Shown one piece after another: positions 1 through 64,000 of a stretch of DNA of 64,000 nucleotides; within the stretch, counting starts at the first letter, position 1, and the number at the start of each line of letters is the position of its first letter. The stretch is from positions 186,001-250,000 of the forward strand of contig CAJAQB010000013.1 of assembly GCA_903943975.1 (NCBI GenBank), written 5' to 3'. The position numbers and the translations under genes are program-made. The notes under the pieces were generated by a model. It did not search any database and had not been told where the DNA came from. It worked only from the letters and a program-made list of their open reading frames with translations. Source of the stretch: Synechococcus lacustris. GTDB taxonomy: Bacteria > Cyanobacteriota > Cyanobacteriia > PCC-6307 > Cyanobiaceae.

Positions 1-495
1 GACCGCGACCAGGCCCAGGCCCTGCAGCAGTTGCAGGGGCGGCTGGGGGCGGTGCGTCAGGGGCTGCAGGGGTTGGCGGTGGAGCAGTTGGAGGTGAGTT
101 CCCCCAGCAGCTGGAACGCTTCCGGCCGGATCCAGGCCTCAGTGCAATTGAGTGGCTTGCTGGCACCAGAGCAGCTCAATGGCTTGGTGCAGCTGGGCAG
201 CCTGGCGGGGGTGCAGTTGCAACCGGTGCAGGCCCAGGCCGCCGCCTCTGGGGATGCCGCCGCCCGCAAACAGTTGCTGAAACAGGCCTACCGGGAGGCC
301 CTTGCCCAGGGCCAGGAGCTGGCCGCTGCCTTGGGTCTTAGCCGCTTGCGGCCCCTGGAGGTGCAGCTGGAGGGCGGACCCCAACCCCGACCCATGGCCC
401 TAAAGGCCATGGCGGCGGCGCCGGCCTTTGATCCGCGCGAACTGCCGCCCCCCACCGATCAACTCAGCCTGCAGGTGAGTTTCTGTGCCCGTTGA
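1..495 (+). CDS. SIMPL-domain (DUF541) protein, 3' part only
   Basis: The reading frame is open from the first base of the window to TGA at 493-495, so the start lies upstream. The 164 visible residues are rich in Gln, Leu and Ala and look like the C-terminal half of a SIMPL/DUF541 protein. These are periplasmic or lipoprotein-type proteins of poorly known function, related to E. coli YggE. The end, with an alternating pattern in DQLSLQVSFCAR, fits the last beta strand of that fold. Family assignment is from overall pattern and is moderate. Nothing catalytic is visible. Confidence 0.6.
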   Translation, partial: DRDQAQALQQLQGRLGAVRQGLQGLAVEQLEVSSPSSWNASGRIQASVQLSGLLAPEQLNGLVQLGSLAGVQLQPVQAQAAASGDAAARKQLLKQAYREALAQGQELAAALGLSRLRPLEVQLEGGPQPRPMALKAMAAAPAFDPRELPPPTDQLSLQVSFCAR

Positions 496-559
496 GCGGC
501 GGTTGCTTGTGGCAGCTCCGGGCTGTTTCTAAGGTCATGCCCAATCAGCCGCAGCATTC

Positions 560-3136
560 ATGCAGATCTTCAGTCGCTGGTCTGAGTCCCAGGCGCGTCT
601 CGTGCGCTGGGTGCTGTTGATTGGCTGGTTGTTGATCATCCTTTCGCTGCTCCTGCCGCTCTCGATGCCAGAAAACCTGGTGCCGGAATGCTCGGCTGGC
701 AATTTGCATTGCCTGTTGCACCATCAGCCGGGAAATCGCCTGTTTTGGGGCGTGGTGGTGCCCAGTGGTGTGTTGATGATCGTGCTGCTGAGCCATGAGC
801 TTTGGCGCCGCATCTGTCCCCTCGCTTTCGTCTCCCAGCTGTTCCGGGCCCTTGGTCGCCAGCGCACCCGGCTTGGCAAGGGGGGCAAGCCCGAGGTGGT
901 GAAGGTGGCCACGGATTCCTGGTTGGGTCGCCACCACGTGCAGTTGCAGTGGTCGTTATTGATTGCGGGCCTGTGTCTACGCCTGTTGGTGGTAAACAGC
1001 AACCCCTTGGGCTTGGCCCTGTTTCTGCTGGTAACCCTGGCGGCGGCCCTTCTGGTGGGCTGGGCCTATGGCGGTAAGGCCTGGTGCCAGTACGTATGTC
1101 CGATGGCACCGGTGCAGACGGTGCTCACCGGCCCCCGCGGTCCCCTGGGCAGCCCGGCCCACCTCGGGACCAATTCAAAAATCACCCAGTCGATGTGCCG
1201 CAGCTTGGGGGATAGCGGTAAGGAACAGAGCGCCTGTGTGGCCTGCCAGGCCCCTTGCCTCGATATCGATGCCGAGCGGGCCTTCTGGCAGAACCTCTCG
1301 GGCAAACGGGGTCTTGATTGGGCCTGGTATTCGTATCCGGGGTTGGTGTGGGCCTTCTTTGAGCTGATGCAGCGCATGGATGGTGGTGCCTCAGCCCAAA
1401 ACGGCGACCTCATCTATCTGCGTTCGGGGCTCTGGGCCTATGACGCCGGTTTACCGGGGCGCGCCCTGGATCGATTGTTTCCCTTCTTGCCATTGCCCAG
1501 CCTGGTGGCAGTGCCCCTGGCGTTGGTGTTGGCCGCCTGGCTGTCTGTGGCCCTGTTCCGGGCGTTGGCCAAGCTGCAGCAACGGCGTTATCTCCGCGAG
1601 GGACGGCGGGAGGCGGCCAGCCTCGCCACTTTCCACACCCGCCTGATCGCCACCTTTACGGCGATCAACAGTTTCTTCTGGTTTGTGGACCCGAGCCAGG
1701 GGGCCTTTGGGCCCCATGGGGGCCAGTTAATTCGTTCCCTGGTGCTCACCGTTTCAGCGATTTGGCTGTTTCGTAGTTGGGGTCGAGACCAGGCCACCTA
1801 TCGCCGGGAGAGCACCAGTGAGAGCCTGCGCCGCCAGCTAAAGGATTTGCCGGAGTTGGCGGCGGCCCTGGATGGCCGTTCGCTCGCAGAACTCTCCCCC
1901 CAGGAGGTGTTCACCCTTGCCAAGGCGATGCCGGCGGTGGGGTTGCAGCGCTCCCGCGAGATCTACCGGGGTGTGGTGGCCGACATGTTGCGCACCGGCC
2001 GTCTGGAACGGGCTGCCGCCCTTTTGCAACTGCAGGATCTGCGCCAAACCCTGCAACTTGAAGATCAGGATCACCACGAAGCGATGCGTTGGCTGGCCCA
2101 GGAGCAGCCCAACCTGTTGCGGCTCGATGCCCGCGAACGCCAGGTGGATGACCTGCGTAGGGAGGCGGTGGCAGAGGCGATCCATGACCTGTTGGCTACC
2201 GCCGGCATGGATCTGCTTGATCCCAGCAATCTCCGCCCAGCCCTGGCGGAACGCTTGGAACAGCTGCGTGCCAGCTGTGGTCTCAGTGGGGAAGGTTGGG
2301 CGGAAATGCTTGAAAGCTTTGGGCCGAAGGGGAACCTCGAGCAGCAGCGGCTCAACCATTTGTTGCTGGAGTGGCAAACCCAGGCAGCGCTACTGACCCT
2401 GTTCCAGCAAGAAGCCAGCAGGGATGCCATGTTGCGCCCCCTGCTGCTGGCCATGGAACTGCGGGTGCAGGGGTTGGCCCAACTGCTCGACCCCCGGCTT
2501 GCGGCCGCGGCGTTGCCGCCCCTGCCGCAGCAAATGGCGGCGGCGGGCAGCCTCGAGCAGGCCTTTGACCTGCTCTGGGAAGACCCAGACCCCGATACGG
2601 CCGGTTGGGTGCTGATGTTGGAGCGGCAGCGGCACCCCGAGCGCCTCGCCCGCCGCTTGCAGCATCCCCGCCAGGGCCTGGCCAGTTCGCCTTTCTTGGA
2701 GATCCAGCGCCGGGGGGAACCCCACCCTGATACCGCTGAGTTCCCATTCCTGGCGGCGTCGCCTTTGTTTGCCGATCTACCGCCGGCGGGCCTGGTTTGG
2801 GTGGCTAGCCAGGGCGAGATCCATGCTTGGCAGCCCGGGGAGGTGGTGGTGCAGGAGGGGGCGATTAGCGATGGCTTGGGGGTGGTGTTGGCCGGTTCCG
2901 GCAGGGTCAACATCCCGACTGGGGCACTGGTGATCCTCGGGCCCGGTGAAACGATTGGGGAGATGGGTGTGATCACTGGCAACCCCCGCAATAACACTGT
3001 GAAAGCGGGCCCTGAGGGGCTGAAGGCATTCCAGGTGCCGCGCGAATCCTTTGAGGAACTGCTGCATCGCTCCCGTTATTTTTCGCGGGGCCTGCTGCGG
3101 CAGTTGGCGGAACGGCTCACTGCAACCAGCCGCTAA
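560..3136 (+). CDS. NapH/CcoG-like Fe-S membrane protein with C-terminal cyclic-nucleotide-binding domain
   Basis: A protein of 858 residues. The N-terminal third has several hydrophobic segments and two cysteine clusters: WCQYVCP near residue 175, then CRSL followed by CVACQAPC near residues 214-233. This is the arrangement of NapH/NosR/CcoG-type membrane polyferredoxins and suggests 4Fe-4S binding next to the membrane. A long Leu/Gln/Arg-rich helical region follows. Residues about 735-858 form a cNMP-binding (Crp-like) domain with IGEMG (Glu801) and NPR (Arg810), the positions that hold the cyclic phosphate and ribose in cAMP-binding domains. The redox partner is unknown. The 3' end overlaps the convergent MscS gene by 20 bp. 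The start is ATG; no other likely start is visible. Confidence 0.75.
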   Translation: MQIFSRWSESQARLVRWVLLIGWLLIILSLLLPLSMPENLVPECSAGNLHCLLHHQPGNRLFWGVVVPSGVLMIVLLSHELWRRICPLAFVSQLFRALGRQRTRLGKGGKPEVVKVATDSWLGRHHVQLQWSLLIAGLCLRLLVVNSNPLGLALFLLVTLAAALLVGWAYGGKAWCQYVCPMAPVQTVLTGPRGPLGSPAHLGTNSKITQSMCRSLGDSGKEQSACVACQAPCLDIDAERAFWQNLSGKRGLDWAWYSYPGLVWAFFELMQRMDGGASAQNGDLIYLRSGLWAYDAGLPGRALDRLFPFLPLPSLVAVPLALVLAAWLSVALFRALAKLQQRRYLREGRREAASLATFHTRLIATFTAINSFFWFVDPSQGAFGPHGGQLIRSLVLTVSAIWLFRSWGRDQATYRRESTSESLRRQLKDLPELAAALDGRSLAELSPQEVFTLAKAMPAVGLQRSREIYRGVVADMLRTGRLERAAALLQLQDLRQTLQLEDQDHHEAMRWLAQEQPNLLRLDARERQVDDLRREAVAEAIHDLLATAGMDLLDPSNLRPALAERLEQLRASCGLSGEGWAEMLESFGPKGNLEQQRLNHLLLEWQTQAALLTLFQQEASRDAMLRPLLLAMELRVQGLAQLLDPRLAAAALPPLPQQMAAAGSLEQAFDLLWEDPDPDTAGWVLMLERQRHPERLARRLQHPRQGLASSPFLEIQRRGEPHPDTAEFPFLAASPLFADLPPAGLVWVASQGEIHAWQPGEVVVQEGAISDGLGVVLAGSGRVNIPTGALVILGPGETIGEMGVITGNPRNNTVKAGPEGLKAFQVPRESFEELLHRSRYFSRGLLRQLAERLTATSR

Positions 3137-4607
3137 ATAGACGGCGCATCCGTTCCATCAGGTCTTGTTGCTGGGCGGAGGCAGCTTCTGATTCCAGATT
3201 GTTGATTTCCGCTTGGCGTTGGCTCACTAGCTGGCTGAAGCTATCCAGCAGGCTGGGATCCTCCTGCAGCAGGGCCGCCATCGCCTCGCGTTTGATCTCC
3301 AGCAGTTTTGATTCGCAGGTGGCGCGCACCGTGGCGGAGCGACATTCGCCGGTGCAGAGTGTCATCTCGCCGAAGATTTCGCCGCGGTGCAGTTGGGTAA
3401 TTGTGATTTGACCGCCAGTGGCCAAACGCTTAGTCACCTCCACTTCGCCAGCGCTAACCAGAAACAGGGATTGGCCCTGGTCTCCTTCCCTCACCACTGC
3501 TTCGCCGGGGCCATAGCTATGGCATTGACTGGTTTCAATTAGTTGTTCCAGTTGATTGTCAGCAAGGTTGGCAAAGATCGAGACCTTTTGGAGCAGCTCC
3601 AGTTGTTGGCTGTGGGCGATTGCTTTGCCGTTCTGGTCGTCGCCATCGACCAGGGCAGCGGCCTCCACCATGGCCGTCACCCGCAGGTCTTGGACCGGGT
3701 AGGGGATCGTTTGGCCATGGCGCCGCAGCAGGTACCAGAGTTGTTCCAGCAGGTCGCTGCGCAGGCCCAGCCCCTGGCCATAGTCGGCCTGCCAGGCCAG
3801 CAATTCATAGCGAATTGAGCTGTCATCAAAGGCGGCGATCCGCACCACGGGGGCGGGATTATGGAGTACTAGGGGGTGCTGGCGGGCCAGTTGCAGCAGC
3901 AGTGACTTGGCCTGGGCCGGCGGCAGGTTGTAGTCAAGGCCGATAAATAGTCGGTTGCCATAGGGGCCGTATTGACTGAAGTTGCGCAGGTCCTTGGCGG
4001 TGAGTTGGTTGTTGGGAATATTCAGCTTGGAGCCATCAATACAACGCAGTTCGGTGTCGCGCCAGGTCACGGAGATCACCCGGCCGATATTGCCTTCCAC
4101 CTCGATCCAGTCGCCTTCCTTTACCACCTGCTCCAGCTGCAGGCTGAGGCCGCCGATCAGATCCTTCAGCGGTTCCTGGGCTGCCAAGCCAAAGATCGCC
4201 GTCAGCACCGCTGAGGTGGTTACTAGCCCCAGCAGGTCCACCCGGGCCCGTTGTTGCAACAGCACCACTACCACCAGGGCGCTAACCAGCACCAACAGCA
4301 GATCCCGCAGGATTTTTGGGGTGCTGGGCAGTAGCCGTAGCCTGGGGAACAACTCCAGCACCAGCCAGATCAGCAGCCGCGTGATCGCCACCGCCAGCAG
4401 CAGGTCGTCGGCCATCGCCACAACGATGCGCAGGCTGTGGTTGGCGCCGTTCCAGTTGATGCCGTTGCCCAGCGCCCAGCTCAGCAGGGCCAGGCTGGGC
4501 AGGCGCCAGGGGAAGCTGGGCCAGCGCAGGCGGCTGCAGAGGCGGTTAAGCCCCAGCAGCAGCAGGATCCCAAGGGCTGCAACAATCCAGAACTTGAGGG
4601 CAACCAT
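3117..4607 (-). CDS. MscS-type mechanosensitive channel with cyclic-nucleotide-binding domain
   Basis: A protein of 496 residues. N-terminal hydrophobic helices lead into an MscS core: a pore-helix-like stretch with TSAVLTAIFGLAAQEPLKDL, then the beta domain with EGDWIEVEGNIGRV and WRDTELRCIDG. The C-terminal part (about residues 350-470) is a Crp-like cNMP-binding domain with FGEMTL (Glu414) and CRSATV, which keeps the Glu, Arg and Ser of cAMP pockets. Gating of small-conductance channels by cyclic nucleotides is described for this combined architecture (bCNG-type channels), but ligand and ion selectivity cannot be read here. ATG at 4607 is preferred over an in-frame TTG two codons upstream. 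It is convergent with the Fe-S/cNMP gene. Confidence 0.85.
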   Translation of the reverse strand: MVALKFWIVAALGILLLLGLNRLCSRLRWPSFPWRLPSLALLSWALGNGINWNGANHSLRIVVAMADDLLLAVAITRLLIWLVLELFPRLRLLPSTPKILRDLLLVLVSALVVVVLLQQRARVDLLGLVTTSAVLTAIFGLAAQEPLKDLIGGLSLQLEQVVKEGDWIEVEGNIGRVISVTWRDTELRCIDGSKLNIPNNQLTAKDLRNFSQYGPYGNRLFIGLDYNLPPAQAKSLLLQLARQHPLVLHNPAPVVRIAAFDDSSIRYELLAWQADYGQGLGLRSDLLEQLWYLLRRHGQTIPYPVQDLRVTAMVEAAALVDGDDQNGKAIAHSQQLELLQKVSIFANLADNQLEQLIETSQCHSYGPGEAVVREGDQGQSLFLVSAGEVEVTKRLATGGQITITQLHRGEIFGEMTLCTGECRSATVRATCESKLLEIKREAMAALLQEDPSLLDSFSQLVSQRQAEINNLESEAASAQQQDLMERMRRLFSGWLQ

Positions 4608-4665
4608 GGGCAAGGGTGGTATTGCCAGTCATCCTGACGGCAGACTTTGCTGATGCAAACCAGGA

Positions 4666-5010
4666 ATGACTGGGCCGATGGAACTGTTTGACCTGTTTCT
4701 GATGTTGGCCATGGGCCATTTCCTTGGCGACTTTGGCCTGCAGAGCAACCGCATGGCCAAGGAGAAGTGCCCTGGACCCGGCCATTCCTTGCCCTGGGGC
4801 TATTGGCTCACGGCCCACGGGGCTATCCATGGTTTGATCGTGGCCTTGCTCACGGGGGTGCCGTTGCTGGGGTTGGCGGAATGGCTAGCCCACATGCTGA
4901 TTGATTGGGGCAAATGTCGCGGCTGGTATCAGCTGCTGCCTGACCAGGGCCTGCATCTGTTCTGCAAATTGCTTTGGACCCTGGCCTGCCTATTCCTGCT
5001 GCCCCGCTGA
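4666..5010 (+). CDS. DUF3307 family small membrane protein
   Basis: A protein of 114 residues with three hydrophobic stretches. The N-terminus has GHFLGDFGLQSNRMAKEK, the hallmark of DUF3307 (D, Q and K/R in a loop after the first helix). A central AHGAIHGL and an LIDWGKCRG segment also fit the family. Function is unknown. It ends one base before the ATG of the Crp/Fnr regulator, so the two are probably co-transcribed. An internal ATG at 4678 is an alternative start. Confidence 0.75.
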   Translation: MTGPMELFDLFLMLAMGHFLGDFGLQSNRMAKEKCPGPGHSLPWGYWLTAHGAIHGLIVALLTGVPLLGLAEWLAHMLIDWGKCRGWYQLLPDQGLHLFCKLLWTLACLFLLPR

Positions 5011-5011
5011 C

Positions 5012-5701
5012 ATGGCCCTATCCCCCCTTTCCCCTGGGCAACTGCAGGCCCTGCCGTTGTTTCAGAGCCTGGATCGCCCGGATCTGGAGCGGCTGTTGGA
5101 ACGGCAGCTGCATACGGCGATTGCCACTGATCAGTTGTTGGTGCAGGAGAACGACTGGGGTGAAACCCTGTTTGTGATCCTTGAAGGCTTGGCGAAGGTG
5201 CGTTGCCATAGCTCCGAGGGGGAGGAGGTGGTGTTGTCTTTATTGGGGAAGGGGGATGTGTTTGGCGAGTTGGCCCTGCTGGACGACAAGCCCCGTTCCG
5301 CCGATGTGTTGGCGCTCACTCCGCTCAGCCTGGTGAAGTTGCCGGGGGGGGTATTCCGCCAGTTGATGCTCAGCCGACCGGCCCTGGCCCTGGCGATCGC
5401 CCAGCTGGAAAGCAAGCGGCTGCGCGAACTAAACCGTCGCTTTGTGATTCATTCCGCCGATGCCACCACCCGGTTGCTCAATGCCCTGGCGGAGTTGGCC
5501 CGCCACAGCGCCGGTGGCCAGGATGTGTTGGCCCTGATCCCCCCCCTGGCCCAGCGGGAGCTGGCGGCCCTGGCGGGGCTCTCCCGGGAAACCACCTCCC
5601 GCACCCTCAGCAAGTTGCGGGAGCGCGGTTATCTACAGGAAGAGGGGGGGGGCCTGCGTTTGCTCAGTCTTGAACCCCTGCGGAAACGCTGTTTGCTCTA
5701 G
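5012..5701 (+). CDS. Crp/Fnr-family transcriptional regulator
   Basis: A protein of 229 residues. Residues about 15-115 form the sensor beta barrel with FGELALLDDKPRSADV; Glu86, Arg95 and Ser96 match the cyclic-nucleotide-contacting residues of Crp. A long dimerisation helix follows (VKLPGGVFRQLMLSRP onward). The C-terminal winged helix-turn-helix, around LAQRELAALAGLSRETTSRTL, is the DNA-recognition motif. There is no cysteine cluster for an Fe-S centre as in FNR. It directly follows the DUF3307 gene with one base between. An ATG at 5012 is chosen; the frame is open upstream but that stretch only reads through the DUF3307 gene. The likely ligand is cAMP, which is inference from the pocket residues and the nearby cyclases. 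Confidence 0.88.
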   Translation: MALSPLSPGQLQALPLFQSLDRPDLERLLERQLHTAIATDQLLVQENDWGETLFVILEGLAKVRCHSSEGEEVVLSLLGKGDVFGELALLDDKPRSADVLALTPLSLVKLPGGVFRQLMLSRPALALAIAQLESKRLRELNRRFVIHSADATTRLLNALAELARHSAGGQDVLALIPPLAQRELAALAGLSRETTSRTLSKLRERGYLQEEGGGLRLLSLEPLRKRCLL

Positions 5702-5779
5702 GCCCAGCGTGAGCAAGATCACAGCTTCGATTGATGGCAGAGACAAGGGCTACCCGGCCCCCTGTGCAAAGGTTGCCAT

Positions 5780-6403
5780 ATGCATCTGATCCCGAATCCT
5801 TCCATGGTGAAGTTGCCCCAAGCGCTCTTGGCACTGGCTTTGCTGGTTGGTGGGGGGCCCTTCCCCGCTCCCAGCCAGGCCCAACAGGCGTCGTCCAGCC
5901 AATTTCCGGGCCGCCGGGTGGGTGGGGGCACCCGCGGTGAGTGCACCTCCCGCTTGATCGCCCATCTGCTGCCCGCCTCAAACATTCAAGGGGTGGCCCA
6001 GGGCAAGGCCCCCCGCATTGCCCTGCTGGAGGGCCCTGCGGCCCAAACCTATCCGTTGTTGCTGAATTTGCAGGGGCTGCGCTCCTATCAGTTGGAGCCC
6101 ATGGCAGCCGGGGTGCGCTTGCTCACCCTGCCGCCGCTGGCCTCCGAGACCCGCTGGGAAAGTTCCTTCCTCTGCCCTGGGGCAGCGGGGGCCTCTGGTG
6201 ATCCCTTGGGCTTTGTGACCACCGCCTCGCCGCCGGCCCTCAGTTTGATTCGGCCGGGCCAGCCCGCTGGGCCGCTGCTGGATCGACTGGCGGCCAGCTG
6301 TGGCGCCACCGTACCCACAGCAGAATTGAGGGCCGTGCTGGGGGGAGATCCCCTGCCCGGTGATTGGCCGGAGCAGCTGCCGGTGCGTTGTCAGCAGCTC
6401 TGA
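5780..6403 (+). CDS. DUF928 family exported protein
   Basis: A protein of 207 residues. A signal peptide (hydrophobic core LALALLVGGG, cleavage near SQAQQ) is followed by RRVGGGTRGEC, the signature of DUF928, a cyanobacterial family of unknown function. Three or more cysteines in the mature part (SCGAT, RCQQL, LCPGA) may form disulfides. AGG upstream of ATG 5780 supports that start; ATG 5804 would give a tighter signal peptide. DUF928 genes often sit with CHASE2 cyclases, haemagglutinin-type exoproteins and CHAT proteins, as here. The 3' end overlaps the convergent cyclase by 13 bp. Confidence 0.75.
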   Translation: MHLIPNPSMVKLPQALLALALLVGGGPFPAPSQAQQASSSQFPGRRVGGGTRGECTSRLIAHLLPASNIQGVAQGKAPRIALLEGPAAQTYPLLLNLQGLRSYQLEPMAAGVRLLTLPPLASETRWESSFLCPGAAGASGDPLGFVTTASPPALSLIRPGQPAGPLLDRLAASCGATVPTAELRAVLGGDPLPGDWPEQLPVRCQQL

Positions 6404-8250
6404 TTGTCGTTTGCGATTAATTCGTAGACGTTGACGGTTTGATCCCGACCTTTGAGCGGGAAATCCCCCCAGTTGTTGAGGGGCCAATCCTTGGCTTCCA
6501 CCAACTCAAGGGTGGTTTCAGAAACCAGTACCCGACAATCACTATCCATCCGTTCTTTCTCTAGGGATTCCAAGCGGGCGCTCACATTGACCACATCGCC
6601 GATCACGGCGTATTCCATCCGTTCGCTGCTGCCCATCGAACCGGTGATCACCTCGCCGCTGTGGATCCCCACCCGCAAGCGCAGGATCGGCCGTTGTTCT
6701 GCCAGCAGTTCTTTCTTTAATTCTGCCACCGCCCCCTGTAGGGCCTGGCCGGTGGCTATGGCGTTGGTGGCGGTCTGGCGGGGGTCCTGGGCCACGGGCA
6801 CACCAAATACCGCCAGGAAGCCATCGCCGGTGAATTTGTTCACCATGCCTCCGTGGCGATGGATCAGCGGCACAAACAGTTCCATGCCCCTGTTTACCCA
6901 CTGGAGCGTGTCGGTGGGCGGCAGCCGTTCAGATACCTTGCTGAAGCCAACGATGTCGGCGAAAAGGATCGTTACGGCTAGTTGTCGGCCGGGAAAGCGC
7001 CCTTCCTCGAGCAGGGTTTCCCGTTGTTTCCAGAGTTCAGCGGCCACCTCAGGGGAGGTGGTTTGGCCTAGGAGCCGTTCGATTTGGCGCCGTTGCAGTT
7101 GGCTCGCCGCCCCCCGCCGCAACCAGCCGGCGGCCGTCAACACCGCCAGGCTGGCGGCGGGCAGGCTCACTGCCAGCCAATAGCCGTTTAATAGCAGTCC
7201 AAAGCCGAGGCCGAGCAGGACTATTTCCCCGATTAGCAACAGCCAGCCACTACGTCGCAGCGCCTGGGCCGCTTCGCCGATGGCGATGCCGGCCCCTATG
7301 GCCAGCAGCAACAGCAGTCCTTCCGCCCAGCTGGGGAGCGCCTCCATCTGGAATTTCCCGCCGGCCTCCAGATCCACTAGGGCTGCGAGCCGATGGCCAT
7401 GCACCTCCACCCCGGGCATGGTGGCGAGGCTGGCGGCGCTGCTGAAACGGGTGAAGGGGGTGTTGAAGCTGTCGCGCAGGGAGGCGGCCGTACTGCCGAT
7501 TAGCACCAGCGAACCTTTGATCTGCGCCGGCGGAATTTGGCCGTTCAGTAGTTGCGTCAGGCTCCAGAGCGGAAAACTGCCGGGCTGGTGGAAGGCCAGC
7601 ATCCGTTGGCGACCGGATGCATCCACCTGGCTGTAGCCGCCAGAGCTGGCTTGTAGCCATTGTTGCCGTAATGGCTCCTTGTTAAAGCGCTGGCGCAGTT
7701 TGGCATGCCCCTGGGCCACCTCCAGTAGCCGTAGGGGCAGGGCCAGGCTGTTTTCCGGTTGGCCATCCACATGCACCAGGTCCCGGCGCAGCACCCCATC
7801 GCCATCCACCACCAGATCGTTGAAAGCCTGTTGCCGGGCTGGGGTAGTGGGCGGAGCTGGGATCGCCTCAGCGGCGTTGAAGATCGCTACTACCTTTGGG
7901 TTACGGCGCAGCTCTTGCCTCAGTTCTTCGGCGCCTGGGCCCATCCCCCGGTCGCGGTAGAGGTCGATGCCGATGGCTAAGGCCCCATCGCGGCTCAGTC
8001 GCTGAACCGCCTGGCTGAGCAGGTGATCGTCTAGGGGCCAGCCATAGCGGCGGATATCAGCTTCATCAATGCCAATCAGTCGCACCGGGGTGCTGCGGCC
8101 GGAGGGGGCAGCCCGCAGATTCAGGCTCACGTCATAAAGCAGCAGGTTGAGGGTTTCGCTGATGCCACTGGCACTGAGTCCCGCCAGCACAAGGAAGCCG
8201 ATGCCATAGGGGCTGAGAACGGCAACCAGGGCTTTCCAACGGCGGGCCAT
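6391..8250 (-). CDS. CHASE2-domain class III adenylate/guanylate cyclase
   Basis: A protein of 619 residues. An N-terminal membrane helix precedes an extracytoplasmic CHASE2 sensor domain (about residues 40-300, with DYSQ-free but typical LIGIDEADIRRYG and GSLVLIGSTAASLRD motifs). Three further membrane helices follow (about 305-375), then a cytoplasmic class III cyclase domain (about 420-600). Metal-binding Asp residues lie in FADIVGF and GDGFLAVFG. Lys in NKFTGDG is the usual adenine-specifying residue. The partner position in YAVIGDVVN is Ala, where the second cyclase here has Thr. VNVSAR supplies the transition-state Asn and Arg. It lies three bases after tpsB on the same strand, so the pair is probably an operon. 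Confidence 0.9.
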   Translation of the reverse strand: MARRWKALVAVLSPYGIGFLVLAGLSASGISETLNLLLYDVSLNLRAAPSGRSTPVRLIGIDEADIRRYGWPLDDHLLSQAVQRLSRDGALAIGIDLYRDRGMGPGAEELRQELRRNPKVVAIFNAAEAIPAPPTTPARQQAFNDLVVDGDGVLRRDLVHVDGQPENSLALPLRLLEVAQGHAKLRQRFNKEPLRQQWLQASSGGYSQVDASGRQRMLAFHQPGSFPLWSLTQLLNGQIPPAQIKGSLVLIGSTAASLRDSFNTPFTRFSSAASLATMPGVEVHGHRLAALVDLEAGGKFQMEALPSWAEGLLLLLAIGAGIAIGEAAQALRRSGWLLLIGEIVLLGLGFGLLLNGYWLAVSLPAASLAVLTAAGWLRRGAASQLQRRQIERLLGQTTSPEVAAELWKQRETLLEEGRFPGRQLAVTILFADIVGFSKVSERLPPTDTLQWVNRGMELFVPLIHRHGGMVNKFTGDGFLAVFGVPVAQDPRQTATNAIATGQALQGAVAELKKELLAEQRPILRLRVGIHSGEVITGSMGSSERMEYAVIGDVVNVSARLESLEKERMDSDCRVLVSETTLELVEAKDWPLNNWGDFPLKGRDQTVNVYELIANDNQSC

Positions 8251-8253
8251 GGT

Positions 8254-9864
8254 TTAAAAGCGCAGTTTGAACTGGGTGTAGAGCCCTTTGCTGAGCAGCC
8301 AGTCGTTCCAGAGTTCCTGCTGTTCCGTTTGAAAAGGGGAGACCCAGCCGATTTCCAGGCTCCATTGGTTGCCTTGCAACCAGCGCCCCAGGATGCCGCC
8401 GGAGCCGGCGGTGTCTTGAAAGAATGTCCCGTTGCGTTCACTCTGCACGCCGCCGGCGCCGATGAAAGGCACTAGCTGGAAACGGTTTTTGGCCCCTTTC
8501 CATGCCGTCCATACCAGTTCAATATTGCCAAGATAGCCGTTGTCGCCACTTACCAATTGACCTGGTAAGCCGCGGAGGCCGGCATCACTGCCCAGGGTGA
8601 AGCCCATGTCGCTGGTGAGTTCAGCTAGGGCCAATTGGGTGGCTCCCCGTAGGTTTATTTGTAGCCTGGATTCAGGGGCCCAACTGGCTGCGAGTACGGC
8701 TCCAATGGCCCGGGCTTCGCCAGGGTAGATGCCTACCTGACCCAAGGCGTTCTGCTGATGGGGGGTGGACAACCCGGCCAAGCCCTGGAGGCCATAGATG
8801 TTGCCGCCCCAGGCTATGGAACCGTTATTGCCATTGAAGCCCAGCCCGGCCCGCAGGAAGCCGGTTCTCAGCCAGCCGTAGTCCCCACCGCCAACGATTA
8901 GCGGGATTGAGCGGCCATCGATGAATACATCGTTGCGGTTCACGCTCAGGCCAGCGAAGGCATACCACTGTTGATCCAGGGTCTCGGCAAGGCTCCAGTT
9001 CAGCTGGCCGTAGCCCTGCAGCTGACGGTAGGAGAGCCCATGCAGTGGTTGATCCACCTCCACCAGTTGGCGACGGCTGAGGCCAAAGGCGCTGGTGAGG
9101 CTGAGCCCATCAGTAAGGGGCGCTGTGTAGCTGATCGAGCCAAGCATGTAGCCGACCTCTGGATTGTTGTCTGAATCCAGTTCGCCATAGAGGAGCAGAT
9201 TGTCGTTGCTGTTGAACAAGCCTCGTTTCTGAACGGCGAGCAAACCGCGGGCTTCGCCGGTGCCTGGGTTGCCATCATTGCGAAGGCTTAGTTCTCCCTG
9301 GATCGGATTCTGGGCGGGGATAACCACCAGATTCAGCACGGCCCGGGTGGGATCACTGCCCAAGCGCCCGAGGCTGGCCTTTACAGAGGCCACCTCTGCT
9401 TGCTGGCGCAGTCGCAACAGCGCTGTTTCAAGGCTGGGGAGATGCAGGGGGCCTTGTTGTAGTGGCGCCAACAGCCGTCGCACCCGTTTAGAGAGGCTGG
9501 GGTCGCTGCACTGAACCCGTACTTCCACAAGCTGCCCCTCCACCACCTCGAGGCGACCGGGGGGCGGGCTGGTTTCCACATAAACCTTGGAGTTCACATA
9601 GCCGTCGGCCACGAACTGGGCGGTGAGGGCGGCCGCACAGGCGTTCAGCTTTGCCAGGCGATCCTGCTCTTGGCTGCAGGAGCCGAGCATTTCCTCCAGG
9701 GCCTCAGGGCTGTAGTGGATTGGCCCTTTGATCTCCGGACTTAGCTGCGGCGCAGGGCCTGGCGCGGGCTCTGGGCTTGGCCGTTCGAAGCTTGGTGAGG
9801 AGGGGAGCCGCACGGGGCCGGGCTGGAGGGCCGGGTCCACCAGCTGAGCCAACAGCCAGAGCAT
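8254..9864 (-). CDS. TpsB-type (ShlB/FhaC/HecB) outer-membrane secretion protein
   Basis: A protein of 536 residues. After an N-terminal leader and a Pro-rich stretch, residues about 60-200 contain the POTRA-type periplasmic repeats with GYVNSKVYVE and LEVVEGQLVEVRV. The rest is a beta barrel with alternating strands and a terminal Phe (TQFKLRF), the outer-membrane insertion signal. Members transport one exoprotein (TpsA) across the outer membrane and need no ATP. The divergent gene 86 bp away is an obvious TpsA, which strongly supports the role. The CHASE2 cyclase follows after three bases. Confidence 0.9.
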   Translation of the reverse strand: MLWLLAQLVDPALQPGPVRLPSSPSFERPSPEPAPGPAPQLSPEIKGPIHYSPEALEEMLGSCSQEQDRLAKLNACAAALTAQFVADGYVNSKVYVETSPPPGRLEVVEGQLVEVRVQCSDPSLSKRVRRLLAPLQQGPLHLPSLETALLRLRQQAEVASVKASLGRLGSDPTRAVLNLVVIPAQNPIQGELSLRNDGNPGTGEARGLLAVQKRGLFNSNDNLLLYGELDSDNNPEVGYMLGSISYTAPLTDGLSLTSAFGLSRRQLVEVDQPLHGLSYRQLQGYGQLNWSLAETLDQQWYAFAGLSVNRNDVFIDGRSIPLIVGGGDYGWLRTGFLRAGLGFNGNNGSIAWGGNIYGLQGLAGLSTPHQQNALGQVGIYPGEARAIGAVLAASWAPESRLQINLRGATQLALAELTSDMGFTLGSDAGLRGLPGQLVSGDNGYLGNIELVWTAWKGAKNRFQLVPFIGAGGVQSERNGTFFQDTAGSGGILGRWLQGNQWSLEIGWVSPFQTEQQELWNDWLLSKGLYTQFKLRF

Positions 9865-9950
9865 CGATGATCTATCTCACAGAACGCTGTGATTCTGCTC
9901 ATTCCTGTCAGATTGGCCCCCAATCAAGTTGGAATTTTCCTGGGTTCCCC

Positions 9951-12900
9951 ATGTCATCCCCGTGCCACCGATTGCTGTTGCTCCTGGCTGGTTTGGGCTC
10001 GCTGCCGCTGGGCATGGTGCCGCTGAGGGCCCAGGTGCTTCCTTCCACGGGGTTTCGGGATCTGGGCACCACCGTTAGCGGTGGCTCTGCGGCGGTGATC
10101 CAGGGGGGAACCCAACGGGGGGGCAACCTCTTCCATTCCTTTCAGCGGTTTGATCTGCCGCCTGGTTCATCGGCCAGTTTCGATGGCACTGGCACCTCTG
10201 GGGTGCAGGCGATTTTTGGCCGAATTGAAAGTGGTCCCAGCAAGTTGGATGGCTCCCTGGGGATGAAGAATTGGCAGGGGGGAACCCCCCACCTCACCTT
10301 GATGAATCCCTTTGGATTCATTGTGGGCTCAACGTTCTCCACCAGTGGGGTGCCTGGCCTGGGGCTGCTGGCCGTTGATTCACTGATATTTACAAATCCA
10401 TCCACTGGAGCCCTGTTTTCGTTTGATCAAAACATCAGCAAATCAGGCCTGATGGTGACCAATCCGGATTGGTCAGCGGCAACGATGGTGGGGTTGGGGA
10501 TGGATGCCAATGCCCCCCAGGGGAAGGGGGGCGGACCAGTCACGATTGCGGCACCCCTGCAGATTCCCCGGCTTGAATTGGCGGGATCCACAGTCAACCT
10601 TGACGCCAATGTGATCAAGGCTGACAAGTTCAAGGTGTTGGCCCAGGGGTTCAATGGGGTCACGATGACGGCTGGGACCAAGGTTGCGGCGACAACAGCT
10701 CCCTCCAGTACCACTCCCTCCACTACGACTGTCACCACTGCGACTGCCACCAGTGGGCTTCCGGTGGCGCTGCCGGGCTCTTTTGATCCCGCTACGGGCA
10801 CATTTGTGCCTTTTACCAGCGCCTCCCAGGTGGGAGGCGCGGCCCCGGAATCAGGGTTCTTGCGCACCTCTGCCGACTGGGGCCGAACGGACCCTGATTG
10901 CGGCGCCAGCTGTGCCCCAGGCACCATTCGACTTGGTTCACGGCTGGAGCCGCTGACTGGTACCAGCGCAGATTTTATTTTGGCTGGTAGATCGGTGGCG
11001 GTGGTTCCCCAGGGTGCCCCAGCAAACAGCACCGCCCCGGTCCCTGTCACCAACGCTTCGGTCAGCTCCTTCGGCAATGCTCTCGGTGGCGGTTTCTATC
11101 GCTTAAATGGAACGATTGACACGCCATTAACCAATCCAACGCCACAGGCTGCGCCCCCAGCAACGACTGCTGCTTCAGCATCAACTCCACCACCAATATC
11201 AGTGGCAACGCCCCCAGCAACGCCGACCCCCATCCCCGCTGCCACTACTACCCCAATATCGTCACCGGTTAGCAATACTGCTCCAGCGACGACTACTGCT
11301 TCAGTAACTACACCTGCGCCTACGCCAACAACAACTACGCCAATAACTACATCATCCCAACCGACACCGCCCACTCGTACAGCAACATCAACTCCAGCTC
11401 AGACGCCTGCAACCACTTCGGGCCCCGTCGAAAATAATCAGTCCCCACGCCAACCTCAACCTCAGCCCCAGCGTCAGGCAGCCCGCAGCGGGGGTTCCGC
11501 GCCGGCCCCGGCCCCTGCCCCGGCGTCAGCTCCCGTGGCCCCAGCTCCCGCCCCCGCCGCCCCTGTTGCAGCCGCCGCCGCCGCTGCCCCCGCCGCTGCT
11601 CCGGCTCCCGCCGGCCGCGCCCCTGCTCCTGCTGGCCCCGCTGCTGCGGCCCCGCCGCCGCCGCCTGCCCCTGCACCGCCCACTGCCGAAAGGATGTCCT
11701 CACCCCAGGCGGCAGCCAATTTTGAGCGATCCGAACAAAGCAGTAGCGAGCAGGTGGCCCTGGCCCTAGGGCTTAGCCAAACCAACGCGGGCCTAGCCCC
11801 GAGCACGGCCCAGGTGCAGAGTGGCCTACGGGAGGCGATCGCCGCGGTGCGCAATGGGGGCGGCCAGCGCAGTGCCGCTGATCTGGAGGGCCTGGGCCTA
11901 CGGGCCAGTGCCAACCCCACTGCCTCCCTCGGCAGTCCCATGCCTGCCTTCAACCGCAATGCTTATAACCCGGCGGTGTTGCACCTGCGCTATGCAGCGG
12001 CAGCGGCTAACTCAGCCTTGGAGGGAGCCGATGCCCATCTAGATCTGGTGTTGATCAGTGCCAACGGCGAACCCCAGGGGTTGCGTCTACCCCTGCGCCA
12101 GGCCGACTTCCGCGAGGCCCTGCAACGCCTCTATGGGGCGCTGTCCCGCCAGGAACCGTTGCAGGTACAGGATCCCTCCTCCCCAGCCCGCAGCCTCTAC
12201 CGCCAGATCTTTGCCCAGTTGCAACCGCTGTTACAAGCGCAGCGCATCACCACCCTGCTGATCAGTGCAGACCAGGGCCTGCAGGCGATCCCCTACGCCG
12301 CCCTGCACGATGGCGAGCAGTTCCTCGGGGAACGCTATGGCCTTTCGCTTACCCCCTCCCTGAACCTCACCAACCTGCAGGTGCCCCTGGGTAAGGGCGG
12401 TGAGTTGTTGGCCCTAGGGGCTTCCCAATTCCAGGGGTTAGCGCCCCTGCCCTTGGTGCCAGAGGAACTGCGGGCGGTGGCGGCGGGCCAGAAGGCTGAA
12501 ATTCATTTGAATGGGGCCTTTACGCCTGCGGCCTTGTTGGTGTCTGCGGCGGAACCGCGCTTCCGGCGGGTGCATGTGGCCACCCATGCCGAATTCCTGC
12601 CCGGTGGGCCGTCGCAATCGCGGCTTTACACCGGCGAGGGGCCGATTCCCCTGCGGGATTTCGCCTCCCTGCGCAGTCGCCGCCAAGACAATCCCCTGGA
12701 TCTGATCAGCCTCAGTGCCTGCCGCACCGCCCTCGGTGATGCCGACAGCGAACTGGGCTTTGCGGGCCTGGCCCTGCAGGCCGGTGCCCGCAGTGCGATT
12801 GGCAGCCTCTGGTATGTGGATGATGTGGCCACGTCGGCCTTTTTCGTGCAGACCTACCGGCACCTGGAGGCTGGCATCCCCAAGGCGGAGGCGTTGCAAC

Positions 12901-13076
12901 TCACCCGCCAGGCCTTCTCCCGCGGCTTGATCCGGCTGGAGGCAGACCAGGTAGTGGGCGCCAATGGGGAGGTGTTGTTGGCCGGCCTTAATCCCTCCCA
13001 GCGGCGCCTGGCCGCCACGGGCCTAGGCCACCCCTACTTCTGGGGAGGCATCCAGCTCTTGGGCTCCCCCTGGTAG
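9951..13076 (+). CDS. TpsA-type exoprotein: filamentous-haemagglutinin N-terminal domain fused to CHAT protease domain
   Basis: A protein of 1041 residues. A signal peptide (LLLLLAGLGSLPLG, cleavage near RAQ) is followed by the TPS secretion domain with GNLFHSFQRF and NPFGFIVG, then a beta-helix stretch. Residues about 383-583 are a low-complexity Thr/Pro/Ala linker. The C-terminal third is a CHAT domain (caspase-like clan) with catalytic His879 in HVATHAEF and Cys924 in LSACRTALGD, and the typical ending HPYFWGG. ATG 9951 begins the signal peptide; the frame is open upstream but that region holds the divergent tpsB start. Probably exported by the adjacent TpsB. The 3' end overlaps speA by 54 bp. 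Substrate unknown. Confidence 0.88.
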   Translation: MSSPCHRLLLLLAGLGSLPLGMVPLRAQVLPSTGFRDLGTTVSGGSAAVIQGGTQRGGNLFHSFQRFDLPPGSSASFDGTGTSGVQAIFGRIESGPSKLDGSLGMKNWQGGTPHLTLMNPFGFIVGSTFSTSGVPGLGLLAVDSLIFTNPSTGALFSFDQNISKSGLMVTNPDWSAATMVGLGMDANAPQGKGGGPVTIAAPLQIPRLELAGSTVNLDANVIKADKFKVLAQGFNGVTMTAGTKVAATTAPSSTTPSTTTVTTATATSGLPVALPGSFDPATGTFVPFTSASQVGGAAPESGFLRTSADWGRTDPDCGASCAPGTIRLGSRLEPLTGTSADFILAGRSVAVVPQGAPANSTAPVPVTNASVSSFGNALGGGFYRLNGTIDTPLTNPTPQAAPPATTAASASTPPPISVATPPATPTPIPAATTTPISSPVSNTAPATTTASVTTPAPTPTTTTPITTSSQPTPPTRTATSTPAQTPATTSGPVENNQSPRQPQPQPQRQAARSGGSAPAPAPAPASAPVAPAPAPAAPVAAAAAAAPAAAPAPAGRAPAPAGPAAAAPPPPPAPAPPTAERMSSPQAAANFERSEQSSSEQVALALGLSQTNAGLAPSTAQVQSGLREAIAAVRNGGGQRSAADLEGLGLRASANPTASLGSPMPAFNRNAYNPAVLHLRYAAAAANSALEGADAHLDLVLISANGEPQGLRLPLRQADFREALQRLYGALSRQEPLQVQDPSSPARSLYRQIFAQLQPLLQAQRITTLLISADQGLQAIPYAALHDGEQFLGERYGLSLTPSLNLTNLQVPLGKGGELLALGASQFQGLAPLPLVPEELRAVAAGQKAEIHLNGAFTPAALLVSAAEPRFRRVHVATHAEFLPGGPSQSRLYTGEGPIPLRDFASLRSRRQDNPLDLISLSACRTALGDADSELGFAGLALQAGARSAIGSLWYVDDVATSAFFVQTYRHLEAGIPKAEALQLTRQAFSRGLIRLEADQVVGANGEVLLAGLNPSQRRLAATGLGHPYFWGGIQLLGSPW

Positions 13077-14993
13077 GTCGGCCTCCAGGTAGGTGCTCTG
13101 CTGCAGCGACGTTTCCAGGTGCTGCATCAACTGGCGGGCGGCGCCGATTGAGAGTTGGCCCCGGTCAATCGCCGCTTCGCTGGCGCGGCGTAGCCGTTCC
13201 AGCAGGGATTCGGGGTTGTGTTCCATCGCCTCTAATACCTCGGCATTGGTGTGGCCCCGCACCACATGGTCCACCCGGTAATGGCCGCCGGTGCCCAGGC
13301 GGATATTCACGGCGTTGGTGCTGCCAAACAGGTTGTGGAGGTTGCCCATCACCTCCTGGTAGGCCCCCGCCAGGAAGAGGCCGATCAAGTAGGGCTCCCC
13401 TTCCCTAAGGCTATGGAGTTCCAGCAGTGATTTTTCGCTGCCGGCATTGATGAAGCGGGCCAGCTTGCCATCGGAATCACAGGTGAGATCAGCGAAGCTG
13501 CCCAGTTGATCGGGCCGTTCGTTGAGGCGATGGATCGGCATCACCGGAAAGAGTTGATCAATGGCCCAGGTGTCTGGGGCGGAGCGAAAGATTGAGAGGT
13601 TGGCGTAGTAGGTGCTGGCCAGGGCCGCCTGCAGGTTGCGCAGGTCCTCCGGCACCCCCGTGGCGGGCAGCTGGCGGGCAATGGCCCAGCAGCAGGCCCA
13701 ATACAACTGTTCGGCACGACCGCGGTCCCCGAGGCTCAGGTAACCAAGTCGAAAGGCCGAAAGGGCATCGTCCTTAAACTTACGGGCGTCATTCCAGGCC
13801 TCCTGCAGGTTTTCGGCGCTGATGCCGGCCAGGGTGTCGCGCAGGTTGCGCACGATCAATGGCTCCCCCTCCAGCGCCGTTGGGATCCCATCCACAACGG
13901 CACCGGTGCCCAGCACGTTGAACACCAACACCGAGAAATGGCTGGCGATCGCCCGGCCGCTTTCACTCACCAGGGTGGGTAGGGGTAGGCCGTGGGGTTC
14001 GCAAGATTCCCGCACCGTGGCCACCACGTCGTTGGCGTAGTTCTGCAGGGAGTAATTGGTGGAGGCGGCGGTGGCGGTGCGGCTGCCGTCGTAATCCACC
14101 CCGAGGCCGCCGCCCACATCAAGGAAACCCATCGGGGCGCCGAGGCCGGCCAGTTGCACGTAAAGCTGACCTGCTTCCTGGAGGGCGTCCTTGAGCACGG
14201 CGATGTCATTGATCTGGCTGCCCACGTGGAAGTGCAGTAAGCGCAGGTCGTTGAGGAGATCGGCTTCCCGTAGGGCCTCCACCGTGTGCAAGAGGTCGGG
14301 CACCGACAGGCCGAATTTGGCCCGTTCGCCCACGGAACTGCCCCAGCGGCCGGTGCTGCGGGTAGACAATTTGGCGCGTACGCCGATCAATGGCGCAGCC
14401 CCCAGCTGGCGGCTGGCGGCAATGATCCGTTCCACCTCATCGGCCTGTTCGATCACCACCACCGGCTGGCGGCCCAGTTGGCGGGCCAGGATGGCGGTTT
14501 CGATATAGCGGTGGTCCTTGTAGCCGTTGCAGATCAGCAGGGCTTCCGGGTCTTCCAGCAGCGACAGGGCAATCAGCAGTTCCGCCTTGCTGCCGGCCTC
14601 GAGGCCGAAGTGCCAGCGGCGGCCGCTTTCCACCAGCTGTTCCACCACATGGCGCTGTTGGTTGCATTTCACCGGAAATACGCCCTGGTAACGGCCGCTG
14701 TAGCCGTACTGGGCGATCGCCCGTTCAAAGGCCCCGTGGAGCCGTTCCAGCCGGTCTTCGAGGATGTCGTCAAAGCGGATCAGTAGGGGCAGGCCCAGGT
14801 CGCGGTCCTGGAGGCCCTCCACCAGCTCCACCAGGTCAAGGGAGCCGCCCCGATCGCCGCGGGGCTGCACCATCACGTGGCCGCGGCCATTGACGCTGAA
14901 GTAGGGCTCCCCCCAGCGCTCGAGGCCGTAAAGGCTGCTGCTGTCGGCTACGGACCAGGCCGCGGTGCTGGCGGGGGCGCTGGAAAGAAGCAT
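13023..14993 (-). CDS. speA: Biosynthetic arginine decarboxylase
   Basis: A protein of 656 residues, normal for SpeA. It converts arginine to agmatine, the first step of the agmatine route to polyamines, with pyridoxal phosphate. GVFPVKCNQQRHV carries the PLP lysine, and DVGGGLGVDYDGSRT is the glycine-rich phosphate site. The region near CDSDGKLARFI gives the active-site Cys-Asp typical of this fold (type III PLP enzymes). The gene is convergent with the CHAT exoprotein, and the last 54 bp code on both strands. Confidence 0.95.
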   Translation of the reverse strand: MLLSSAPASTAAWSVADSSSLYGLERWGEPYFSVNGRGHVMVQPRGDRGGSLDLVELVEGLQDRDLGLPLLIRFDDILEDRLERLHGAFERAIAQYGYSGRYQGVFPVKCNQQRHVVEQLVESGRRWHFGLEAGSKAELLIALSLLEDPEALLICNGYKDHRYIETAILARQLGRQPVVVIEQADEVERIIAASRQLGAAPLIGVRAKLSTRSTGRWGSSVGERAKFGLSVPDLLHTVEALREADLLNDLRLLHFHVGSQINDIAVLKDALQEAGQLYVQLAGLGAPMGFLDVGGGLGVDYDGSRTATAASTNYSLQNYANDVVATVRESCEPHGLPLPTLVSESGRAIASHFSVLVFNVLGTGAVVDGIPTALEGEPLIVRNLRDTLAGISAENLQEAWNDARKFKDDALSAFRLGYLSLGDRGRAEQLYWACCWAIARQLPATGVPEDLRNLQAALASTYYANLSIFRSAPDTWAIDQLFPVMPIHRLNERPDQLGSFADLTCDSDGKLARFINAGSEKSLLELHSLREGEPYLIGLFLAGAYQEVMGNLHNLFGSTNAVNIRLGTGGHYRVDHVVRGHTNAEVLEAMEHNPESLLERLRRASEAAIDRGQLSIGAARQLMQHLETSLQQSTYLEADLPGGAQELDASPEVGVA

Positions 14994-15106
14994 CGAGACA
15001 GGGCAGGGCCCTAGTGAGAGGCCCTAGGGGGAGGACAGGAATCTAGGCAGCTTGCCAAGCGGCAGGGCTGACGCAGACGATAGCTTCGCTACTGATTGTC
15101 TTTCCC

Positions 15107-15565
15107 ATGGCCACCGAACGCAGCTTCCTTGCCATCAAGCCCGATGGGGTTCAGCGCGGCCTGGTGGGCGAAATCATCGGCCGCTTTGAGCGCAAGGGCT
15201 TCAAGTTGGTGGGGCTCAAACAACTAACCCCCAGCCGCAGCCTGGTGGAAGAGCATTACGGCGTGCACCGTGAGCGCCCCTTCTTCGCTGGCCTGGTGGA
15301 TTTCCTCAGCAGCGGTCCGGTGGTGGCGATGGTTTGGGAAGGCGCTGGCGTGATCGCCAGTGCCCGCACCCTGATTGGTGCCACCAAGCCCCTTGAGGCT
15401 GCCCCCGGCACGATCCGTGGCGACCTGGCCATCAACATCGGCCGCAACGTGATCCACGGCTCCGATGCCGCTGAAACCGCCGAATTTGAAATCGGCCTCT
15501 GGTTCCAGCCCTCGGAACTGAGCGATTGGACCCCCGCTGACCAGGTCTGGCGCACGGAAGGCTGA
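15107..15565 (+). CDS. ndk: Nucleoside diphosphate kinase
   Basis: A protein of 152 residues that moves phosphate from ATP to other nucleoside diphosphates. [20 protein letters not shown] is the N-terminal hallmark. [10 protein letters not shown] holds the phosphorylated His117. Length and motifs fit the bacterial family throughout. It is divergent from speA with 113 bp between them. That gap contains the repeated heptamer GCCCTAG at 15009-15033. Downstream, a perfect 7-bp stem (15566-15581, GCTCAGC/GCTGAGC) lies between ndk and the convergent oxidase gene but has no T tract. Confidence 0.97.
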
Positions 15566-15592
15566 GCTCAGCAGGCTGAGCCCTAGGGCTGC

Positions 15593-16708
15593 TTAAAAGC
15601 GATCCCAGCGGAAGGCCGCCAGCAGCTGTTGATCTGCGGCGCTGGCAGCTTTCCCCTGGCCGCGGGCGGAGCAGATCTCTGCCGCCAGCAGTTCCGCCGT
15701 GACCGGTGCCAGCAGCACGCCGTTGCGATGGTGGCCGCTGGCCAGCCAGAGCCCCGCGATTGAACTGGGCCCCAGCAAGGGCCCCTCGTCGGGGGTGCAG
15801 GGGCGAAACCCCCACCAGCGCTCCATTGGCGGCCACTGGCTGGCCTGGGGCAGCAGGGCGGCGATGCCCTCCTGCAGGGTGCGTTGGCCCTGGGGGGTGA
15901 GCCCTTCGCTGAAGCCGGCCTCCGCTTCGCTGGTGGCGCCCACCACCACCAGGCCATCCTCCCGGGGCACCAGGTAGGTGCCGGGGCCAAACACCACCCG
16001 GCCTAGGGCCCGTTGCGGTGCCTGCAGCGAGAGCATCTGGCCCTTCACAGGAAAAATCGGCAGCTGCGGCAGCAGCTGGGCACTCCAGGCGCCGCAGGCC
16101 AGCACCGCCTCACCACAGGCCAGGGTCTGCAGCTCCCCCTCCGCCGTGCGCAACTTCACCGCCTCCAGTTGGCCGCTGCTGCCGCTCTCTAGGGCCAGCA
16201 CCTCCGCCCCCTCCTGGAACTGCACCCCCAGGGCACTGCAGGCCAGCTCCAGGGCCCGCATCAGCTGGCGGCGGTTATCGATCTGGCCGTCCTGTTCAAA
16301 CAACAGCCCCGCTTGAAAACTGGTGCCGATGCCGGGCAGTTCCTGTTCGAGGCCGGCCCGGTCAAGGGCCTGGCCATAGGCGGCGGTGGGGTGGGCGTCC
16401 CGGGCCGCTGCGCTGGTGAAGGGCACCACGATCCCGCAGGGGCGCAGGCCGCAGTTGAGGCCGCCATCGGCTTCGATCTGGGCCACCCAGCTGGGGTAAG
16501 CCGCCAGGCTGCGCTGGCCCAGCCGTAGCAGCGCCCCCCCCAGGCCCTCGGCGTGGGGGGCCAGCATGCCGGCGGCCACGAAGCCAGCGGCCTCGCTGCG
16601 GCGGCGGCTGATCACCATCACCGGGCGACCGCGGCGGGCCAGCTGGTGGGCCATGGCCAAACCCATCAGGCCGCCACCCAGCACTAGCAAGGGGTCAGAG
16701 CTGGACAT
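15593..16708 (-). CDS. thiO: FAD-dependent glycine oxidase-like protein (ThiO family)
   Basis: A protein of 371 residues in the DAO family. The N-terminal LVLGGGLMGLAMAHQLARRG is the FAD dinucleotide-binding beta-alpha-beta. WWGFRPCTPDEGPLLG and GLWLASGHHRNGVLLAP near the C-terminus are the second FAD-contact region typical of glycine/D-amino acid oxidases. In cyanobacteria such proteins usually supply dehydroglycine for the thiazole of thiamine. No thi gene is adjacent, so the exact substrate is inferred. Convergent with ndk. Confidence 0.82.
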   Translation of the reverse strand: MSSSDPLLVLGGGLMGLAMAHQLARRGRPVMVISRRRSEAAGFVAAGMLAPHAEGLGGALLRLGQRSLAAYPSWVAQIEADGGLNCGLRPCGIVVPFTSAAARDAHPTAAYGQALDRAGLEQELPGIGTSFQAGLLFEQDGQIDNRRQLMRALELACSALGVQFQEGAEVLALESGSSGQLEAVKLRTAEGELQTLACGEAVLACGAWSAQLLPQLPIFPVKGQMLSLQAPQRALGRVVFGPGTYLVPREDGLVVVGATSEAEAGFSEGLTPQGQRTLQEGIAALLPQASQWPPMERWWGFRPCTPDEGPLLGPSSIAGLWLASGHHRNGVLLAPVTAELLAAEICSARGQGKAASAADQQLLAAFRWDRF

Positions 16709-16759
16709 GGTCAGGTAGGCCTCGCTTGCCTAGGATCGCCCCTCAGCACAGAGGCAGCT

Positions 16760-18241
16760 ATGGCGTCGGCCATCGGGCACGAGGGATGGGTGGCGGTGAT
16801 CGGCCTTGAAACCCATGTGCAGCTGGGCACCGCCAGCAAGATTTTTGCGCCGGCTTCCACCGCCTTCGGTGATGAGCCCAACACCCATGTGGATCCGATC
16901 GTGTTGGGCTTGCCCGGCACCCTGCCGGTGCTCAACGTGAAGGTGCTGGAGTATGCGGTGAAGGCCGCCTTGGCCCTGAATCTGGAGATTGCTGAGCACA
17001 GCAAGTTTGACCGCAAGCAATATTTCTATCCCGACCTGCCCAAGAACTATCAGATCTCCCAATACGACCAACCGATCGCTGAGAACGGCTGGATTGAAGT
17101 GGAGGTGGCTGAAAAAGGAAAAGATACTTATCTCAAGCGGATTGGCATCGAGCGGCTGCACATGGAGGAGGACGCCGGCAAGCTGGTGCACGCCGGTAGC
17201 GATCGTTTGGCCGGCAGCACCCACTCCCTAGTGGATTACAACCGCGCCGGCGTGGCCCTAGCCGAAATTGTTTCCAAGCCCGACCTGCGCACCGGCCGCG
17301 AGGCGGCTGAATATGCATCGGAGATCCGCCGCATCGTTCGTTATCTGGGGGTGAGTGACGGCAACATGCAGGAGGGATCCTTGCGTTGTGACGTGAATAT
17401 CTCCGTGCGCCGCAGTGAGGCCGATCCCTTTGGGGTGAAGGTGGAGATCAAGAACATGAACTCCTTCTCCGCCATTCAAAAGGCCTGTGATTATGAAATC
17501 GGCCGTCAGATCAAAGCGATCGAGGCCGGTGAATTGATCGTGCAGGAAACCCGCCTCTGGGATGAAAGTAAACAGCTCACCAAGAGCATGCGCAGCAAGG
17601 AGGGGGCCAGTGATTACCGCTACTTCCCCGAGCCAGACCTGGGGCCCATTGAGGTAAAGGCGGCCCAGCGGGAGGGCTGGCGGGCGCAATTGCCGGAGTT
17701 GCCCGCCGCTAAGCGCCATCGTTATGCCGATGAATTTGGGCTTTCGATCTACGACGCCCGGGTGCTCACCGATGAGCGCGCCATGGCTGAGTATTTCGAG
17801 GCGGCGGTGGCCGCCGGTGCCGATGCCAAGGCGGTTTCAAACTGGATCACGGGTGATATCGCCGCCCATGTGAATGCCAATCGGCTTTCCTATGTGGATC
17901 TGCCGTTGCGGCCTGAACAACTGGCCGAGCTGGTGGGCTTAATTGAAGCCGCTGAGATCAGCGGCAAGATCGCCAAGGAGATCCTGCCGGAGCTGTTGGA
18001 AAAAGGCGGTTCCGCCAAGGCGATCGTGGCGGCCAAGGGCCTGGGCATGATCAGCGATCCGGCGGCGATCACGGCGATCGTTGAGCAGCTGCTGGCCGCC
18101 CACCCCGCCGAGGTGGAGGCCTTCCGTGGCGGTAAAAACAAGCTGCAGGGCTTCTTTGTGGGCCAATTGATGAAACAAACCGGTGGCCGTGCCGACCCCA
18201 AGCTCGCCAACCAGATCCTGATCGAAAAGCTCAAGGGTTGA
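16760..18241 (+). CDS. gatB: Aspartyl/glutamyl-tRNA(Asn/Gln) amidotransferase subunit B
   Basis: A protein of 493 residues. GatB is the kinase/transamidase subunit that turns Glu-tRNA(Gln) into Gln-tRNA(Gln) with GatA and GatC. VIGLETHVQLGTASKIF, NVKVLEYAVKAALALN, the FDRKQYFYPDLPKNYQISQ region and ISVRRSEADPFGVKVEIKN are family signatures. The C-terminal tRNA-binding YqeY-like part ends GGRADPKLANQILIEKLKG. The stop lies one base from the end of the convergent cyclase gene. gatA and gatC are not in the window. Confidence 0.97.
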   Translation: MASAIGHEGWVAVIGLETHVQLGTASKIFAPASTAFGDEPNTHVDPIVLGLPGTLPVLNVKVLEYAVKAALALNLEIAEHSKFDRKQYFYPDLPKNYQISQYDQPIAENGWIEVEVAEKGKDTYLKRIGIERLHMEEDAGKLVHAGSDRLAGSTHSLVDYNRAGVALAEIVSKPDLRTGREAAEYASEIRRIVRYLGVSDGNMQEGSLRCDVNISVRRSEADPFGVKVEIKNMNSFSAIQKACDYEIGRQIKAIEAGELIVQETRLWDESKQLTKSMRSKEGASDYRYFPEPDLGPIEVKAAQREGWRAQLPELPAAKRHRYADEFGLSIYDARVLTDERAMAEYFEAAVAAGADAKAVSNWITGDIAAHVNANRLSYVDLPLRPEQLAELVGLIEAAEISGKIAKEILPELLEKGGSAKAIVAAKGLGMISDPAAITAIVEQLLAAHPAEVEAFRGGKNKLQGFFVGQLMKQTGGRADPKLANQILIEKLKG

Positions 18242-18242
18242 G

Positions 18243-20111
18243 CTAAGCGGGTCGGAACACTGGTACGGGGCCCATGCCCTTGATCGGTTGTTCCCCCAGG
18301 GCTTGCACCGGCAGATTGGCCTGCACCAGTTCGGCGGTGCGGCCGTTAAACAACACCGGGGTGTTGAGGCTGCGGGTGAGGCTTTCCAGCCGGCTGGCCA
18401 GGTTCACCGTGTCACCGATCACGGTGAAATCCAGCCGCTGGGGGCTGCCGATTTGGCCCACCACGGCATCACCACTGGCGATGCCCACGCCACTGGCGAG
18501 CGGGGCGGTGTTTTCGCTGTGCCATTGCTGGTTTAGCTGCGTTAGCCGCTGGCCCATGGCCAGGGCACAGCGCACCGCCTGCTCAGCTTCCTCGGCGGTG
18601 CCGCGGCTGCGGGGGGAGCCAAACACCGCCATCACCGCATCGCCGATGAATTTATCCACCGTGCCCCCATGGGCATTGATCACCTCCACCATGGCGCCCA
18701 GGTAGGTGTTCAGTTGCTGCACCAGGTCGGCGCTGCGGCCCTCCTGGGAGCGCTGTTGGGTGAGGGCAGTGAAACCCTTCAGGTCGCTGAATAGCACCGT
18801 TACCGGCAGGGTGCGCCCCCGCAGGATCCCCTCGGCCGCCTCGCGGTCTTGGAGGATTTCCGCCACCACGGCCGGGGCCACATAGCGCTCAAAGGTGCGC
18901 CGCAGCCGTCGCCGTTCCCGTTCCTCCCGCCAGTAGCCGTCGAGGGCTAAACCACTACCCAGCAGCAGCAGGCTGCCGGCGGGGGCCAGCAGCGGCAGGC
19001 TGCGGTGGCCCAGCCAGAGCCCACCGCTGGCGCTGCCCACCAGGGCCACCAGGCCCAGCACCGACCAGCCCAGCCGCCAACGCAGCCCCGGACCAGCCAG
19101 GGCCAGCAGCCCGATCGCCAGCACCGGCAGCCCGCCGGCCAGGGCCCGGCCCCAGGCGGGGCGCGGCCAGGGGGCGAGGCCGGTGCCGTCGAGGGAATTG
19201 GCGGTGGCGGTGGCCATCAGCTCCACCCCAGAGAGCGGACCAAAGGCGGTGCTGTGGCCACTCTCCCCCTGTTCCAGGGTGGGGCCAATCAGCACCAGGG
19301 CGCCCTTGAGCTGGCCCTTGAGCGGATGCTGGGCCCAGCGCTGGGGATCAAGCACCTCCCAGGCGGAGAGCCGTGGCAGCTGCCCCTCCGGCCCATAGGG
19401 CCGCAGGTTGCGTTCGGCATCGGCCTGGTGGCTGCGGAGGCCAGCGGCCTGGAGGAGCGCCGTGGGTAGCGACTGGCGCAATGGGAAGTGATGGGGGGCC
19501 AGCACCCGGGTGCCATAGGCCTCCGGGTGGGGGCCCACCTCGGCGTCTTCCCCCAACAACATGTTGGTGAGACCGAGACGCTGGCCGCCCCCCACTGCCT
19601 GTTGAAGTAGCGCTAATGGCGGGCTGAGGCTGAGGCCCCCTGCCCCCTGGCGGTCCTCCGGTTCGAGCATTTCGGCGGCCAGCACCACCCGCCCCCGCTG
19701 ACGTTGCAGCTCCCGGGCTAGCGCTTGGTCATCCCCTGGCCCATGGCTGCTGGGCCCCTCAAACAGCAGGTTCACGGCCACGGCCCGGGCGCCGGCGGCC
19801 CGCAGTTTGCTGATCAGTTCTGCATAGCTGCGCCGCGGCCAGGGCCACTTATCTATCCCCTGGCTCCAGGCCGGCGGCTGGGCCTGTTGGCGGAACCATT
19901 GGCCCTGTTGCAGGGAGGCATCATCCACCGCCACCACCAGCACCCCCGCCGGGGGCCTCTGGGGGCCCGCCAGGCTGAGCAGCTGACTTTGCACCTGTTG
20001 GCCCCAGCTGCGCCAGAGCGGCGGCGGCCAGCCGCTCGCCAGGCCACTGAGGCAGCCCAGGCCGATAACAAAGCCCACCAGGGCGGTGGAAGGGCGGCTT
20101 GGTTCGGCCAT
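18243..20111 (-). CDS. Second CHASE2-domain class III adenylate cyclase
   Basis: A protein of 622 residues with the same layout as the cyclase at 6391-8250. It has an N-terminal helix, a CHASE2 sensor (VVAVDDASLQQG; LKGALVLIGPTLEQGESG), three membrane helices (about 310-380) and a cyclase domain. FSDLKGF and GDAVMAVFG supply the metal-binding Asp residues. DKFIGD has the adenine-specifying Lys and DFTVIGDTVN the matching Thr, so an adenylate cyclase with standard specificity is expected. VNLASR completes the active site. It follows a FecR-domain gene on the same strand by 25 bp, a common cyanobacterial pairing. Convergent with gatB. Confidence 0.9.
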   Translation of the reverse strand: MAEPSRPSTALVGFVIGLGCLSGLASGWPPPLWRSWGQQVQSQLLSLAGPQRPPAGVLVVAVDDASLQQGQWFRQQAQPPAWSQGIDKWPWPRRSYAELISKLRAAGARAVAVNLLFEGPSSHGPGDDQALARELQRQRGRVVLAAEMLEPEDRQGAGGLSLSPPLALLQQAVGGGQRLGLTNMLLGEDAEVGPHPEAYGTRVLAPHHFPLRQSLPTALLQAAGLRSHQADAERNLRPYGPEGQLPRLSAWEVLDPQRWAQHPLKGQLKGALVLIGPTLEQGESGHSTAFGPLSGVELMATATANSLDGTGLAPWPRPAWGRALAGGLPVLAIGLLALAGPGLRWRLGWSVLGLVALVGSASGGLWLGHRSLPLLAPAGSLLLLGSGLALDGYWREERERRRLRRTFERYVAPAVVAEILQDREAAEGILRGRTLPVTVLFSDLKGFTALTQQRSQEGRSADLVQQLNTYLGAMVEVINAHGGTVDKFIGDAVMAVFGSPRSRGTAEEAEQAVRCALAMGQRLTQLNQQWHSENTAPLASGVGIASGDAVVGQIGSPQRLDFTVIGDTVNLASRLESLTRSLNTPVLFNGRTAELVQANLPVQALGEQPIKGMGPVPVFRPA

Positions 20112-20136
20112 CAGGGTTATTCAGTCACCAGGGTGC

Positions 20137-20835
20137 TTAGAAGAAACGGGGGATTGGCAGGGAAAGGCCTGGCAGGGAGGGGGTGGCGGGAATGGGTATG
20201 GAGGGGATGTTCACGCCGGGCATATTGAGGCGCAGGTAACTCTCGAGGGCAGCGAAGGAGGGCAGGCTGCCGGTGTAGCCACTAAACAGGGGCCCATCGA
20301 GGATCGACTGGTAATCGCCCAGGCCGAGTTTGAGCAGGCCCAGCACCAGGCCGGCGGCACTGAGCCGCAGCCGTTGGCCGGCCTGCACCGTCACAGGGGC
20401 GGCTTTGCCTTCCGTGGGCTCCACCTGCACGGTGCCCTCCAGAACGGAGAGATCAGCGGCGCCGGAGTCATCCACCTGGAGCACGTAGTTGGTGCCCCGC
20501 ACGCTCATCCGTGAGGAGCGGGTGCAACCGTCCTGCTTGCCGGAAACCAGGATCTGCCCCTTGTTGAGCAGGAAGCAGCTGCTGCCCAGCCGCAGCAGCG
20601 ACTGACGGTTGATCCGGCCAACGGCCCCACTCTCAAAGCCCAGCTGGCCGCGGCTGTCACCGGTGCTGATCACCTGGGGGGCCTGGGCCGCCTGTTTCAA
20701 CTTGGCCTGGGTGCCATCGATATAGAGCTGATTGCCATCGAGGATTTCCTGCACCGTGGCGCTTTCCCCCGCCGCCAGGGCCGGACTGCTAAGCAGCAGG
20801 CCACTGGCCAGCAGTAGGGCGAGGCGGCAGGTCAT
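20137..20835 (-). CDS. FecR-domain exported protein
   Basis: A protein of 232 residues starting at MTCRLALLLASGLLL, a clear signal peptide ending near ALAAGES. Two domains can be seen. Residues about 30-160 form a FecR-like beta region with LRLGSSCFLLNKGQILVSG, SVRGTNYVLQVDD and LSVLEGTVQVEP. The C-terminal part ends in a Pro-rich tail (PSIPIPATPSLPGLSLPIP). FecR domains of this kind occur in cyanobacterial periplasmic proteins next to CHASE2 cyclases, suggesting a periplasmic partner for the sensor. The 18 codons upstream in frame look like untranslated sequence. It lies 50 bp downstream of the next gene and may share its transcript. Confidence 0.75.
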   Translation of the reverse strand: MTCRLALLLASGLLLSSPALAAGESATVQEILDGNQLYIDGTQAKLKQAAQAPQVISTGDSRGQLGFESGAVGRINRQSLLRLGSSCFLLNKGQILVSGKQDGCTRSSRMSVRGTNYVLQVDDSGAADLSVLEGTVQVEPTEGKAAPVTVQAGQRLRLSAAGLVLGLLKLGLGDYQSILDGPLFSGYTGSLPSFAALESYLRLNMPGVNIPSIPIPATPSLPGLSLPIPRFF

Positions 20836-20885
20836 GGCAGCAGCTCCAGGGGCGGCGGCCAGTCTGAACCCAGTTGCCGAGTAAT

Positions 20886-22079
20886 TCATCGGCCGGCCAC
20901 AAGCTTGAACAGCAGGGCCTGGGGCACATTGCCGCCTGCATGGTTGGCGTTGGCATAAAGCAGGTTGTTAGAACGCTGGATTACCCATTGGCCATTGACC
21001 AGGGATTGCAGTTGAATACTGTCTCCTAGGCGGTTCATGTTGAAGAGGTTAGTTTTTGTGCTGGTGGTGCAAACAGCTGCTGCCAGTTGCAGGCTGTTGC
21101 GCTCACCGATGCTGAGCCAACGGCTGGGATCCTGCACACTGCGCAGGGCCACACTGCCGCCACTGAGGCCATCTTTATTGCTGAGGTCGTAGATGTCAAA
21201 ACTTTCCCAGCCGGCCAGCTGATCTGAGAAGGCGCCCACGGAGGTAAGGGTGCCCTCGGCCTTAACACCGCCGCGCACCAGTTTGTTGTTGAGGCCAGAG
21301 CGCAAACCAAAGCGACCGATCAAACGACCCTGGCGGCAGTCAATCCCTGCCACTTCAGGCTGGCGACCCGGTTGTGGGGCTGGGGGCTGGTCAGGTTGTT
21401 GATTGGGCTGCTGGCCAGATTGTTTGGCCAGGTGATAGCGCTGGATTAGGCCCAGGGCGGTATTGCGGAAAAAGAGGCGCTGATCGTTGGCGGTGCCCAC
21501 ACAGCGCAGGCCAAGTGTCACTTGGTAGCGACCCACCACATCCTGGTAGGCATCCCAAAGACCGTCGCTCAAAGAGTTGGGACTCACCGACATGGTGAAT
21601 TCGTAGGAACCCTGGCCACCGGAAGATACCTGGTTGTACCAATTGCTCATCTGGGAGCCGGCACTGGCGTAATCGAGATAGGCTTTGCCGTAGTCGGTTG
21701 AGGTTTCGTAGCCGGCCAACACATTCAGGTTTTCCTGGTAGGCGTCTTGGGATTGGGTGCGGCTGCTGAAACTACCGCCTGCTGGTAGCCATTTTTCAGA
21801 GTAAGAGGCATTCGATCCACCTTTTTTCTTGTGAACATCCACGCTGGCAATCATGTAACCCTGGGGCGCTACAAAGGTGAAGGAGTTTTTGAATTCACGG
21901 CTGGAGGATGCTGAGCCTGGGGCCCGCTTGTCGATTACTTTGGTGATAGTAGATATTTGACCAATGCTGTTGGCATTGCAAGGGGCAATGCTGTCGGCCC
22001 TGGCCCCAGTGCCGTGGGCCAGGTTGGCCAGCAGGCAGCCGATGCTGCCCAGGGCAGTTACCTTGCGAAGCATTGACAT
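20886..22079 (-). CDS. Secreted protein with C-terminal fascin/beta-trefoil-like domain
   Basis: A protein of 397 residues with a signal peptide (ALGSIGCLLANLAHGTGARA). Residues about 30-220 form a beta-rich domain I do not recognise, with many Ser, Tyr and Asn. A Gln/Pro-rich linker (QQPNQQPDQPPAPQPGRQPE) follows. Residues about 250-397 contain SVALRSVQDPSRWLSIGE and IQLQSLVNGQWVIQRSNN repeats like those of fascin-type beta-trefoil folds, which often bind sugars or proteins. Base composition is lower in GC than the neighbours (27 of 60 in 21781-21840). Function is not known; an extracellular binding role is inference. Confidence 0.65.
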   Translation of the reverse strand: MSMLRKVTALGSIGCLLANLAHGTGARADSIAPCNANSIGQISTITKVIDKRAPGSASSSREFKNSFTFVAPQGYMIASVDVHKKKGGSNASYSEKWLPAGGSFSSRTQSQDAYQENLNVLAGYETSTDYGKAYLDYASAGSQMSNWYNQVSSGGQGSYEFTMSVSPNSLSDGLWDAYQDVVGRYQVTLGLRCVGTANDQRLFFRNTALGLIQRYHLAKQSGQQPNQQPDQPPAPQPGRQPEVAGIDCRQGRLIGRFGLRSGLNNKLVRGGVKAEGTLTSVGAFSDQLAGWESFDIYDLSNKDGLSGGSVALRSVQDPSRWLSIGERNSLQLAAAVCTTSTKTNLFNMNRLGDSIQLQSLVNGQWVIQRSNNLLYANANHAGGNVPQALLFKLVAGR

Positions 22080-22207
22080 GGGGAACCTCAGCGGAGGAAC
22101 AAAGGGTGAACGGGGTTAGGGAAAAGCCTTTTGGGCTTCCTGTTCAAAGCTTTGCTAGTACGCTCGCGTTGAGCTGCTACCTAGCTCTCAATTATTTGTG
22201 ATCTTGC

Positions 22208-22819
22208 TCACTGGCCTGGATCACTGGGCCTAAGCAGGGCTACTTCCACCTGGGCCGCCAGTTGTTCAGGGCCGCCGCGGTTGTTGATTAAGCGGTCGGC
22301 CAAGGTTCGTTTACGGGCCAGGGGCCATTGGGCCTGGATGCGGGCCTGGGCTTGGGCTGGCGTGCATTGGTCCCGGGCGATCAGCCTTTGCAGTTGTTGC
22401 TGTTCATCGCAGTCCACTAGCCAGGTTTCACTGCAGAGCGCTTCGAGGCCCACTTCAAATAGCAATGGCACCATCAGCACCACAGTGGCCGCTGCGTTGA
22501 GTTGTTGCAGTTCCTGGTCAAAGCGCTGCCGCACCAGGGGATGGATCAGTTGCTCCAGCCAGCGGCGTTCCGCGGGGTCGTTAAACACGATCGCCCCCAG
22601 GGCCTTGCGATCCAGGCCTTGCGGCTCCGCTGGCGTTTGCACCGCTGGGCCATAGCGGGCCAGCACGGCTTGGCTGGCGGCGCTGCCGGGGGCCAGGGCC
22701 TCGCGGGCATAGCAGTCGGCATCCAGCAGCGGCAGTTGATGCAGGCTCTCCAGCAGGCGGCCCACGCTGCTTTTGCCGGTGGCAATGCCGCCCGTGAGGC
22801 CGATGCGGCGTTGGGCCAA
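22208..22819 (-). CDS. coaE: Dephospho-CoA kinase
   Basis: A protein of 203 residues that adds the 3'-phosphate in the last step of coenzyme A synthesis. RIGLTGGIATGKSSVGRLL is the N-terminal P-loop. LLDADCYAREAL and VLMVPLLFEVGLE are the family's CoA-substrate motifs. The start codon is TTG at 22819, which places the P-loop a few residues in, as expected; no ATG is near. It is divergent from argJ with only 30 bp between the start codons. The 128 bp between its stop and the secreted-protein gene hold a short hairpin region and a CAAAGCTTTG palindrome (22145-22154). Confidence 0.95.
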   Translation of the reverse strand: MAQRRIGLTGGIATGKSSVGRLLESLHQLPLLDADCYAREALAPGSAASQAVLARYGPAVQTPAEPQGLDRKALGAIVFNDPAERRWLEQLIHPLVRQRFDQELQQLNAAATVVLMVPLLFEVGLEALCSETWLVDCDEQQQLQRLIARDQCTPAQAQARIQAQWPLARKRTLADRLINNRGGPEQLAAQVEVALLRPSDPGQ

Positions 22820-22849
22820 GGGGCTCCTAGGCAGGATGGATACAGCTGA

Positions 22850-24085
22850 TTGAAGCCGGTGTCTGAATGGCAGCCAATCCCCGGGGGAATCACCGCTCCG
22901 CTGGGCTACCAGGCGGCGGGGATCACCGCCGGCCTCAAGGCCAGTGGCAAGCCTGATCTGGCCCTGCTGCTAGCCCCTGAATCAGCGGTGTGTGGCGGCA
23001 CCTTCACCACCAATCGGGTGCGGGCCGCCTGTGTGGACCTTTGCGCGGGGCGACTGGAGGCTGGCCATGGCCAGGCCCGGGCGGTGCTGATCAATTCCGG
23101 CCAGGCCAATGCCTGCACCGGGGACCGCGGTTTGATCGACAGCCTGCGCAGCACCCAGGCCTTAGCTGATCGGCTTGGTTTAGCGGCAGAGGAGGTGCTT
23201 ATTTGTTCCACCGGGGTGATCGGGGTGCCGATCCCGATGGAGTTGTTGCTGGCGGGCCTGGATCCCCTGGTGGAGGCCCTCGCTAGCGATGCTGGAGCGG
23301 CGGCGGCCACGGCAATCCTCACCACGGATTTGGTGGATAAGACCGTGGCCTATGAAGCCCAGCTGGGCAGCCAAAACGTACGGATTGGTGGCATGGCTAA
23401 GGGCTCGGGAATGATCCATCCCGACATGGCAACGATGCTGGGTTTTGTGACCTGTGATGCGGGCCTGCCGGCGGAGCCCTGGCAGGCGATGGTGCGGCGG
23501 GCGGTGGATCGTTCCTTTAATTCGATCACCGTGGATGGTGATGTGAGCACCAACGACTGTTTGCTTGCCTTTGCTGCGGGGGCAGCGTTGCCAGAACTCC
23601 ATTGGCCAGCCCTAGAAGCTGGCCTCACCAAAGTTTGTGAACAACTGGCCCGGGCAATTACCCGCGATGGCGAAGGGGCAACTTGCCTGATTGAGGTGCA
23701 GGTGGAGGGGGCTGCCACTGCTGCAGACGCCCGTCAGATCGCCCGCACGGTGTGTGGATCATCGTTGGTGAAAACAGCCATCCATGGCCGCGATCCCAAC
23801 TGGGGCCGGATCGTGGCGGCCGCTGGCCGCGCTGGCGTGGCCTTTGAGGCGGAGGCGGTTGCCCTTTGGCTGGGGCCCCATCAGTTGATGGCCAACGGCC
23901 AACCCCTGAGCTTTGATCGCGATGCCGCCGCCGCTTATCTAAAGCAAAGGGAAGAAGGTATTTATCTGCAAACAGACCAAGTTGATATCCGTTTGTTGGT
24001 GGGTGCCGGCCCCGGCAAGGGCCGCGCCTGGGGCTGTGATCTTTCTGATCAATATATCCGCATTAATGCCGATTACACCACTTAA
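22850..24085 (+). CDS. argJ: Bifunctional ornithine acetyltransferase / N-acetylglutamate synthase
   Basis: A protein of about 411 residues. ArgJ recycles the acetyl group from N-acetylornithine to glutamate in arginine synthesis. The self-cleavage site is visible in MIHPDMATMLGFVTCDA, where the Thr of ATML becomes the nucleophile of the beta chain. AVLINSGQANACTG and DPNWGRIVAAAGRAG are family signatures. The start is uncertain: TTG at 22850 or GTG at 22859, with no ATG nearby. It overlaps the convergent histidine kinase by four bases. Confidence 0.95.
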   Translation: MKPVSEWQPIPGGITAPLGYQAAGITAGLKASGKPDLALLLAPESAVCGGTFTTNRVRAACVDLCAGRLEAGHGQARAVLINSGQANACTGDRGLIDSLRSTQALADRLGLAAEEVLICSTGVIGVPIPMELLLAGLDPLVEALASDAGAAAATAILTTDLVDKTVAYEAQLGSQNVRIGGMAKGSGMIHPDMATMLGFVTCDAGLPAEPWQAMVRRAVDRSFNSITVDGDVSTNDCLLAFAAGAALPELHWPALEAGLTKVCEQLARAITRDGEGATCLIEVQVEGAATAADARQIARTVCGSSLVKTAIHGRDPNWGRIVAAAGRAGVAFEAEAVALWLGPHQLMANGQPLSFDRDAAAAYLKQREEGIYLQTDQVDIRLLVGAGPGKGRAWGCDLSDQYIRINADYTT

Positions 24086-25254
24086 CGGCGGCCTGTTGTG
24101 GGAAACATCAGTGTTACCTCTGCGCCCCCCAGTTTCTCACTGCGGCCAATGTTCATTGAGCCACCATTATTCTCTACGGCGGTGTGCACCACATAAAGCC
24201 CAAGGCCGCTGCCCTGCCGCTTGGTTGTTTTCATTGGTAATTGCTCTAAGCTGATTCCCATAAAGCCAGGGCCATTATCAGCCACCTGCAGGCTGATTTG
24301 CTTGTGCCTGCGGGAAAGGCTAACTTCTAGCTGGGGTTGAGCAATTCCCTCCTGTTCCAGGGCTTCCACAGCATTGCGCAACAAGTTGCCCACTGCAATC
24401 TGCAATTGCGACTCATCGCCAAGCATTAGGAACCTGTGCTGCATGCCCAAGGTGGTGAGCGCAATATTTTTGGAGCGAAGCAGATTGCGCTGGTATTTCA
24501 AGGCGCTCAGTACTACGCCGGATAAATCAAAGACACTATGTTCAGTCTGCACATTACGCAGTAACGTTCGCATTGTTTCGATGGTTGATACCACCAGTTT
24601 GGAGTCCACCGTCAGCTGGGCGAGGCGGGATTGCAGAGGGCAAGCGGCAGCGCCAAGCTTATTAATATCTTCCTCGGCCAGGTGAATATTTAGCAGCATG
24701 GTGCTCAGGGGTTGATTGATTTCATGGGCAACACTTGCGGCCACTAAACTGGTTTTCAGTTTTCTTTGCAGTTCCTGGCGAGCCTGTTCAAGCTGGTTGG
24801 CACGCAGATGCTCCGCATGGGCAAATGCATTGATCAGCAATTTGTTTATGGCTAGAAATACAAAAAGATAAGCAGGGGCAAATGCTATTGCCATCCCAAA
24901 CTCGATATTGCCGGCAATTGATTCCCCGTTGCTTTTAATCGATGGGCCGTAGAATGTGTCAATATGCCTGGCAAGAATAAGCGCCAATTGAAGCCATAGA
25001 AATACTTTTAAGCTTGCCAGTGGAATCGGGGTTCGCTTATTTTCTGCGGAGTATATTTCAATAATTGCCCAAAGGGCGAGTGTGCATTGCAAGAGAGCAA
25101 TAATAATATATTGAGAGGAATGCAAAGTATTGGCATGTAGCACTTCAAAGCCGCAGCTGAGTGCAAAAATCAAGGCTGATAGTAGGCCCGCCATTTGAAG
25201 GGCTACCATTGCCCCTGGGCTATCTTTTTTGGATATTTTTGGGAGTGAAAACAT
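24082..25254 (-). CDS. Membrane sensor histidine kinase
   Basis: A protein of 390 residues. The N-terminal 145 residues hold about five membrane helices with no recognisable periplasmic sensor domain. The H-box ASVAHEINQPLS has the phospho-accepting His177. The ATPase part has GNLLRNAVEAL (N-box), DNGPGFMGI (G1) and QGSGLGLYVVHTAVENNGG (G2). No receiver or response regulator is adjacent. The binding-protein gene ends three bases before its ATG, so the two are an operon and the binding protein may be its input. Base composition is AT-richer than the region (27 GC of 60 in 25021-25080), suggesting acquisition. Confidence 0.85.
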   Translation of the reverse strand: MFSLPKISKKDSPGAMVALQMAGLLSALIFALSCGFEVLHANTLHSSQYIIIALLQCTLALWAIIEIYSAENKRTPIPLASLKVFLWLQLALILARHIDTFYGPSIKSNGESIAGNIEFGMAIAFAPAYLFVFLAINKLLINAFAHAEHLRANQLEQARQELQRKLKTSLVAASVAHEINQPLSTMLLNIHLAEEDINKLGAAACPLQSRLAQLTVDSKLVVSTIETMRTLLRNVQTEHSVFDLSGVVLSALKYQRNLLRSKNIALTTLGMQHRFLMLGDESQLQIAVGNLLRNAVEALEQEGIAQPQLEVSLSRRHKQISLQVADNGPGFMGISLEQLPMKTTKRQGSGLGLYVVHTAVENNGGSMNIGRSEKLGGAEVTLMFPTTGRR

Positions 25255-25257
25255 GGT

Positions 25258-26328
25258 TTATTGCAGCGGAATATTGTCTTTCAAGTCGTTGGCTTCAAAA
25301 TTATGAATATAGGGCGAAAGCTTTTCTTGCCAAGTTTGCCGGCAGCCGGGATGAATTTTTTCGCATCTTTCTCCCCATTCTGGTAGTACCTTGCTCATTA
25401 TTATTTGATGGGATAATTGGATGTCTCTCGGGGAGGGGCTGGAGCTCTGCACCTTGTAGGGAGTGCCAAATTTGCAGGGGGCTCCAGTGTTGCAGGCTTT
25501 GGCATCGGTTTGAAGGACTTTTGTGAATTGCCAAAGCTCCTGCAGGTATGAATCGAAAGCTTTCTGCAATATTCCCTGCTGTTCATACGAAAGGGTATTC
25601 CACTTTTTCAGGGAGATTGCATAGCCATTCAGGCCAAATTGGACTGGTATGGAAAAGTTGTAGTTGGCATATTTTGGCCAGCCGGCAAAGTTTGCCGATG
25701 CGGCACTGGTGATTGCACAGTCCACGAGTCCAAGGCTAAGGGCATTTTTTGTTTCGTCAAATGAGACAACGACTGGTGTGGCGCCTAGCTCGCTGATAAA
25801 TGTACCCATGGCCGTGCTTGCCACGCGTACCTTAAGGCCCTTGATGTCTGTAAGTTTATTGATAGGCCGATTGCAAAAGATCTCTTGGGGGCCAAATGTC
25901 CACACTCCTAGTAGCTTTGCGTTGAATCTGGCTTGCAAGTAATGGTCTACGGTTCCGCCATAGGCGGCGATCACTTTCTGGGCACTTTTGTAGTCAGTAA
26001 TCATGCCTGAGAGGTCGATACCTTGCAGGCTGGGCTCCATCTCGCTATTCTGCATGAACCGCAGGGAGGCCAAATCTATTGTGCCTTCTTTGAGCATTTG
26101 CAGCTGATGGGTATCTTTAAAGCCAACTGATTCGAGCGGCCTGTAAGTTACGCGGAATGGGATATCGGTTTTCGCCCTCAGGTTATTAAAGAATGGGGCT
26201 TCTCGCTTCTGTTGAATGGTGCCAGTGGAAGACGGCTGGCCAATTACAAGGAGCGGAATTTCATCAAGCTTTTTCCATGTATATATAAAGGCAGATACAA
26301 TAAAAATCAGCAGAAATAGTCGCTTCAT
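25258..26328 (-). CDS. TRAP-type (DctP) substrate-binding protein, without a transporter
   Basis: A protein of 356 residues. MKRLFLLIFIVSAFIYTW is a signal peptide or membrane anchor. The mature part has the DctP features: LQMLKEGTIDLASL, GPQEIFCNRPINKLTDIKGLK, and VRVASTAMGTFISELGATPV with the Arg that normally binds a carboxylate. Four cysteines cluster at the C-terminal end (KACNTGAPC, GERCEKIHPGC), possibly two disulfides. No DctQ or DctM membrane subunit is in the window. A sensor kinase follows after three bases. ATG 26328 is chosen because it begins the signal peptide; the frame is open 16 codons further. Confidence 0.8.
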   Translation of the reverse strand: MKRLFLLIFIVSAFIYTWKKLDEIPLLVIGQPSSTGTIQQKREAPFFNNLRAKTDIPFRVTYRPLESVGFKDTHQLQMLKEGTIDLASLRFMQNSEMEPSLQGIDLSGMITDYKSAQKVIAAYGGTVDHYLQARFNAKLLGVWTFGPQEIFCNRPINKLTDIKGLKVRVASTAMGTFISELGATPVVVSFDETKNALSLGLVDCAITSAASANFAGWPKYANYNFSIPVQFGLNGYAISLKKWNTLSYEQQGILQKAFDSYLQELWQFTKVLQTDAKACNTGAPCKFGTPYKVQSSSPSPRDIQLSHQIIMSKVLPEWGERCEKIHPGCRQTWQEKLSPYIHNFEANDLKDNIPLQ

Positions 26329-26648
26329 GGTTGGGCTCGCCGGGGCGACCGGGATGAAGAACCCTTGCCATGCCATGGCTTATGTGCCATCTCCAGCGTC
26401 AATGGCAGCATGCTTTGGCAAGAAGCTTGGCCAATTCTACTGGGTGGCTCCATGCCCCCCGAGGGCTTGCGCCCCATGGTTGCCGCGGAAAATATTGACC
26501 CAAGGGTGCTGGGTTGTTCCCCTGGGATTGTGGGTAGAACCGCAAAGTAGTAAGGCTGTTTATCTATTAATCCTTTGATTGTTTCTCCAGCTAGTGGGGG
26601 CCCCCGCCCCTGGCTAGCCTGCATTTCAGCAAGCTCCCGCCAGCGCCG
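26329..26648 (+). other. Non-coding gap between the DctP-like and DUF-type genes
   Basis: A stretch of 320 bases between divergent genes with no convincing gene. It holds a GGGC/GCCC hairpin (26463-26474) inside the 12-mer AGGGCTTGCGCC, which also occurs in the ribosomal-protein leaders, and a GGGGGCCCCC palindrome (26596-26605). It must carry the promoters for both flanking genes; I see no strong -35/-10 pair. Confidence 0.5.
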
Positions 26649-27191
26649 ATGGCTTCGTCCCCCACGGCTGAGCGGCCCCCCCGGCGCCGCCGCGGCATTC
26701 CCAACCCCTGGAACCCAGTGCCGCCGCTGCTGGTGGGGCTTTGTTTTGGCTTGGCCTTTGCCGGCACCAGTCGGCTGCTGGATGGCCGCTTTGCCAGTTT
26801 GGTGCGGCTGGGGGAACGTTTTGATGTGAAGAGCTTCCCCGGCACCGGCCTTGAAAGCCTGCGCATGCGTTTTGGTGCCGAGCGCATCGATCTGCACGGC
26901 AGCCCCGAGGGCTTAGAGCCGACCGAGACCAAGGCCAGCTCCAGCAGCGATCCCGCCACGAAGCCCAGCGACGATCCCCTGGCCCCGCCAGCAATCAAGG
27001 GGGAAAGCAAGTTGGAGAAGCCGCTAACCGACCCCCTCGAAGCCCTAAAGCAAGCCACTGCTCCCCCTCGGCTGCCCCAGGCGCCCCAGGCCCCCCGCCT
27101 CCCGCCACCCCCCCAATTGCCACCCCCCGTGGTGCCACCACCGCCCGCAGGATCTGCCACAGTCGTGGCACCGCCCGTGCCCTGGCGATGA
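26649..27191 (+). CDS. Conserved hypothetical membrane-anchored protein with Pro-rich tail
   Basis: A protein of 180 residues. A basic N-terminus (PPRRRRG) precedes one membrane helix (PPLLVGLCFGLAFAGTSRLL), then a short folded region around FGAERIDLHGSPEGLE. The C-terminal half is a Pro/Ser/Ala-rich low-complexity tail (PPPPQLPPPVVPPPPAG). I do not recognise a family. Its stop overlaps the next gene's ATG in ATGA, so the three genes to 29139 look like an operon. The tail is probably on the outer side of the membrane, given the positive N-terminus. Confidence 0.6.
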   Translation: MASSPTAERPPRRRRGIPNPWNPVPPLLVGLCFGLAFAGTSRLLDGRFASLVRLGERFDVKSFPGTGLESLRMRFGAERIDLHGSPEGLEPTETKASSSSDPATKPSDDPLAPPAIKGESKLEKPLTDPLEALKQATAPPRLPQAPQAPRLPPPPQLPPPVVPPPPAGSATVVAPPVPWR

Positions 27192-27490
27192 GCAGCCCCG
27201 ACACGCTTTTGCAGGCCGCCCTCCGCCGGCTCGCCGCCCGCCTTGGCAGTGGCGCCATGGATGCCGCCGCCCAGTTGAGCCTGTTGGCGCAAGACGCCCC
27301 CCAGCGGCTGCAGGAGGAACTGCAGCTGTTTTGGGATGAGGTGCAGCAGGAGGCCGAGCGCCTGGATAACTCTGGTGTCCCCAGTGGTGCTGCAGGGGAG
27401 CCGGCGGCGCCCCAGGATCTGCAGCAACAACTAGATCAGTTGCGTCAACAGGTGGCGAGCTTCACCCGGCGGCTTGAGGAGCAGGCTTGA
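27188..27490 (+). CDS. Small conserved hypothetical protein
   Basis: A protein of 100 residues, mostly helical. The N-terminal half has QAALRRLAARLGSGAMDAAA and an acidic ELQLFWDEVQQEAERL. The C-terminal 25 residues form a heptad-like coiled coil (LQQQLDQLRQQVASFTRRL). No membrane segment. It is translationally coupled on both sides (ATGA upstream, TGATG downstream), which suggests a job with the ABC1 kinase, but no function is known to me. Confidence 0.65.
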   Translation: MSSPDTLLQAALRRLAARLGSGAMDAAAQLSLLAQDAPQRLQEELQLFWDEVQQEAERLDNSGVPSGAAGEPAAPQDLQQQLDQLRQQVASFTRRLEEQA

Positions 27491-29139
27491 TGCGGCCCCT
27501 GCGGAGCCTGCTGCGCTCCCTGCGGATCTGGTGGGTGGTGCTGGTGCTGCTCACGCGGCTCTGGTGGGATGGCCAGGCTTGGAGCTATCCAGGGGGCGTA
27601 ACCGATAGTCGCCGGGCCCGGCGCCAGCAGCAGCTAGCCCAATGGTTGGTGGCCCAGTTGTTGTTACTGGGCTCGGCCTTCATCAAGTTTGGCCAGTTGT
27701 TATCGGCCCGGCCTGATCTACTGCCGGTTTGCTGGGTAGAGGAATTAACCCGCCTGCAGGACCGGGTGCCCGCCTTCCCCTTTGCCCAGGCCGAAGCCCT
27801 GCTGGAGGCGGAGCTCGGACCGCGCTGCCACGAGATCGTGGAGATCGACCCGGAACCGCTCGGTTCCGCCAGCCTCGCCCAGGTGCACCGCGCCGTGTTG
27901 CGCAGTGGCCGGGTGGTGGTGCTCAAGTTGCAACGGCCGGGTTTGCAACGGTTGTTTCGCCTTGATTTGGAGGTGATGGGCCAGGTGGCAGCTGTGATGC
28001 AGCGCCATCCCAGCTGGGGCCGCGGCCGCGACTGGGTGGGTATGGCCAAGGAATGTCAGCGGGTGTTATTGCGGGAGCTGGATTTCCGCATCGAAGCCGA
28101 ATATGCGGCCCGCTTTCGCCAACAGTTTTTAGATGATCCCGGCATTCGCATCCCGGCGGTGATCTGGGAGTTGTCCAGCGAGAGGGTGCTTTGTCTTGAT
28201 TACTTGCCGGGCATCAAGATCACCGACCGGGAAGCGTTGCTCGCCCAGGGCATCGATCCGGCGGCGGTGGCGGAAAAGGGGGCGGCCAGCTATCTGCAGC
28301 AATTGGTGCGCTACGGCTTCTTCCATGCCGATCCCCACCCCGGCAACCTTGCCGTTGCCAGCGATGGCGCCCTCATCTACTACGACTTCGGCATGATGGG
28401 GCAACTGTCACCGCGGCTGCGCCGGCGCCTGGGGGCGATGGTGCGGGCGGCGGCGGCCCGGGATGCGGCTGGTTTGGTGGCCGAATTACAGGCGGCCGGT
28501 GTGATTGCGGCGGAACTGGATCCGGGCCCCGTGCGCCGGCTGGTGCGGCTGATGCTCAAGGACGCGCTTACGCCACCCTTCAGCGGCAATGTGCTGGAGC
28601 GACTTTCGGGTGATCTCTATGCGCTCGTTTACGGCCAGCCCTTTCGCTTGCCGGTGGAGCTGATCTTTGTGATGCGGGCCCTCTCCACCTTTGAGGGGGT
28701 GGGCCGCAGCCTCGATCCTGGCTTTAGCTTGGTGGCGATCGCCAAGCCCTATCTGCTGCCGCTGATGACCTCCAGTGGATCCGGTCCCTCAGAACTGTTC
28801 AACGACCTCTCCCGCCAGGCGGCGGCGGTGGGTAGCCGCGCCCTGGGCCTGCCCCGGCGCCTGGAGGAGGGGCTGGATCGCCTCGAGCAGGGGGATTTGC
28901 AGGTGCAGATTCGAGCTGGCGAAACCGATCGCTTGCTAAGGCGCCTGGCCCTGGGCCAGCAGCTCAATGGCCAGGCCGTGCTGCTGGCGGGCTTGGCCCT
29001 GGCCACGGCTGTATTGGCGGGCGGCAGTCGGCCCGTCTGGGCGGTGGCCCCCGCCCTGGCGGGCTTGCCGCTGGCCTTTAGCTGGTTGAAGCTCCAGGCG
29101 CGGCTCGCCCGCGACCTGCGCCTCGATCGCCTCGTTTAG
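27490..29139 (+). CDS. ABC1/UbiB-family atypical kinase
   Basis: A protein of 549 residues. The family signature KFGQLLSARPDLLP is followed by SASLAQVHRAVL (Ala-rich loop instead of a normal P-loop), KLQRPGL, and the catalytic ADPHPGNLAV and DFGMMG. The C-terminus has two hydrophobic segments. Members act in quinone and prenyl-lipid metabolism as ATPases or unusual kinases; cyanobacteria have several paralogues, so the specific lipid is unknown. ATG 27490 overlaps the previous stop (TGATG). The opposite enolase gene ends seven bases further on. Confidence 0.9.
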   Translation: MRPLRSLLRSLRIWWVVLVLLTRLWWDGQAWSYPGGVTDSRRARRQQQLAQWLVAQLLLLGSAFIKFGQLLSARPDLLPVCWVEELTRLQDRVPAFPFAQAEALLEAELGPRCHEIVEIDPEPLGSASLAQVHRAVLRSGRVVVLKLQRPGLQRLFRLDLEVMGQVAAVMQRHPSWGRGRDWVGMAKECQRVLLRELDFRIEAEYAARFRQQFLDDPGIRIPAVIWELSSERVLCLDYLPGIKITDREALLAQGIDPAAVAEKGAASYLQQLVRYGFFHADPHPGNLAVASDGALIYYDFGMMGQLSPRLRRRLGAMVRAAAARDAAGLVAELQAAGVIAAELDPGPVRRLVRLMLKDALTPPFSGNVLERLSGDLYALVYGQPFRLPVELIFVMRALSTFEGVGRSLDPGFSLVAIAKPYLLPLMTSSGSGPSELFNDLSRQAAAVGSRALGLPRRLEEGLDRLEQGDLQVQIRAGETDRLLRRLALGQQLNGQAVLLAGLALATAVLAGGSRPVWAVAPALAGLPLAFSWLKLQARLARDLRLDRLV

Positions 29140-29146
29140 GGGCAGC

Positions 29147-30466
<1,320 letters not shown>

Positions 30467-30520
30467 TCATTATGCAGATCGGCCTTGCACAATGGCCGCA
30501 GCCTTTGTCACACCGGCGCC

Positions 30521-30925
30521 GTGCGTTTGCTGCACACCATGCTGCGGGTCGCCCATCTGGAGCGCTCCCTCGCCTTTTACACCGAGGTGCTCGGCATGAC
30601 CTTGCTGCGCCGCAAGGACTACCCGGAGGGCCGTTTCAGCCTCGCCTTCCTGGGCTATGGCCCCGAATCGGAGCAGACCGTGCTGGAGCTCACCCATAAC
30701 TGGGACATCTCCAGCTACGAGCTGGGTAATGCCTATGGCCACATTGCCCTCGGGGTGGACGACATCGTCGCCACCTGCGGGGCGATGGCGGCCAAGGGGG
30801 GTCGGGTGGTGCGCCAGCCCGGCCCGATGAAGCACGGTTCCACGCTGATTGCTTTTGTGGAAGACCCGGATGGCTACAAGGTGGAACTAATTCAGCTGAA
30901 TTCCAGATCTGATGCGGCCACCTGA
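30521..30925 (+). CDS. gloA: Lactoylglutathione lyase (glyoxalase I)
   Basis: A protein of 134 residues that detoxifies methylglyoxal-glutathione hemithioacetal. [20 protein letters not shown] carries the first metal His, [18 protein letters not shown] the Glu of the first half, and [11 protein letters not shown] and [14 protein letters not shown] the second-half His and Glu. GTG at 30521 starts the protein exactly as in the E. coli enzyme (135 residues). The last 14 bases overlap the start of clpB. Confidence 0.93.
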
Positions 30926-33536
30926 TCCTGGCTTCGGTTTCGACCGCAGCGTCAGCCTTACCACCGAACCGGAACGGTTCACTGACCTGGCCTGGGACCT
31001 GCTGCTCGGTGCCCAGGACCAGGCCCGCCGCTGGCGCCATGGGGAGCTGGATGTGGAGCACCTCTTCCAGGCCCTACTCCAGGAACCCCGCTGCCGCGAG
31101 CTGCTGGAGCCCCTGGGGCTCGATGGCAATCGGCTGCTGGATGAGCTCGATGATTTCTGTGGCCAGCAGCCGGCCCGGGGCGGCGCTGAGCTCTATGTGG
31201 GAGAAGCGCTGGAATTGCTGCTGGATGCGGCAGAACAGGGGCGCCTGCGCCGCGGTGGCCGCGGCATCGATGCCTCTGATTTGCTCCAGGCCCTAGGGGA
31301 AGACGACCGCATCGGCGCCGCCCTGCTGGCCCGGCCCGCCCTGGTCTCCCCAGCGCTGCCCCCAGTTGTGGCGCCAGCTGGTCCTGCCCCTGCCCCTGCC
31401 CCTGCCCCTGCCCCTGGCCTGCGCCTGGAGGCTGAGCCCAGCGCCCTCGACCAGTTCGGCCGGGATCTCACCGCCCTGGCCCGGGCCGGGGTGCTGGATC
31501 CGGTGATCGGCCGCGATGCCGACATCCGTCGCCTGATTCAGGTGCTCTCCCGGCGCAGCAAGAACAATCCGGTGCTGATCGGTGAACCCGGCGTGGGTAA
31601 AACCGCCATCGCCGAGCTGCTGGCCCAGCGGATCGTGGCCGGCGAGGTGCCTGATTCACTCAAGGGCCGGCGCCTGATTTCCCTCGATCTGGGGGCCTTG
31701 ATCGCCGGCGCCAAGTACCGCGGTCAATTTGAGGAACGCCTGCGGCTGGTGCTGGAGGAGATCAGTGCCGCCGACGACAGCAGCGCCGGGGTGGTGCTGT
31801 TTATCGATGAGATCCACACCCTGGTGAACAGCGACCGTTCCGGGGCCGATGCCGGCAGCGTGCTCAAACCGGCCCTGGCCCGGGGCGAACTGCGCTGTAT
31901 CGGTGCCACCACCGTGGAGGAATACCGCAAAACCCTGGAAAAAGACCCGGTGCTCAACCGCCGTTTCCAGCGGCTGCTGATCAAGGAGCCGAGCCAGGAG
32001 GTGTCTCTTGAGATCCTCCAAGGGGTGCGCGAACGCTATGAGCTGCACCACGGCGTTTCCATCAGTGACGGCGCTTTGGAGGCGGCCGTGCGCCTGGCAG
32101 ACCGCTACATCAGTGACCGCTGCCTGCCCGATAAGGCCATCGACCTGATCGATGAGGCCGCCGCTGAATTGAAGATGGAGGCCACCTCCAAGCCGGCCCT
32201 GGTGGAGCAGGCGGAGCTAACGCTGCGCAAGGTGGAACTGGCCCTGCTGGCGGCGGAGCAGGCCCCCCTGGAGGAGCGGATCCAGCAGCAGCAACGGCGC
32301 ACGGAGGCCCTCGATCGCCTGGAGGAACTCCAAGACCGTTGGCAGCTGGAACGCCAGCAGCTTCAAGACCTGCACCAACTGCAGCAGCAGGAGGAGGACC
32401 TGCGCCATGGCATTGCCGAAGCCGAACGGCTCACCGATTGGGAGGAGCGGGCCCGGCTGCAGGTGGAACTCGAGCATGGGGTGCAGCGCGATCGGCTCGC
32501 CCTCGAGGAGCAGCTGCAGGGGGAGCAGCGGCTGTTGCGTGATCAGGTGCAGGCCAGCGACATCGCCGATGTGGTGGCCCGTTGGACCGGGATTCCGATC
32601 CAGCGACTGCTGGCCGGTGATCGCCAGAAGCTGTTGGAGCTGGAGCAGCGCCTAGCTGAAAAGGTGCTGGGTCAGCGGGAGGCGGTGGCGGCGGTGGCGG
32701 CCGCCATCCGTCGGGCCCGGGCCGGCATGAAGGACCCCCGCCGGCCGGTGGGTTCCTTCCTCTTCCTTGGCCCCACCGGGGTGGGCAAAACCGAGCTGGC
32801 CAAAACCCTGGCGGCGGCGCTCTTCGATGGGGAGGACGCCCTGGTGCGGCTCGACATGAGTGAATTCATGGAGCGCAATGCCGTGGCCCGTTTGATCGGG
32901 GCGCCCCCCGGCTACGTGGGCTACGAGGAGGGGGGGCAGCTCACCGAGGCCGTGCGGCGGCGGCCCTATGCGGTGGTGCTACTCGATGAGGTGGAGAAGG
33001 CCCATCCAGACGTTTTTAATCTGCTGCTGCAGGTCTTAGACGACGGTCGGCTCAGTGATTCCCAGGGGCGCAGCGTCGACTTCCGCCACACGGTGGTGGT
33101 GATGACCAGCAACCTGGCCAGCCGGGCGATCCTCAGCCATGCCCGCGATGGCGACAGCGCCGCCCTCGATGCGGAGGTGGAACGCAGCCTGGCCAGTCAG
33201 TTCCGGCCTGAATTCCTCAATCGCATCGATGAACTGATCCGCTTCCGGCCCCTGCAGCCCGAAGATCTCGAGCCGATCGTGCGCCTCCAGCTCCAAGACC
33301 TCAACCAGTTGCTGCAGGAGCAGGGCCTCGACCTAGTGGTGGATGAGGAGGTGGTGGCCTGGTTGGCGAGGGAGAGCTACGACCCCGAATACGGGGCCCG
33401 GCCTTTGCGGCGCCTGCTGCGCCGGCAATTGGAGAACCCCCTGGCCACGGAATTGCTGGAGGATCGCTTCCGCGGTGCCCGCGGGGTGGCGGTGCGCCTG
33501 GAGGAGGGAGTGCCCAAATTCCAAGCGATTCTGTAG
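30912..33536 (+). CDS. clpB: ClpB-type AAA+ disaggregase
   Basis: A protein of 874 residues. Residues about 15-150 are the Clp N-domain. A Pro-Ala linker encoded by five perfect CCTGCC units (31383-31412) follows. AAA domain 1 has [12 protein letters not shown] and [12 protein letters not shown] long coiled-coil middle domain rich in Gln, Glu and Leu (about 425-545) marks it as ClpB rather than ClpA. AAA domain 2 has [12 protein letters not shown] and [11 protein letters not shown]. The gene resembles the non-heat-inducible ClpB2-type copy of cyanobacteria, but I cannot be sure which paralogue. It overlaps gloA by 14 bp. Confidence 0.9.
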
Positions 33537-33573
33537 GGTGGTCGTTTGCGGGTGTTCCGCACGCCGGGGAAGT

Positions 33574-33876
33574 GTGGTTTTCAGCCAACCCAATCAGCCA
33601 GGTCAGCCCACGGCCCCTGAGGGGGCAGTGATCGACACGGCTGGCTTGCCTGGCGGCGATGCCGGTCTCCCTGCCGGTGCCCCCGCCCCCAGGCCCCCAG
33701 AGCCCACGGGGTTGCTGGATTCCACCCTTGCCGAATTGCGGCGGGTGGTGTGGCCCAGCCGCCAGCAACTGATCAGTGAGTCGGTGGCTGTGCTGCTGAT
33801 GGTGACCCTCTCGGCCGCGGCGATCGCTTCCCTGGATCGTTTCTTCCACTGGCTGGCCAAACTTCTCTTCCATTGA
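33574..33876 (+). CDS. secE: Preprotein translocase subunit SecE
   Basis: A protein of 100 residues. The N-terminal half is Gly/Pro/Ala-rich and variable. The C-terminal half carries the conserved amphipathic helix LAELRRVVWPSRQQLISES and one membrane helix (VAVLLMVTLSAAAIASLDRF), the minimal functional SecE. GTG at 33574 is the best start; the ORF upstream only reads through clpB. TTGA links it to nusG, so the two are co-translated. Confidence 0.88.
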   Translation: MVFSQPNQPGQPTAPEGAVIDTAGLPGGDAGLPAGAPAPRPPEPTGLLDSTLAELRRVVWPSRQQLISESVAVLLMVTLSAAAIASLDRFFHWLAKLLFH

Positions 33877-34562
33877 CCATTCCCTTGTCCGACTTCTCTG
33901 CCCCTGTGTCTGACCTGGATCCCAGCCTCGACGAGCTCGAGCTTGATCCGTTGCCCCAGGCGGATCCAGCCCCTGAGGTGGTGGAGGTGGGCAAGCCTGC
34001 GGTGGCCCGTTGGTATGCCGTGCAGGTGGCCTCCAGCTGTGAGAAGAAGGTGAAGGCCACCCTGGAGCAACGGGCGGTCACCCTCGGCGTATCGAACCGG
34101 ATTCTCGAGATTGAGATCCCCCAAACTCCGGCCGTAAAAATCAAGAAAGACGGCTCCCGCCAGAGCACCGAAGAAAAGGTGTTCCCCGGTTATGTGCTGA
34201 TCCGGATGATGATGGATGAGGACACGGAACAGGCGGTGCGCAGCACCCCCAACGTGATTAATTTCGTGGGCCATGAGGAGCGCCGCACCACCGGCCGTTC
34301 CCGCGGTCGGATTAAGCCCCGCCCGCTCAGCCTCTCCGAGGTGAATCGGATCTTTAAGCGGGCCCAGGAGAAAAAGCCTGTGGTGAAGGTGGATCTCTCC
34401 GAGGGCGATCGCATTTCCGTGACCGCTGGACCCTTCAAGGATTTCCAGGGGGAGGTGATCGAAATCTCCGGCGACCGCAGCAAACTCAAGGCCCTGCTTT
34501 CGATCTTTGGCCGGGAAACCCCGGTGGAGCTCGAGTTTTCCCAGATCAGCAAAGACAGCTGA
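33873..34562 (+). CDS. nusG: Transcription elongation/antitermination protein NusG
   Basis: A protein of 229 residues. After an acidic leader, residues about 45-150 form the NGN domain (WYAVQVASSCEKKVKATLEQ; FPGYVLIRM; TPNVINFVG). The KOW domain is in EGDRISVTAGPFKDFQGEV near residues 172-190. It binds RNA polymerase and coordinates elongation with Rho or ribosomes. The start is TTG at 33873 overlapping the secE stop; a second TTG at 33885 is possible. The 99 bp to rplK contain the nonamer GGCCGTCCC twice (34570-34578, 34607-34615) in GC-rich structure. Confidence 0.95.
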   Translation: MTIPLSDFSAPVSDLDPSLDELELDPLPQADPAPEVVEVGKPAVARWYAVQVASSCEKKVKATLEQRAVTLGVSNRILEIEIPQTPAVKIKKDGSRQSTEEKVFPGYVLIRMMMDEDTEQAVRSTPNVINFVGHEERRTTGRSRGRIKPRPLSLSEVNRIFKRAQEKKPVVKVDLSEGDRISVTAGPFKDFQGEVIEISGDRSKLKALLSIFGRETPVELEFSQISKDS

Positions 34563-34661
34563 TCCCCTGGGCCGTCCCGCTGCGGGGGGCGGCCATCGGC
34601 GGCTTAGGCCGTCCCTGCGCCTTCGACGGCGCCCCGCAGCATTGTTCCGTGTGTATCGCCG

Positions 34662-35087
34662 ATGGCTAAAAAAGTCGTTGCCATTATCAAGCTGGCCCTC
34701 AATGCCGGTAAGGCCAACCCTGCACCGCCCGTGGGTCCTGCCCTCGGTCAGCACGGGGTCAACATCATGGCCTTCTGCAAGGAGTACAACGCCCGCACCT
34801 TGGAGAAGGTTGGCTATGTGATCCCGGTGGAGATTTCGGTCTTTGAAGACCGCAGTTTCACCTTCATCACCAAGACCCCCCCCGCCTCCGTGCTGATCAG
34901 CAAAGCTGCCGGCATTGAGAAAGGGGCTGCCACCTCATCGAAGGGCAGCGTTGGCTCAATCAGTCGCGCCCAGCTCGAGGAGATCGCCACCACGAAGCTC
35001 CCCGACCTCAACTGCTCCAGCCTTGAATCCGCCTTGCGGATCATCGAAGGCACCGCCCGCAACATGGGCGTAGCCGTAAACGACTGA
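34662..35087 (+). CDS. rplK: Ribosomal protein L11
   Basis: A protein of 141 residues, the usual length. [20 protein letters not shown] with the following [12 protein letters not shown] is the N-terminal signature, and the C-terminal RNA-binding domain ends [14 protein letters not shown]11 forms the GTPase-associated centre on 23S rRNA. It leads the rplK-rplA pair. Confidence 0.98.
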
Positions 35088-35169
35088 ACCCCCGGGTTCG
35101 TTTGTTCTATTCCTGTTCACCTTTATCGGGGGAGAGGGCTTGCGCCTTCGTTTGCACCCCACTGAATCC

Positions 35170-35877
35170 ATGAAAAAATCCTCCAAGCGTTTCAACGCCG
35201 CTGCGGCCAAAATTGAACCCCGCGCCTACGCCCCCCTCGAGGCGTTGGCCCTGGTAAAGGCCAATGCCACTGCCAAGTTTGACGAGACCCTCGAGGCCCA
35301 CGTGCGCCTGGGTATCGACCCCAAGTACACCGACCAGCAACTGCGCACCACCGTGGCCCTGCCCAAGGGCACCGGTCGCGTGGTGCGCATCGCCGTGATC
35401 ACCCGTGGTGAGAAGGTGGCCGAGGCCAAGGCCGCCGGCGCTGAGCTGGTGGGCGATGAGGAGCTGGTGGATGCGATCGCCGGCGGGGCGATGGACTTTG
35501 ACCTGCTGATCGCCACCCCCGACATGATGCCCAAGGTGGCGAAGTTGGGTCGGGTGCTTGGTCCCCGGGGTCTGATGCCAAACCCCAAGACCGGCACCGT
35601 CACCACAGACATCGTTTCGGCCATCAAGGAGTTCAAGGCGGGCAAGCTGGAATTCCGGGCCGACCGCACCGGCATCGTGCACGTGCAGTTCGGCAAGGCC
35701 AGCTTCAGCCCCGAAGACCTGCTCGAAAACCTCAAGGCCGTGCAGGAAACCGTCGACCGTAACAAGCCCAGTGGTGCCAAGGGCCGCTACTGGAAGAGCC
35801 TGTTTGTCACCTCCACCATGGGTCCCTCCGTGGAAGTGGATGTGACCGTCCTGCAGGACATCAAGTTCGAGGATTGA
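35170..35877 (+). CDS. rplA: Ribosomal protein L1
   Basis: A protein of 235 residues, the normal length, starting at ATG 35170 (MKKSSKRF). [39 protein letters not shown] and [18 protein letters not shown] are L1 signatures. L1 binds 23S rRNA and in many bacteria represses its own mRNA. The 82 bp between rplK and this gene contain AGGGCTTGCGCC (35135-35146), also present in the L10 leader. Confidence 0.98.
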
Positions 35878-35880
35878 GTC

Positions 35881-36120
35881 GTTCGACCATCTGATAGGTT
35901 GTTGGATTCCAACGAAAGTTGGATTAGGGCTTGCGCCCAGCGTCTGGCCCCGGGGTGTTAGCTCTAGGGCCTCCGCAACCGAAGACAGCAGGTGAAAGCA
36001 GGGTCCCCCCTGGTTTCATAAGTCCTGCCGAGGTTTGCGCAACGGTTTCACCCCACGGGGTGCGGATCGGTGTTGCGGCCTCCCACCGGACCGCAATGCC
36101 TGGCTTGTTCCCCCGATCCG
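35881..36120 (+). promoter_or_regulatory. Probable L10 leader RNA upstream of rplJ
   Basis: The 251 bp between rplA and rplJ is unusually long for this tight operon and rich in potential hairpins. GTTGG(35901-35905)/CCAAC(35909-35913) and CCAAC(35909-35913)-GAAA-GTTGG(35918-35922) share one arm and exclude each other. GGGC/GCCC (35927-35938) follows. Leaders bound by the L10-L12 complex occupy exactly this position in many bacteria. The assignment rests on position and structure; the protein-binding kink-turn was not verified. Confidence 0.55.
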
Positions 36121-36128
36121 TACCACCC

Positions 36129-36656
36129 ATGGGCCGCACGCTGGAGGATAAGCAACAGATTGTCGAGGAACTCAAGCAGTTACTCGGTGAGGCCGAAATG
36201 GCCCTCGTGCTCGATTACTGCGGACTCTCCATTAAGGAGTTGAGCGACCTGCGTGGTCGTCTTGCCGCAGCGAACGGTATCTGCAAGGTGACCAAAAACA
36301 CCTTGATGCGCCGTGCCATTGATGGCAATAGCACCTGGTCCAACCTCGAGCCCCTGCTGAAGGGCACCAACGCCTTCGTCCTGATTAAGGGCGATGTCGG
36401 TAGTGCCGTGAAGGCCGTGCAGTCTTTTCAAAAAGACAGCAAGAAGTCGGAGTTGAAGGGGGGCCTCTATGAGGGCCGCCTGCTCAATGAAAACGACATC
36501 AAGGCCATCGGTGACCTGCCCTCCAAGGAGGTGCTATTGGCACAGATCGCAGGCGCCATCAATGCTGTGGCCACAAAGCTGGCCGTCAGCATCAACGAGG
36601 TTCCCTCTGGTCTCGCCCGGGCGCTCAAGCAGCACGCCGAAAGCGGCGACAGCTGA
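36129..36656 (+). CDS. rplJ: Ribosomal protein L10
   Basis: A protein of 175 residues from ATG 36129; the frame upstream is open but is leader [23 protein letters not shown] and [13 protein letters not shown] are L10 hallmarks. The C-terminal helix ([11 protein letters not shown]) anchors L7/L12 dimers on the stalk. It precedes rplL by 36 bp. Confidence 0.97.
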
Positions 36657-36692
36657 GTTCCATCGATCCCCCGTTCTGTTGTTTTCCTAATC

Positions 36693-37076
36693 ATGTCTAC
36701 AAAAACCGACGACATTCTCGAATCGCTGAAAACCCTCAGCCTGCTGGAAGCTTCCGAGCTTGTTAAGCAGATTGAAGAGGCTTTCGGTGTGTCCGCCGCC
36801 GCTTCCGCCGGCGCCGTGATGATGGCCGCCCCTGCCGCCGCCGCTGAGGCAGTGGAAGAGCAAACCGAGTTCGATGTCATCCTCGATGGCTTCGACGCGG
36901 CTGCCAAGATCAAGGTGCTGAAGGCTGTGCGTGAGGCCACCGGCCTTGGCCTGTCCGAAGCCAAGACCCTGGTGGAAGCTGCCCCCACCCCCGTCAAGGA
37001 AGGCATCGCCAAGGCGGCTGCTGAAGAGCTCAAGAAGGCCCTCGAAGAAGTGGGCGGCAAGGTCACCATCAAGTGA
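36693..37076 (+). CDS. rplL: Ribosomal protein L7/L12
   Basis: A protein of 127 residues. The N-terminal dimerisation helices ([20 protein letters not shown]) are followed by an Ala-rich hinge (about 40-55). The C-terminal factor-binding domain contains [20 protein letters not shown]. It is the stalk protein that recruits translation GTPases. A strong terminator follows 22 bases after the stop. Confidence 0.98.
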
Positions 37077-37098
37077 TCTAGCCGGGGACCCTTGTTTA

Positions 37099-37123
37099 CC
37101 CCTGCTGCGGCAGGGGTTTTTTT
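37099..37123 (+). terminator. Rho-independent terminator of the rplJ-rplL operon
   Basis: A perfect 7-bp stem CCCCTGC/GCAGGGG with loop TGCG is followed directly by seven T residues. It lies 22 bases after rplL, in the right orientation. Confidence 0.92.
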
Positions 37124-37170
37124 ATGGCGGCCTGGCTGCTCCCTAGCGGTTTCAGCTAAGGGCCTAGGCC

Positions 37171-37196
37171 AAAAAAAAAGCCCCGCAAGGCGGGGC
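37171..37196 (-). terminator. Rho-independent terminator for the DUF3747 gene
   Basis: Read on the minus strand, a 7-bp GC stem (GCCCCGC/GCGGGGC on the plus strand) with a 3-base loop is followed by nine T residues. It lies about 140 bp past the stop of the minus-strand gene and faces the rplL terminator. Confidence 0.88.
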
Positions 37197-37337
37197 AAAG
37201 GGTTTGGACTCAGCCAGGAGTCTGTCCTTGTTTCGACCCTGGTGGAGTCCTCACTCCTCACACCCCAGGAAATTAACCCCAGGGAGGCGGAGGGCCTCCT
37301 GCAGGGGGACAGCTGTTTGATTGGTCTGGGTCCTGGC

Positions 37338-37982
37338 TCAGGGCCGGAAGGGCACCACCTTCAGGGGGATCACCCGGCTACGGCCCGTCGCTTTGGCGGG
37401 GGGAGGACTGGCCAGGCCAGTCCCGGAGGAAAAACCAGCCGCGGGGGGAGCCCCATTCCCCGAGAAGTACACATGGCTGAGGGCCTGGCCGTTGTAGGTG
37501 CGGCGGCTCAGGCTCCAACCGGCTTCGAGCTTCAGGGCCACAAAGGCATCGGCCCGGGGGCGACTGGGCAGGGGGGCCTGGGCAATCAACACCCCATCGC
37601 CCCCCCGGCGGGGCAGGCCCAGCAGCAGCAACTGACGTCCCTCCGGGATCAGGCGCAGGTCATGGCTGAGGGCCTGGTCCCGTTGGCCGAGGCGTAGGGA
37701 ATAGCCGTTGCTATCGATGTAGCGGTTGCAGATCCCGGTGAAGTCAAAGCCGATCAGGCTGGGGTCGATCAAGCCATCCGGCCGCCGCTGCCAGCAGCTG
37801 GGGCTCTGGCGGATCTGCTCGAGCACCAGCAGTTTCCAGCCCCCCTGGGCTAGGGGCTGGCCCAGCACCACAAAGCGCTGCTGGTCTAAGGGGGCGCTGC
37901 TAAACAATTGGGCCCGGGCTGGAGCGAGGCCCAGAGCCAGAGCCACGGCCCCAACCACGGCTACGGCCAGCCCCCCGGCCAT
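37338..37982 (-). CDS. DUF3747 family exported protein
   Basis: A protein of 214 residues. MAGGLAVAVVGAVALALGLA is a signal peptide with cleavage near ARAQ. The mature part has DQQRFVVLGQPLAQGGWKLL followed by VLEQIRQSPSCW and GFDFTGICNRYIDSNGYSLR, the features of DUF3747, a cyanobacterial family of unknown function. Two cysteines (PSCW, GICN) probably pair. Starts at 38048 or 38039 are also in frame, but they would overlap the divergent rnhA and lack a clean signal peptide. Confidence 0.75.
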   Translation of the reverse strand: MAGGLAVAVVGAVALALGLAPARAQLFSSAPLDQQRFVVLGQPLAQGGWKLLVLEQIRQSPSCWQRRPDGLIDPSLIGFDFTGICNRYIDSNGYSLRLGQRDQALSHDLRLIPEGRQLLLLGLPRRGGDGVLIAQAPLPSRPRADAFVALKLEAGWSLSRRTYNGQALSHVYFSGNGAPPAAGFSSGTGLASPPPAKATGRSRVIPLKVVPFRP

Positions 37983-38037
37983 GGCCGTCCCCAGACCCGG
38001 CTGGCCTGCTTGTCCGAGTCCTCGGTAGGTTCGGCCC

Positions 38038-38799
38038 ATGGGGAACAACCAAGCCAGTGCAGTTCAAGACCCGTTGTACCGAACGGTGGTAGCCGCCGCC
38101 TGTGATGGGGCCTGCAAGGGCAATCCCGGGCCAGGGGGCTGGGGCAGTTTGCTGCGGTATAGCGACGGCACGGTGGAGGAGCTGGGCGGATTTGACCCCC
38201 AAACCACCAACAACCGCATGGAGCTCACCGCCTGCCTGGCCCTGCTTAAACGGCTCAAGGAGCTGCCCCTGGATCCAAAGCTGGCGATTCGCACCGACAG
38301 CAAATATCTGATCGATGGCTTTAGCCGTTGGCTGCCGGGCTGGAAACGCAAGGGCTGGCGCACCGCCTCCGGGGGGGCTGTGCTCAACCGCGAACTCTGG
38401 GAGGCCCTCGACGCGGCGCGCCTGCCCGGTGTGCCCCTGGTGCATGTGCGCGGCCACAGCGGCGACCCAGACAACGACCGCTGTGATGCGATCGCCGTGG
38501 CCTACTCCCGCGGCGAAAAGACCCCAGCGGCGGCGGTTCCGGTTGATGCGGTTCCCGTTGATCCGGCCCCGGCCCCCTTGCAACGCCTGTTGTCACGGCT
38601 GGAGCTGGCCGATCGCTTTGCCGAGGCCGGCTATGGGCTCAGCCTGGTGGAACTGGCCCAGCTGGTGGAACAGCCCCTCAGCCGCCTGGAAGAGCGGGAG
38701 GGGCCCTGGAGCTGGCGCCAATGGCTGGTGGAACCCGATGGGGAGGGCCGCTGGCGCCTGCGCCGGACCCCCCAGGGCGGCCCCCAGGGGGCTGAGTGA
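38038..38799 (+). CDS. rnhA: Ribonuclease HI with C-terminal extension
   Basis: A protein of 253 residues, about 100 longer than E. coli RNase HI. The catalytic set is visible: [15 protein letters not shown] (first Asp), [13 protein letters not shown] (Glu), [11 protein letters not shown] (second Asp), [18 protein letters not shown] (His loop and last Asp). KGWRT and the basic handle are present. Residues about 165-253 form an extension with [20 protein letters not shown] and a [10 protein letters not shown] segment of unknown role. It removes RNA from RNA-DNA hybrids. TGATG joins it to pyrD. Confidence 0.93.
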
Positions 38800-39968
38800 T
38801 GGGCACTTCCCCCTCAGCCCCAGACCCCTGGCAACGCTTCCTCGGCCCTTTGCTGGCCTCCGACGGCGGCGCCGATGCCGAATGGTTGAGTGAGCTCAGC
38901 CTGGGGGGGTTGGCCCTGGCTAGCCGCTGGCGGCAATTGCCGCCCCTGCGGCTGGCCCTGGCGGCCGCCGCCAAGGCCCTACAACGCCACGACCGGCGGC
39001 TCGAACAGAGCCTGTTTGGTTGTCAGTTCAGCAATCCAGTGGGGTTGGCGGCTGGTTTCGATAAAAACGGTGTGGCAGCAGCGATCTGGCATTGCTTTGG
39101 CTTTGGTTTTGCCGAGTTGGGCACGGTTACTTCCCTGGGGCAGGCCGGTAACCCCCGCCCGCGGCTGTTTCGCCTGGCGGCGGAGCAGGCGGCCCTTAAT
39201 CGCATGGGCTTCAACAACCGGGGGGCGGCGGCGCTGCGGCAGTTGCTGGAGGCTCAACAGCTGCCGGCCCCGGGCCAACGGCCGGCGGTGTTGGGGGTGA
39301 ACCTGGGCAAATCGCGGCTTACCCCCCTGGATCGGGCCGCCGATGACTACGCCGCCTCCCTGGAATTGCTGGCCCCCCTGGCGGACTACGTGGTGATCAA
39401 TGTGTCATCGCCGAATACGCCGGGGCTGCGGGAGCTGCAGGATGAAACCTTGCTGCGCCAACTGGTGGAACGGCTGCGGCGGCAGCCCGCCTGTCCGCCG
39501 TTGCTGGTGAAGATCGCCCCGGATCTGGAGGACGCCGCCATTGATGCGGTGGCCCGCCTCGCCTACGACGAAGGCCTGGCGGCGGTGATCGCCACCAACA
39601 CCAGCCTTGATCGTTTTGGTCTTGGCGCCCGGCTGTTAAGCCAAACCGGCCGCAGCCTGGCGGAGGAGGCCGGTGGCTTGAGCGGAGCGCCCCTGCGGGG
39701 CCGGGCCCTGGCGGTGTTGCGGCGGCTGCGGGCCAGCGCCGGCCCTGATCTGCCCCTGATCGGCGTGGGGGGCATCGATAGTGCCGAAGCGGCCTGGGAG
39801 CGGATCGCTGCCGGGGCCTGCCTTGTGCAGGTCTATACCGGCTGGATTTACAAGGGCCCGGAATTGGTGCCCCAGATCCTTGAGGGGCTGCTGGCCCAGC
39901 TCGATGGCCATGGGCTGCCAAGCATCGCCGCCGCCGTTGGTTGTGGTTTGCCCTGGCGGGAGGCTTAG
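38799..39968 (+). CDS. pyrD: Dihydroorotate dehydrogenase, quinone type
   Basis: A protein of 389 residues catalysing dihydroorotate to orotate with quinone as acceptor. An N-terminal helix segment typical of class 2 enzymes precedes [16 protein letters not shown], the FMN site. [35 protein letters not shown] (catalytic Ser region) and [19 protein letters not shown] follow in order. The start is ATG 38799, overlapping the rnhA stop; an in-frame GTG lies one codon upstream. The 5' coupling with rnhA is translational. Confidence 0.95.
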
Positions 39969-40006
39969 GGGCGCCCTAAGTTCACGGCGACTGCCCTGCT
40001 GTTGCC

Positions 40007-40957
40007 GTGTTCTCGGGCCTCACCGAGCAGCTGATGCCGCTGCGCCAGCGGCTGCTGAAGCCCTTCCGGCGCACCCGCCTGGCCGTGGAGATAGAAGACG
40101 AGCATCTCTCGCTGCTGGAATTTCTACCGGGCCAGGGGGATTTGCTGGTGCGCCAATGGTTCACCACCCCCCTGCCCGCTGGGGTGTTCAGCGCTGGGGT
40201 GCCCCAGTTGCCCGATGCCCTGGGGGATCTGCTGGGCGATCTGGTGTTGCAGGGGGGAATCAACGCCCCCGGGGCCCTGGCCAGCGTGCCCACTGCTGCG
40301 GTGAACCTGCGGCTGTTGGGGTTGCCGCCCCAGCTGGCGGGGGCGGAGTTGCGGGCCCTGCTGCAGCAGCGGCAGGCCCGCCTTGATTTGCCCTTCCCCC
40401 TCGGGGAGGCCGAGCTGGACCTGGAGCCCCGGGGGGACTGTGTTCTGGGGGCGTTCATGGCTGTGGAGGCCCTGGACCGCTGGATCCAAACCTTTACGGT
40501 GGCTGGCCTGGAGCTCCATGGTCTGGAACCGGCGACCATGAGCCTCGGAAGGGCCCTGGGGGGGGCTTTTCAGGCCTTTGCCAGTGATGACTGGCTGGGG
40601 GTGCTGGATCTGCAGACCCAGCGCTGGGATCTGGTGCTGTGGCTGGCAGGGTTGCCCCGGTTTCAGCTCAGTTTTGAGCCCAAGAAAGGGCCGGAACAAA
40701 TTCAAGGGCTTTTAGCCCTGTTTAAGCGCCAGGGGCGCCTAACCCCGGGGGGGGAGCTGGCCCAGCTCTGGTTAGTGGGGCCTGGCGCTGATGATCCGGC
40801 CATGGCAATCCAGTTGAGCGAATGTTTTGCCTGTCCGGTGGCCCAGGCGGACCCCCAGGCGGCGCCGGGTTTGCAGTGGGCGGATAGCTGGCAGATGCGG
40901 GCCCCCGCCAGCCTCAGCCGTTTGCTTGGCCTGGCCCAGCGGGGTAGAGAACGATGA
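40007..40957 (+). CDS. pilM: PilM-like type IV pilus assembly ATPase-fold protein
   Basis: A protein of 316 residues. The N-terminus LAVEIEDEHLSLLEF is a weak form of the actin-like phosphate-1 motif of PilM. LRALLQQRQARLDLPF and AVEALDRWIQTFTVAGLELHGLEP match the middle part of PilM/Type IV pilus proteins. It would sit in the cytoplasm and bind the PilN N-terminus. Start GTG 40007. It overlaps the next gene in ATGA, and the three genes form an operon. Confidence 0.75.
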   Translation: MFSGLTEQLMPLRQRLLKPFRRTRLAVEIEDEHLSLLEFLPGQGDLLVRQWFTTPLPAGVFSAGVPQLPDALGDLLGDLVLQGGINAPGALASVPTAAVNLRLLGLPPQLAGAELRALLQQRQARLDLPFPLGEAELDLEPRGDCVLGAFMAVEALDRWIQTFTVAGLELHGLEPATMSLGRALGGAFQAFASDDWLGVLDLQTQRWDLVLWLAGLPRFQLSFEPKKGPEQIQGLLALFKRQGRLTPGGELAQLWLVGPGADDPAMAIQLSECFACPVAQADPQAAPGLQWADSWQMRAPASLSRLLGLAQRGRER

Positions 40958-41613
40958 GCTTGGATTTACTGCGCCAGCGGCGGGCGGCATTGGCGGTGGC
41001 CCCAGACCAGCCCTTGCCCCTGCGGAAGCTGCTTTTTACCGGAGGCTTGATCGGTGCCGGTTTGTTCTTGTTCACCGGGGCCGTGGGTCTGCTGTTGCTG
41101 GCCCGTCAGCAGTTGCTGAGCCAGGAGCTGGAACAGTTGGCGCCCCTGGCGGCCCGCAGCGCCGCCGCCCAGGCCACGGCCCAGACCATCCGTGCCCAGG
41201 CCCTCAAGCAGGGGGCGGCCAACCGCAAGCTCAGCGCCGCCCTATTGGCCGTGCCGGCCAGTTCCGCCTTGCTCAGCGAGCTGGCCCGCCTCACCCCGGC
41301 GGGGGTGCAGCTCAGCAGTGCCGCCGTGGGCCCGGCCGCCCTGCAATTGGAGGGCAATGCCGCCGATCCCAATGGCTTCATTCGGCTCAATGGCCTGCAA
41401 TTGGGTTTGCAGGCCTCGTTGTTGTTTGACCCCAAGGGGGTGGTATTGCAGCAGGCCCAGCGGGAGGAGCACAGCCCCCTGATTCGCTTCCGCCTGGCGG
41501 CGGCCTTCGCCAAGGGGAAGCAGCCCCTCAGTGAGCAGCAACTCAAGGATTTGGGGGCCGTGGGCATGGCCCGGCGCCTGGCCTTGCTGCGCCAGGGGGG
41601 GCTTTTGAAATGA
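40954..41613 (+). CDS. pilN: PilN-like inner-membrane pilus assembly protein
   Basis: A protein of 219 residues. A short cytoplasmic leader (SLDLLRQRRAAL) is followed by one membrane helix (FTGGLIGAGLFLFTGAVGLLLL), a coiled coil, and a periplasmic alpha-beta domain with LLSELARLTPAGVQLSSAAV, as in PilN. It aligns the platform with PilM and PilO. Assignment rests on topology and operon position. ATGA overlap at both ends. Confidence 0.72.
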   Translation: MSLDLLRQRRAALAVAPDQPLPLRKLLFTGGLIGAGLFLFTGAVGLLLLARQQLLSQELEQLAPLAARSAAAQATAQTIRAQALKQGAANRKLSAALLAVPASSALLSELARLTPAGVQLSSAAVGPAALQLEGNAADPNGFIRLNGLQLGLQASLLFDPKGVVLQQAQREEHSPLIRFRLAAAFAKGKQPLSEQQLKDLGAVGMARRLALLRQGGLLK

Positions 41614-42308
41614 CTAATTTCCAACCCCAGAGTCCCCCCCCCTTTGGCCTCAGCAGTGAACGGCTGCTGTTGCTGTTGCCGGCCCTAGGGGGACTGCTGC
41701 TGAGTGTTGGCCTGGCGCTGGCCTGGCTGTTGCCCCTGGGCCAAACGTTGCAGGGCCTCGATCGCCAGCGGCAGGAACGCCAGCGCCAGCGGGATCAATG
41801 GCCCGTGGCCCTGCAACGCCAGACGAAGGCCAGAAGCGACCTGGAACGGGCCAATCAGCAGCAGCAGCAGTTACTCCAGCTGGTGGCGGGCACCAAGCAA
41901 CTGGACACCCTGTTGGCCCAGTTGGCGGTGGAGGCCGCCGGGGCGGGGGTGGCTTTAGACAGCGTTGAACCCCAGGCGGCTGAGCTGTCGGCGGCGGTGC
42001 CGGAAACCAAAGCCGGCAAGGCGGCTCCCCCAGCAGCGGATCCCCTGCTGGTGCCTGGCCTAGAGAAGCGCAGTCAGCTGGTGATTGCCTCCGGTCGTTT
42101 CCCCGAATTGCTGGCCTTTTTGCGGCGGCTGGAGAGCCTCTCCCCCCTGGCGGTGGTCTCGGACCTAAACCTGAAGCATGTGGATTCCACCAAGCAGGGG
42201 GAGCCGGAGCGCACCACCCTCAAGTTCAATCTCACGGCTTATAGCCGTGCTGCAACTAGGCCTGAGGGCCCGCTCCCGCTTGCTTCAAAACATCCCCTTG
42301 CCAATTAG
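41610..42308 (+). CDS. pilO: PilO-like inner-membrane pilus assembly protein
   Basis: A protein of 232 residues. One membrane helix (LLLLPALGGLLLSVGLALAW) is followed by a coiled coil (LQGLDRQRQERQRQRDQ to LLQLVAG) and a periplasmic domain with ASGRFPELLAFLRRLESLSPL, the PilO pattern. The secretin pilQ, which often follows, is not there; the next gene is on the opposite strand. The last 24 bp overlap that gene. Confidence 0.75.
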   Translation: MTNFQPQSPPPFGLSSERLLLLLPALGGLLLSVGLALAWLLPLGQTLQGLDRQRQERQRQRDQWPVALQRQTKARSDLERANQQQQQLLQLVAGTKQLDTLLAQLAVEAAGAGVALDSVEPQAAELSAAVPETKAGKAAPPAADPLLVPGLEKRSQLVIASGRFPELLAFLRRLESLSPLAVVSDLNLKHVDSTKQGEPERTTLKFNLTAYSRAATRPEGPLPLASKHPLAN

Positions 42309-43085
42309 TTTCAGGGCATAGGGGGCCAGCTGTTGCAGCATGCCGGCGGCGCCGCCCAGCAGGCTGCTGCCCCAGCCATTGCCTGTGGTCTTTTTGGGGC
42401 CCTCCAGCAGCTGTTGGGAGCTGTGCTCCAGTTGATCCGCCAGCTGGATTTCGCCACTGCTGCGATAGAGCTTTGCCGCATAGGCAAAGTCCTGGGCAGC
42501 CAGCTGGGTTTTGGCCTGTTCAGTGCGGGCGATCCCGCGGGCCATCCAGCTAATTGCGGCCGTTGGTTGCTTGGCGATCGCCTCGCTGAAGCGTTGTTCG
42601 GCCTCCGGGTGGCGGCCCTGCAATGCCTGTTCCACCCCGGCGTTATGGAGGTCTGCATAGCTGCTGGCGCTGGGGTTCACCCCCTTGGCCCCTTTCCAGT
42701 GGCTGAGGCTGAGGGCATTGCTATCCAGCTTTGCCCCACTGAGATCAGCCTCCCGTAGGTCTGTGCCCTCCAGCCGGGCGCCCCGCAGGTCAGCGCCGCT
42801 GAGATCAGCCCCCAGCAGCACCGCCTGGCGCAGGTCGCTGCCGCGTAGGTCGGCGCCCTCCAATACGGCCCGGCTCAGGTTTGCCCGCCGCAGCGTCGCC
42901 CCCTTCAGCCGGGCCCCCCGCAATTGCCCATGCACCAGGTCGGCATCATCCAGCTGACAGCGTTCACAGCGCCCTTGTTCCAGCAGCCGCTGCAGCGCCC
43001 CCAGATCCTCAGCCCAGCCCGCTGGCGCCCCCAGGCTCAGCAGAAGTGCCAGCTTTGCCCAGCTTCCCAGCGCCCAGCTCCTCAC
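42285..43085 (-). CDS. Exported pentapeptide-repeat protein with TPR-like C-terminus
   Basis: A protein of 266 residues. A signal peptide (LALLLSLGAPAGWA) is followed by two cysteines (RCERC) and about 13 pentapeptide repeats of A(D/N)LxG type (residues about 45-120: GARLKGATLRRANLSRAVL). These form a right-handed beta helix. The C-terminal half has a TPR-like pair (HNAGVEQALQGRHPEAEQRF; ARTEQAKTQLAAQDFAYAAK). Function is unknown; an export to the periplasm or thylakoid lumen fits the signal. The start is GTG. Divergent from the CobC-like gene. Confidence 0.8.
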   Translation of the reverse strand: MRSWALGSWAKLALLLSLGAPAGWAEDLGALQRLLEQGRCERCQLDDADLVHGQLRGARLKGATLRRANLSRAVLEGADLRGSDLRQAVLLGADLSGADLRGARLEGTDLREADLSGAKLDSNALSLSHWKGAKGVNPSASSYADLHNAGVEQALQGRHPEAEQRFSEAIAKQPTAAISWMARGIARTEQAKTQLAAQDFAYAAKLYRSSGEIQLADQLEHSSQQLLEGPKKTTGNGWGSSLLGGAAGMLQQLAPYALKLIGKGMF

Positions 43086-43144
43086 CCCAGGCTCCCTGTT
43101 CGGCCCGTTCTATCGGTTGGGCCCCCCTGCGTCACCATGGGGCC

Positions 43145-44257
43145 ATGGTGCAGATTCCGCCCCGCCATGGCGGCAACCTCCAGCAGGCCGCGGCCCGCCT
43201 GCATTGCCGGCCTGACCAGCTGCTGGATTTCAGTGCGTCGCTAGTGCCTTTTGGGCCCCCCTGGTCGCTGCGCTGGGCCCTGGCCCAGGCCCTGGGCCCA
43301 GCTGCGGCCTCGCCGCTGGTGGTTTATCCCGACCGCTCCTATGGCCAGCTGCGGGGGGCAATTGCTTCCCACCATCGGGTGGATCCCGAGGCTGTGCTGC
43401 CTGGCAATGGGGCGGCGGAGTTGTTCACCTGGGCTGGGCGGGAGGCGGCGGCCGAGGGGCTCAGCCTGCTGCCGGTGCCAGGTTTTGTTGATTACGAGCG
43501 GGCGCTGGCCTGCTGGAACGCTGGCTTCCAGCGCCTGCCCTTGGCTTTGAACGGTTGGACCGCCAAGCCCGCTGACTTCACTGCTGCCCTGCTTAACCCC
43601 GACGCCCTGGGGTTGGGCTCGGTGCTGTGGATCACTAATCCCCATAACCCCACTGGCCAGCTCTGGAGCCGCGCTTCCCTGGAACCGCTGCTGGAGCGCT
43701 ATGCATTGGTGATCGTTGATGAGGCGTTTTTGCCCTTGGTGCCGGGGGGGGAAGCCCAGTCGTTGCTGCCCCTGGTGGCCCAGCACCCCCAGTTGCTGGT
43801 GATCCGTAGCCTCACGAAACTCTTTGCCCTAGCGGGCCTGCGCCTCGGTTATGCCATTGGTGCCCCGGCCCGCTTGGCCCGCTGGGCGGCCTGGCGGGAC
43901 CCCTGGCCCGTTAATGGTTTAGCCGCCGCCGTGGCTGCCCCCCTGCTGAAGGACGACCGCTGGCAGCGGCGGGTGCAGCGCTGGGTGGCAAAGGAAGGGG
44001 CTTGGTTTTTTAAGGAACTGCAGGGCCTGGGGGGGCTTACTCCCTTCCCCTCCGCTGCCAATTACCTGCTGGTGCGCGGTGAGCAGCCGCTCTTGGCGCT
44101 ACAGGAGCAGCTGGAGCAGCGGCGGATTCTTGTGCGGGATTGCCGCAGTTTTGTGGGCCTTGATGGCCATTGGTTGCGCTTGGCCCTGCTGGATCGTCGG
44201 CGCAATCAAACCTTGCTGTCGGCCCTGAAAGGGGCCCTAACCTCCAGCCACCGCTAA
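43145..44257 (+). CDS. cobC: PLP-dependent aminotransferase, CobC/threonine-phosphate decarboxylase-like
   Basis: A protein of 370 residues of fold type I. HGGNLQQAAARLHCRPDQLLDFS is the typical N-terminus of CobC/CobD (L-threonine-O-3-phosphate decarboxylase) proteins of cobalamin nucleotide-loop assembly. ITNPHNPTGQ is the substrate loop, VIVDEAFLPL the PLP-pyridine Asp, and IRSLTKLFALAGLRLGYA the PLP Lys. The HisC family is close, so the substrate is not certain. ATG 43145 is chosen because upstream sequence in frame only mirrors the pentapeptide gene. A start nine bases after its stop belongs to thyX. Confidence 0.8.
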   Translation: MVQIPPRHGGNLQQAAARLHCRPDQLLDFSASLVPFGPPWSLRWALAQALGPAAASPLVVYPDRSYGQLRGAIASHHRVDPEAVLPGNGAAELFTWAGREAAAEGLSLLPVPGFVDYERALACWNAGFQRLPLALNGWTAKPADFTAALLNPDALGLGSVLWITNPHNPTGQLWSRASLEPLLERYALVIVDEAFLPLVPGGEAQSLLPLVAQHPQLLVIRSLTKLFALAGLRLGYAIGAPARLARWAAWRDPWPVNGLAAAVAAPLLKDDRWQRRVQRWVAKEGAWFFKELQGLGGLTPFPSAANYLLVRGEQPLLALQEQLEQRRILVRDCRSFVGLDGHWLRLALLDRRRNQTLLSALKGALTSSHR

Positions 44258-44266
44258 CTGAACGGC

Positions 44267-46249
44267 ATGGATCGTTTCCGGGTTGAACTGATCGCCGCCA
44301 CCCCCAACCCCCAGCAGTGTGTGTATGCCGGCATGCACCAGGACTACAGCGAGGGCTTTGTGGTGGCAGACCGCGCCCATTGGCCCGATGAAACCAGGGC
44401 CGGGGAGGTGTGCGTAAAGCGGCTGCTGGCCGGCGAACGCGGCCACTACGGCCCCCTGGAGCACGCCCAGATCCAGCTCAATGTGGGTTGGTTTCCCCAT
44501 TCGGTGATGCAGCAGGCCCGCACCCATCGGGTGGGGGTGAGTTTCGATGTGCAATGCCTGGCCGGCGACACCGAAGTCACCTTTGTGAAGGCTTCAGGTG
44601 CTCTGCATAAGATCCGTATCGCCGACCTGCACGACCGCTGGGTCCACGGAGAACAGGCGATCCGGCAGCGAAATCTGCGGGGGCGCCAGGGCGAAGAGCC
44701 TGGCAGCTATCGGCGTGATTGCCGCAAACGGCTCCAGGCCATGAAGCTGCGGGTGCTCAATGAAGACACTGGTGTCTTTGAGACCAGTCACATTAAAGAT
44801 GTGATCTGCAGTGGCGTGCAACCGGTCTATCGGCTCACCATGGAGGATGGGCGCACGCTCGATTGCACGGCCAACCATCGACTGCTAACTCCCGATGGCT
44901 GGCAGACCATGGGGCAAGCGCTTGGCCTGCGCACTAGCGCCGAAGGCAGCGTCAGTAGCTTCCGCCGCACGGCGCGCGTGCTGGCCAACGGCAATGTGGC
45001 CGTAGGCAGCGGTGCTTACCGAGACAAGCTTTGGCTGCAGGAGCAACGCGACCGCGGTGCATCTGTTGCCGAGATTGCCCAACAGGCAGGTTGCTCGATC
45101 ACCACGATCCGCACATGGGCCCGTCGGCTCCAGATCAACCTTCCCGTGGACCAGACCCGCTTTAAACCGGGTCAGGCCCCCTGGAACCACAACCCAGCCG
45201 TGCTCTACTACCACGGGCTCAGCTTGAACCGTTGCGCACCCGGCTTTCAGAAGGGGATGGGGCCCTGGAATCAAGGCGGTGGGGGCTACCAGCTGCAGTT
45301 GCCTGAGGCCTCGCGCCAGGCGCGCCGAACCAACGGCCAGCGCATCACCCGCCGAGGCCCCGCCTCCCACTTCTGGAAAGGAGGCGTGTCTTCAGATCAT
45401 TCGTTAACTGCGGCATGGACCCGGCAGATCGCCCCAGAGGTGCATCGGCGTTTTGACTACACCTGCCAAAGCTGCGGCTTGCGCGGTAGCAACCAGCAGC
45501 TGCACGCCCATCAGCTCGGGCCGGTTTATGCGGATCCGAGCCTCGGCACCGAGATCAACAATCTCGTGAGCCTTTGCGAACCCTGCCACACCTTCATTCA
45601 TCAACACCACCAGGAAGCCGCTTTTGCCACTTCGTTCCACCCCAAACAGGCGCAAAGGGTTTGGCCAGCCAACCCGCAACCCCAGGGTCGCCGGTTGCGG
45701 GCCCATCCCCTCACCGTGGTGAATGTGGAGTATCTCGGTAAACAAACCACCTACGACCTTGAAGTAGAGGAGCCTTGGCACAACTTCGTTGCCAACGGCC
45801 TGGTTGTGCATAACTCCATGCGCTACACCGGCGATCGCATCGTTAGGGCAGCCACTGGTGTTCTCGACCTGGAGGAGGTGTTTTACCTGCGGCCCGAGGG
45901 CGAATATTCAGATAGGCAGGGCAAGAAATACGCCTACACGGCGGCGGAACGGGCCAAGGACCTGGACCTCTGCCGCTCTGCCGCCTGCCGGTACAGCGAG
46001 CTGTTGGCCGCTGGCTTTGCTGAGGAACACGCCCGCGGCATCCTGCCCTTTGACTACCGCCAGCACTTTGTGGTGAGTTTCAGCCTGCGGGCCTTTCTCC
46101 ACTTCATGGACCTGCGCGCCAAGCTCGATGCCCAGCTCGAAATCCGCCAGCTCTGCGAGTTGATGTGGCCGCACCTGGTGACCTGGGCCCCGCAATTCGC
46201 TGATTGGTACGAGAAATCCCGGCTGCATAGGGCCCGTTTGGCCCCATGA
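44267..46249 (+). CDS. thyX: Flavin-dependent thymidylate synthase (ThyX), intein-containing precursor
   Basis: A precursor of 660 residues. Extein parts are residues 1-96 and 517-660, together 240 residues, the normal ThyX length. The ThyX motif RTHRVGVSFDVQ/SMRYTGDRI is split exactly between Gln96 and Ser517. This loop carries the FAD and dUMP contacts, so the enzyme is expected to be active only after protein splicing. ThyX makes dTMP from dUMP with FAD, NADPH and methylene-tetrahydrofolate. The hypothetical gene downstream overlaps in ATGA. dcd, on the other strand, supplies the dUTP that becomes dUMP. Confidence 0.95.
   Translation: MDRFRVELIAATPNPQQCVYAGMHQDYSEGFVVADRAHWPDETRAGEVCVKRLLAGERGHYGPLEHAQIQLNVGWFPHSVMQQARTHRVGVSFDVQCLAGDTEVTFVKASGALHKIRIADLHDRWVHGEQAIRQRNLRGRQGEEPGSYRRDCRKRLQAMKLRVLNEDTGVFETSHIKDVICSGVQPVYRLTMEDGRTLDCTANHRLLTPDGWQTMGQALGLRTSAEGSVSSFRRTARVLANGNVAVGSGAYRDKLWLQEQRDRGASVAEIAQQAGCSITTIRTWARRLQINLPVDQTRFKPGQAPWNHNPAVLYYHGLSLNRCAPGFQKGMGPWNQGGGGYQLQLPEASRQARRTNGQRITRRGPASHFWKGGVSSDHSLTAAWTRQIAPEVHRRFDYTCQSCGLRGSNQQLHAHQLGPVYADPSLGTEINNLVSLCEPCHTFIHQHHQEAAFATSFHPKQAQRVWPANPQPQGRRLRAHPLTVVNVEYLGKQTTYDLEVEEPWHNFVANGLVVHNSMRYTGDRIVRAATGVLDLEEVFYLRPEGEYSDRQGKKYAYTAAERAKDLDLCRSAACRYSELLAAGFAEEHARGILPFDYRQHFVVSFSLRAFLHFMDLRAKLDAQLEIRQLCELMWPHLVTWAPQFADWYEKSRLHRARLAP
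44555..45814 (+). mobile_element. Intein with HNH homing endonuclease in ThyX
   Basis: A 420-residue insertion (precursor residues 97-516). It starts CLAGDTEV (Cys1, block A), has GRTLDCTANHRLLTPDG (block B, with T..H), and ends in VVHN followed by Ser (block G; block F is VEYLGKQTTYDLEVEE). In the middle lie a helix-turn-helix (SVAEIAQQAGCSITTIRTWA), KPGQAPWN and SHFWKGG motifs like those of HNH-type homing proteins, and an HNH nuclease with CQSCG and CEPCH zinc pairs (near precursor residues 400 and 437). All catalytic splicing residues look intact, so splicing should work. Confidence 0.95.
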
Positions 46250-46611
46250 AATCCCAACTCTGGTTTTGGTTGCTGCTGCTGGCCCCTGCAGCATTGGCCC
46301 CGGCTAGCCCCGCCCTGCAGGGAAGCATGCAATCCAGCTCCGGTGGCAATGCCGTTCAGTTGATCAAGAAGGCCAAGGGGATCAGCGCCCCGGCCACCCA
46401 GCTGCCCCTCCAGGCCGGCCAGTTGCAGGCCAACTTGCTGGCTTCCCCCAGCTCAGCTGCCACCCCAGGGCCCTCAACAGCCCCAGCCCTGGCCGGTGCG
46501 TCCCCTGGGGCCAACCAAACGCTCTTCACCGTGAACGGCCATGGGATCCAGGCCTGTTCCAGCGGTTTGCCCTGCCTCTGGCAAATGCGCCGGGCCATGG
46601 GTCTTCGCTAA
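46246..46611 (+). CDS. Small exported hypothetical protein
   Basis: A protein of 121 residues with a signal peptide (LWFWLLLLAPAALAPASPA). The middle is Ala/Pro/Ser-rich. The end has two cysteines (QACSSGLPCLWQMRR). I do not recognise a family. ATGA overlap with thyX suggests co-transcription. Its 3' end is 12 bases from the convergent dcd. Confidence 0.6.
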   Translation: MKSQLWFWLLLLAPAALAPASPALQGSMQSSSGGNAVQLIKKAKGISAPATQLPLQAGQLQANLLASPSSAATPGPSTAPALAGASPGANQTLFTVNGHGIQACSSGLPCLWQMRRAMGLR

Positions 46612-46623
46612 AGCCCCCTCCCC

Positions 46624-47217
46624 CTAAACCTTCGCCAGGGTCACCCGTTCGGGCTGGTGTTGATATTTACCGGCCCGGTCTTGGTAGGTGGTTTCGCAGG
46701 GATCGCCCTCAAAAAACAGCAGCTGGCAGATGCCTTCGCTGGCATAGATGCGGCAGTCGGCGCCGGAACTGTTGCTGAATTCAAGGGTGAGGTGCCCCTC
46801 CCAGCCGGCCTCCGCCGGGGTGGTGTTCACGATGATGCCGAGCCGGGCGTAGGTGCTTTTGCCCAGGCAGATCACGGTGATGTTTGGCGGCACCTTCATT
46901 TTCTCGAGGGCCACGCCAAGGCCATAGGAATGGGCCGGCAGGATGAAGTAATCGCCGTCGGCGTCGCTGTGCAGGGGCGCCGGTTCGAGGTTGGCGGGGT
47001 TGAAGCGCTTCGGGTTCATCACTGTGCCGGGCACGTGCCGGAAGATCAGAAATTCCTGGGGTGAGAGGCGCAGGTCGTAGCCGTAGGAGGAACAGCCAAA
47101 ACTCAACACCGGCTTGCTGCGGCTTTCTGGCTCCAGGTGGCGCACCAGGGTGGCTTGGAAGGGTTCCAGCAGGCCGTTGGCGGCCTGTTCATTGATCCAG
47201 CGGTCGTTTTTTAGCAT
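46624..47217 (-). CDS. dcd: dCTP deaminase
   Basis: A protein of 197 residues, normal length, converting dCTP to dUTP. GCSSYGYDLRLS, the catalytic GKSTYARLGIIVNTTPAEAGWEG with Glu, and ASEGICQLLFFEG are diagnostic. It works upstream of ThyX in dTMP synthesis. The gene starts within the last bases of the CobO-like gene, seven bases overlapping, so the two are co-transcribed. Confidence 0.96.
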   Translation of the reverse strand: MLKNDRWINEQAANGLLEPFQATLVRHLEPESRSKPVLSFGCSSYGYDLRLSPQEFLIFRHVPGTVMNPKRFNPANLEPAPLHSDADGDYFILPAHSYGLGVALEKMKVPPNITVICLGKSTYARLGIIVNTTPAEAGWEGHLTLEFSNSSGADCRIYASEGICQLLFFEGDPCETTYQDRAGKYQHQPERVTLAKV

Positions 47218-47750
47218 CGGTCGCGGCGCAGCTGGGTCACCTGATCCGCCATGGCCATCAGCGCCAGGGGCATCTCCGGTCCGGTGAGGATCACATCCAT
47301 CCGGCCCGGCCGCTGGCTGAGGGTGGCCACTACGTCGGCCTCATCCAAGAGGCCATGGGCCAGGGCGAGGCCCAGTTCATCGAGCACCACCAGGTCAGCT
47401 TGGCCCTCCAGCACCCAGCGCCGGCTTTCTTGCCACAGCGCTTGCACCGCCTCGCTGGCGCCGGTTTCACCAGGGGCCATTACGCAACTTTGCAGCTGGG
47501 GCCGCAGCCAGGTGAGCCGGCCGCACATCTGCACCGGCCGCTGCGGGCCTTGGTCTACACCCCCCCGCAGGAACTGGCTGATCAGCACCCGGCTGCCCAG
47601 GCCAGCGCTGCGCAGGGCCTGGCTAAACACACTGGGGCAACTGCCACGGAAGCTGGCCGTATGCACCTGCAGCAATCCTTCCGGCTCACTTAGCAGCCGC
47701 AGCGGGGTGGTGACCGGCCTGGGGGGGCGATCAGCAAGGCTGCTGCGCAT
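47211..47750 (-). CDS. CobO/BtuR-like P-loop-fold protein (degenerate ATP site)
   Basis: A protein of 179 residues. LGSRVLISQFLRGGVDQGPQ and ADLVVLDELGLALAHGLLDE match cob(I)alamin adenosyltransferases of the CobO/BtuR type, and the gene sits next to dcd and ntcA as in related picocyanobacteria. The usual P-loop GxxxxGK(S/T) is replaced by TASFRGSCPSVFSQALR with no Lys. Adenosyltransferase activity is therefore doubtful. ATG 47750 is chosen; the ORF upstream is rich in Pro and Arg and has no family similarity. Overlaps dcd. Confidence 0.75.
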   Translation of the reverse strand: MRSSLADRPPRPVTTPLRLLSEPEGLLQVHTASFRGSCPSVFSQALRSAGLGSRVLISQFLRGGVDQGPQRPVQMCGRLTWLRPQLQSCVMAPGETGASEAVQALWQESRRWVLEGQADLVVLDELGLALAHGLLDEADVVATLSQRPGRMDVILTGPEMPLALMAMADQVTQLRRDRC

Positions 47751-47865
47751 GGGGGGCAGGCGGACGAGGAAGCTGAATGTAGCGGCCCCCGGCCAGGAAT
47801 CAAGCGGCACACACCACCGGTAGCGCAAACAGCTGTACTGCCGTTGGCGGGCTGGGCCCGAGAAC

Positions 47866-47907
47866 GTGTTGATTGCTACAAGGAGGGGGCCAGGGGCTCC
47901 GTAGGGT
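47866..47907 (+). promoter_or_regulatory. Candidate NtcA-activated promoter of ntcA
   Basis: GTG-N8-TAC at 47866-47879 resembles the NtcA box GTA-N8-TAC, with one base differing. Exactly 22 bases on is TAGGGT (47902-47907), fitting the -10 pattern TAN3T. Spacing and order match class II NtcA promoters. The ntcA ATG lies 23 bases further. This suggests autoregulation; it is inference from sequence alone. Confidence 0.65.
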
Positions 47908-47929
47908 CTAGCCAACGCCGGAAAGCCCC

Positions 47930-48604
47930 ATGGTTGGTGTTGCCCCCACCCCCACCCCCCCGCCGACGCTCCAAGAGGTGATGCGCTCCTTGGCGGGTAG
48001 TGGCACCGAAACGATTGAGCGGGGCAAAACAATCTTTTTCCCTGGGGATCCAGCGGAGCGGGTTTATCTGCTGCGGCGCGGCGCCGTGCGGCTATCCCGG
48101 GTGTATGAATCGGGCGAGGAAATCACCGTGGCCCTGCTGCGGGAAAACAGTATTTTTGGGGTGCTCTCCTTACTAACAGGCCAAAAATCTGACCGTTTTT
48201 ATCACTCCGTCGCCTTCACCAGGGTTGAACTGATGAGCGCCCCGGCCACCTCCGTGCGCCGGGCCATTGAACAGGATGCCCGGGTGGCGTTGTTGTTGCT
48301 TCAGGGGTTGTCGTCGCGGATTTTGCAAACCGAAACGATGATTGAAACCCTCACCCACCGCGATATGTCGTCGCGGCTGGTCAGTTTTCTATTGGTGCTT
48401 TGTCGGGATTTCGGTGTTCCGGGCGCCCAGGGCATCACCATCGACCTGAAGCTTTCCCACCAGGCCATCGCCGAAGCGATTGGCTCCACCCGCGTCACCA
48501 TTACCCGGCTGCTGGGGGACCTGCGCACGGCCGGGCTGGTGGAGATCGACCGCAAGCGGATCACAGTGTTTGATCCCCTGGCCCTGGCCAAGCGCTTCAG
48601 CTGA
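47930..48604 (+). CDS. ntcA: Global nitrogen regulator NtcA
   Basis: A protein of 224 residues in the Crp family. The N-terminal sensor has [19 protein letters not shown] and [19 protein letters not shown], the 2-oxoglutarate-binding form, which lacks the Glu and Arg of cAMP pockets. [20 protein letters not shown] is typical of NtcA. The DNA-recognition helix is [20 protein letters not shown]. It activates nitrogen-assimilation genes when 2-oxoglutarate is high, with PipX as partner. Divergent from the CobO-like gene. Confidence 0.96.
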
Positions 48605-48655
48605 AGCCCGCCGGCCCCGCTCGGCGATACTGATGACCCTTAGGAAAACGCCCCT

Positions 48656-49864
48656 GTGACCGGCTGGCTGCTGATCCTGGCGGTACTGATCCTTGGGGGG
48701 GTGCTTTCCACCCTTGGTGATCGCCTCGGCAGCCGCATCGGCAAGGCCCGGCTCAGCCTGTTTCAGCTGCGGCCCCGCAAGACGGCGGTGTTGATCACGG
48801 TGCTTACCGGCAGCTTGATCAGTGCCCTCACCCTGGGCTTGATGGTGGCGGTGAGTGAACGGTTGCGGGTGGGTCTGTTTCAGCTGGATCAGCTGGAGGC
48901 CCGGCTCAGTAATTCCCGCAAGGCGCTGCAAACCAGTGTGGGCCAGCTATCTAAAACGGAAGTTCAGTTGCACCTGGCCCAGGGGGAGCGCAAGCGGGCC
49001 GAGGCCGACCGCCGCAAGGCGGACCAGGGCCGGGCCACGGCCCGGGGGCAGCTCAAGCAGGTGGAAGCCAGGGCCCAGCAGTTGCGGGCCGCCCTGGCCC
49101 CCCTGCAGCAGCGCCGTAAACAGCTGGAGGCGGAGCGGGATCGGCTCGGCCGTGATGTGAAGGCCCGGGATGGGGAACTGCGGCAGCTGCAGGAACGCAC
49201 CGCCCGCGGTCAGCAGGAGCTCAAGCAGCTGGAGGGCAAGGTGCTGGCCCTGCGCAGCGGCGATGTGGTGCTGAGCAGTGGTCAACCGCTGATCGTGGCC
49301 CAGGTGGCGATCCCGAAGCCCGCCGTGGCCAAGCAGGTGGTGGAGGATCTGCTGCGCCAGGCCAACCTGCGGGCCTTTGAGCAGGTGTTGCCTGGCCAGA
49401 AGCCTGATCGCCAGTTGCTGCTCATCCCCCGCAGTGAGGTGCGCAAGGTGGAGCAGGCGATCAGCAATGGCGGCTCCTGGGTGGTGAGCATCCTTTCGGC
49501 CGGCAACGTGCTGCGGGGTGAAAACCAGGTGCTGGCTTTTGCCGATGTGCGGCCAAACCAGCGGGTGGTCAATCGGGGCCAGGTGCTGGCCAGCGTCACC
49601 CTCGATCCGAGTGAGAGCAGTCCGGATCAGGTGCGGGCCCGCCTAAATCTCTTGCTGGCGGCGGCCCGCACAGAAGCGATGCGCCAGGGCTCCCTGGCCG
49701 GCTCGATCCAGTTCGATGTAGAGGCCTTCAATGAACTGGGCCGTTCACTCAGTGACCGTAAGGCGCGCCGCGCCGTGGTGTTGCAGGCGATATCCCTGCG
49801 CGATAGCGACACCGCCGATGCGGTGGTGGTGGAGCTGCACATCGCCAACTCCAACGAGCAATGA
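48656..49864 (+). CDS. DUF3084 membrane coiled-coil protein
   Basis: A protein of 402 residues. Two N-terminal membrane helices (GWLLILAVLILGGVLSTLGD; VLITVLTGSLISALTLGLMV) flank SRIGKARLSLFQLRPRKTA, a DUF3084 signature. A long coiled coil follows (about 75-205), then an alpha-beta domain with PLIVAQVAIPKPAVAKQVV, and LASVTLDPSE. It is a cyanobacterial family without a known role; membrane anchoring with the coiled coil on the inside is likely. Start GTG. It overlaps the next gene in ATGA. Confidence 0.88.
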   Translation: MTGWLLILAVLILGGVLSTLGDRLGSRIGKARLSLFQLRPRKTAVLITVLTGSLISALTLGLMVAVSERLRVGLFQLDQLEARLSNSRKALQTSVGQLSKTEVQLHLAQGERKRAEADRRKADQGRATARGQLKQVEARAQQLRAALAPLQQRRKQLEAERDRLGRDVKARDGELRQLQERTARGQQELKQLEGKVLALRSGDVVLSSGQPLIVAQVAIPKPAVAKQVVEDLLRQANLRAFEQVLPGQKPDRQLLLIPRSEVRKVEQAISNGGSWVVSILSAGNVLRGENQVLAFADVRPNQRVVNRGQVLASVTLDPSESSPDQVRARLNLLLAAARTEAMRQGSLAGSIQFDVEAFNELGRSLSDRKARRAVVLQAISLRDSDTADAVVVELHIANSNEQ

Positions 49865-50280
49865 ATACTGACTCGCCCTGGGGGGCCTTAGATCCAGGCA
49901 GAAGCAAATGCGGTTTGGTGCGTACCAACCCTGGGGCCACCGAAGTTCAGGATTTGTTGATCTGCTCGCCGCAGGAAAGCTGGGATTGGTTGCAGCATTG
50001 GCAGGAAACCACCCCCCTGGCGGCGCTGGTGCTGGGGGATGGCACCGGCAGTGGTGCCTGGGCAGCGGCCCTGGCCGAGGCCTTCCCAGAGCTAAGCGTG
50101 CGGCTGCAGCCGGAGCAGGGTTCCACCCTGCGGGCCCGCGACCGTTATTGGCAGCTTTGGCCCCCCCGGGGCTGGCGCCGCCTGCTGCCAGCGGGGCTGC
50201 GGTTACCACCTCGGCCCGTGGATGATCTGGCGGCCTTGGTGCTGTTGGAAGCTCACCTGGGCCGCCAGCTCAGCCTCTGA
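49861..50280 (+). CDS. RuvC/YqgF-like RNase H-fold protein
   Basis: A protein of 139 residues. ALDPGRSKCGLV gives the first Asp of a RuvC/YqgF-type fold. ALVLGDGTGSG fits the second strand and RPVDDLAALVLLEAHL the last acidic pair. Such proteins are resolvase-like or pre-rRNA-processing-like; no substrate is known. It is coupled to the DUF3084 gene by ATGA. Confidence 0.7.
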   Translation: MNTDSPWGALDPGRSKCGLVRTNPGATEVQDLLICSPQESWDWLQHWQETTPLAALVLGDGTGSGAWAAALAEAFPELSVRLQPEQGSTLRARDRYWQLWPPRGWRRLLPAGLRLPPRPVDDLAALVLLEAHLGRQLSL

Positions 50281-50295
50281 CTTCAGGCCAACAAC

Positions 50296-50553
50296 TCAAA
50301 ATTTTGCCCGCACGATGAAGGCGTAGTCGCCGCCGGGTTCCAGTTCGTAGTCGCTTTTTACCAGGAAGCGAAACAGGGCGTCTTGGATTAGGGCGCGGCC
50401 GAGGGAGGGTTCCACCACCAGTTCACCCCGGTCGAAATGCCAGCGAAATTCCCAGCGAAAGCCGCCGGCCGCCACCTCCCCCTCCAGCAACTTGTGGTTG
50501 AAGCTCTGCTGCAGCACGCGCAGGTGGGCGGTGGTGGCGGGTAAACGGGCCAT
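50296..50553 (-). CDS. DUF3146 family protein
   Basis: A protein of 85 residues starting at MARLPATTAHLRVLQQSFNH, the family N-terminus. GFRWEFRWHFDRGELVVEPSLG is the conserved core, mostly beta, with an acidic end (DYELEPGGDYAFIV). Found in cyanobacteria; function unknown. A start at 50592 would overlap pth by 38 bp and is less likely. The pth stop lies one base upstream of this ATG, so the genes are co-transcribed. Confidence 0.8.
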   Translation of the reverse strand: MARLPATTAHLRVLQQSFNHKLLEGEVAAGGFRWEFRWHFDRGELVVEPSLGRALIQDALFRFLVKSDYELEPGGDYAFIVRAKF

Positions 50554-50554
50554 C

Positions 50555-51172
50555 TCAGCCGGCTGCTGCTGGATCGGCGGGGCGGAAGCCATTGAGGCGA
50601 TTGCCCGCCAGCACTAAGCCCTGGCGTTGGATCAAGTCGATGCCGGCGATCACCTCCTCCAGTACGGCCTCCAGCAGCGGCTGTTCATCCCTACTAAAAC
50701 TGCCCAGCACATGGCCCACCGTGCGTTCGCGCCGTTCTTCGGCCGACTGGCCGGGGGCGCCGATGCCGATGCGCAGCCGGGGGAAGTCTTCGCTGCCCAG
50801 GTGCTGGATGGCGCTCTTTAGACCGTTGTGGCCGCCGGCACTGCCCTGGGCCCGCAGCCGCAGCCGCCCGAGGGGCAGGTCCATGTCGTCAACAATCACC
50901 AGCATCTGGGCGGGCTGCCAGCCGAACCAATCGAGGGTGGCACGGATCGAGCGACCGCTGTCGTTCATGTAGGTCTGGGGTTTGAGCAGCCGCAGCCGCT
51001 GGCTACCGCTGCCTAGATCCGCCAGCTCCCCATGGAGCTTGCCATTGGCTTTGAAGCTGACACCAGCCCCTGCGGCAAGCCTGTCGAGGGCCATGAAGCC
51101 CACGTTGTGGCGGGTGCCGGCATAGCCATTGCCCGGGTTACCCAGGCCCACCAACAACATCAGAGGATCCAT
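50555..51172 (-). CDS. pth: Peptidyl-tRNA hydrolase
   Basis: A protein of 205 residues that frees tRNA from dropped-off peptidyl-tRNA. LLVGLGNPGNGYAGTRHNVGF has the catalytic His, LLKPQTYMNDSG the substrate loop, and IVDDMDLPLGRLRLRAQGSAG the catalytic Asp. The start is ATG 51172 or ATG 51160. It overlaps tatA by 35 or 23 bp. Confidence 0.95.
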   Translation of the reverse strand: MDPLMLLVGLGNPGNGYAGTRHNVGFMALDRLAAGAGVSFKANGKLHGELADLGSGSQRLRLLKPQTYMNDSGRSIRATLDWFGWQPAQMLVIVDDMDLPLGRLRLRAQGSAGGHNGLKSAIQHLGSEDFPRLRIGIGAPGQSAEERRERTVGHVLGSFSRDEQPLLEAVLEEVIAGIDLIQRQGLVLAGNRLNGFRPADPAAAG

Positions 51173-51389
51173 CGGCAGGCAGGGCGGGCGGAGCCGCCTC
51201 CGTTACTTCGGCGGGGGCGTCTACGGCCTTGCGGAATTCCTGCTCGAATTCCTGGGAGGCAGATTGAAATCCCTTGAGGGTGCGCCCCAGGCTGCGACCG
51301 AGCTCCGGCAACTTCTTGGGGCCAAATACCAGCAGGGCGATGACGGCAATCACCGCCATTTCCGGCAGGCCCACGCCGAAGACGTTCAT
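51138..51389 (-). CDS. tatA: Twin-arginine translocase subunit TatA
   Basis: A protein of 83 residues. A short membrane helix (PEMAVIAVIALLVFG) is followed by the FGPKKLPELGRSLGRTLKGF hinge and amphipathic helix, then a variable acidic tail. TatA oligomers form the pore for folded proteins with RR signal peptides, here probably in the thylakoid and plasma membrane. It sits between psbH and pth on the same strand. Confidence 0.92.
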   Translation of the reverse strand: MNVFGVGLPEMAVIAVIALLVFGPKKLPELGRSLGRTLKGFQSASQEFEQEFRKAVDAPAEVTEAAPPALPADGSSDVVGGPG

Positions 51390-51392
51390 GGC

Positions 51393-51593
51393 TTAGCCCA
51401 GGCCGTTCCAGTTGACCGTGATGCCATCGAGCAGCAGGGAGCGGTTGTACAGCTGCAGGATCACCAGCAGGAACACCAGGAACAGGACCATGAACACCCC
51501 CATCACGGGGGTGGTGCCCCAGCCCGGCACAACTTTGCCGTACTCGGAATTCAGGGGGCGGAGCAGATCTCCCAGGCGGGTGCGTTGGGCCAT
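51393..51593 (-). CDS. psbH: Photosystem II reaction-centre protein H
   Basis: A protein of 66 residues. [30 protein letters not shown] is the PsbH signature, followed by one membrane helix ([21 protein letters not shown]). PsbH stabilises the QB site and CP47 binding. It precedes tatA by three bases. psbN is divergent 98 bp away, the classic cyanobacterial arrangement. Confidence 0.98.
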
Positions 51594-51691
51594 GTGGGCG
51601 AGACCTCTCTGGCACGGGTTGCGGCTAGTTACTCTAAGGGTCTTGGCCCGGTTATACGCGGACCCCTCTCGGCACTCTGTAGGGACTCTTG

Positions 51692-51832
51692 ATGGAAACC
51701 TCCTCGCCGGCGCTCTCCGTGGCCCTTGCGGTGCTGGTGGCCCTGCTGGGCCTCACTGGTTTTGGCATCTACACGGCCTTTGGTCCCCCCTCCCGCCAGC
51801 TCAGCGACCCTTTTGACGATCACGAGGATTGA
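51692..51832 (+). CDS. psbN: Photosystem II assembly protein PsbN
   Basis: A protein of 46 residues: [20 protein letters not shown], then [20 protein letters not shown] and FDDHED. One membrane helix with the conserved end FGPPS(R/K)[11 protein letters not shown] identifies it. PsbN helps early PSII reaction-centre assembly and is not in the mature complex. Its last 13 bp overlap the convergent GH38 gene. It faces away from psbH, with both promoters in the 98-bp gap. Confidence 0.97.
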
Positions 51833-54800
51833 ACGGCTGCCGGTCCGGGCCGTTCCAGGGTCCAGCTGCCCAGTTGCCAGGGTTTTGTTGGCGCGGGCCA
51901 CTGGCCGCGACGGGGGCTGAGGTTTTGGGCCTTGAGCAGCAGCTGGCCCGGTAACTCTGTTTTCTCCAGGGCCAGCAGCTGGAGGTGCGGGTCTGGCCAG
52001 GGCAACAGCTCCTGGCGGTCGCAGGGGCCTGGGGCCGCTGGCCGTTGCCAGAGCGGTTGACGAAAGGCGGCCGCCGCCGCCGGCACCAAGGCCTGGCACC
52101 AGCCCCCGGGGGCGGCCATCAGGCCCAGCCGCAGCCGTTGCAACCCCTGGTCGGCACCGGGATCCGGCCAGGTGGGCCCCCGCAGCAACGACACCCCCAG
52201 CCCCGAGGCGCTGCCATTCACCCCCTGGGGGCCATCGAGCAGCAGGGCGAGGCCGGCGGCGGCAGTGCCACCAGCCAGCCAGCTGAGGGCCGGGCACTCC
52301 CAGCGGCTCGCCTCCCGGGGGGTGCGGGGCTGGCTGGGCCGTTCCTGCACGCCGGCGGCACAATCGGCGGCCCAGAAACCGCCCGGTTGGGCGAGGGGCA
52401 CCTGGCAGCGCAACAGCTCATGGCACTGGCGCCACTGGGTCTGCAGCGTTAGTTCGAGGATTTCACTGGCGGCCTGTAGGGATATCACCAGGCTGATCGG
52501 GCTCTGGCCGCAAAGGCCTTGCCAACGCAAGCGCGTGCAGAGGGGCCCCTGCTCCAGCAGCTCTGGTCCCCGCGCCCATTGGAAGGGGAGGGGCTGCTCG
52601 GGGTAGTTGGCGGCCAGGTCCCAGGCATCCCAGAACTCGCCGCGGTCGCTAAAGCGGCCCCAACCGAGGGGCGCCGCCAGCAGCTCGGGGCCCCAACGGC
52701 CGTTTTGATTGCCCTGCAGTTGCTCCAGCCCCTGGGGCCCCAGCCAGGCCCGCAGCCGGCTGTTCTCGAGCAACAGCTGCCCTTGGCCTAAATCCGTAAG
52801 TTGTACGGGCTGTACAGGTTGCGCCAAGGCCGCTGGCGAGTTGTCACCGCCCGGCCCCGGCCCCGGCCCCTGCCCTGGCCCTGGTTCCTGCCCCAGCCGT
52901 TGCAGTTCCACGCCGCTGCCGATCGGCAGTTGCACCCACTGGCCGCCGCTGGGGCAGGGCTGCCAGGGCAGTGGCCCAAGCGGCCCTTGCCACTGATGTC
53001 CCGGCGCCGGCGCCGGCAGCCGCAGCACCCGCTCCCCCATGGCAGTGGCCGCCGGCGCCGGCAACAGTTGCCCCACCCACCAGTGGCGCGGACTGCCGTC
53101 GCCCCCCTTGGCCGGCCCTGGGGCGAGGGCGGCCAGGGCCCGGTCGCGCCGTTGGCGGCTGCGGCGCCGGGCGCTGCGCCAGCTGCTTTCCGCCTGCTCA
53201 AACACCTCCGGGATGGAGGTGCCCGGCAGGATGTCGTGGAACTGTTGAAACAGCAGACACCGCCACTCTTCTTCCCCAGCAGCAGCCTCGCCAGCCGCCC
53301 CTGGGGCCGCCCCTAGGGCTTCCGCCAGGTCGGCCTCGCGCAGCAGCCGTTCCAGGCTGCGGTTATGGCGTTTTTGATCGGGACGGCTGGTGGCACAGCC
53401 CCGGTGCAATTCCAGGTAGAGCTCATCGCGCCAGATCGGCAGTTGGGCCGCCAGCGGTTCGAGGCGCTCTAGAAATTCGCGCAGGCTGCCGAATTGGTGG
53501 CTGGGGCAGAGCGGTTGGCCGTTCCAGAGCTGCAGTTGCTCAAGCATTTCGCGGCTGGGGCCGCCGCCGTGGTCCCCCACCCCCGGCAGCCAGAGCCCCT
53601 CGCTTAGGCCGGTGGCCCCCTGCCATTGCTGCAGATGGCGGGCCATGGCGATCGGATCACCGTCGGTGCCGATCGGGGCGGTCATCAGGGCCAGCAGCTC
53701 CGCCCCCGAGGGGTGGCGCCAGCGGAACAGCCGGTGGGGGAAGGGGTTAGTGGCATTCCAAAACAGCTTGTGGGTGAGGAACCAGCGCACCCCGGTGGCG
53801 GCACAAACCGCCGGTAGGCCGCCACTGAAGCCAAAGCTGTCGGGCAGCCAGGCCAACTGGTGTTCCCATTCGGGAAAGCGGCTCCGGCTATAGGCCTGGC
53901 CCGCCTCGAACTGGCGCAGCAGCGAGGCAGTGCCCCCCAGGGTGCAGTCGCTTTCCACCCAGGGGCCATTCAGCGGTTCCCAGCGGCCGGCCTTGCTGGC
54001 GGCTTGGATCTGGGCAAACAGGGCGGGCCGGTGTTGCTCCAGCCAGTGGTAGAGCGCCGGGGTGGAGTGGCCAAAGCGCAGGGCCGGAGCTTCTGCCATC
54101 AGTTGCAGCACCGAGCGGAAGGTGCGTTCCGCCGCCTGCCAGGTGTCGGCCACCGGCCAGAGCCAGGCCAGATCGAGGTGGGCGTGGCTGATTAGTTGCA
54201 GATTGCCGGGGCTGGGCAGGGCGGCCAGGGCCTGGCGCAGGGCGGGCAGGGCGCCGGGGCCGGGGTCCGCCTGCAGGGCGGCGGCCATGGCAAGGGCGCT
54301 TGGTTCTGCAGCTTTGAGGGCCTGTTGCAGTTGGGGGAGCCGCTCCTGCAGCAGCCGCAGCTGGCCCAGTAGCAGCAGGCCGTCGGGGTCGCTGCGCTCG
54401 AGTGGTTCCCGTTCCAGCCGCGCCAGGGTGAGGCCGCCGTCGTCGTGCTTGGGGCTGCGCAGCCGCAGTTCCAGCGCCAGTGGGGCGCCCCCCCAGAAGC
54501 GCTCGGGCAGGGGCCAGCGGCAGGCGGCATCAAACAGGTCGCCCTGGTGCACCCGTTGGCCATCCACCCAGAGTTCCGCCGCCTCCGCCCACCAGCGCAG
54601 GGCGAGCCGCCCCCTGCCGCCGCGCCAGAGGGGCGGACAACGCAGGCTGTGGCTGAGCGTCAGCGTTTGGCCGCCCCGGGGCCAGATCACCAAGCCGCGG
54701 GCGGCCCAGTCGGGCCGATGGCGCTGGCCCCAGGGGTGATTGAGCGCCTGGCTGCCGTCTGCCCGTTGCCAAAGGGGCAGCAGATCGAGCTCCCGCAGCG

Positions 54801-54852
54801 GGGCAAACGTTTCAATCCACCCCTCAAGCCGCTGTTCCAGGGCCCCTTTCAT
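51820..54852 (-). CDS. GH38 alpha-mannosidase
   Basis: A protein of 1010 residues. The N-terminal 230 residues are a beta sandwich ([20 protein letters not shown]). The GH38 catalytic core has [14 protein letters not shown] (zinc His and Asp) and [10 protein letters not shown] (nucleophile Asp), plus [31 protein letters not shown] is also typical. The C-terminal half is beta-rich with a Gly/Pro repeat stretch near 52850-52890. Cytoplasmic alpha-mannosidases of this kind trim mannosyl compounds; the substrate here is unknown. No signal peptide is visible. The gene stands between psbN and psbI, which are neighbours in related genomes. Confidence 0.92.
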
Positions 54853-54867
54853 CTTTTCCTGAGCACA

Positions 54868-54886
54868 TGGCCCATAGGATGGGCCA
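54868..54886. promoter_or_regulatory. Inverted repeat between the GH38 gene and psbI
   Basis: TGGCCCAT-AGG-ATGGGCCA, a perfect 8-bp inverted repeat with a 3-base centre, in the 80-bp gap between divergent starts. It could be an operator or a 5'-UTR hairpin. No protein can be named. Confidence 0.45.
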
Positions 54887-54932
54887 GCCGCTCCGGGTGC
54901 GGCACCCCTCCCCGTCCCCCTTCGGCTGGACC

Positions 54933-55052
54933 ATGCTCGCCCTCAAGATTTCCGTTTATTCGGTCGTTTTCTTTTTTATCGGCATCTTCGTCTTTGGTTT
55001 TCTGGCCAGTGACCCCAGCCGGACACCCAGCAGGAAGGACCTGGAAGAGTGA
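54933..55052 (+). CDS. psbI: Photosystem II reaction-centre protein I
   Basis: A protein of 39 residues: [20 protein letters not shown], then [20 protein letters not shown] single membrane helix followed by FGFL(S/A)SDP.R.P.RKDLE is the PsbI signature. PsbI sits beside D1 and CP43. It precedes the LptD-like gene by 49 bp on the same strand. Confidence 0.96.
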
Positions 55053-55101
55053 TTTCGCCGGGACGGCGTGGCAGGATCGCCGCCCCTGAACCCTCCCAGG
55101 A

Positions 55102-58100
55102 TTGAGGACGCGCGTTCCCGCCCAAATCCTGGTTTGCATCGCTGCCGTGCTGTCCACAGCCGCAGTTGTTGTGCTGAAGCCAGCGGCTGTCCGGGCCCAG
55201 GAGAATTCGTCGGTTGCTGGCGAAGCTCTGCCCAACCAGCTGCCGGCCCCCAAGCCAGCCCCCCCAGCAGCACCTGCACCAACACCAGTACCAGCTCCTG
55301 CAGCGGCCGTTGAACTGCCGCCGCTGGAGCTCGAACTAGAAGCTGATCAGCAGGGTTACGACAACCAGCTGCAGCGCTTTGTGGCCACGGGCAACGTTCA
55401 GGTCAAGTTGGCGGGCGGGCGGCTCCAGGCCGATCGCTTTGAATACGACAGCCGCACCCGGGTGCTTTGGGCCCGGGGGGCCGTGCGTTTTCAACGGGGT
55501 AATCAATACATCCAGGCCAGCCTGCTGCGCTTCAACCTGCTGCAGGGGGAAGGGGAGCTGGAAGACGTGTATGGCGTGGTGGATTTGCTCACCAGCCAGC
55601 TCGATCTCGATCCCGATGGCCCGCTGCAGGGCAGCGCCGAGGGCGATGCGGCGGAAGCCAAGCAGCGCCAGGAGTTGCAGCTGCATCCCCCCAAGTCTGG
55701 GGTGCAGCTGCCGCCGGCCACGGTGGCACCCCTACCCGAAGCCGAGGCGCTCAGCTGTCCCCCCAACCTGCCGCCCCTGGAGAGCAGGCATCCCTACCCC
55801 TGGGCGGTGACCGGCTGGGCCGGTCAGATGACCGATGCCACCTTCGGGGAAACATTCCTGATCCGGGGCAGCCTGCGGCCGGAGGGGGTGTTTGGGCTGG
55901 GGGTCCAGCGCAAATTGCTGGATGTCGATCCCTTTGCCCTTGAGCTAGACGGCAACCTGCTGTTCCATAGCGCTGGGCGCAACAGCGACCTGCGCTACAC
56001 CGCTGGCGTGCCCGAAGACCAGGCGGCCAGCGCCGTGACCGAACCCCAGGCCTTCTGGGAAGCCACCTTTGGCCTGGGCCTGCGCTGGTGGATTCAGCCT
56101 TGGCTCAGCCTGGGGGTGATTGAGGGGGTGAGTCTTAATTCCAGCCTGAGTAATTACGAGAAGATTTCTTGGCTGAATTCCACCCAGTTCCTCAACTACC
56201 TGGCGGTGGAGTTGGGCCTGGAGGTGTCACCCCAATGGTCGGTGGTGGGCCGGATTCACCACCGTTCAGGCGCCTACGGCACCTATGCCGGGGTGTATGA
56301 GGGCAGTAACGGCTACCTGCTGGGGGCCCGCTATCGCTTTGGTAAAGCCAAGCCGGCAAAAGCCCAGGCGGAGGATCCACCGCCCCTGGGTTGCCCTGAT
56401 CCCGACCGGGCCCTGCGTAAGCCCCAGCGGCCGCTGGAGGAACAGCTGGAGGCGGTGGCCTTTGATGGTCCGGAGGCCCAGGCCCCTGATCCCAAGCCGC
56501 CAGCAAAACCAGCGCCAGCGCCTAATGGTGCTGGCAGCTCCCCCGCCCAGCGGCTTAAGGAGCGGCGGGCCGCCATCGCTGCCATAGACCAACGGGTGCG
56601 GGCGGTGCAGCCACGGCAGGGGCTCCTGGTGGATCGCCGTTTTGGCAGCAGTGATCTGGCCAGCCTTTCAAACACGGAAGCTCAATTTGGCCGCGCCACC
56701 CCGGCCCAGCTGCAGCAGTTGCAAACCACTAAGCGTCAGAAATTAATCAGTGGTTCGGTAACCCACTGGCGCTTCCAGGCTCCCCAGATGCAGCTCACCC
56801 CCGAGGGTTGGACTGCCCCCCGGGCCAGCTTCACCAATGACCCCTTCACCCCCGCCCAGGTGTGGGTGGATATGGACAGTGTGCGGTCCTGGCAGGAGGC
56901 CGATGGCACCACCGTGATTCAGTCGGGTCGTAATCGGCTCTTGTTGGAGAACAAGTTGCCGTTGCCGTTGCCTGCCACCCTGCGCATCAAACCCAAGCAG
57001 GAAAAGGAGGTGGAAAACCGTTGGGGCCTGCTGGTGGATAAGGAGGACCGCGATGGCTTCTACCTGCAATACCAGTTGCCTGATATTCGTTTGGGTTCAA
57101 AGGCGATCCTGTCGATTCGGCCCCAGTTCATGCTGGAGCGGGCCTTCAATGGCAATAACTCCAGTTATCCAGCCCCGGGGGCTTCTGCGGGGTCAGGGGA
57201 TGTAACCCAGAGCAACACCATTGGTGATTTGTTTGGGGTGGATGCCTATCTCAATGGTGCCCTCGGCCAGGGCATTTATACGGCCCGGGTGGATGTGTCG
57301 AGTTTTTCAGAGCAGCATCTTTCCAATGCCACCCGGGCTTCAGCGGAGGTTTTGCAGCCGGTGAAATTGCCGTTGATCGGTAGTTCCGTGGCGAGGTTGT
57401 TTGGCGCCTATCGCTATCGGATTTGGAATGGCTCCCTTGGGGAGCAGGATATTTACTCTGCCTACGGGGTTTCCCTGGAAAATCGCGGCAATCTGCCCCG
57501 CTTTGGTTCGCTTAATTCAAGTTATTTCTGGCGGGCGGGCGTTGGTAACTATCAGAGTAACGACTTTGTGACGGGTAACTCTCAAAGCAATAATTTTGCC
57601 GATCTCTGGCGAGCTAATGTTTACGGAACGATTAACTCTAGTTGGCCCCTTTGGATTGGTAAGCCGCTGCCGCTCACCTCGGAGGGCGCCTATCGCTATT
57701 CCCCCGTGCCGATTGTGCCGGGGCTCAGCCTTAGCATTGTGCCCTTCGTTAATCTTTCCGCCTATGGCGGAGGCAGTAGTCAAAATCTTGTGGGTATTTC
57801 AGGGGGTCCTGTGATCACCTTGGGCCATTTTAATCGCTCGGCCCTTGATTACACCAAGCTCTCTTTGTTTGGCAGTGTGGCGGCCAAGAGTGGTGATAGC
57901 CCCTTTGCCTTTGACCGCTATGTGGACACGGCCACCTTGGGTATAGGCCTCACCCAGCAACTAATCGGTCCCCTCGTATTAGATGGGGCAATTAGTTATA
58001 ATGTGGCCGGTAATTCCGGCTACTACGGAGATGTAACTAACTCATATTTTGAGCTGCGCTGGCAGCGCCGCGCCTATGAATTTGGGGCCTATTACAGCCC

Positions 58101-58212
58101 CTATACGGGCATCGGCGGCATTCGGATTCGCCTCAATGATTTTGGCTTCCGGGGCCCTGGGGTGCCCTTTGTGCCCTACGAGCCCTCCACTGGCGTGGTG
58201 CAGGGGCCTTAG
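55102..58212 (+). CDS. DUF3769 / LptD-like outer-membrane protein
   Basis: A protein of about 1036 residues. A signal peptide (LVCIAAVLSTAAVVVL) and a Pro/Ala-rich stretch precede an OstA/LptA-like periplasmic domain with LELEADQQGYDNQLQRFVAT and ARGAVRFQRGNQYIQASLLR. The C-terminal 700 residues are beta-rich and barrel-like, ending in strands such as YEFGAYYSPYTGIGGIRIRL. DUF3769 proteins are cyanobacterial LptD relatives likely acting in lipopolysaccharide or outer-membrane assembly. The start is TTG 55102, with CAGG just upstream; no ATG or GTG fits. It overlaps leuD by four bases. Confidence 0.82.
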   Translation: MRTRVPAQILVCIAAVLSTAAVVVLKPAAVRAQENSSVAGEALPNQLPAPKPAPPAAPAPTPVPAPAAAVELPPLELELEADQQGYDNQLQRFVATGNVQVKLAGGRLQADRFEYDSRTRVLWARGAVRFQRGNQYIQASLLRFNLLQGEGELEDVYGVVDLLTSQLDLDPDGPLQGSAEGDAAEAKQRQELQLHPPKSGVQLPPATVAPLPEAEALSCPPNLPPLESRHPYPWAVTGWAGQMTDATFGETFLIRGSLRPEGVFGLGVQRKLLDVDPFALELDGNLLFHSAGRNSDLRYTAGVPEDQAASAVTEPQAFWEATFGLGLRWWIQPWLSLGVIEGVSLNSSLSNYEKISWLNSTQFLNYLAVELGLEVSPQWSVVGRIHHRSGAYGTYAGVYEGSNGYLLGARYRFGKAKPAKAQAEDPPPLGCPDPDRALRKPQRPLEEQLEAVAFDGPEAQAPDPKPPAKPAPAPNGAGSSPAQRLKERRAAIAAIDQRVRAVQPRQGLLVDRRFGSSDLASLSNTEAQFGRATPAQLQQLQTTKRQKLISGSVTHWRFQAPQMQLTPEGWTAPRASFTNDPFTPAQVWVDMDSVRSWQEADGTTVIQSGRNRLLLENKLPLPLPATLRIKPKQEKEVENRWGLLVDKEDRDGFYLQYQLPDIRLGSKAILSIRPQFMLERAFNGNNSSYPAPGASAGSGDVTQSNTIGDLFGVDAYLNGALGQGIYTARVDVSSFSEQHLSNATRASAEVLQPVKLPLIGSSVARLFGAYRYRIWNGSLGEQDIYSAYGVSLENRGNLPRFGSLNSSYFWRAGVGNYQSNDFVTGNSQSNNFADLWRANVYGTINSSWPLWIGKPLPLTSEGAYRYSPVPIVPGLSLSIVPFVNLSAYGGGSSQNLVGISGGPVITLGHFNRSALDYTKLSLFGSVAAKSGDSPFAFDRYVDTATLGIGLTQQLIGPLVLDGAISYNVAGNSGYYGDVTNSYFELRWQRRAYEFGAYYSPYTGIGGIRIRLNDFGFRGPGVPFVPYEPSTGVVQGP

Positions 58213-58829
58213 CTGGCGGCGAAGCTGCCCAGGTAGGGCAGGCGGGCGGCGGTGGCTTCCAGGGCGCTGGCGTTGGCGATCAGTTGGGCGGTGCCATTCC
58301 ATTGGCCACTGAGCAGCATCTGGCGGGGGCCACTGCCCAGCTCCAAGGGCCAGCTCTGCTGGCCGTCGCTGAGGCTGGCGGCTGCCACATCCAGCTGGAA
58401 TTGCCGGCTGGGTTCGGCCGTGGCGGCCGCCTGAATCGCCAGCATCACGGAGTGCTCCGCCCCTAGGCAGGGGATCCCCAGGGCGAGGCAATTGCCAAAG
58501 AAGATCTCGGCGTAGCTTTCGGCCACGATTGCCCGGATCCCCCAGCGCATCAAGGCCTGGGGGGCGTGCTCGCGGCTGGAGCCACAACCAAAGTTGCGGT
58601 TTGCCAGCAATATCGAAGCGCCCTGGTGTTCGGGCCGATCGAAGGGATGGTCGCCCTTGAGTTCGCTGCGGTCATCGGCGAAGGCCTGGGCGCCGAGGCC
58701 GTCAAAGCTCACGCACTTGAGGAAGCGGGCCGGAATGATCCGATCGGTGTCGATGTCGTCACCCGGCAACACCACGGTGCTGCCGCTGACGCTGCTGATC
58801 GGACCCAGGGGGAAGGCAGTGTTTGTCAT
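58209..58829 (-). CDS. leuD: 3-Isopropylmalate dehydratase small subunit
   Basis: A protein of 206 residues. VVLPGDDIDTDRIIPARFLK and ANRNFGCGSSREHAPQAL are the LeuD signatures (swivel domain). With LeuC it isomerises 2- to 3-isopropylmalate in leucine synthesis. It follows leuC by three bases, so the two are an operon. The 3' end overlaps the convergent LptD-like gene. Confidence 0.97.
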   Translation of the reverse strand: MTNTAFPLGPISSVSGSTVVLPGDDIDTDRIIPARFLKCVSFDGLGAQAFADDRSELKGDHPFDRPEHQGASILLANRNFGCGSSREHAPQALMRWGIRAIVAESYAEIFFGNCLALGIPCLGAEHSVMLAIQAAATAEPSRQFQLDVAAASLSDGQQSWPLELGSGPRQMLLSGQWNGTAQLIANASALEATAARLPYLGSFAAS

Positions 58830-58832
58830 GGT

Positions 58833-60242
58833 TCAGGCGTTGAGGAGAGCGCGCACATCGGTGACCTTGCCGTTGATGGCCGCGGCGGCCACCATCGCTG
58901 GGCTCATCAGCAGGGTGCGGCCGCTGGCGGAACCCTGGCGGCCCTTGAAGTTGCGGTTGCTGGAACTGGCGCTGATCTGGCGGCCCTCAAGCCGGTCAGG
59001 GTTCATCGCTAAACACATCGAACAGCCGGGTTCCCGCCATTCAAAGCCCGCCTCCCGGAACAGCCCATCGAGGCCCTCGGCGATGGCGGCGGCGGCCACC
59101 TGCTCGGAGCCAGGCACCACAAAGGCCTTGATGCCAGGGGCCACCTGGCGGCCCTTGGCCACGGCGGCGGCCGCCTGCAGATCACTGAGGCGGCCGTTGG
59201 TGCAGCTGCCGATGAAGCACACGTCTACCGCCAGGCCAGCGATTGGTGTGCCGGGGGCCAGACCCATGTAGCGGTAGGCCTCCTCGGTGAGGGGGCGTTC
59301 GTTGGGCTCGGTTTCCCCCAGGCTGGGCACGTTTTCATCCACGCCGATCGCCTGGGCGGGGTTGATCCCCCAGGTGACCGTGGGGGCAATGCTGCTGGCG
59401 TCAAAACGCTCCTCGGCATCGAAAACGGCCTCCGGGCCGCTGGCGAGGCTGCTCCACCAGGCCACTGCCCGGGCCCAGGCCTCGCCGGCGGGGGCGTATT
59501 CACGACCCTTGAGGTAGGCAAAGGTGGTGGCGTCGGGGTTCACGTAGCCGCAGCGGGCGCCGCCCTCGATCGCCATGTTGCAGATGGTCATGCGCTCCTC
59601 CATCGAGAGCGCCTCGATCGCCGGGCCGGCGAATTCATAGGCGTAGCCCACACCGGCCTTTACGCCGAGCTGGCGGATCACATGCAGCACCAGGTCTTTG
59701 GCATAGACCCCCCGTTGCAGCGCCCCAGCCACCCAGATGCGCTTCACCTTGAGCTTGTTCATGGCCAGGCTCTGGCTGGCGAGCACGTCGCGCACCTGGC
59801 TGGTGCCAATGCCAAAGGCGATGGCGCCAAAGGCGCCGTGGGTGGAGGTGTGGGAGTCGCCGCAGGCAACGGTCATGCCCGGCTGGGTGAGGCCCAGCTC
59901 CGGGGCGATCACATGCACGATCCCCTGGCGGCCGCTGCCGAGGCCGTGCAGGGTGATGCCGTGCTCGCTGCAGTTGCGCTCGAGGGTGACGAGCATTTCC
60001 TCGGCCAGGGGATCGGCAAAGGGCCGGGCCTGGGAGCTGGTGGGCACGATGTGATCCACCGTTGCCACGGTGCGTTCCGGGTGGCGCACCCCCAGGCCCA
60101 GGTCGCGGATGCCGGTGAAGGCCTGGGGGCTGGTTACCTCATGGATCAGGTGCAGGCCGATAAACAGCTGGGTGGACCCACCGGGCAGCTCGGCGACCTG
60201 GTGCAGATCCCAGACCTTGTCGTAGAGAGTGCCGGAGCTCAA
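58833..60242 (-). CDS. leuC: 3-Isopropylmalate dehydratase large subunit
   Basis: A protein of 469 residues. The 4Fe-4S cysteines lie in [14 protein letters not shown] and [33 protein letters not shown] and [20 protein letters not shown] are further aconitase-family motifs. TTG 60242 starts [13 protein letters not shown], the normal N-terminus and length; an upstream ATG at 60302 would add 20 unusual residues. Confidence 0.96.
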
Positions 60243-60460
60243 GGCGCTGCTGCCAATGGAATCAACAAGCCTAAAACCGGGCCTGCGCTGCCACTGCTGC
60301 ATGGCGCGTCCGCTTCCGGCCAGCGGCCCAGGGCCTGTCGTTTGGGCCTTCCCTGGAGGCGTTTAAGGAGCCGGCGCCTTGATCAGTTGTTGATATGAGA
60401 TCAGGTATAGAAATTAAAATTAGATAAGATGCAGAAATAGATCAGAAGCCAAAACAGCCG

Positions 60461-61576
60461 TTAGCCAATAATTGCCGAATAGGCAATTATTACTATATTA
60501 ACCACAGCGTAGCTGAACATATAGATTGGCAGACAGATTTTGCGGTCGATGCGCTTGGCAAGTTCTTCCTGCCCAGACTCGCAGCGAAGGTAGGACATGA
60601 CTGTTTGCAGGCTTGCCAGTAGGATATAGATAATTGATATAATGTGAATTAAATCCGTGAGGCTTACGTCTTCGGACATGCCGAGGACTGCATCGGCTTT
60701 TTGCATATTTACAATCGCGGCAAAAAGGCAGCCCACCAGTAGACCTGTGCGGCCACTGACAAGGGTTGCTTGGCTTGTATTGTAAATAAAGGAAATGCCA
60801 GCGATGATTACTGCTGCGTATACACCCACGCACAATTTTACAAAGGTGGTCACATGGGCCCGGCGCAATGTGATTGAAACTTTGATCCGACTGTAGGAAC
60901 CATTGGCGTTGTCTTTGTTGTCTGGCTTGCCAAAGTTGGTTGAATAACTATGGGGCAACTCTGAAAGCGTGAAGTCTCCTGCTATCCAGTCCCCATCATT
61001 GAGGCTGGGGCTGAAGCCAGAATGTGCATAGTCAGGTGTGATCACAAAGGCGTGGCTATCAGCCTTTAGGGCCTCAAACTCAAAGCTCACGATGTGGCGA
61101 TCAAAGGGGAAGTTTGTTGAAGACCAGTGGTGGAAAAAGGTGCCTTCTATAGTGCGTTCGGACCAGTATACTTCTGGGTTGTTTGTAAAATAGTCTGATT
61201 TGTTTATGACTTTCTGACTGTGGATCTCGCCCATGCGTATGCCGTTTGAGCTTAGAACTGTGAGATCGGTCAGTGGTGAATCTCTGTCCGATGGACAGAC
61301 GCTCCAAAGTCGGATTGAAGCATACAAACTGCGTTCAGCAAATTTGTAATCACGCATGTCTTGGATGTACACACCTACAATGCAGGTGGCGGGTTCATGA
61401 AGAAGCCGTTGGGGCAACTTGTTTGAGGCTGGCCGGTTTTCAGCCTGCACTGTCAGTGGTAACACGCACACCAGAAATGTGGTTGCCAGGGCAAGGGCGA
61501 GACTCAGCCAATGCCGTGGACGCAGTCGAGGCTCTAGCAATTGCAAGCGTCTAAATAAAATTGAAAACCCCATCAT
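60461..61576 (-). CDS. Pentameric ligand-gated ion channel-like (Cys-loop superfamily) membrane protein
   Basis: A protein of 371 residues. A leader helix (SLALALATTFLVCVLPLTV) is followed by a beta-rich domain (about 50-240). It includes CIVGVYIQDM, SIRLWSVCPSD and NFPFDRHIVSFEFEALK, like the beta1, the W-x-D strand and the loop-7 FPFD of bacterial channels such as GLIC. Four membrane helices follow (near LCVGVYAAVIIAGISFIY; TGLLVGCLFAAIVNMQK; IHIISIIYILLASLQTV; YAVVNIVIIAYSAIIG). The M1 helix lacks the usual Pro. It overlaps cheR in ATGA and is AT-richer than its surroundings. A signal or ion-sensing role in the chemosensory set is inference. Confidence 0.65.
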   Translation of the reverse strand: MMGFSILFRRLQLLEPRLRPRHWLSLALALATTFLVCVLPLTVQAENRPASNKLPQRLLHEPATCIVGVYIQDMRDYKFAERSLYASIRLWSVCPSDRDSPLTDLTVLSSNGIRMGEIHSQKVINKSDYFTNNPEVYWSERTIEGTFFHHWSSTNFPFDRHIVSFEFEALKADSHAFVITPDYAHSGFSPSLNDGDWIAGDFTLSELPHSYSTNFGKPDNKDNANGSYSRIKVSITLRRAHVTTFVKLCVGVYAAVIIAGISFIYNTSQATLVSGRTGLLVGCLFAAIVNMQKADAVLGMSEDVSLTDLIHIISIIYILLASLQTVMSYLRCESGQEELAKRIDRKICLPIYMFSYAVVNIVIIAYSAIIG

Positions 61577-62742
61577 TCCTTCAATCTGGCCAGGCGTTGC
61601 TCAAATCGCTGACTTTGCTCCAATTGCCCCAGCTGCCGTGTCAGTCGGATTAACTGGGTGAGAGCTTCCTTTGATCGAGGTTTGAGATAGAGGCATTTCT
61701 GTAGGGAACGCAGGGCTTCTTCCTTTTGGTTGCTGCTTTCCAGCAGTTGACTCATGCGCAGGTAGGTGTCATCGCAGTAGGGATTAACTTGGAGCCGCAG
61801 CAGGCATTGATTGAGTTCCTCAGCCTGGGAAATGGGAGGCAGGGGCAAGGGGTTAGCACTGGCCAAAGACCTTCGGCTGGGCTTTGGGGCGCGAGGGGTC
61901 TCGCTAGGGATCACAGGGGCTTGGGCTTGGGGCAGCGGTTGGCAACGCTCAAAGCCAAACACGAAGGGCTGTCGTATTGCTTTGAACAGGTGAGTGGGGA
62001 CCTTGGCCATCTCGGCAGAACCGACTATCAGTAGGCCCCCGGGCTTGAGCAGAGTGGCGATTGCTTCCAGTAAACGGCTTGCTGCATTGTCTTCTAGATA
62101 GATGAGTAGGTTTCGACAGAAGATCACTTCATAGCGATTGCCATTTTCCGCCAAGCATGTCATCAAGTTGGAGCGCTGAAAGCGTACGGTTTGGCGAATC
62201 TTTGGCTTTAGCACTAAGCCACTTGCCATGGCCATGAAGTTGCTTGAGCGCTCTAATTCCGTTACACCGCGAAAGGAATGCTTGGTGTAATTTGCCTCAC
62301 GTGCTTTCTTGATCGCATGCTTGCAGATATCAATTGCATCGATCTGAAAGGCTTCGCTGGGGAGGCCCATATCCAGCAATGTCATCGCCATGGAATAGGG
62401 CTCTTCGCCGCTGGAGCAAGGGGCACTCAAAAGTCTTAGGGGTTGATCCGGCGGCCCTGCCTCGATCAGTTTGCTGATGTGTTTTTTTAGTTGATAGAAG
62501 GGTTGGCGATCGCGGAAAAACCAGGTTTCAGGTACCACGATAAGTTCAACCAAGCAGTCCTGCTCCTGCTCGCTCTCTAGCAGATGAGCTAGGTATGCAT
62601 CTGCATTAACTAATCCTGTGGCCTTAAGGCGTCTAACTACAGCACGACGAATAGTATGCTCACCTATTATGGCCGCACTGATACCAGTGAAAGCCGAGAG
62701 CCAGTTGCCGATGGATGTTACGTCCATGGATATTACGTCCAT
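61573..62742 (-). CDS. cheR: CheR methyltransferase with C-terminal TPR region
   Basis: A protein of 389 residues. VPETWFFRDRQPF and LSAPCSSGEEPYSMAMTLL are the CheR signature and the S-adenosylmethionine loop. GVLKP-like GGLLIVGSAEM and FCRNLLIYLE follow. Residues about 305-385 form TPR-like helices (LRSLQKCLYLKPRSKEALTQL), as in WspC-type CheR proteins. It methylates glutamates of a chemoreceptor. The 5' end carries a 15-bp tandem repeat giving two possible start codons (62742 and 62727). It overlaps the channel-like gene in ATGA; cheW ends six bases upstream. Confidence 0.88.
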   Translation of the reverse strand: MDVISMDVTSIGNWLSAFTGISAAIIGEHTIRRAVVRRLKATGLVNADAYLAHLLESEQEQDCLVELIVVPETWFFRDRQPFYQLKKHISKLIEAGPPDQPLRLLSAPCSSGEEPYSMAMTLLDMGLPSEAFQIDAIDICKHAIKKAREANYTKHSFRGVTELERSSNFMAMASGLVLKPKIRQTVRFQRSNLMTCLAENGNRYEVIFCRNLLIYLEDNAASRLLEAIATLLKPGGLLIVGSAEMAKVPTHLFKAIRQPFVFGFERCQPLPQAQAPVIPSETPRAPKPSRRSLASANPLPLPPISQAEELNQCLLRLQVNPYCDDTYLRMSQLLESSNQKEEALRSLQKCLYLKPRSKEALTQLIRLTRQLGQLEQSQRFEQRLARLKE

Positions 62743-62752
62743 GGATATTTAG
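62711..62752. repeat. 15-bp tandem repeat spanning the cheR start
   Basis: ATGGATGTTACGTCC (62711-62725), ATGGATATTACGTCC (62726-62740) and a partial third copy (62741-62752). The unit equals five codons, so the copies stay in frame and duplicate the start Met of cheR on the minus strand. Confidence 0.9.
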
Positions 62753-63258
62753 CTGTCAATCCCCATCAGTTCATGATGGGGATTGACCTGCTCAAGTAGT
62801 ACGTTTAGGTGCAAGATCTGAACCATCCCGCGTTCGTCAAGTGTCATTCCCCCTAGGTATGGCTTGATTTGGGAGTTCAATCCTGTGGCGTGGAATGCAT
62901 TTAGGGGGCGGCTGATCGTATCTGTTACCCCCTCGGAAAGCAGGCCAATAAATTGATCTTTGTCTGCTGAATTGCCAGAGGTAACCATGATAATTCGACT
63001 GCTCAGGTTCTGACAGCTGGAACGGCCTTGAATCAGGGAGCAGAGGTCAATCACCGGGGCAACTACCCCCCGATAGTTGAATAAACCTGAAACGTAGCTT
63101 GGTAGGTTTACCGCCGGTCTTAGGGATACCCTCGGTATCACTTCCACCACATCTTTGCTCTCCATTGCGTAGAGGGGGCCGCCTGCTGAAAACAGCAGCA
63201 GCAGCACCGAGGGGTTTATGCCAGTGGTCTTTGAAGGGGAGAACTTTGAAATTGCCAA
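62749..63258 (-). CDS. cheW: CheW-type scaffold protein
   Basis: A protein of 169 residues. SVLLLLFSAGGPLYAMESKDV, then VEVIPRVSLRPAVNLPSYVSGLFNYRGVVAPVIDLC is the CheW core. The domain links receptor and kinase. The start is TTG 63258; a GTG at 63207 just before the first strand is a serious alternative. It is followed by cheR after six bases. Confidence 0.85.
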   Translation of the reverse strand: MAISKFSPSKTTGINPSVLLLLFSAGGPLYAMESKDVVEVIPRVSLRPAVNLPSYVSGLFNYRGVVAPVIDLCSLIQGRSSCQNLSSRIIMVTSGNSADKDQFIGLLSEGVTDTISRPLNAFHATGLNSQIKPYLGGMTLDERGMVQILHLNVLLEQVNPHHELMGIDS

Positions 63259-63320
63259 TGGAGTGCTTTAAGGGAGAGGGCTTGTCTAAATGGGCTTTGT
63301 GTGGGATCTTGTTAGTTGTA

Positions 63321-63360
63321 ATTAGATCAGATGAGACTAAATTAGATCAAATGAGATTAG
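63321..63360. repeat. 20-bp imperfect tandem repeat upstream of cheW
   Basis: Two abutting copies of ATTAGATCAGATGAGACTAA, the second with 3 changes (17 of 20 identical). A relative, ATTAGATAAGATG (60419-60431), lies at the far end of the operon, matching 12 of 13 bases. Confidence 0.8.
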
Positions 63361-63596
63361 CAAAGGAGCGATTAAACTTGAAGGATGGAAGCTCTCGAGG
63401 CAAATTTCAAGATCCAACTCGGCAAGTTCCTGAAAAGGTTATCTCTTCAAGCGCCTTGAGAATAGTGCATATCTGATCGCTTGTAACAATAGGGATTTTG
63501 CCGACCAGTTCCATGGCTGGCACTGGCCCTTGCCCATCGGCTTTCCGGAGGGTCAATTGTATAAATTCATACGTGCTGATCTGCGGAGCTTCCCGA

Positions 63597-63620
63597 TTTT
63601 GCATATGCAATTTTGCATAT
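63597..63620. promoter_or_regulatory. Operator-like repeat upstream of the chemoreceptor gene
   Basis: TTTTGCATAT occurs twice (63597-63606, 63611-63620), 14 bases apart, and the core ATATGCAA-TT-TTGCATAT (63603-63620) is a perfect 8-bp inverted repeat. It lies 109 bases before the ATG. Confidence 0.5.
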
Positions 63621-63728
63621 TCACCTGTCAAATCAGGGGAAAATATGCCAAATATTGCTGCTATAGTAGCGTCGAAATTAAGCTGCTAATTAGTGACGAC
63701 TCAAAAGTCAGGCGGCAATAAGCAGTCC

Positions 63729-64000
63729 ATGGAATCCCAGTTGAGGCTGGCTTTCCTGGGCATGGGTGGCCTGGCGATGCTAGTTGCCCTGGTGGGCTTG
63801 CGTACCGCCACCACCCTGGGGGGGCACATCACTGATCTGGGGGAGAACCGTTTGCCTTCTGTTGATGGCCTCTGGAAGGTCAACGAAGGTCAGACCCTGA
63901 TCCAGGCTTCTGAAAATGCAATCCTCACCCCAGGGGGCACCTCGGCTGAGCGTCAACAACAACTTCGCCGCATTGATGGGGCCTGGAAACAGATTAACTC
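63729..64000 (+). CDS. Methyl-accepting chemotaxis protein, N-terminal part
   Basis: Ninety codons are visible, open to the window edge. One membrane helix (AFLGMGGLAMLVALVGLRTA) is followed by the start of a helical periplasmic domain (ENRLPSVDGLWKVNEGQTL) typical of four-helix-bundle (4HB) chemoreceptors. The signalling domain lies beyond the edge. It is divergent from cheW and probably the receptor served by CheW and CheR. Confidence 0.8.
   Translation, partial: MESQLRLAFLGMGGLAMLVALVGLRTATTLGGHITDLGENRLPSVDGLWKVNEGQTLIQASENAILTPGGTSAERQQQLRRIDGAWKQIN

What the first reader, a model, noticed from the sequence alone, without database searches (positions are those of the whole stretch)
5780..13076. 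Two-partner secretion locus with CHAT exoprotease, CHASE2 cyclase and DUF928
The exported partner ends in a CHAT domain with His and Cys in place, next to its TpsB and a sensor cyclase in the same cluster as TpsB. Export of a caspase-like protease by two-partner secretion, coupled to a cyclase sensor, would be a distinctive extracellular proteolytic system.
Basis: partly seen in the sequence, partly recalled or inferred. Interest (0 to 1): 0.75.

Follow-up and report, generated by a model that had tools for sequence, protein, structure and literature searches.

The report
Surface protein with built-in caspase-like protease
A freshwater cyanobacterium carries a conserved gene cluster that pairs a secreted surface protein, its outer-membrane exporter and a cell-envelope sensor enzyme with a caspase-like protease that is either fused to the surface protein or, in relatives, made as a separate exported protein, which suggests that the protease processes the surface protein in the envelope rather than digesting things outside.

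Summary
The anatomy is right. At 9951-13076 lies an exoprotein with signal peptide, TPS domain, Pro/Ala/Thr linker and C-terminal CHAT (His879, Cys924; the genome's only CHAT). Divergent from it are TpsB and, 3 bp behind, a CHASE2-class III cyclase with a full catalytic set. "DUF928" is below Pfam's threshold but profile-related. The cluster is conserved across 17+ Cyanobiaceae genera, and its pieces are linked in other cyanobacterial families.

The interpretation needs changing. In about half of the Cyanobiaceae loci CHAT is a separate gene directly downstream of tpsA, usually with a 4-bp overlap, and each intact one has its own signal peptide (cytosolic controls: none). The switch fused/split happened at least five times. 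All forms share export across the inner membrane, not TpsB-dependent secretion. Three of the genome's eleven cNMP-binding genes sit beside the cyclase.

Best reading: an envelope protease, co-made with TpsA, that retains or releases it (as LapG does for CdrA), wired to cAMP signalling. Anatomy and linkage are solid; protease activity, substrate and cAMP control are inferred. No paper found describes it.

The parts
9951..13076 (+).
9951..10031 (+). signal peptide (MSSPCHRLLLLLAGLGSLPLGMVPLRA)
   Evidence: read from translation; hydrophobic stretch and A-x-A-like end
10071..10331 (+). TPS secretion domain (PF05860), with NPxG-type motif NPFG at residues 119-122
11133..11690 (+). low-complexity Pro/Ala/Thr linker between the exported part and CHAT (up to 38% Pro in 60 aa)
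11685..11855 (+). helical motif (in split relatives this is the C-terminus of TpsA) modelled together with CHAT
12183..13067 (+). CHAT domain (PF12770, 169.8 bits); catalytic His879 (codon 12585-12587) and Cys924 (codon 12720-12722)
8254..9864 (-). TpsB outer-membrane transporter (POTRA_2 + ShlB barrel, C-terminal Phe), divergent from TpsA
6391..8250 (-). CHASE2 sensor + class III cyclase; metal Asp432/Asp476, Lys472, Asn555, Arg559 present; 3 bp downstream of tpsB
5780..6403 (+). small exported protein with signal peptide and 4 invariant Cys, remote relative of DUF928; tail-to-tail overlap with the cyclase; Ig-like beta sandwich predicted
4901..5701 (+). CRP/FNR-type regulator with cNMP-binding domain (candidate cAMP effector)
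3117..4613 (-). MscS-type channel with C-terminal cNMP-binding domain (candidate cAMP effector)
560..3136 (+). membrane protein with Fer4_5 and C-terminal cNMP-binding domain (candidate cAMP effector)

Best explanation
The locus encodes a two-partner-secretion surface protein with its own dedicated envelope protease. TpsA goes through the inner membrane by its signal peptide and is threaded by TpsB, N-terminus first. The C-terminal CHAT domain, which would have to be unfolded to pass TpsB, stays or acts in the periplasm. There it holds the C-terminus of TpsA and, when activated, cleaves TpsA (or another envelope protein) and so releases or matures the surface protein. In many relatives the same CHAT domain is a separate protein with its own signal peptide, probably made from the same mRNA and probably binding the helical C-terminus of TpsA. 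The CHASE2 domain senses something in the periplasm and its cyclase makes cAMP, which acts on the neighbouring cNMP-binding proteins (CRP-type regulator, MscS-type channel) and so adjusts expression or envelope state. Shown by sequence: the architecture, the intact His/Cys and cyclase residues, the signal peptides, the fused/split alternation, the linkage. Inferred: protease activity, periplasmic site of action, TpsA as substrate, cAMP as the product, and any control of the protease by the cyclase.
For: CHAT His/Cys are invariant in 54/54 and 55/55 sequences, including other cyanobacterial families. CHAT is fused in 17 and separate in about 25 Cyanobiaceae loci. Every intact separate CHAT of this clade has an N-terminal signal-peptide-like segment 50-90 aa before the domain, scoring 1.4-3.2 and mostly above 2; speA and CRP controls score at most 1.25 or nothing, and membrane-anchored cyclases mostly 2.4-3.5. 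At least 5 fused/split changes on the tree. The separate CHAT start codon mostly overlaps the tpsA stop by 4 bp. The split TpsA ends with the helical motif that precedes CHAT in the fused protein. AlphaFold models motif plus CHAT at pLDDT 87, pTM 0.90. The best structural matches span the motif as well and are Csx29/TPR-CHAT (Z 29, 332 residues, 3.1 A) and separase (Z 25). Cyclase metal, transition-state and Lys residues are conserved in nearly all of 38 sequences. Three of 11 cNMP-binding genes of the genome lie within 6 kb of it, and 18 of 30 family cyclase genes have MscS-cNBD or CRP within 10 kb. Precedent: the TpsA adhesin CdrA has a periplasmic C-terminal tail cut by the protease LapG under c-di-GMP control (PMC5422565), and the FhaB prodomain is retained in the periplasm and processed there (PMC8263021).
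Against: No biochemical data. Signal peptides were called by a simple hydropathy rule, not SignalP. A fused CHAT could still be secreted whole. No cleavage site in TpsA could be identified. The Pro-rich linker is present in only 10 of 17 fused and 9 of 22 split proteins. Docking of the motif on CHAT rests on one AlphaFold model without inspection of contacts. The cyclase is not within 20 kb in some relatives, and no consistent CRP-type site was found in the tpsB-tpsA promoter region across the family.
Confidence: 0.42

Rival explanations
1. One reading: TpsA-CHAT is a secreted exoprotease that digests extracellular proteins, with the cyclase as its sensor.
For: TPS domain and CHAT are in one polypeptide beside a TpsB; TPS-CHAT fusions are common in other cyanobacterial families; a TPS-secreted protease, LepA, exists (PMC5422565).
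Against: In about 25 relatives CHAT has no TPS domain and only its own signal peptide, so TpsB export of CHAT is dispensable; the CHAT clade is under one narrow constraint in both forms.
Confidence: 0.2
2. Inward signalling: CHAT in the periplasm cuts the periplasmic CHASE2 domain (or the DUF928-like protein), so that contact or damage at the surface sensed through TpsA switches the cyclase and raises cAMP.
For: Strong gene linkage of CHAT, CHASE2 and DUF928; CHASE2 lies between transmembrane segments and so faces the periplasm; cNMP effectors are adjacent; CHAT-like and CHASE2 domains also occur in one polypeptide.
Against: The CHAT-CHASE2 fusions lack the His and Cys motifs and have CHAT on the presumably cytoplasmic side; linkage gives no direction; no cleavage site is known.
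Confidence: 0.17
3. Contact-dependent, polymorphic-toxin-like system: CHAT is the C-terminal toxin delivered to neighbours, the DUF928-like protein its immunity partner.
For: C-terminal position on a TPS exoprotein; caspase-like domains occur as processing peptidases and as C-terminal toxins in polymorphic toxins (PMC3482391).
Against: The C-terminal domain is not exchanged but stays the same CHAT, mostly 44-61% identical to the window protein across genera; separate CHAT genes with signal peptides do not fit delivery by TpsA; the DUF928-like gene is paired with the cyclase, tail to tail, in most loci.
Confidence: 0.08
4. Independent neighbours: cyclase, cNMP-binding genes and DUF928-like protein are a separate signalling island next to an unrelated TPS locus.
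For: In some relatives cyclase and TpsB are 10-20 kb apart or on different contigs.
Against: Cyclase and TpsB lie within 20 kb at 23 of 34 family TpsB places by the coordinates, often co-directional with almost no gap; class-wide TPS-CHASE2 and TPS-DUF928 linkage is 7- to 9-fold above a uniform expectation; one distant genome has all four genes in a row.
Confidence: 0.13

Closest known systems
LapG-CdrA adhesin release (Pseudomonas aeruginosa)
   Same: A TPS adhesin, a periplasmic protease that acts on its C-terminal tail, cyclic-nucleotide control (PMC5422565)
   Different: LapG is not a CHAT protease and its gene is not fused to cdrA; control there is by c-di-GMP; here a CHASE2 class III cyclase and cNMP-binding proteins are linked, and control is unproven
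FhaB/FhaC of Bordetella
   Same: TPS exoprotein with a C-terminal part that stays in the periplasm and is proteolytically processed (PMC8263021)
   Different: Proteases (DegP, CtpA, SphB1) are encoded elsewhere; [quoted passage not shown]
TPR-CHAT / Csx29 of Craspase, and separase
   Same: Same protease fold with preceding helices; Z 29 and Z 25
   Different: Cytoplasmic or nuclear, activated by RNA or securin loss; no sequence match at E 0.01; here exported and joined to a TPS protein
LepA of Pseudomonas aeruginosa
   Same: A protease that is itself a TpsA (PMC5422565)
   Different: Not reported as a CHAT protease; the sequences were not compared here
Polymorphic toxins with caspase-like releasing peptidases
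   Same: Caspase-like domain near the C-terminus of an exported protein (PMC3482391)
   Different: No variable toxin domain follows CHAT and CHAT is conserved, not exchanged

Membership tests
TpsA (two-partner secretion exoprotein) | TPS domain (PF05860) above cutoff | tested here: met
   48.5 bits against 33.5; TIGR01901 25.2 is below its 29.1
TpsA (two-partner secretion exoprotein) | signal peptide and cognate TpsB gene next door | tested here: met
   signal peptide read at 9951; TpsB 8254-9864
TpsA (two-partner secretion exoprotein) | secretion through TpsB | not testable with these tools
   needs fractionation
TpsB | POTRA and ShlB-type barrel profiles, C-terminal Phe | tested here: met
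   (F in 32 of 33)
CHAT protease (clan CD) | PF12770 profile with catalytic His and Cys | tested here: met
   169.8 bits; His879, Cys924 invariant
CHAT protease (clan CD) | caspase/separase-type fold | tested here: met
   Z 29.3 to Csx29, 25 to separase, 12 to caspase-6
CHAT protease (clan CD) | proteolytic activity | not testable with these tools
   no assay
CHASE2 class III adenylyl cyclase | both metal Asp, Asn/Arg, purine Lys | tested here: met
   D432, D476, N555, R559, K472; second purine position is Ala, so cAMP rather than cGMP is likely but not proven
DUF928 (PF06051) | Pfam gathering score | tested here: not met
   no match at E 1 for P0004, none to DUF928 in 21 homologues
DUF928 (PF06051) | profile relationship to true DUF928 | tested here: met
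   hhalign E 2.7e-8 over the RRVGGGTRG motif; HMM E 9e-7
CDI / polymorphic toxin | exchangeable C-terminal toxin domain | tested here: not met
   same CHAT in all
CDI / polymorphic toxin | immunity gene | tested here: inconclusive
   DUF928-like gene nearby but linked to the cyclase
Lap-type adhesin release | LapG/LapD homologues | not tested
   not searched; analogy only

The most novel reading that the evidence does not exclude
A TPS system that encodes its own processing protease: a separase/Craspase-like cysteine protease, fused to or co-translated with TpsA, docks on the helical C-terminus of TpsA in the periplasm and works as anchor and release switch of a surface fibre, wired to a CHASE2-cAMP circuit; widespread in cyanobacteria, including picocyanobacteria with very small genomes.
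Probability: 0.3. Interest if true: 0.75.

Novelty: new variant of a known kind. Interest (0 to 1): 0.55.

Why it matters
CHAT proteases are best known inside cells (Craspase, separase). Here a large cyanobacterial group of them is exported and tied to two-partner secretion. The recurrent fusion and fission with signal peptides retained gives a sharp, testable claim about where and on what they act. TPS loci are said not to carry their own maturation proteases; this would be the exception. It also gives CHASE2 and DUF928, widespread cyanobacterial envelope domains without known role, a shared context with cAMP effectors.

Tried and rejected
A conserved CRP-type operator between tpsB and tpsA: the window and its same-genus relative have 8/10 and 9/10 matches (shuffle p 0.055 and 0.015), but 27 loci together show nothing (mean p 0.63). 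CHAT-CHASE2 fusion proteins as proof of a CHAT-to-CHASE2 cut: they lack His and Cys. A known fold or function for the DUF928-like protein: only generic Ig-like matches, best Z 6.9. Apparent separate CHAT in the nearest relative (L002/L206): contig end, not a split gene. Solved relatives of CHAT by sequence: none at E 0.01. DdvA, a transmembrane anti-sigma factor, is a structural match (Z 19.7), but the paper I tried for it is not held. Full P0001 whole-genome searches failed twice on the server, so the CHAT part alone was used. Literature: ten searches found no paper on this cluster; one mentions a CHASE2 gene near a DUF928 gene in a Nostoc genome (PMC5587647).

Full report
Source. The window is part of a 2.47-Mb cyanobacterial genome (G000:C13:186001-250000). 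Its nearest named relative for this gene is Synechococcus lacustris.

Check of the observation. Pfam confirms CHAT and TPS in the exoprotein, ShlB/POTRA_2 in TpsB and CHASE2 plus class III cyclase in the third gene. The real start of the exoprotein is ATG 9951, with a signal peptide; counted from there the catalytic residues are His879 and Cys924. It is the only CHAT gene of this genome. The protein called DUF928 has no Pfam match at E 1, and 21 homologues have no DUF928 match. It is nevertheless a remote relative: it shares the FPGRRVGGGTRG.C motif with a true PF06051 protein (hhalign E 2.7e-8), and that protein sits in the same cluster in another cyanobacterial family.

Neighbourhood. Upstream of the DUF928-like gene lie three genes with cNMP-binding domains: a CRP-type regulator, an MscS-type channel and a Fer4_5 membrane protein. 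The genome has 11 such genes in all, so three within 6 kb of a cyclase is far above expectation (about 0.04 per 8 kb). In the family, 18 of 30 cyclase genes have an MscS-cNBD or CRP gene within 10 kb. The cyclase keeps both metal Asp, the Asn/Arg pair and the adenine-type Lys. tpsB ends 3 bp before the cyclase gene begins on the same strand; the cyclase and the DUF928-like gene overlap tail to tail, here and in most relatives.

Conservation. TpsB relatives occur in 33 of 151 Cyanobiaceae genomes from 17 genera, the cyclase at high score in a similar set, and CHAT in 71 of 300 genomes from 19 genera. By coordinates, 28 of 34 TpsB places have a CHAT match and 23 of 34 the cyclase within 20 kb (my count; several of the rest are at contig ends). 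In ten genomes of other cyanobacterial families, TPS and CHAT lie within 10 kb in 29 of 45 cases (3.0 expected), DUF928 and CHASE2 in 23 of 46 (1.5), TPS and CHASE2 in 11 of 45 (1.5), TPS and DUF928 in 10 of 45 (1.1) (expectation assumes uniform spread). Locus L169 holds CHASE2-cyclase, DUF928, TPS-CHAT and TpsB in a row. The cluster is therefore old in cyanobacteria.

The key result: fused or split. In 17 Cyanobiaceae loci TPS and CHAT are one polypeptide; in about 25 the CHAT domain is its own gene. The intact separate genes of this clade all carry an N-terminal signal-peptide-like segment; cytosolic controls speA and CRP do not. Most start within the stop codon of tpsA (4-bp overlap) and are thus probably translationally coupled. 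The tree puts all of them in one clade (100/100) and needs at least five changes between the forms. A distant genome shows the same with a longer CHAT protein whose start overlaps tpsA by 4 bp (L209). So the protease domain is kept outside the cytoplasm and next to TpsA, but passage through TpsB in the same chain is not needed. This argues for the periplasm, or the periplasmic face of TpsB, as the common place of action.

The TpsA C-terminus. Split TpsA proteins end in a conserved helical stretch (A..tA.kLGL...ptp.qlq..Lr..i..v); in the window protein the same stretch lies before CHAT. AlphaFold (31 sequences, pLDDT 87, pTM 0.90) models it confidently with CHAT. The best solved matches, Csx29/TPR-CHAT (Z 29.3) and separase (Z 25), span this stretch too, so it seems to replace the helices that precede the protease domain there. 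It is a plausible docking element for the separate CHAT; contacts were not inspected.

Mechanism. By analogy with CdrA-LapG, where a periplasmic protease cuts the C-terminal tail of a TPS adhesin (PMC5422565), and FhaB, whose prodomain stays in the periplasm (PMC8263021), I propose that CHAT anchors and, on a signal, cleaves TpsA. The CHASE2-cyclase would report an envelope signal through cAMP to the neighbouring effectors. Whether the cyclase controls CHAT, or CHAT the cyclase, is open.

Novelty. Ten literature searches found no description of the cluster. The parts are known families; their combination, the exported CHAT clade and the fused/split alternation appear new. I file it as a new variant of a known kind.

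Noticed in passing
18243-20111 (-): A second CHASE2-type cyclase gene in the window (phmmer E 7e-40 to the first); relatives such as L111 also have such paralogues in a row near the cluster.
   Followed up: no
6391-6403: Convergent 3' overlap of the cyclase and the DUF928-like gene; most relatives overlap by about 44-50 bp at the same place.
   Followed up: partly
9877-9892: Perfect inverted repeat TCACAG-N4-CTGTGA in the 86-bp space between tpsB and tpsA; not conserved family-wide as a CRP-type site.
   Followed up: partly
9814-9864 (-): TpsB proteins of the family start with a strongly conserved ML-LLAQLV-P-LQ-GPVRLP and no ordinary signal peptide; how they reach the outer membrane is unclear.
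   Followed up: no
L207, L208, L209, L210: CHAT-like domains fused in front of CHASE2, without the His and Cys motifs, three of them beside a DUF928 gene: degenerate CHAT in a signalling role.
   Followed up: partly
L111 and L125, end of TpsA: Two Cys near the C-terminus of the split TpsA (C-x10-C and C-x8-C), reminiscent of the cysteine hook that anchors other TPS adhesins.
   Followed up: no
560-3136 (+): Membrane protein with a 4Fe-4S (Fer4_5) segment and a C-terminal cNMP-binding domain, an unusual combination.
   Followed up: no
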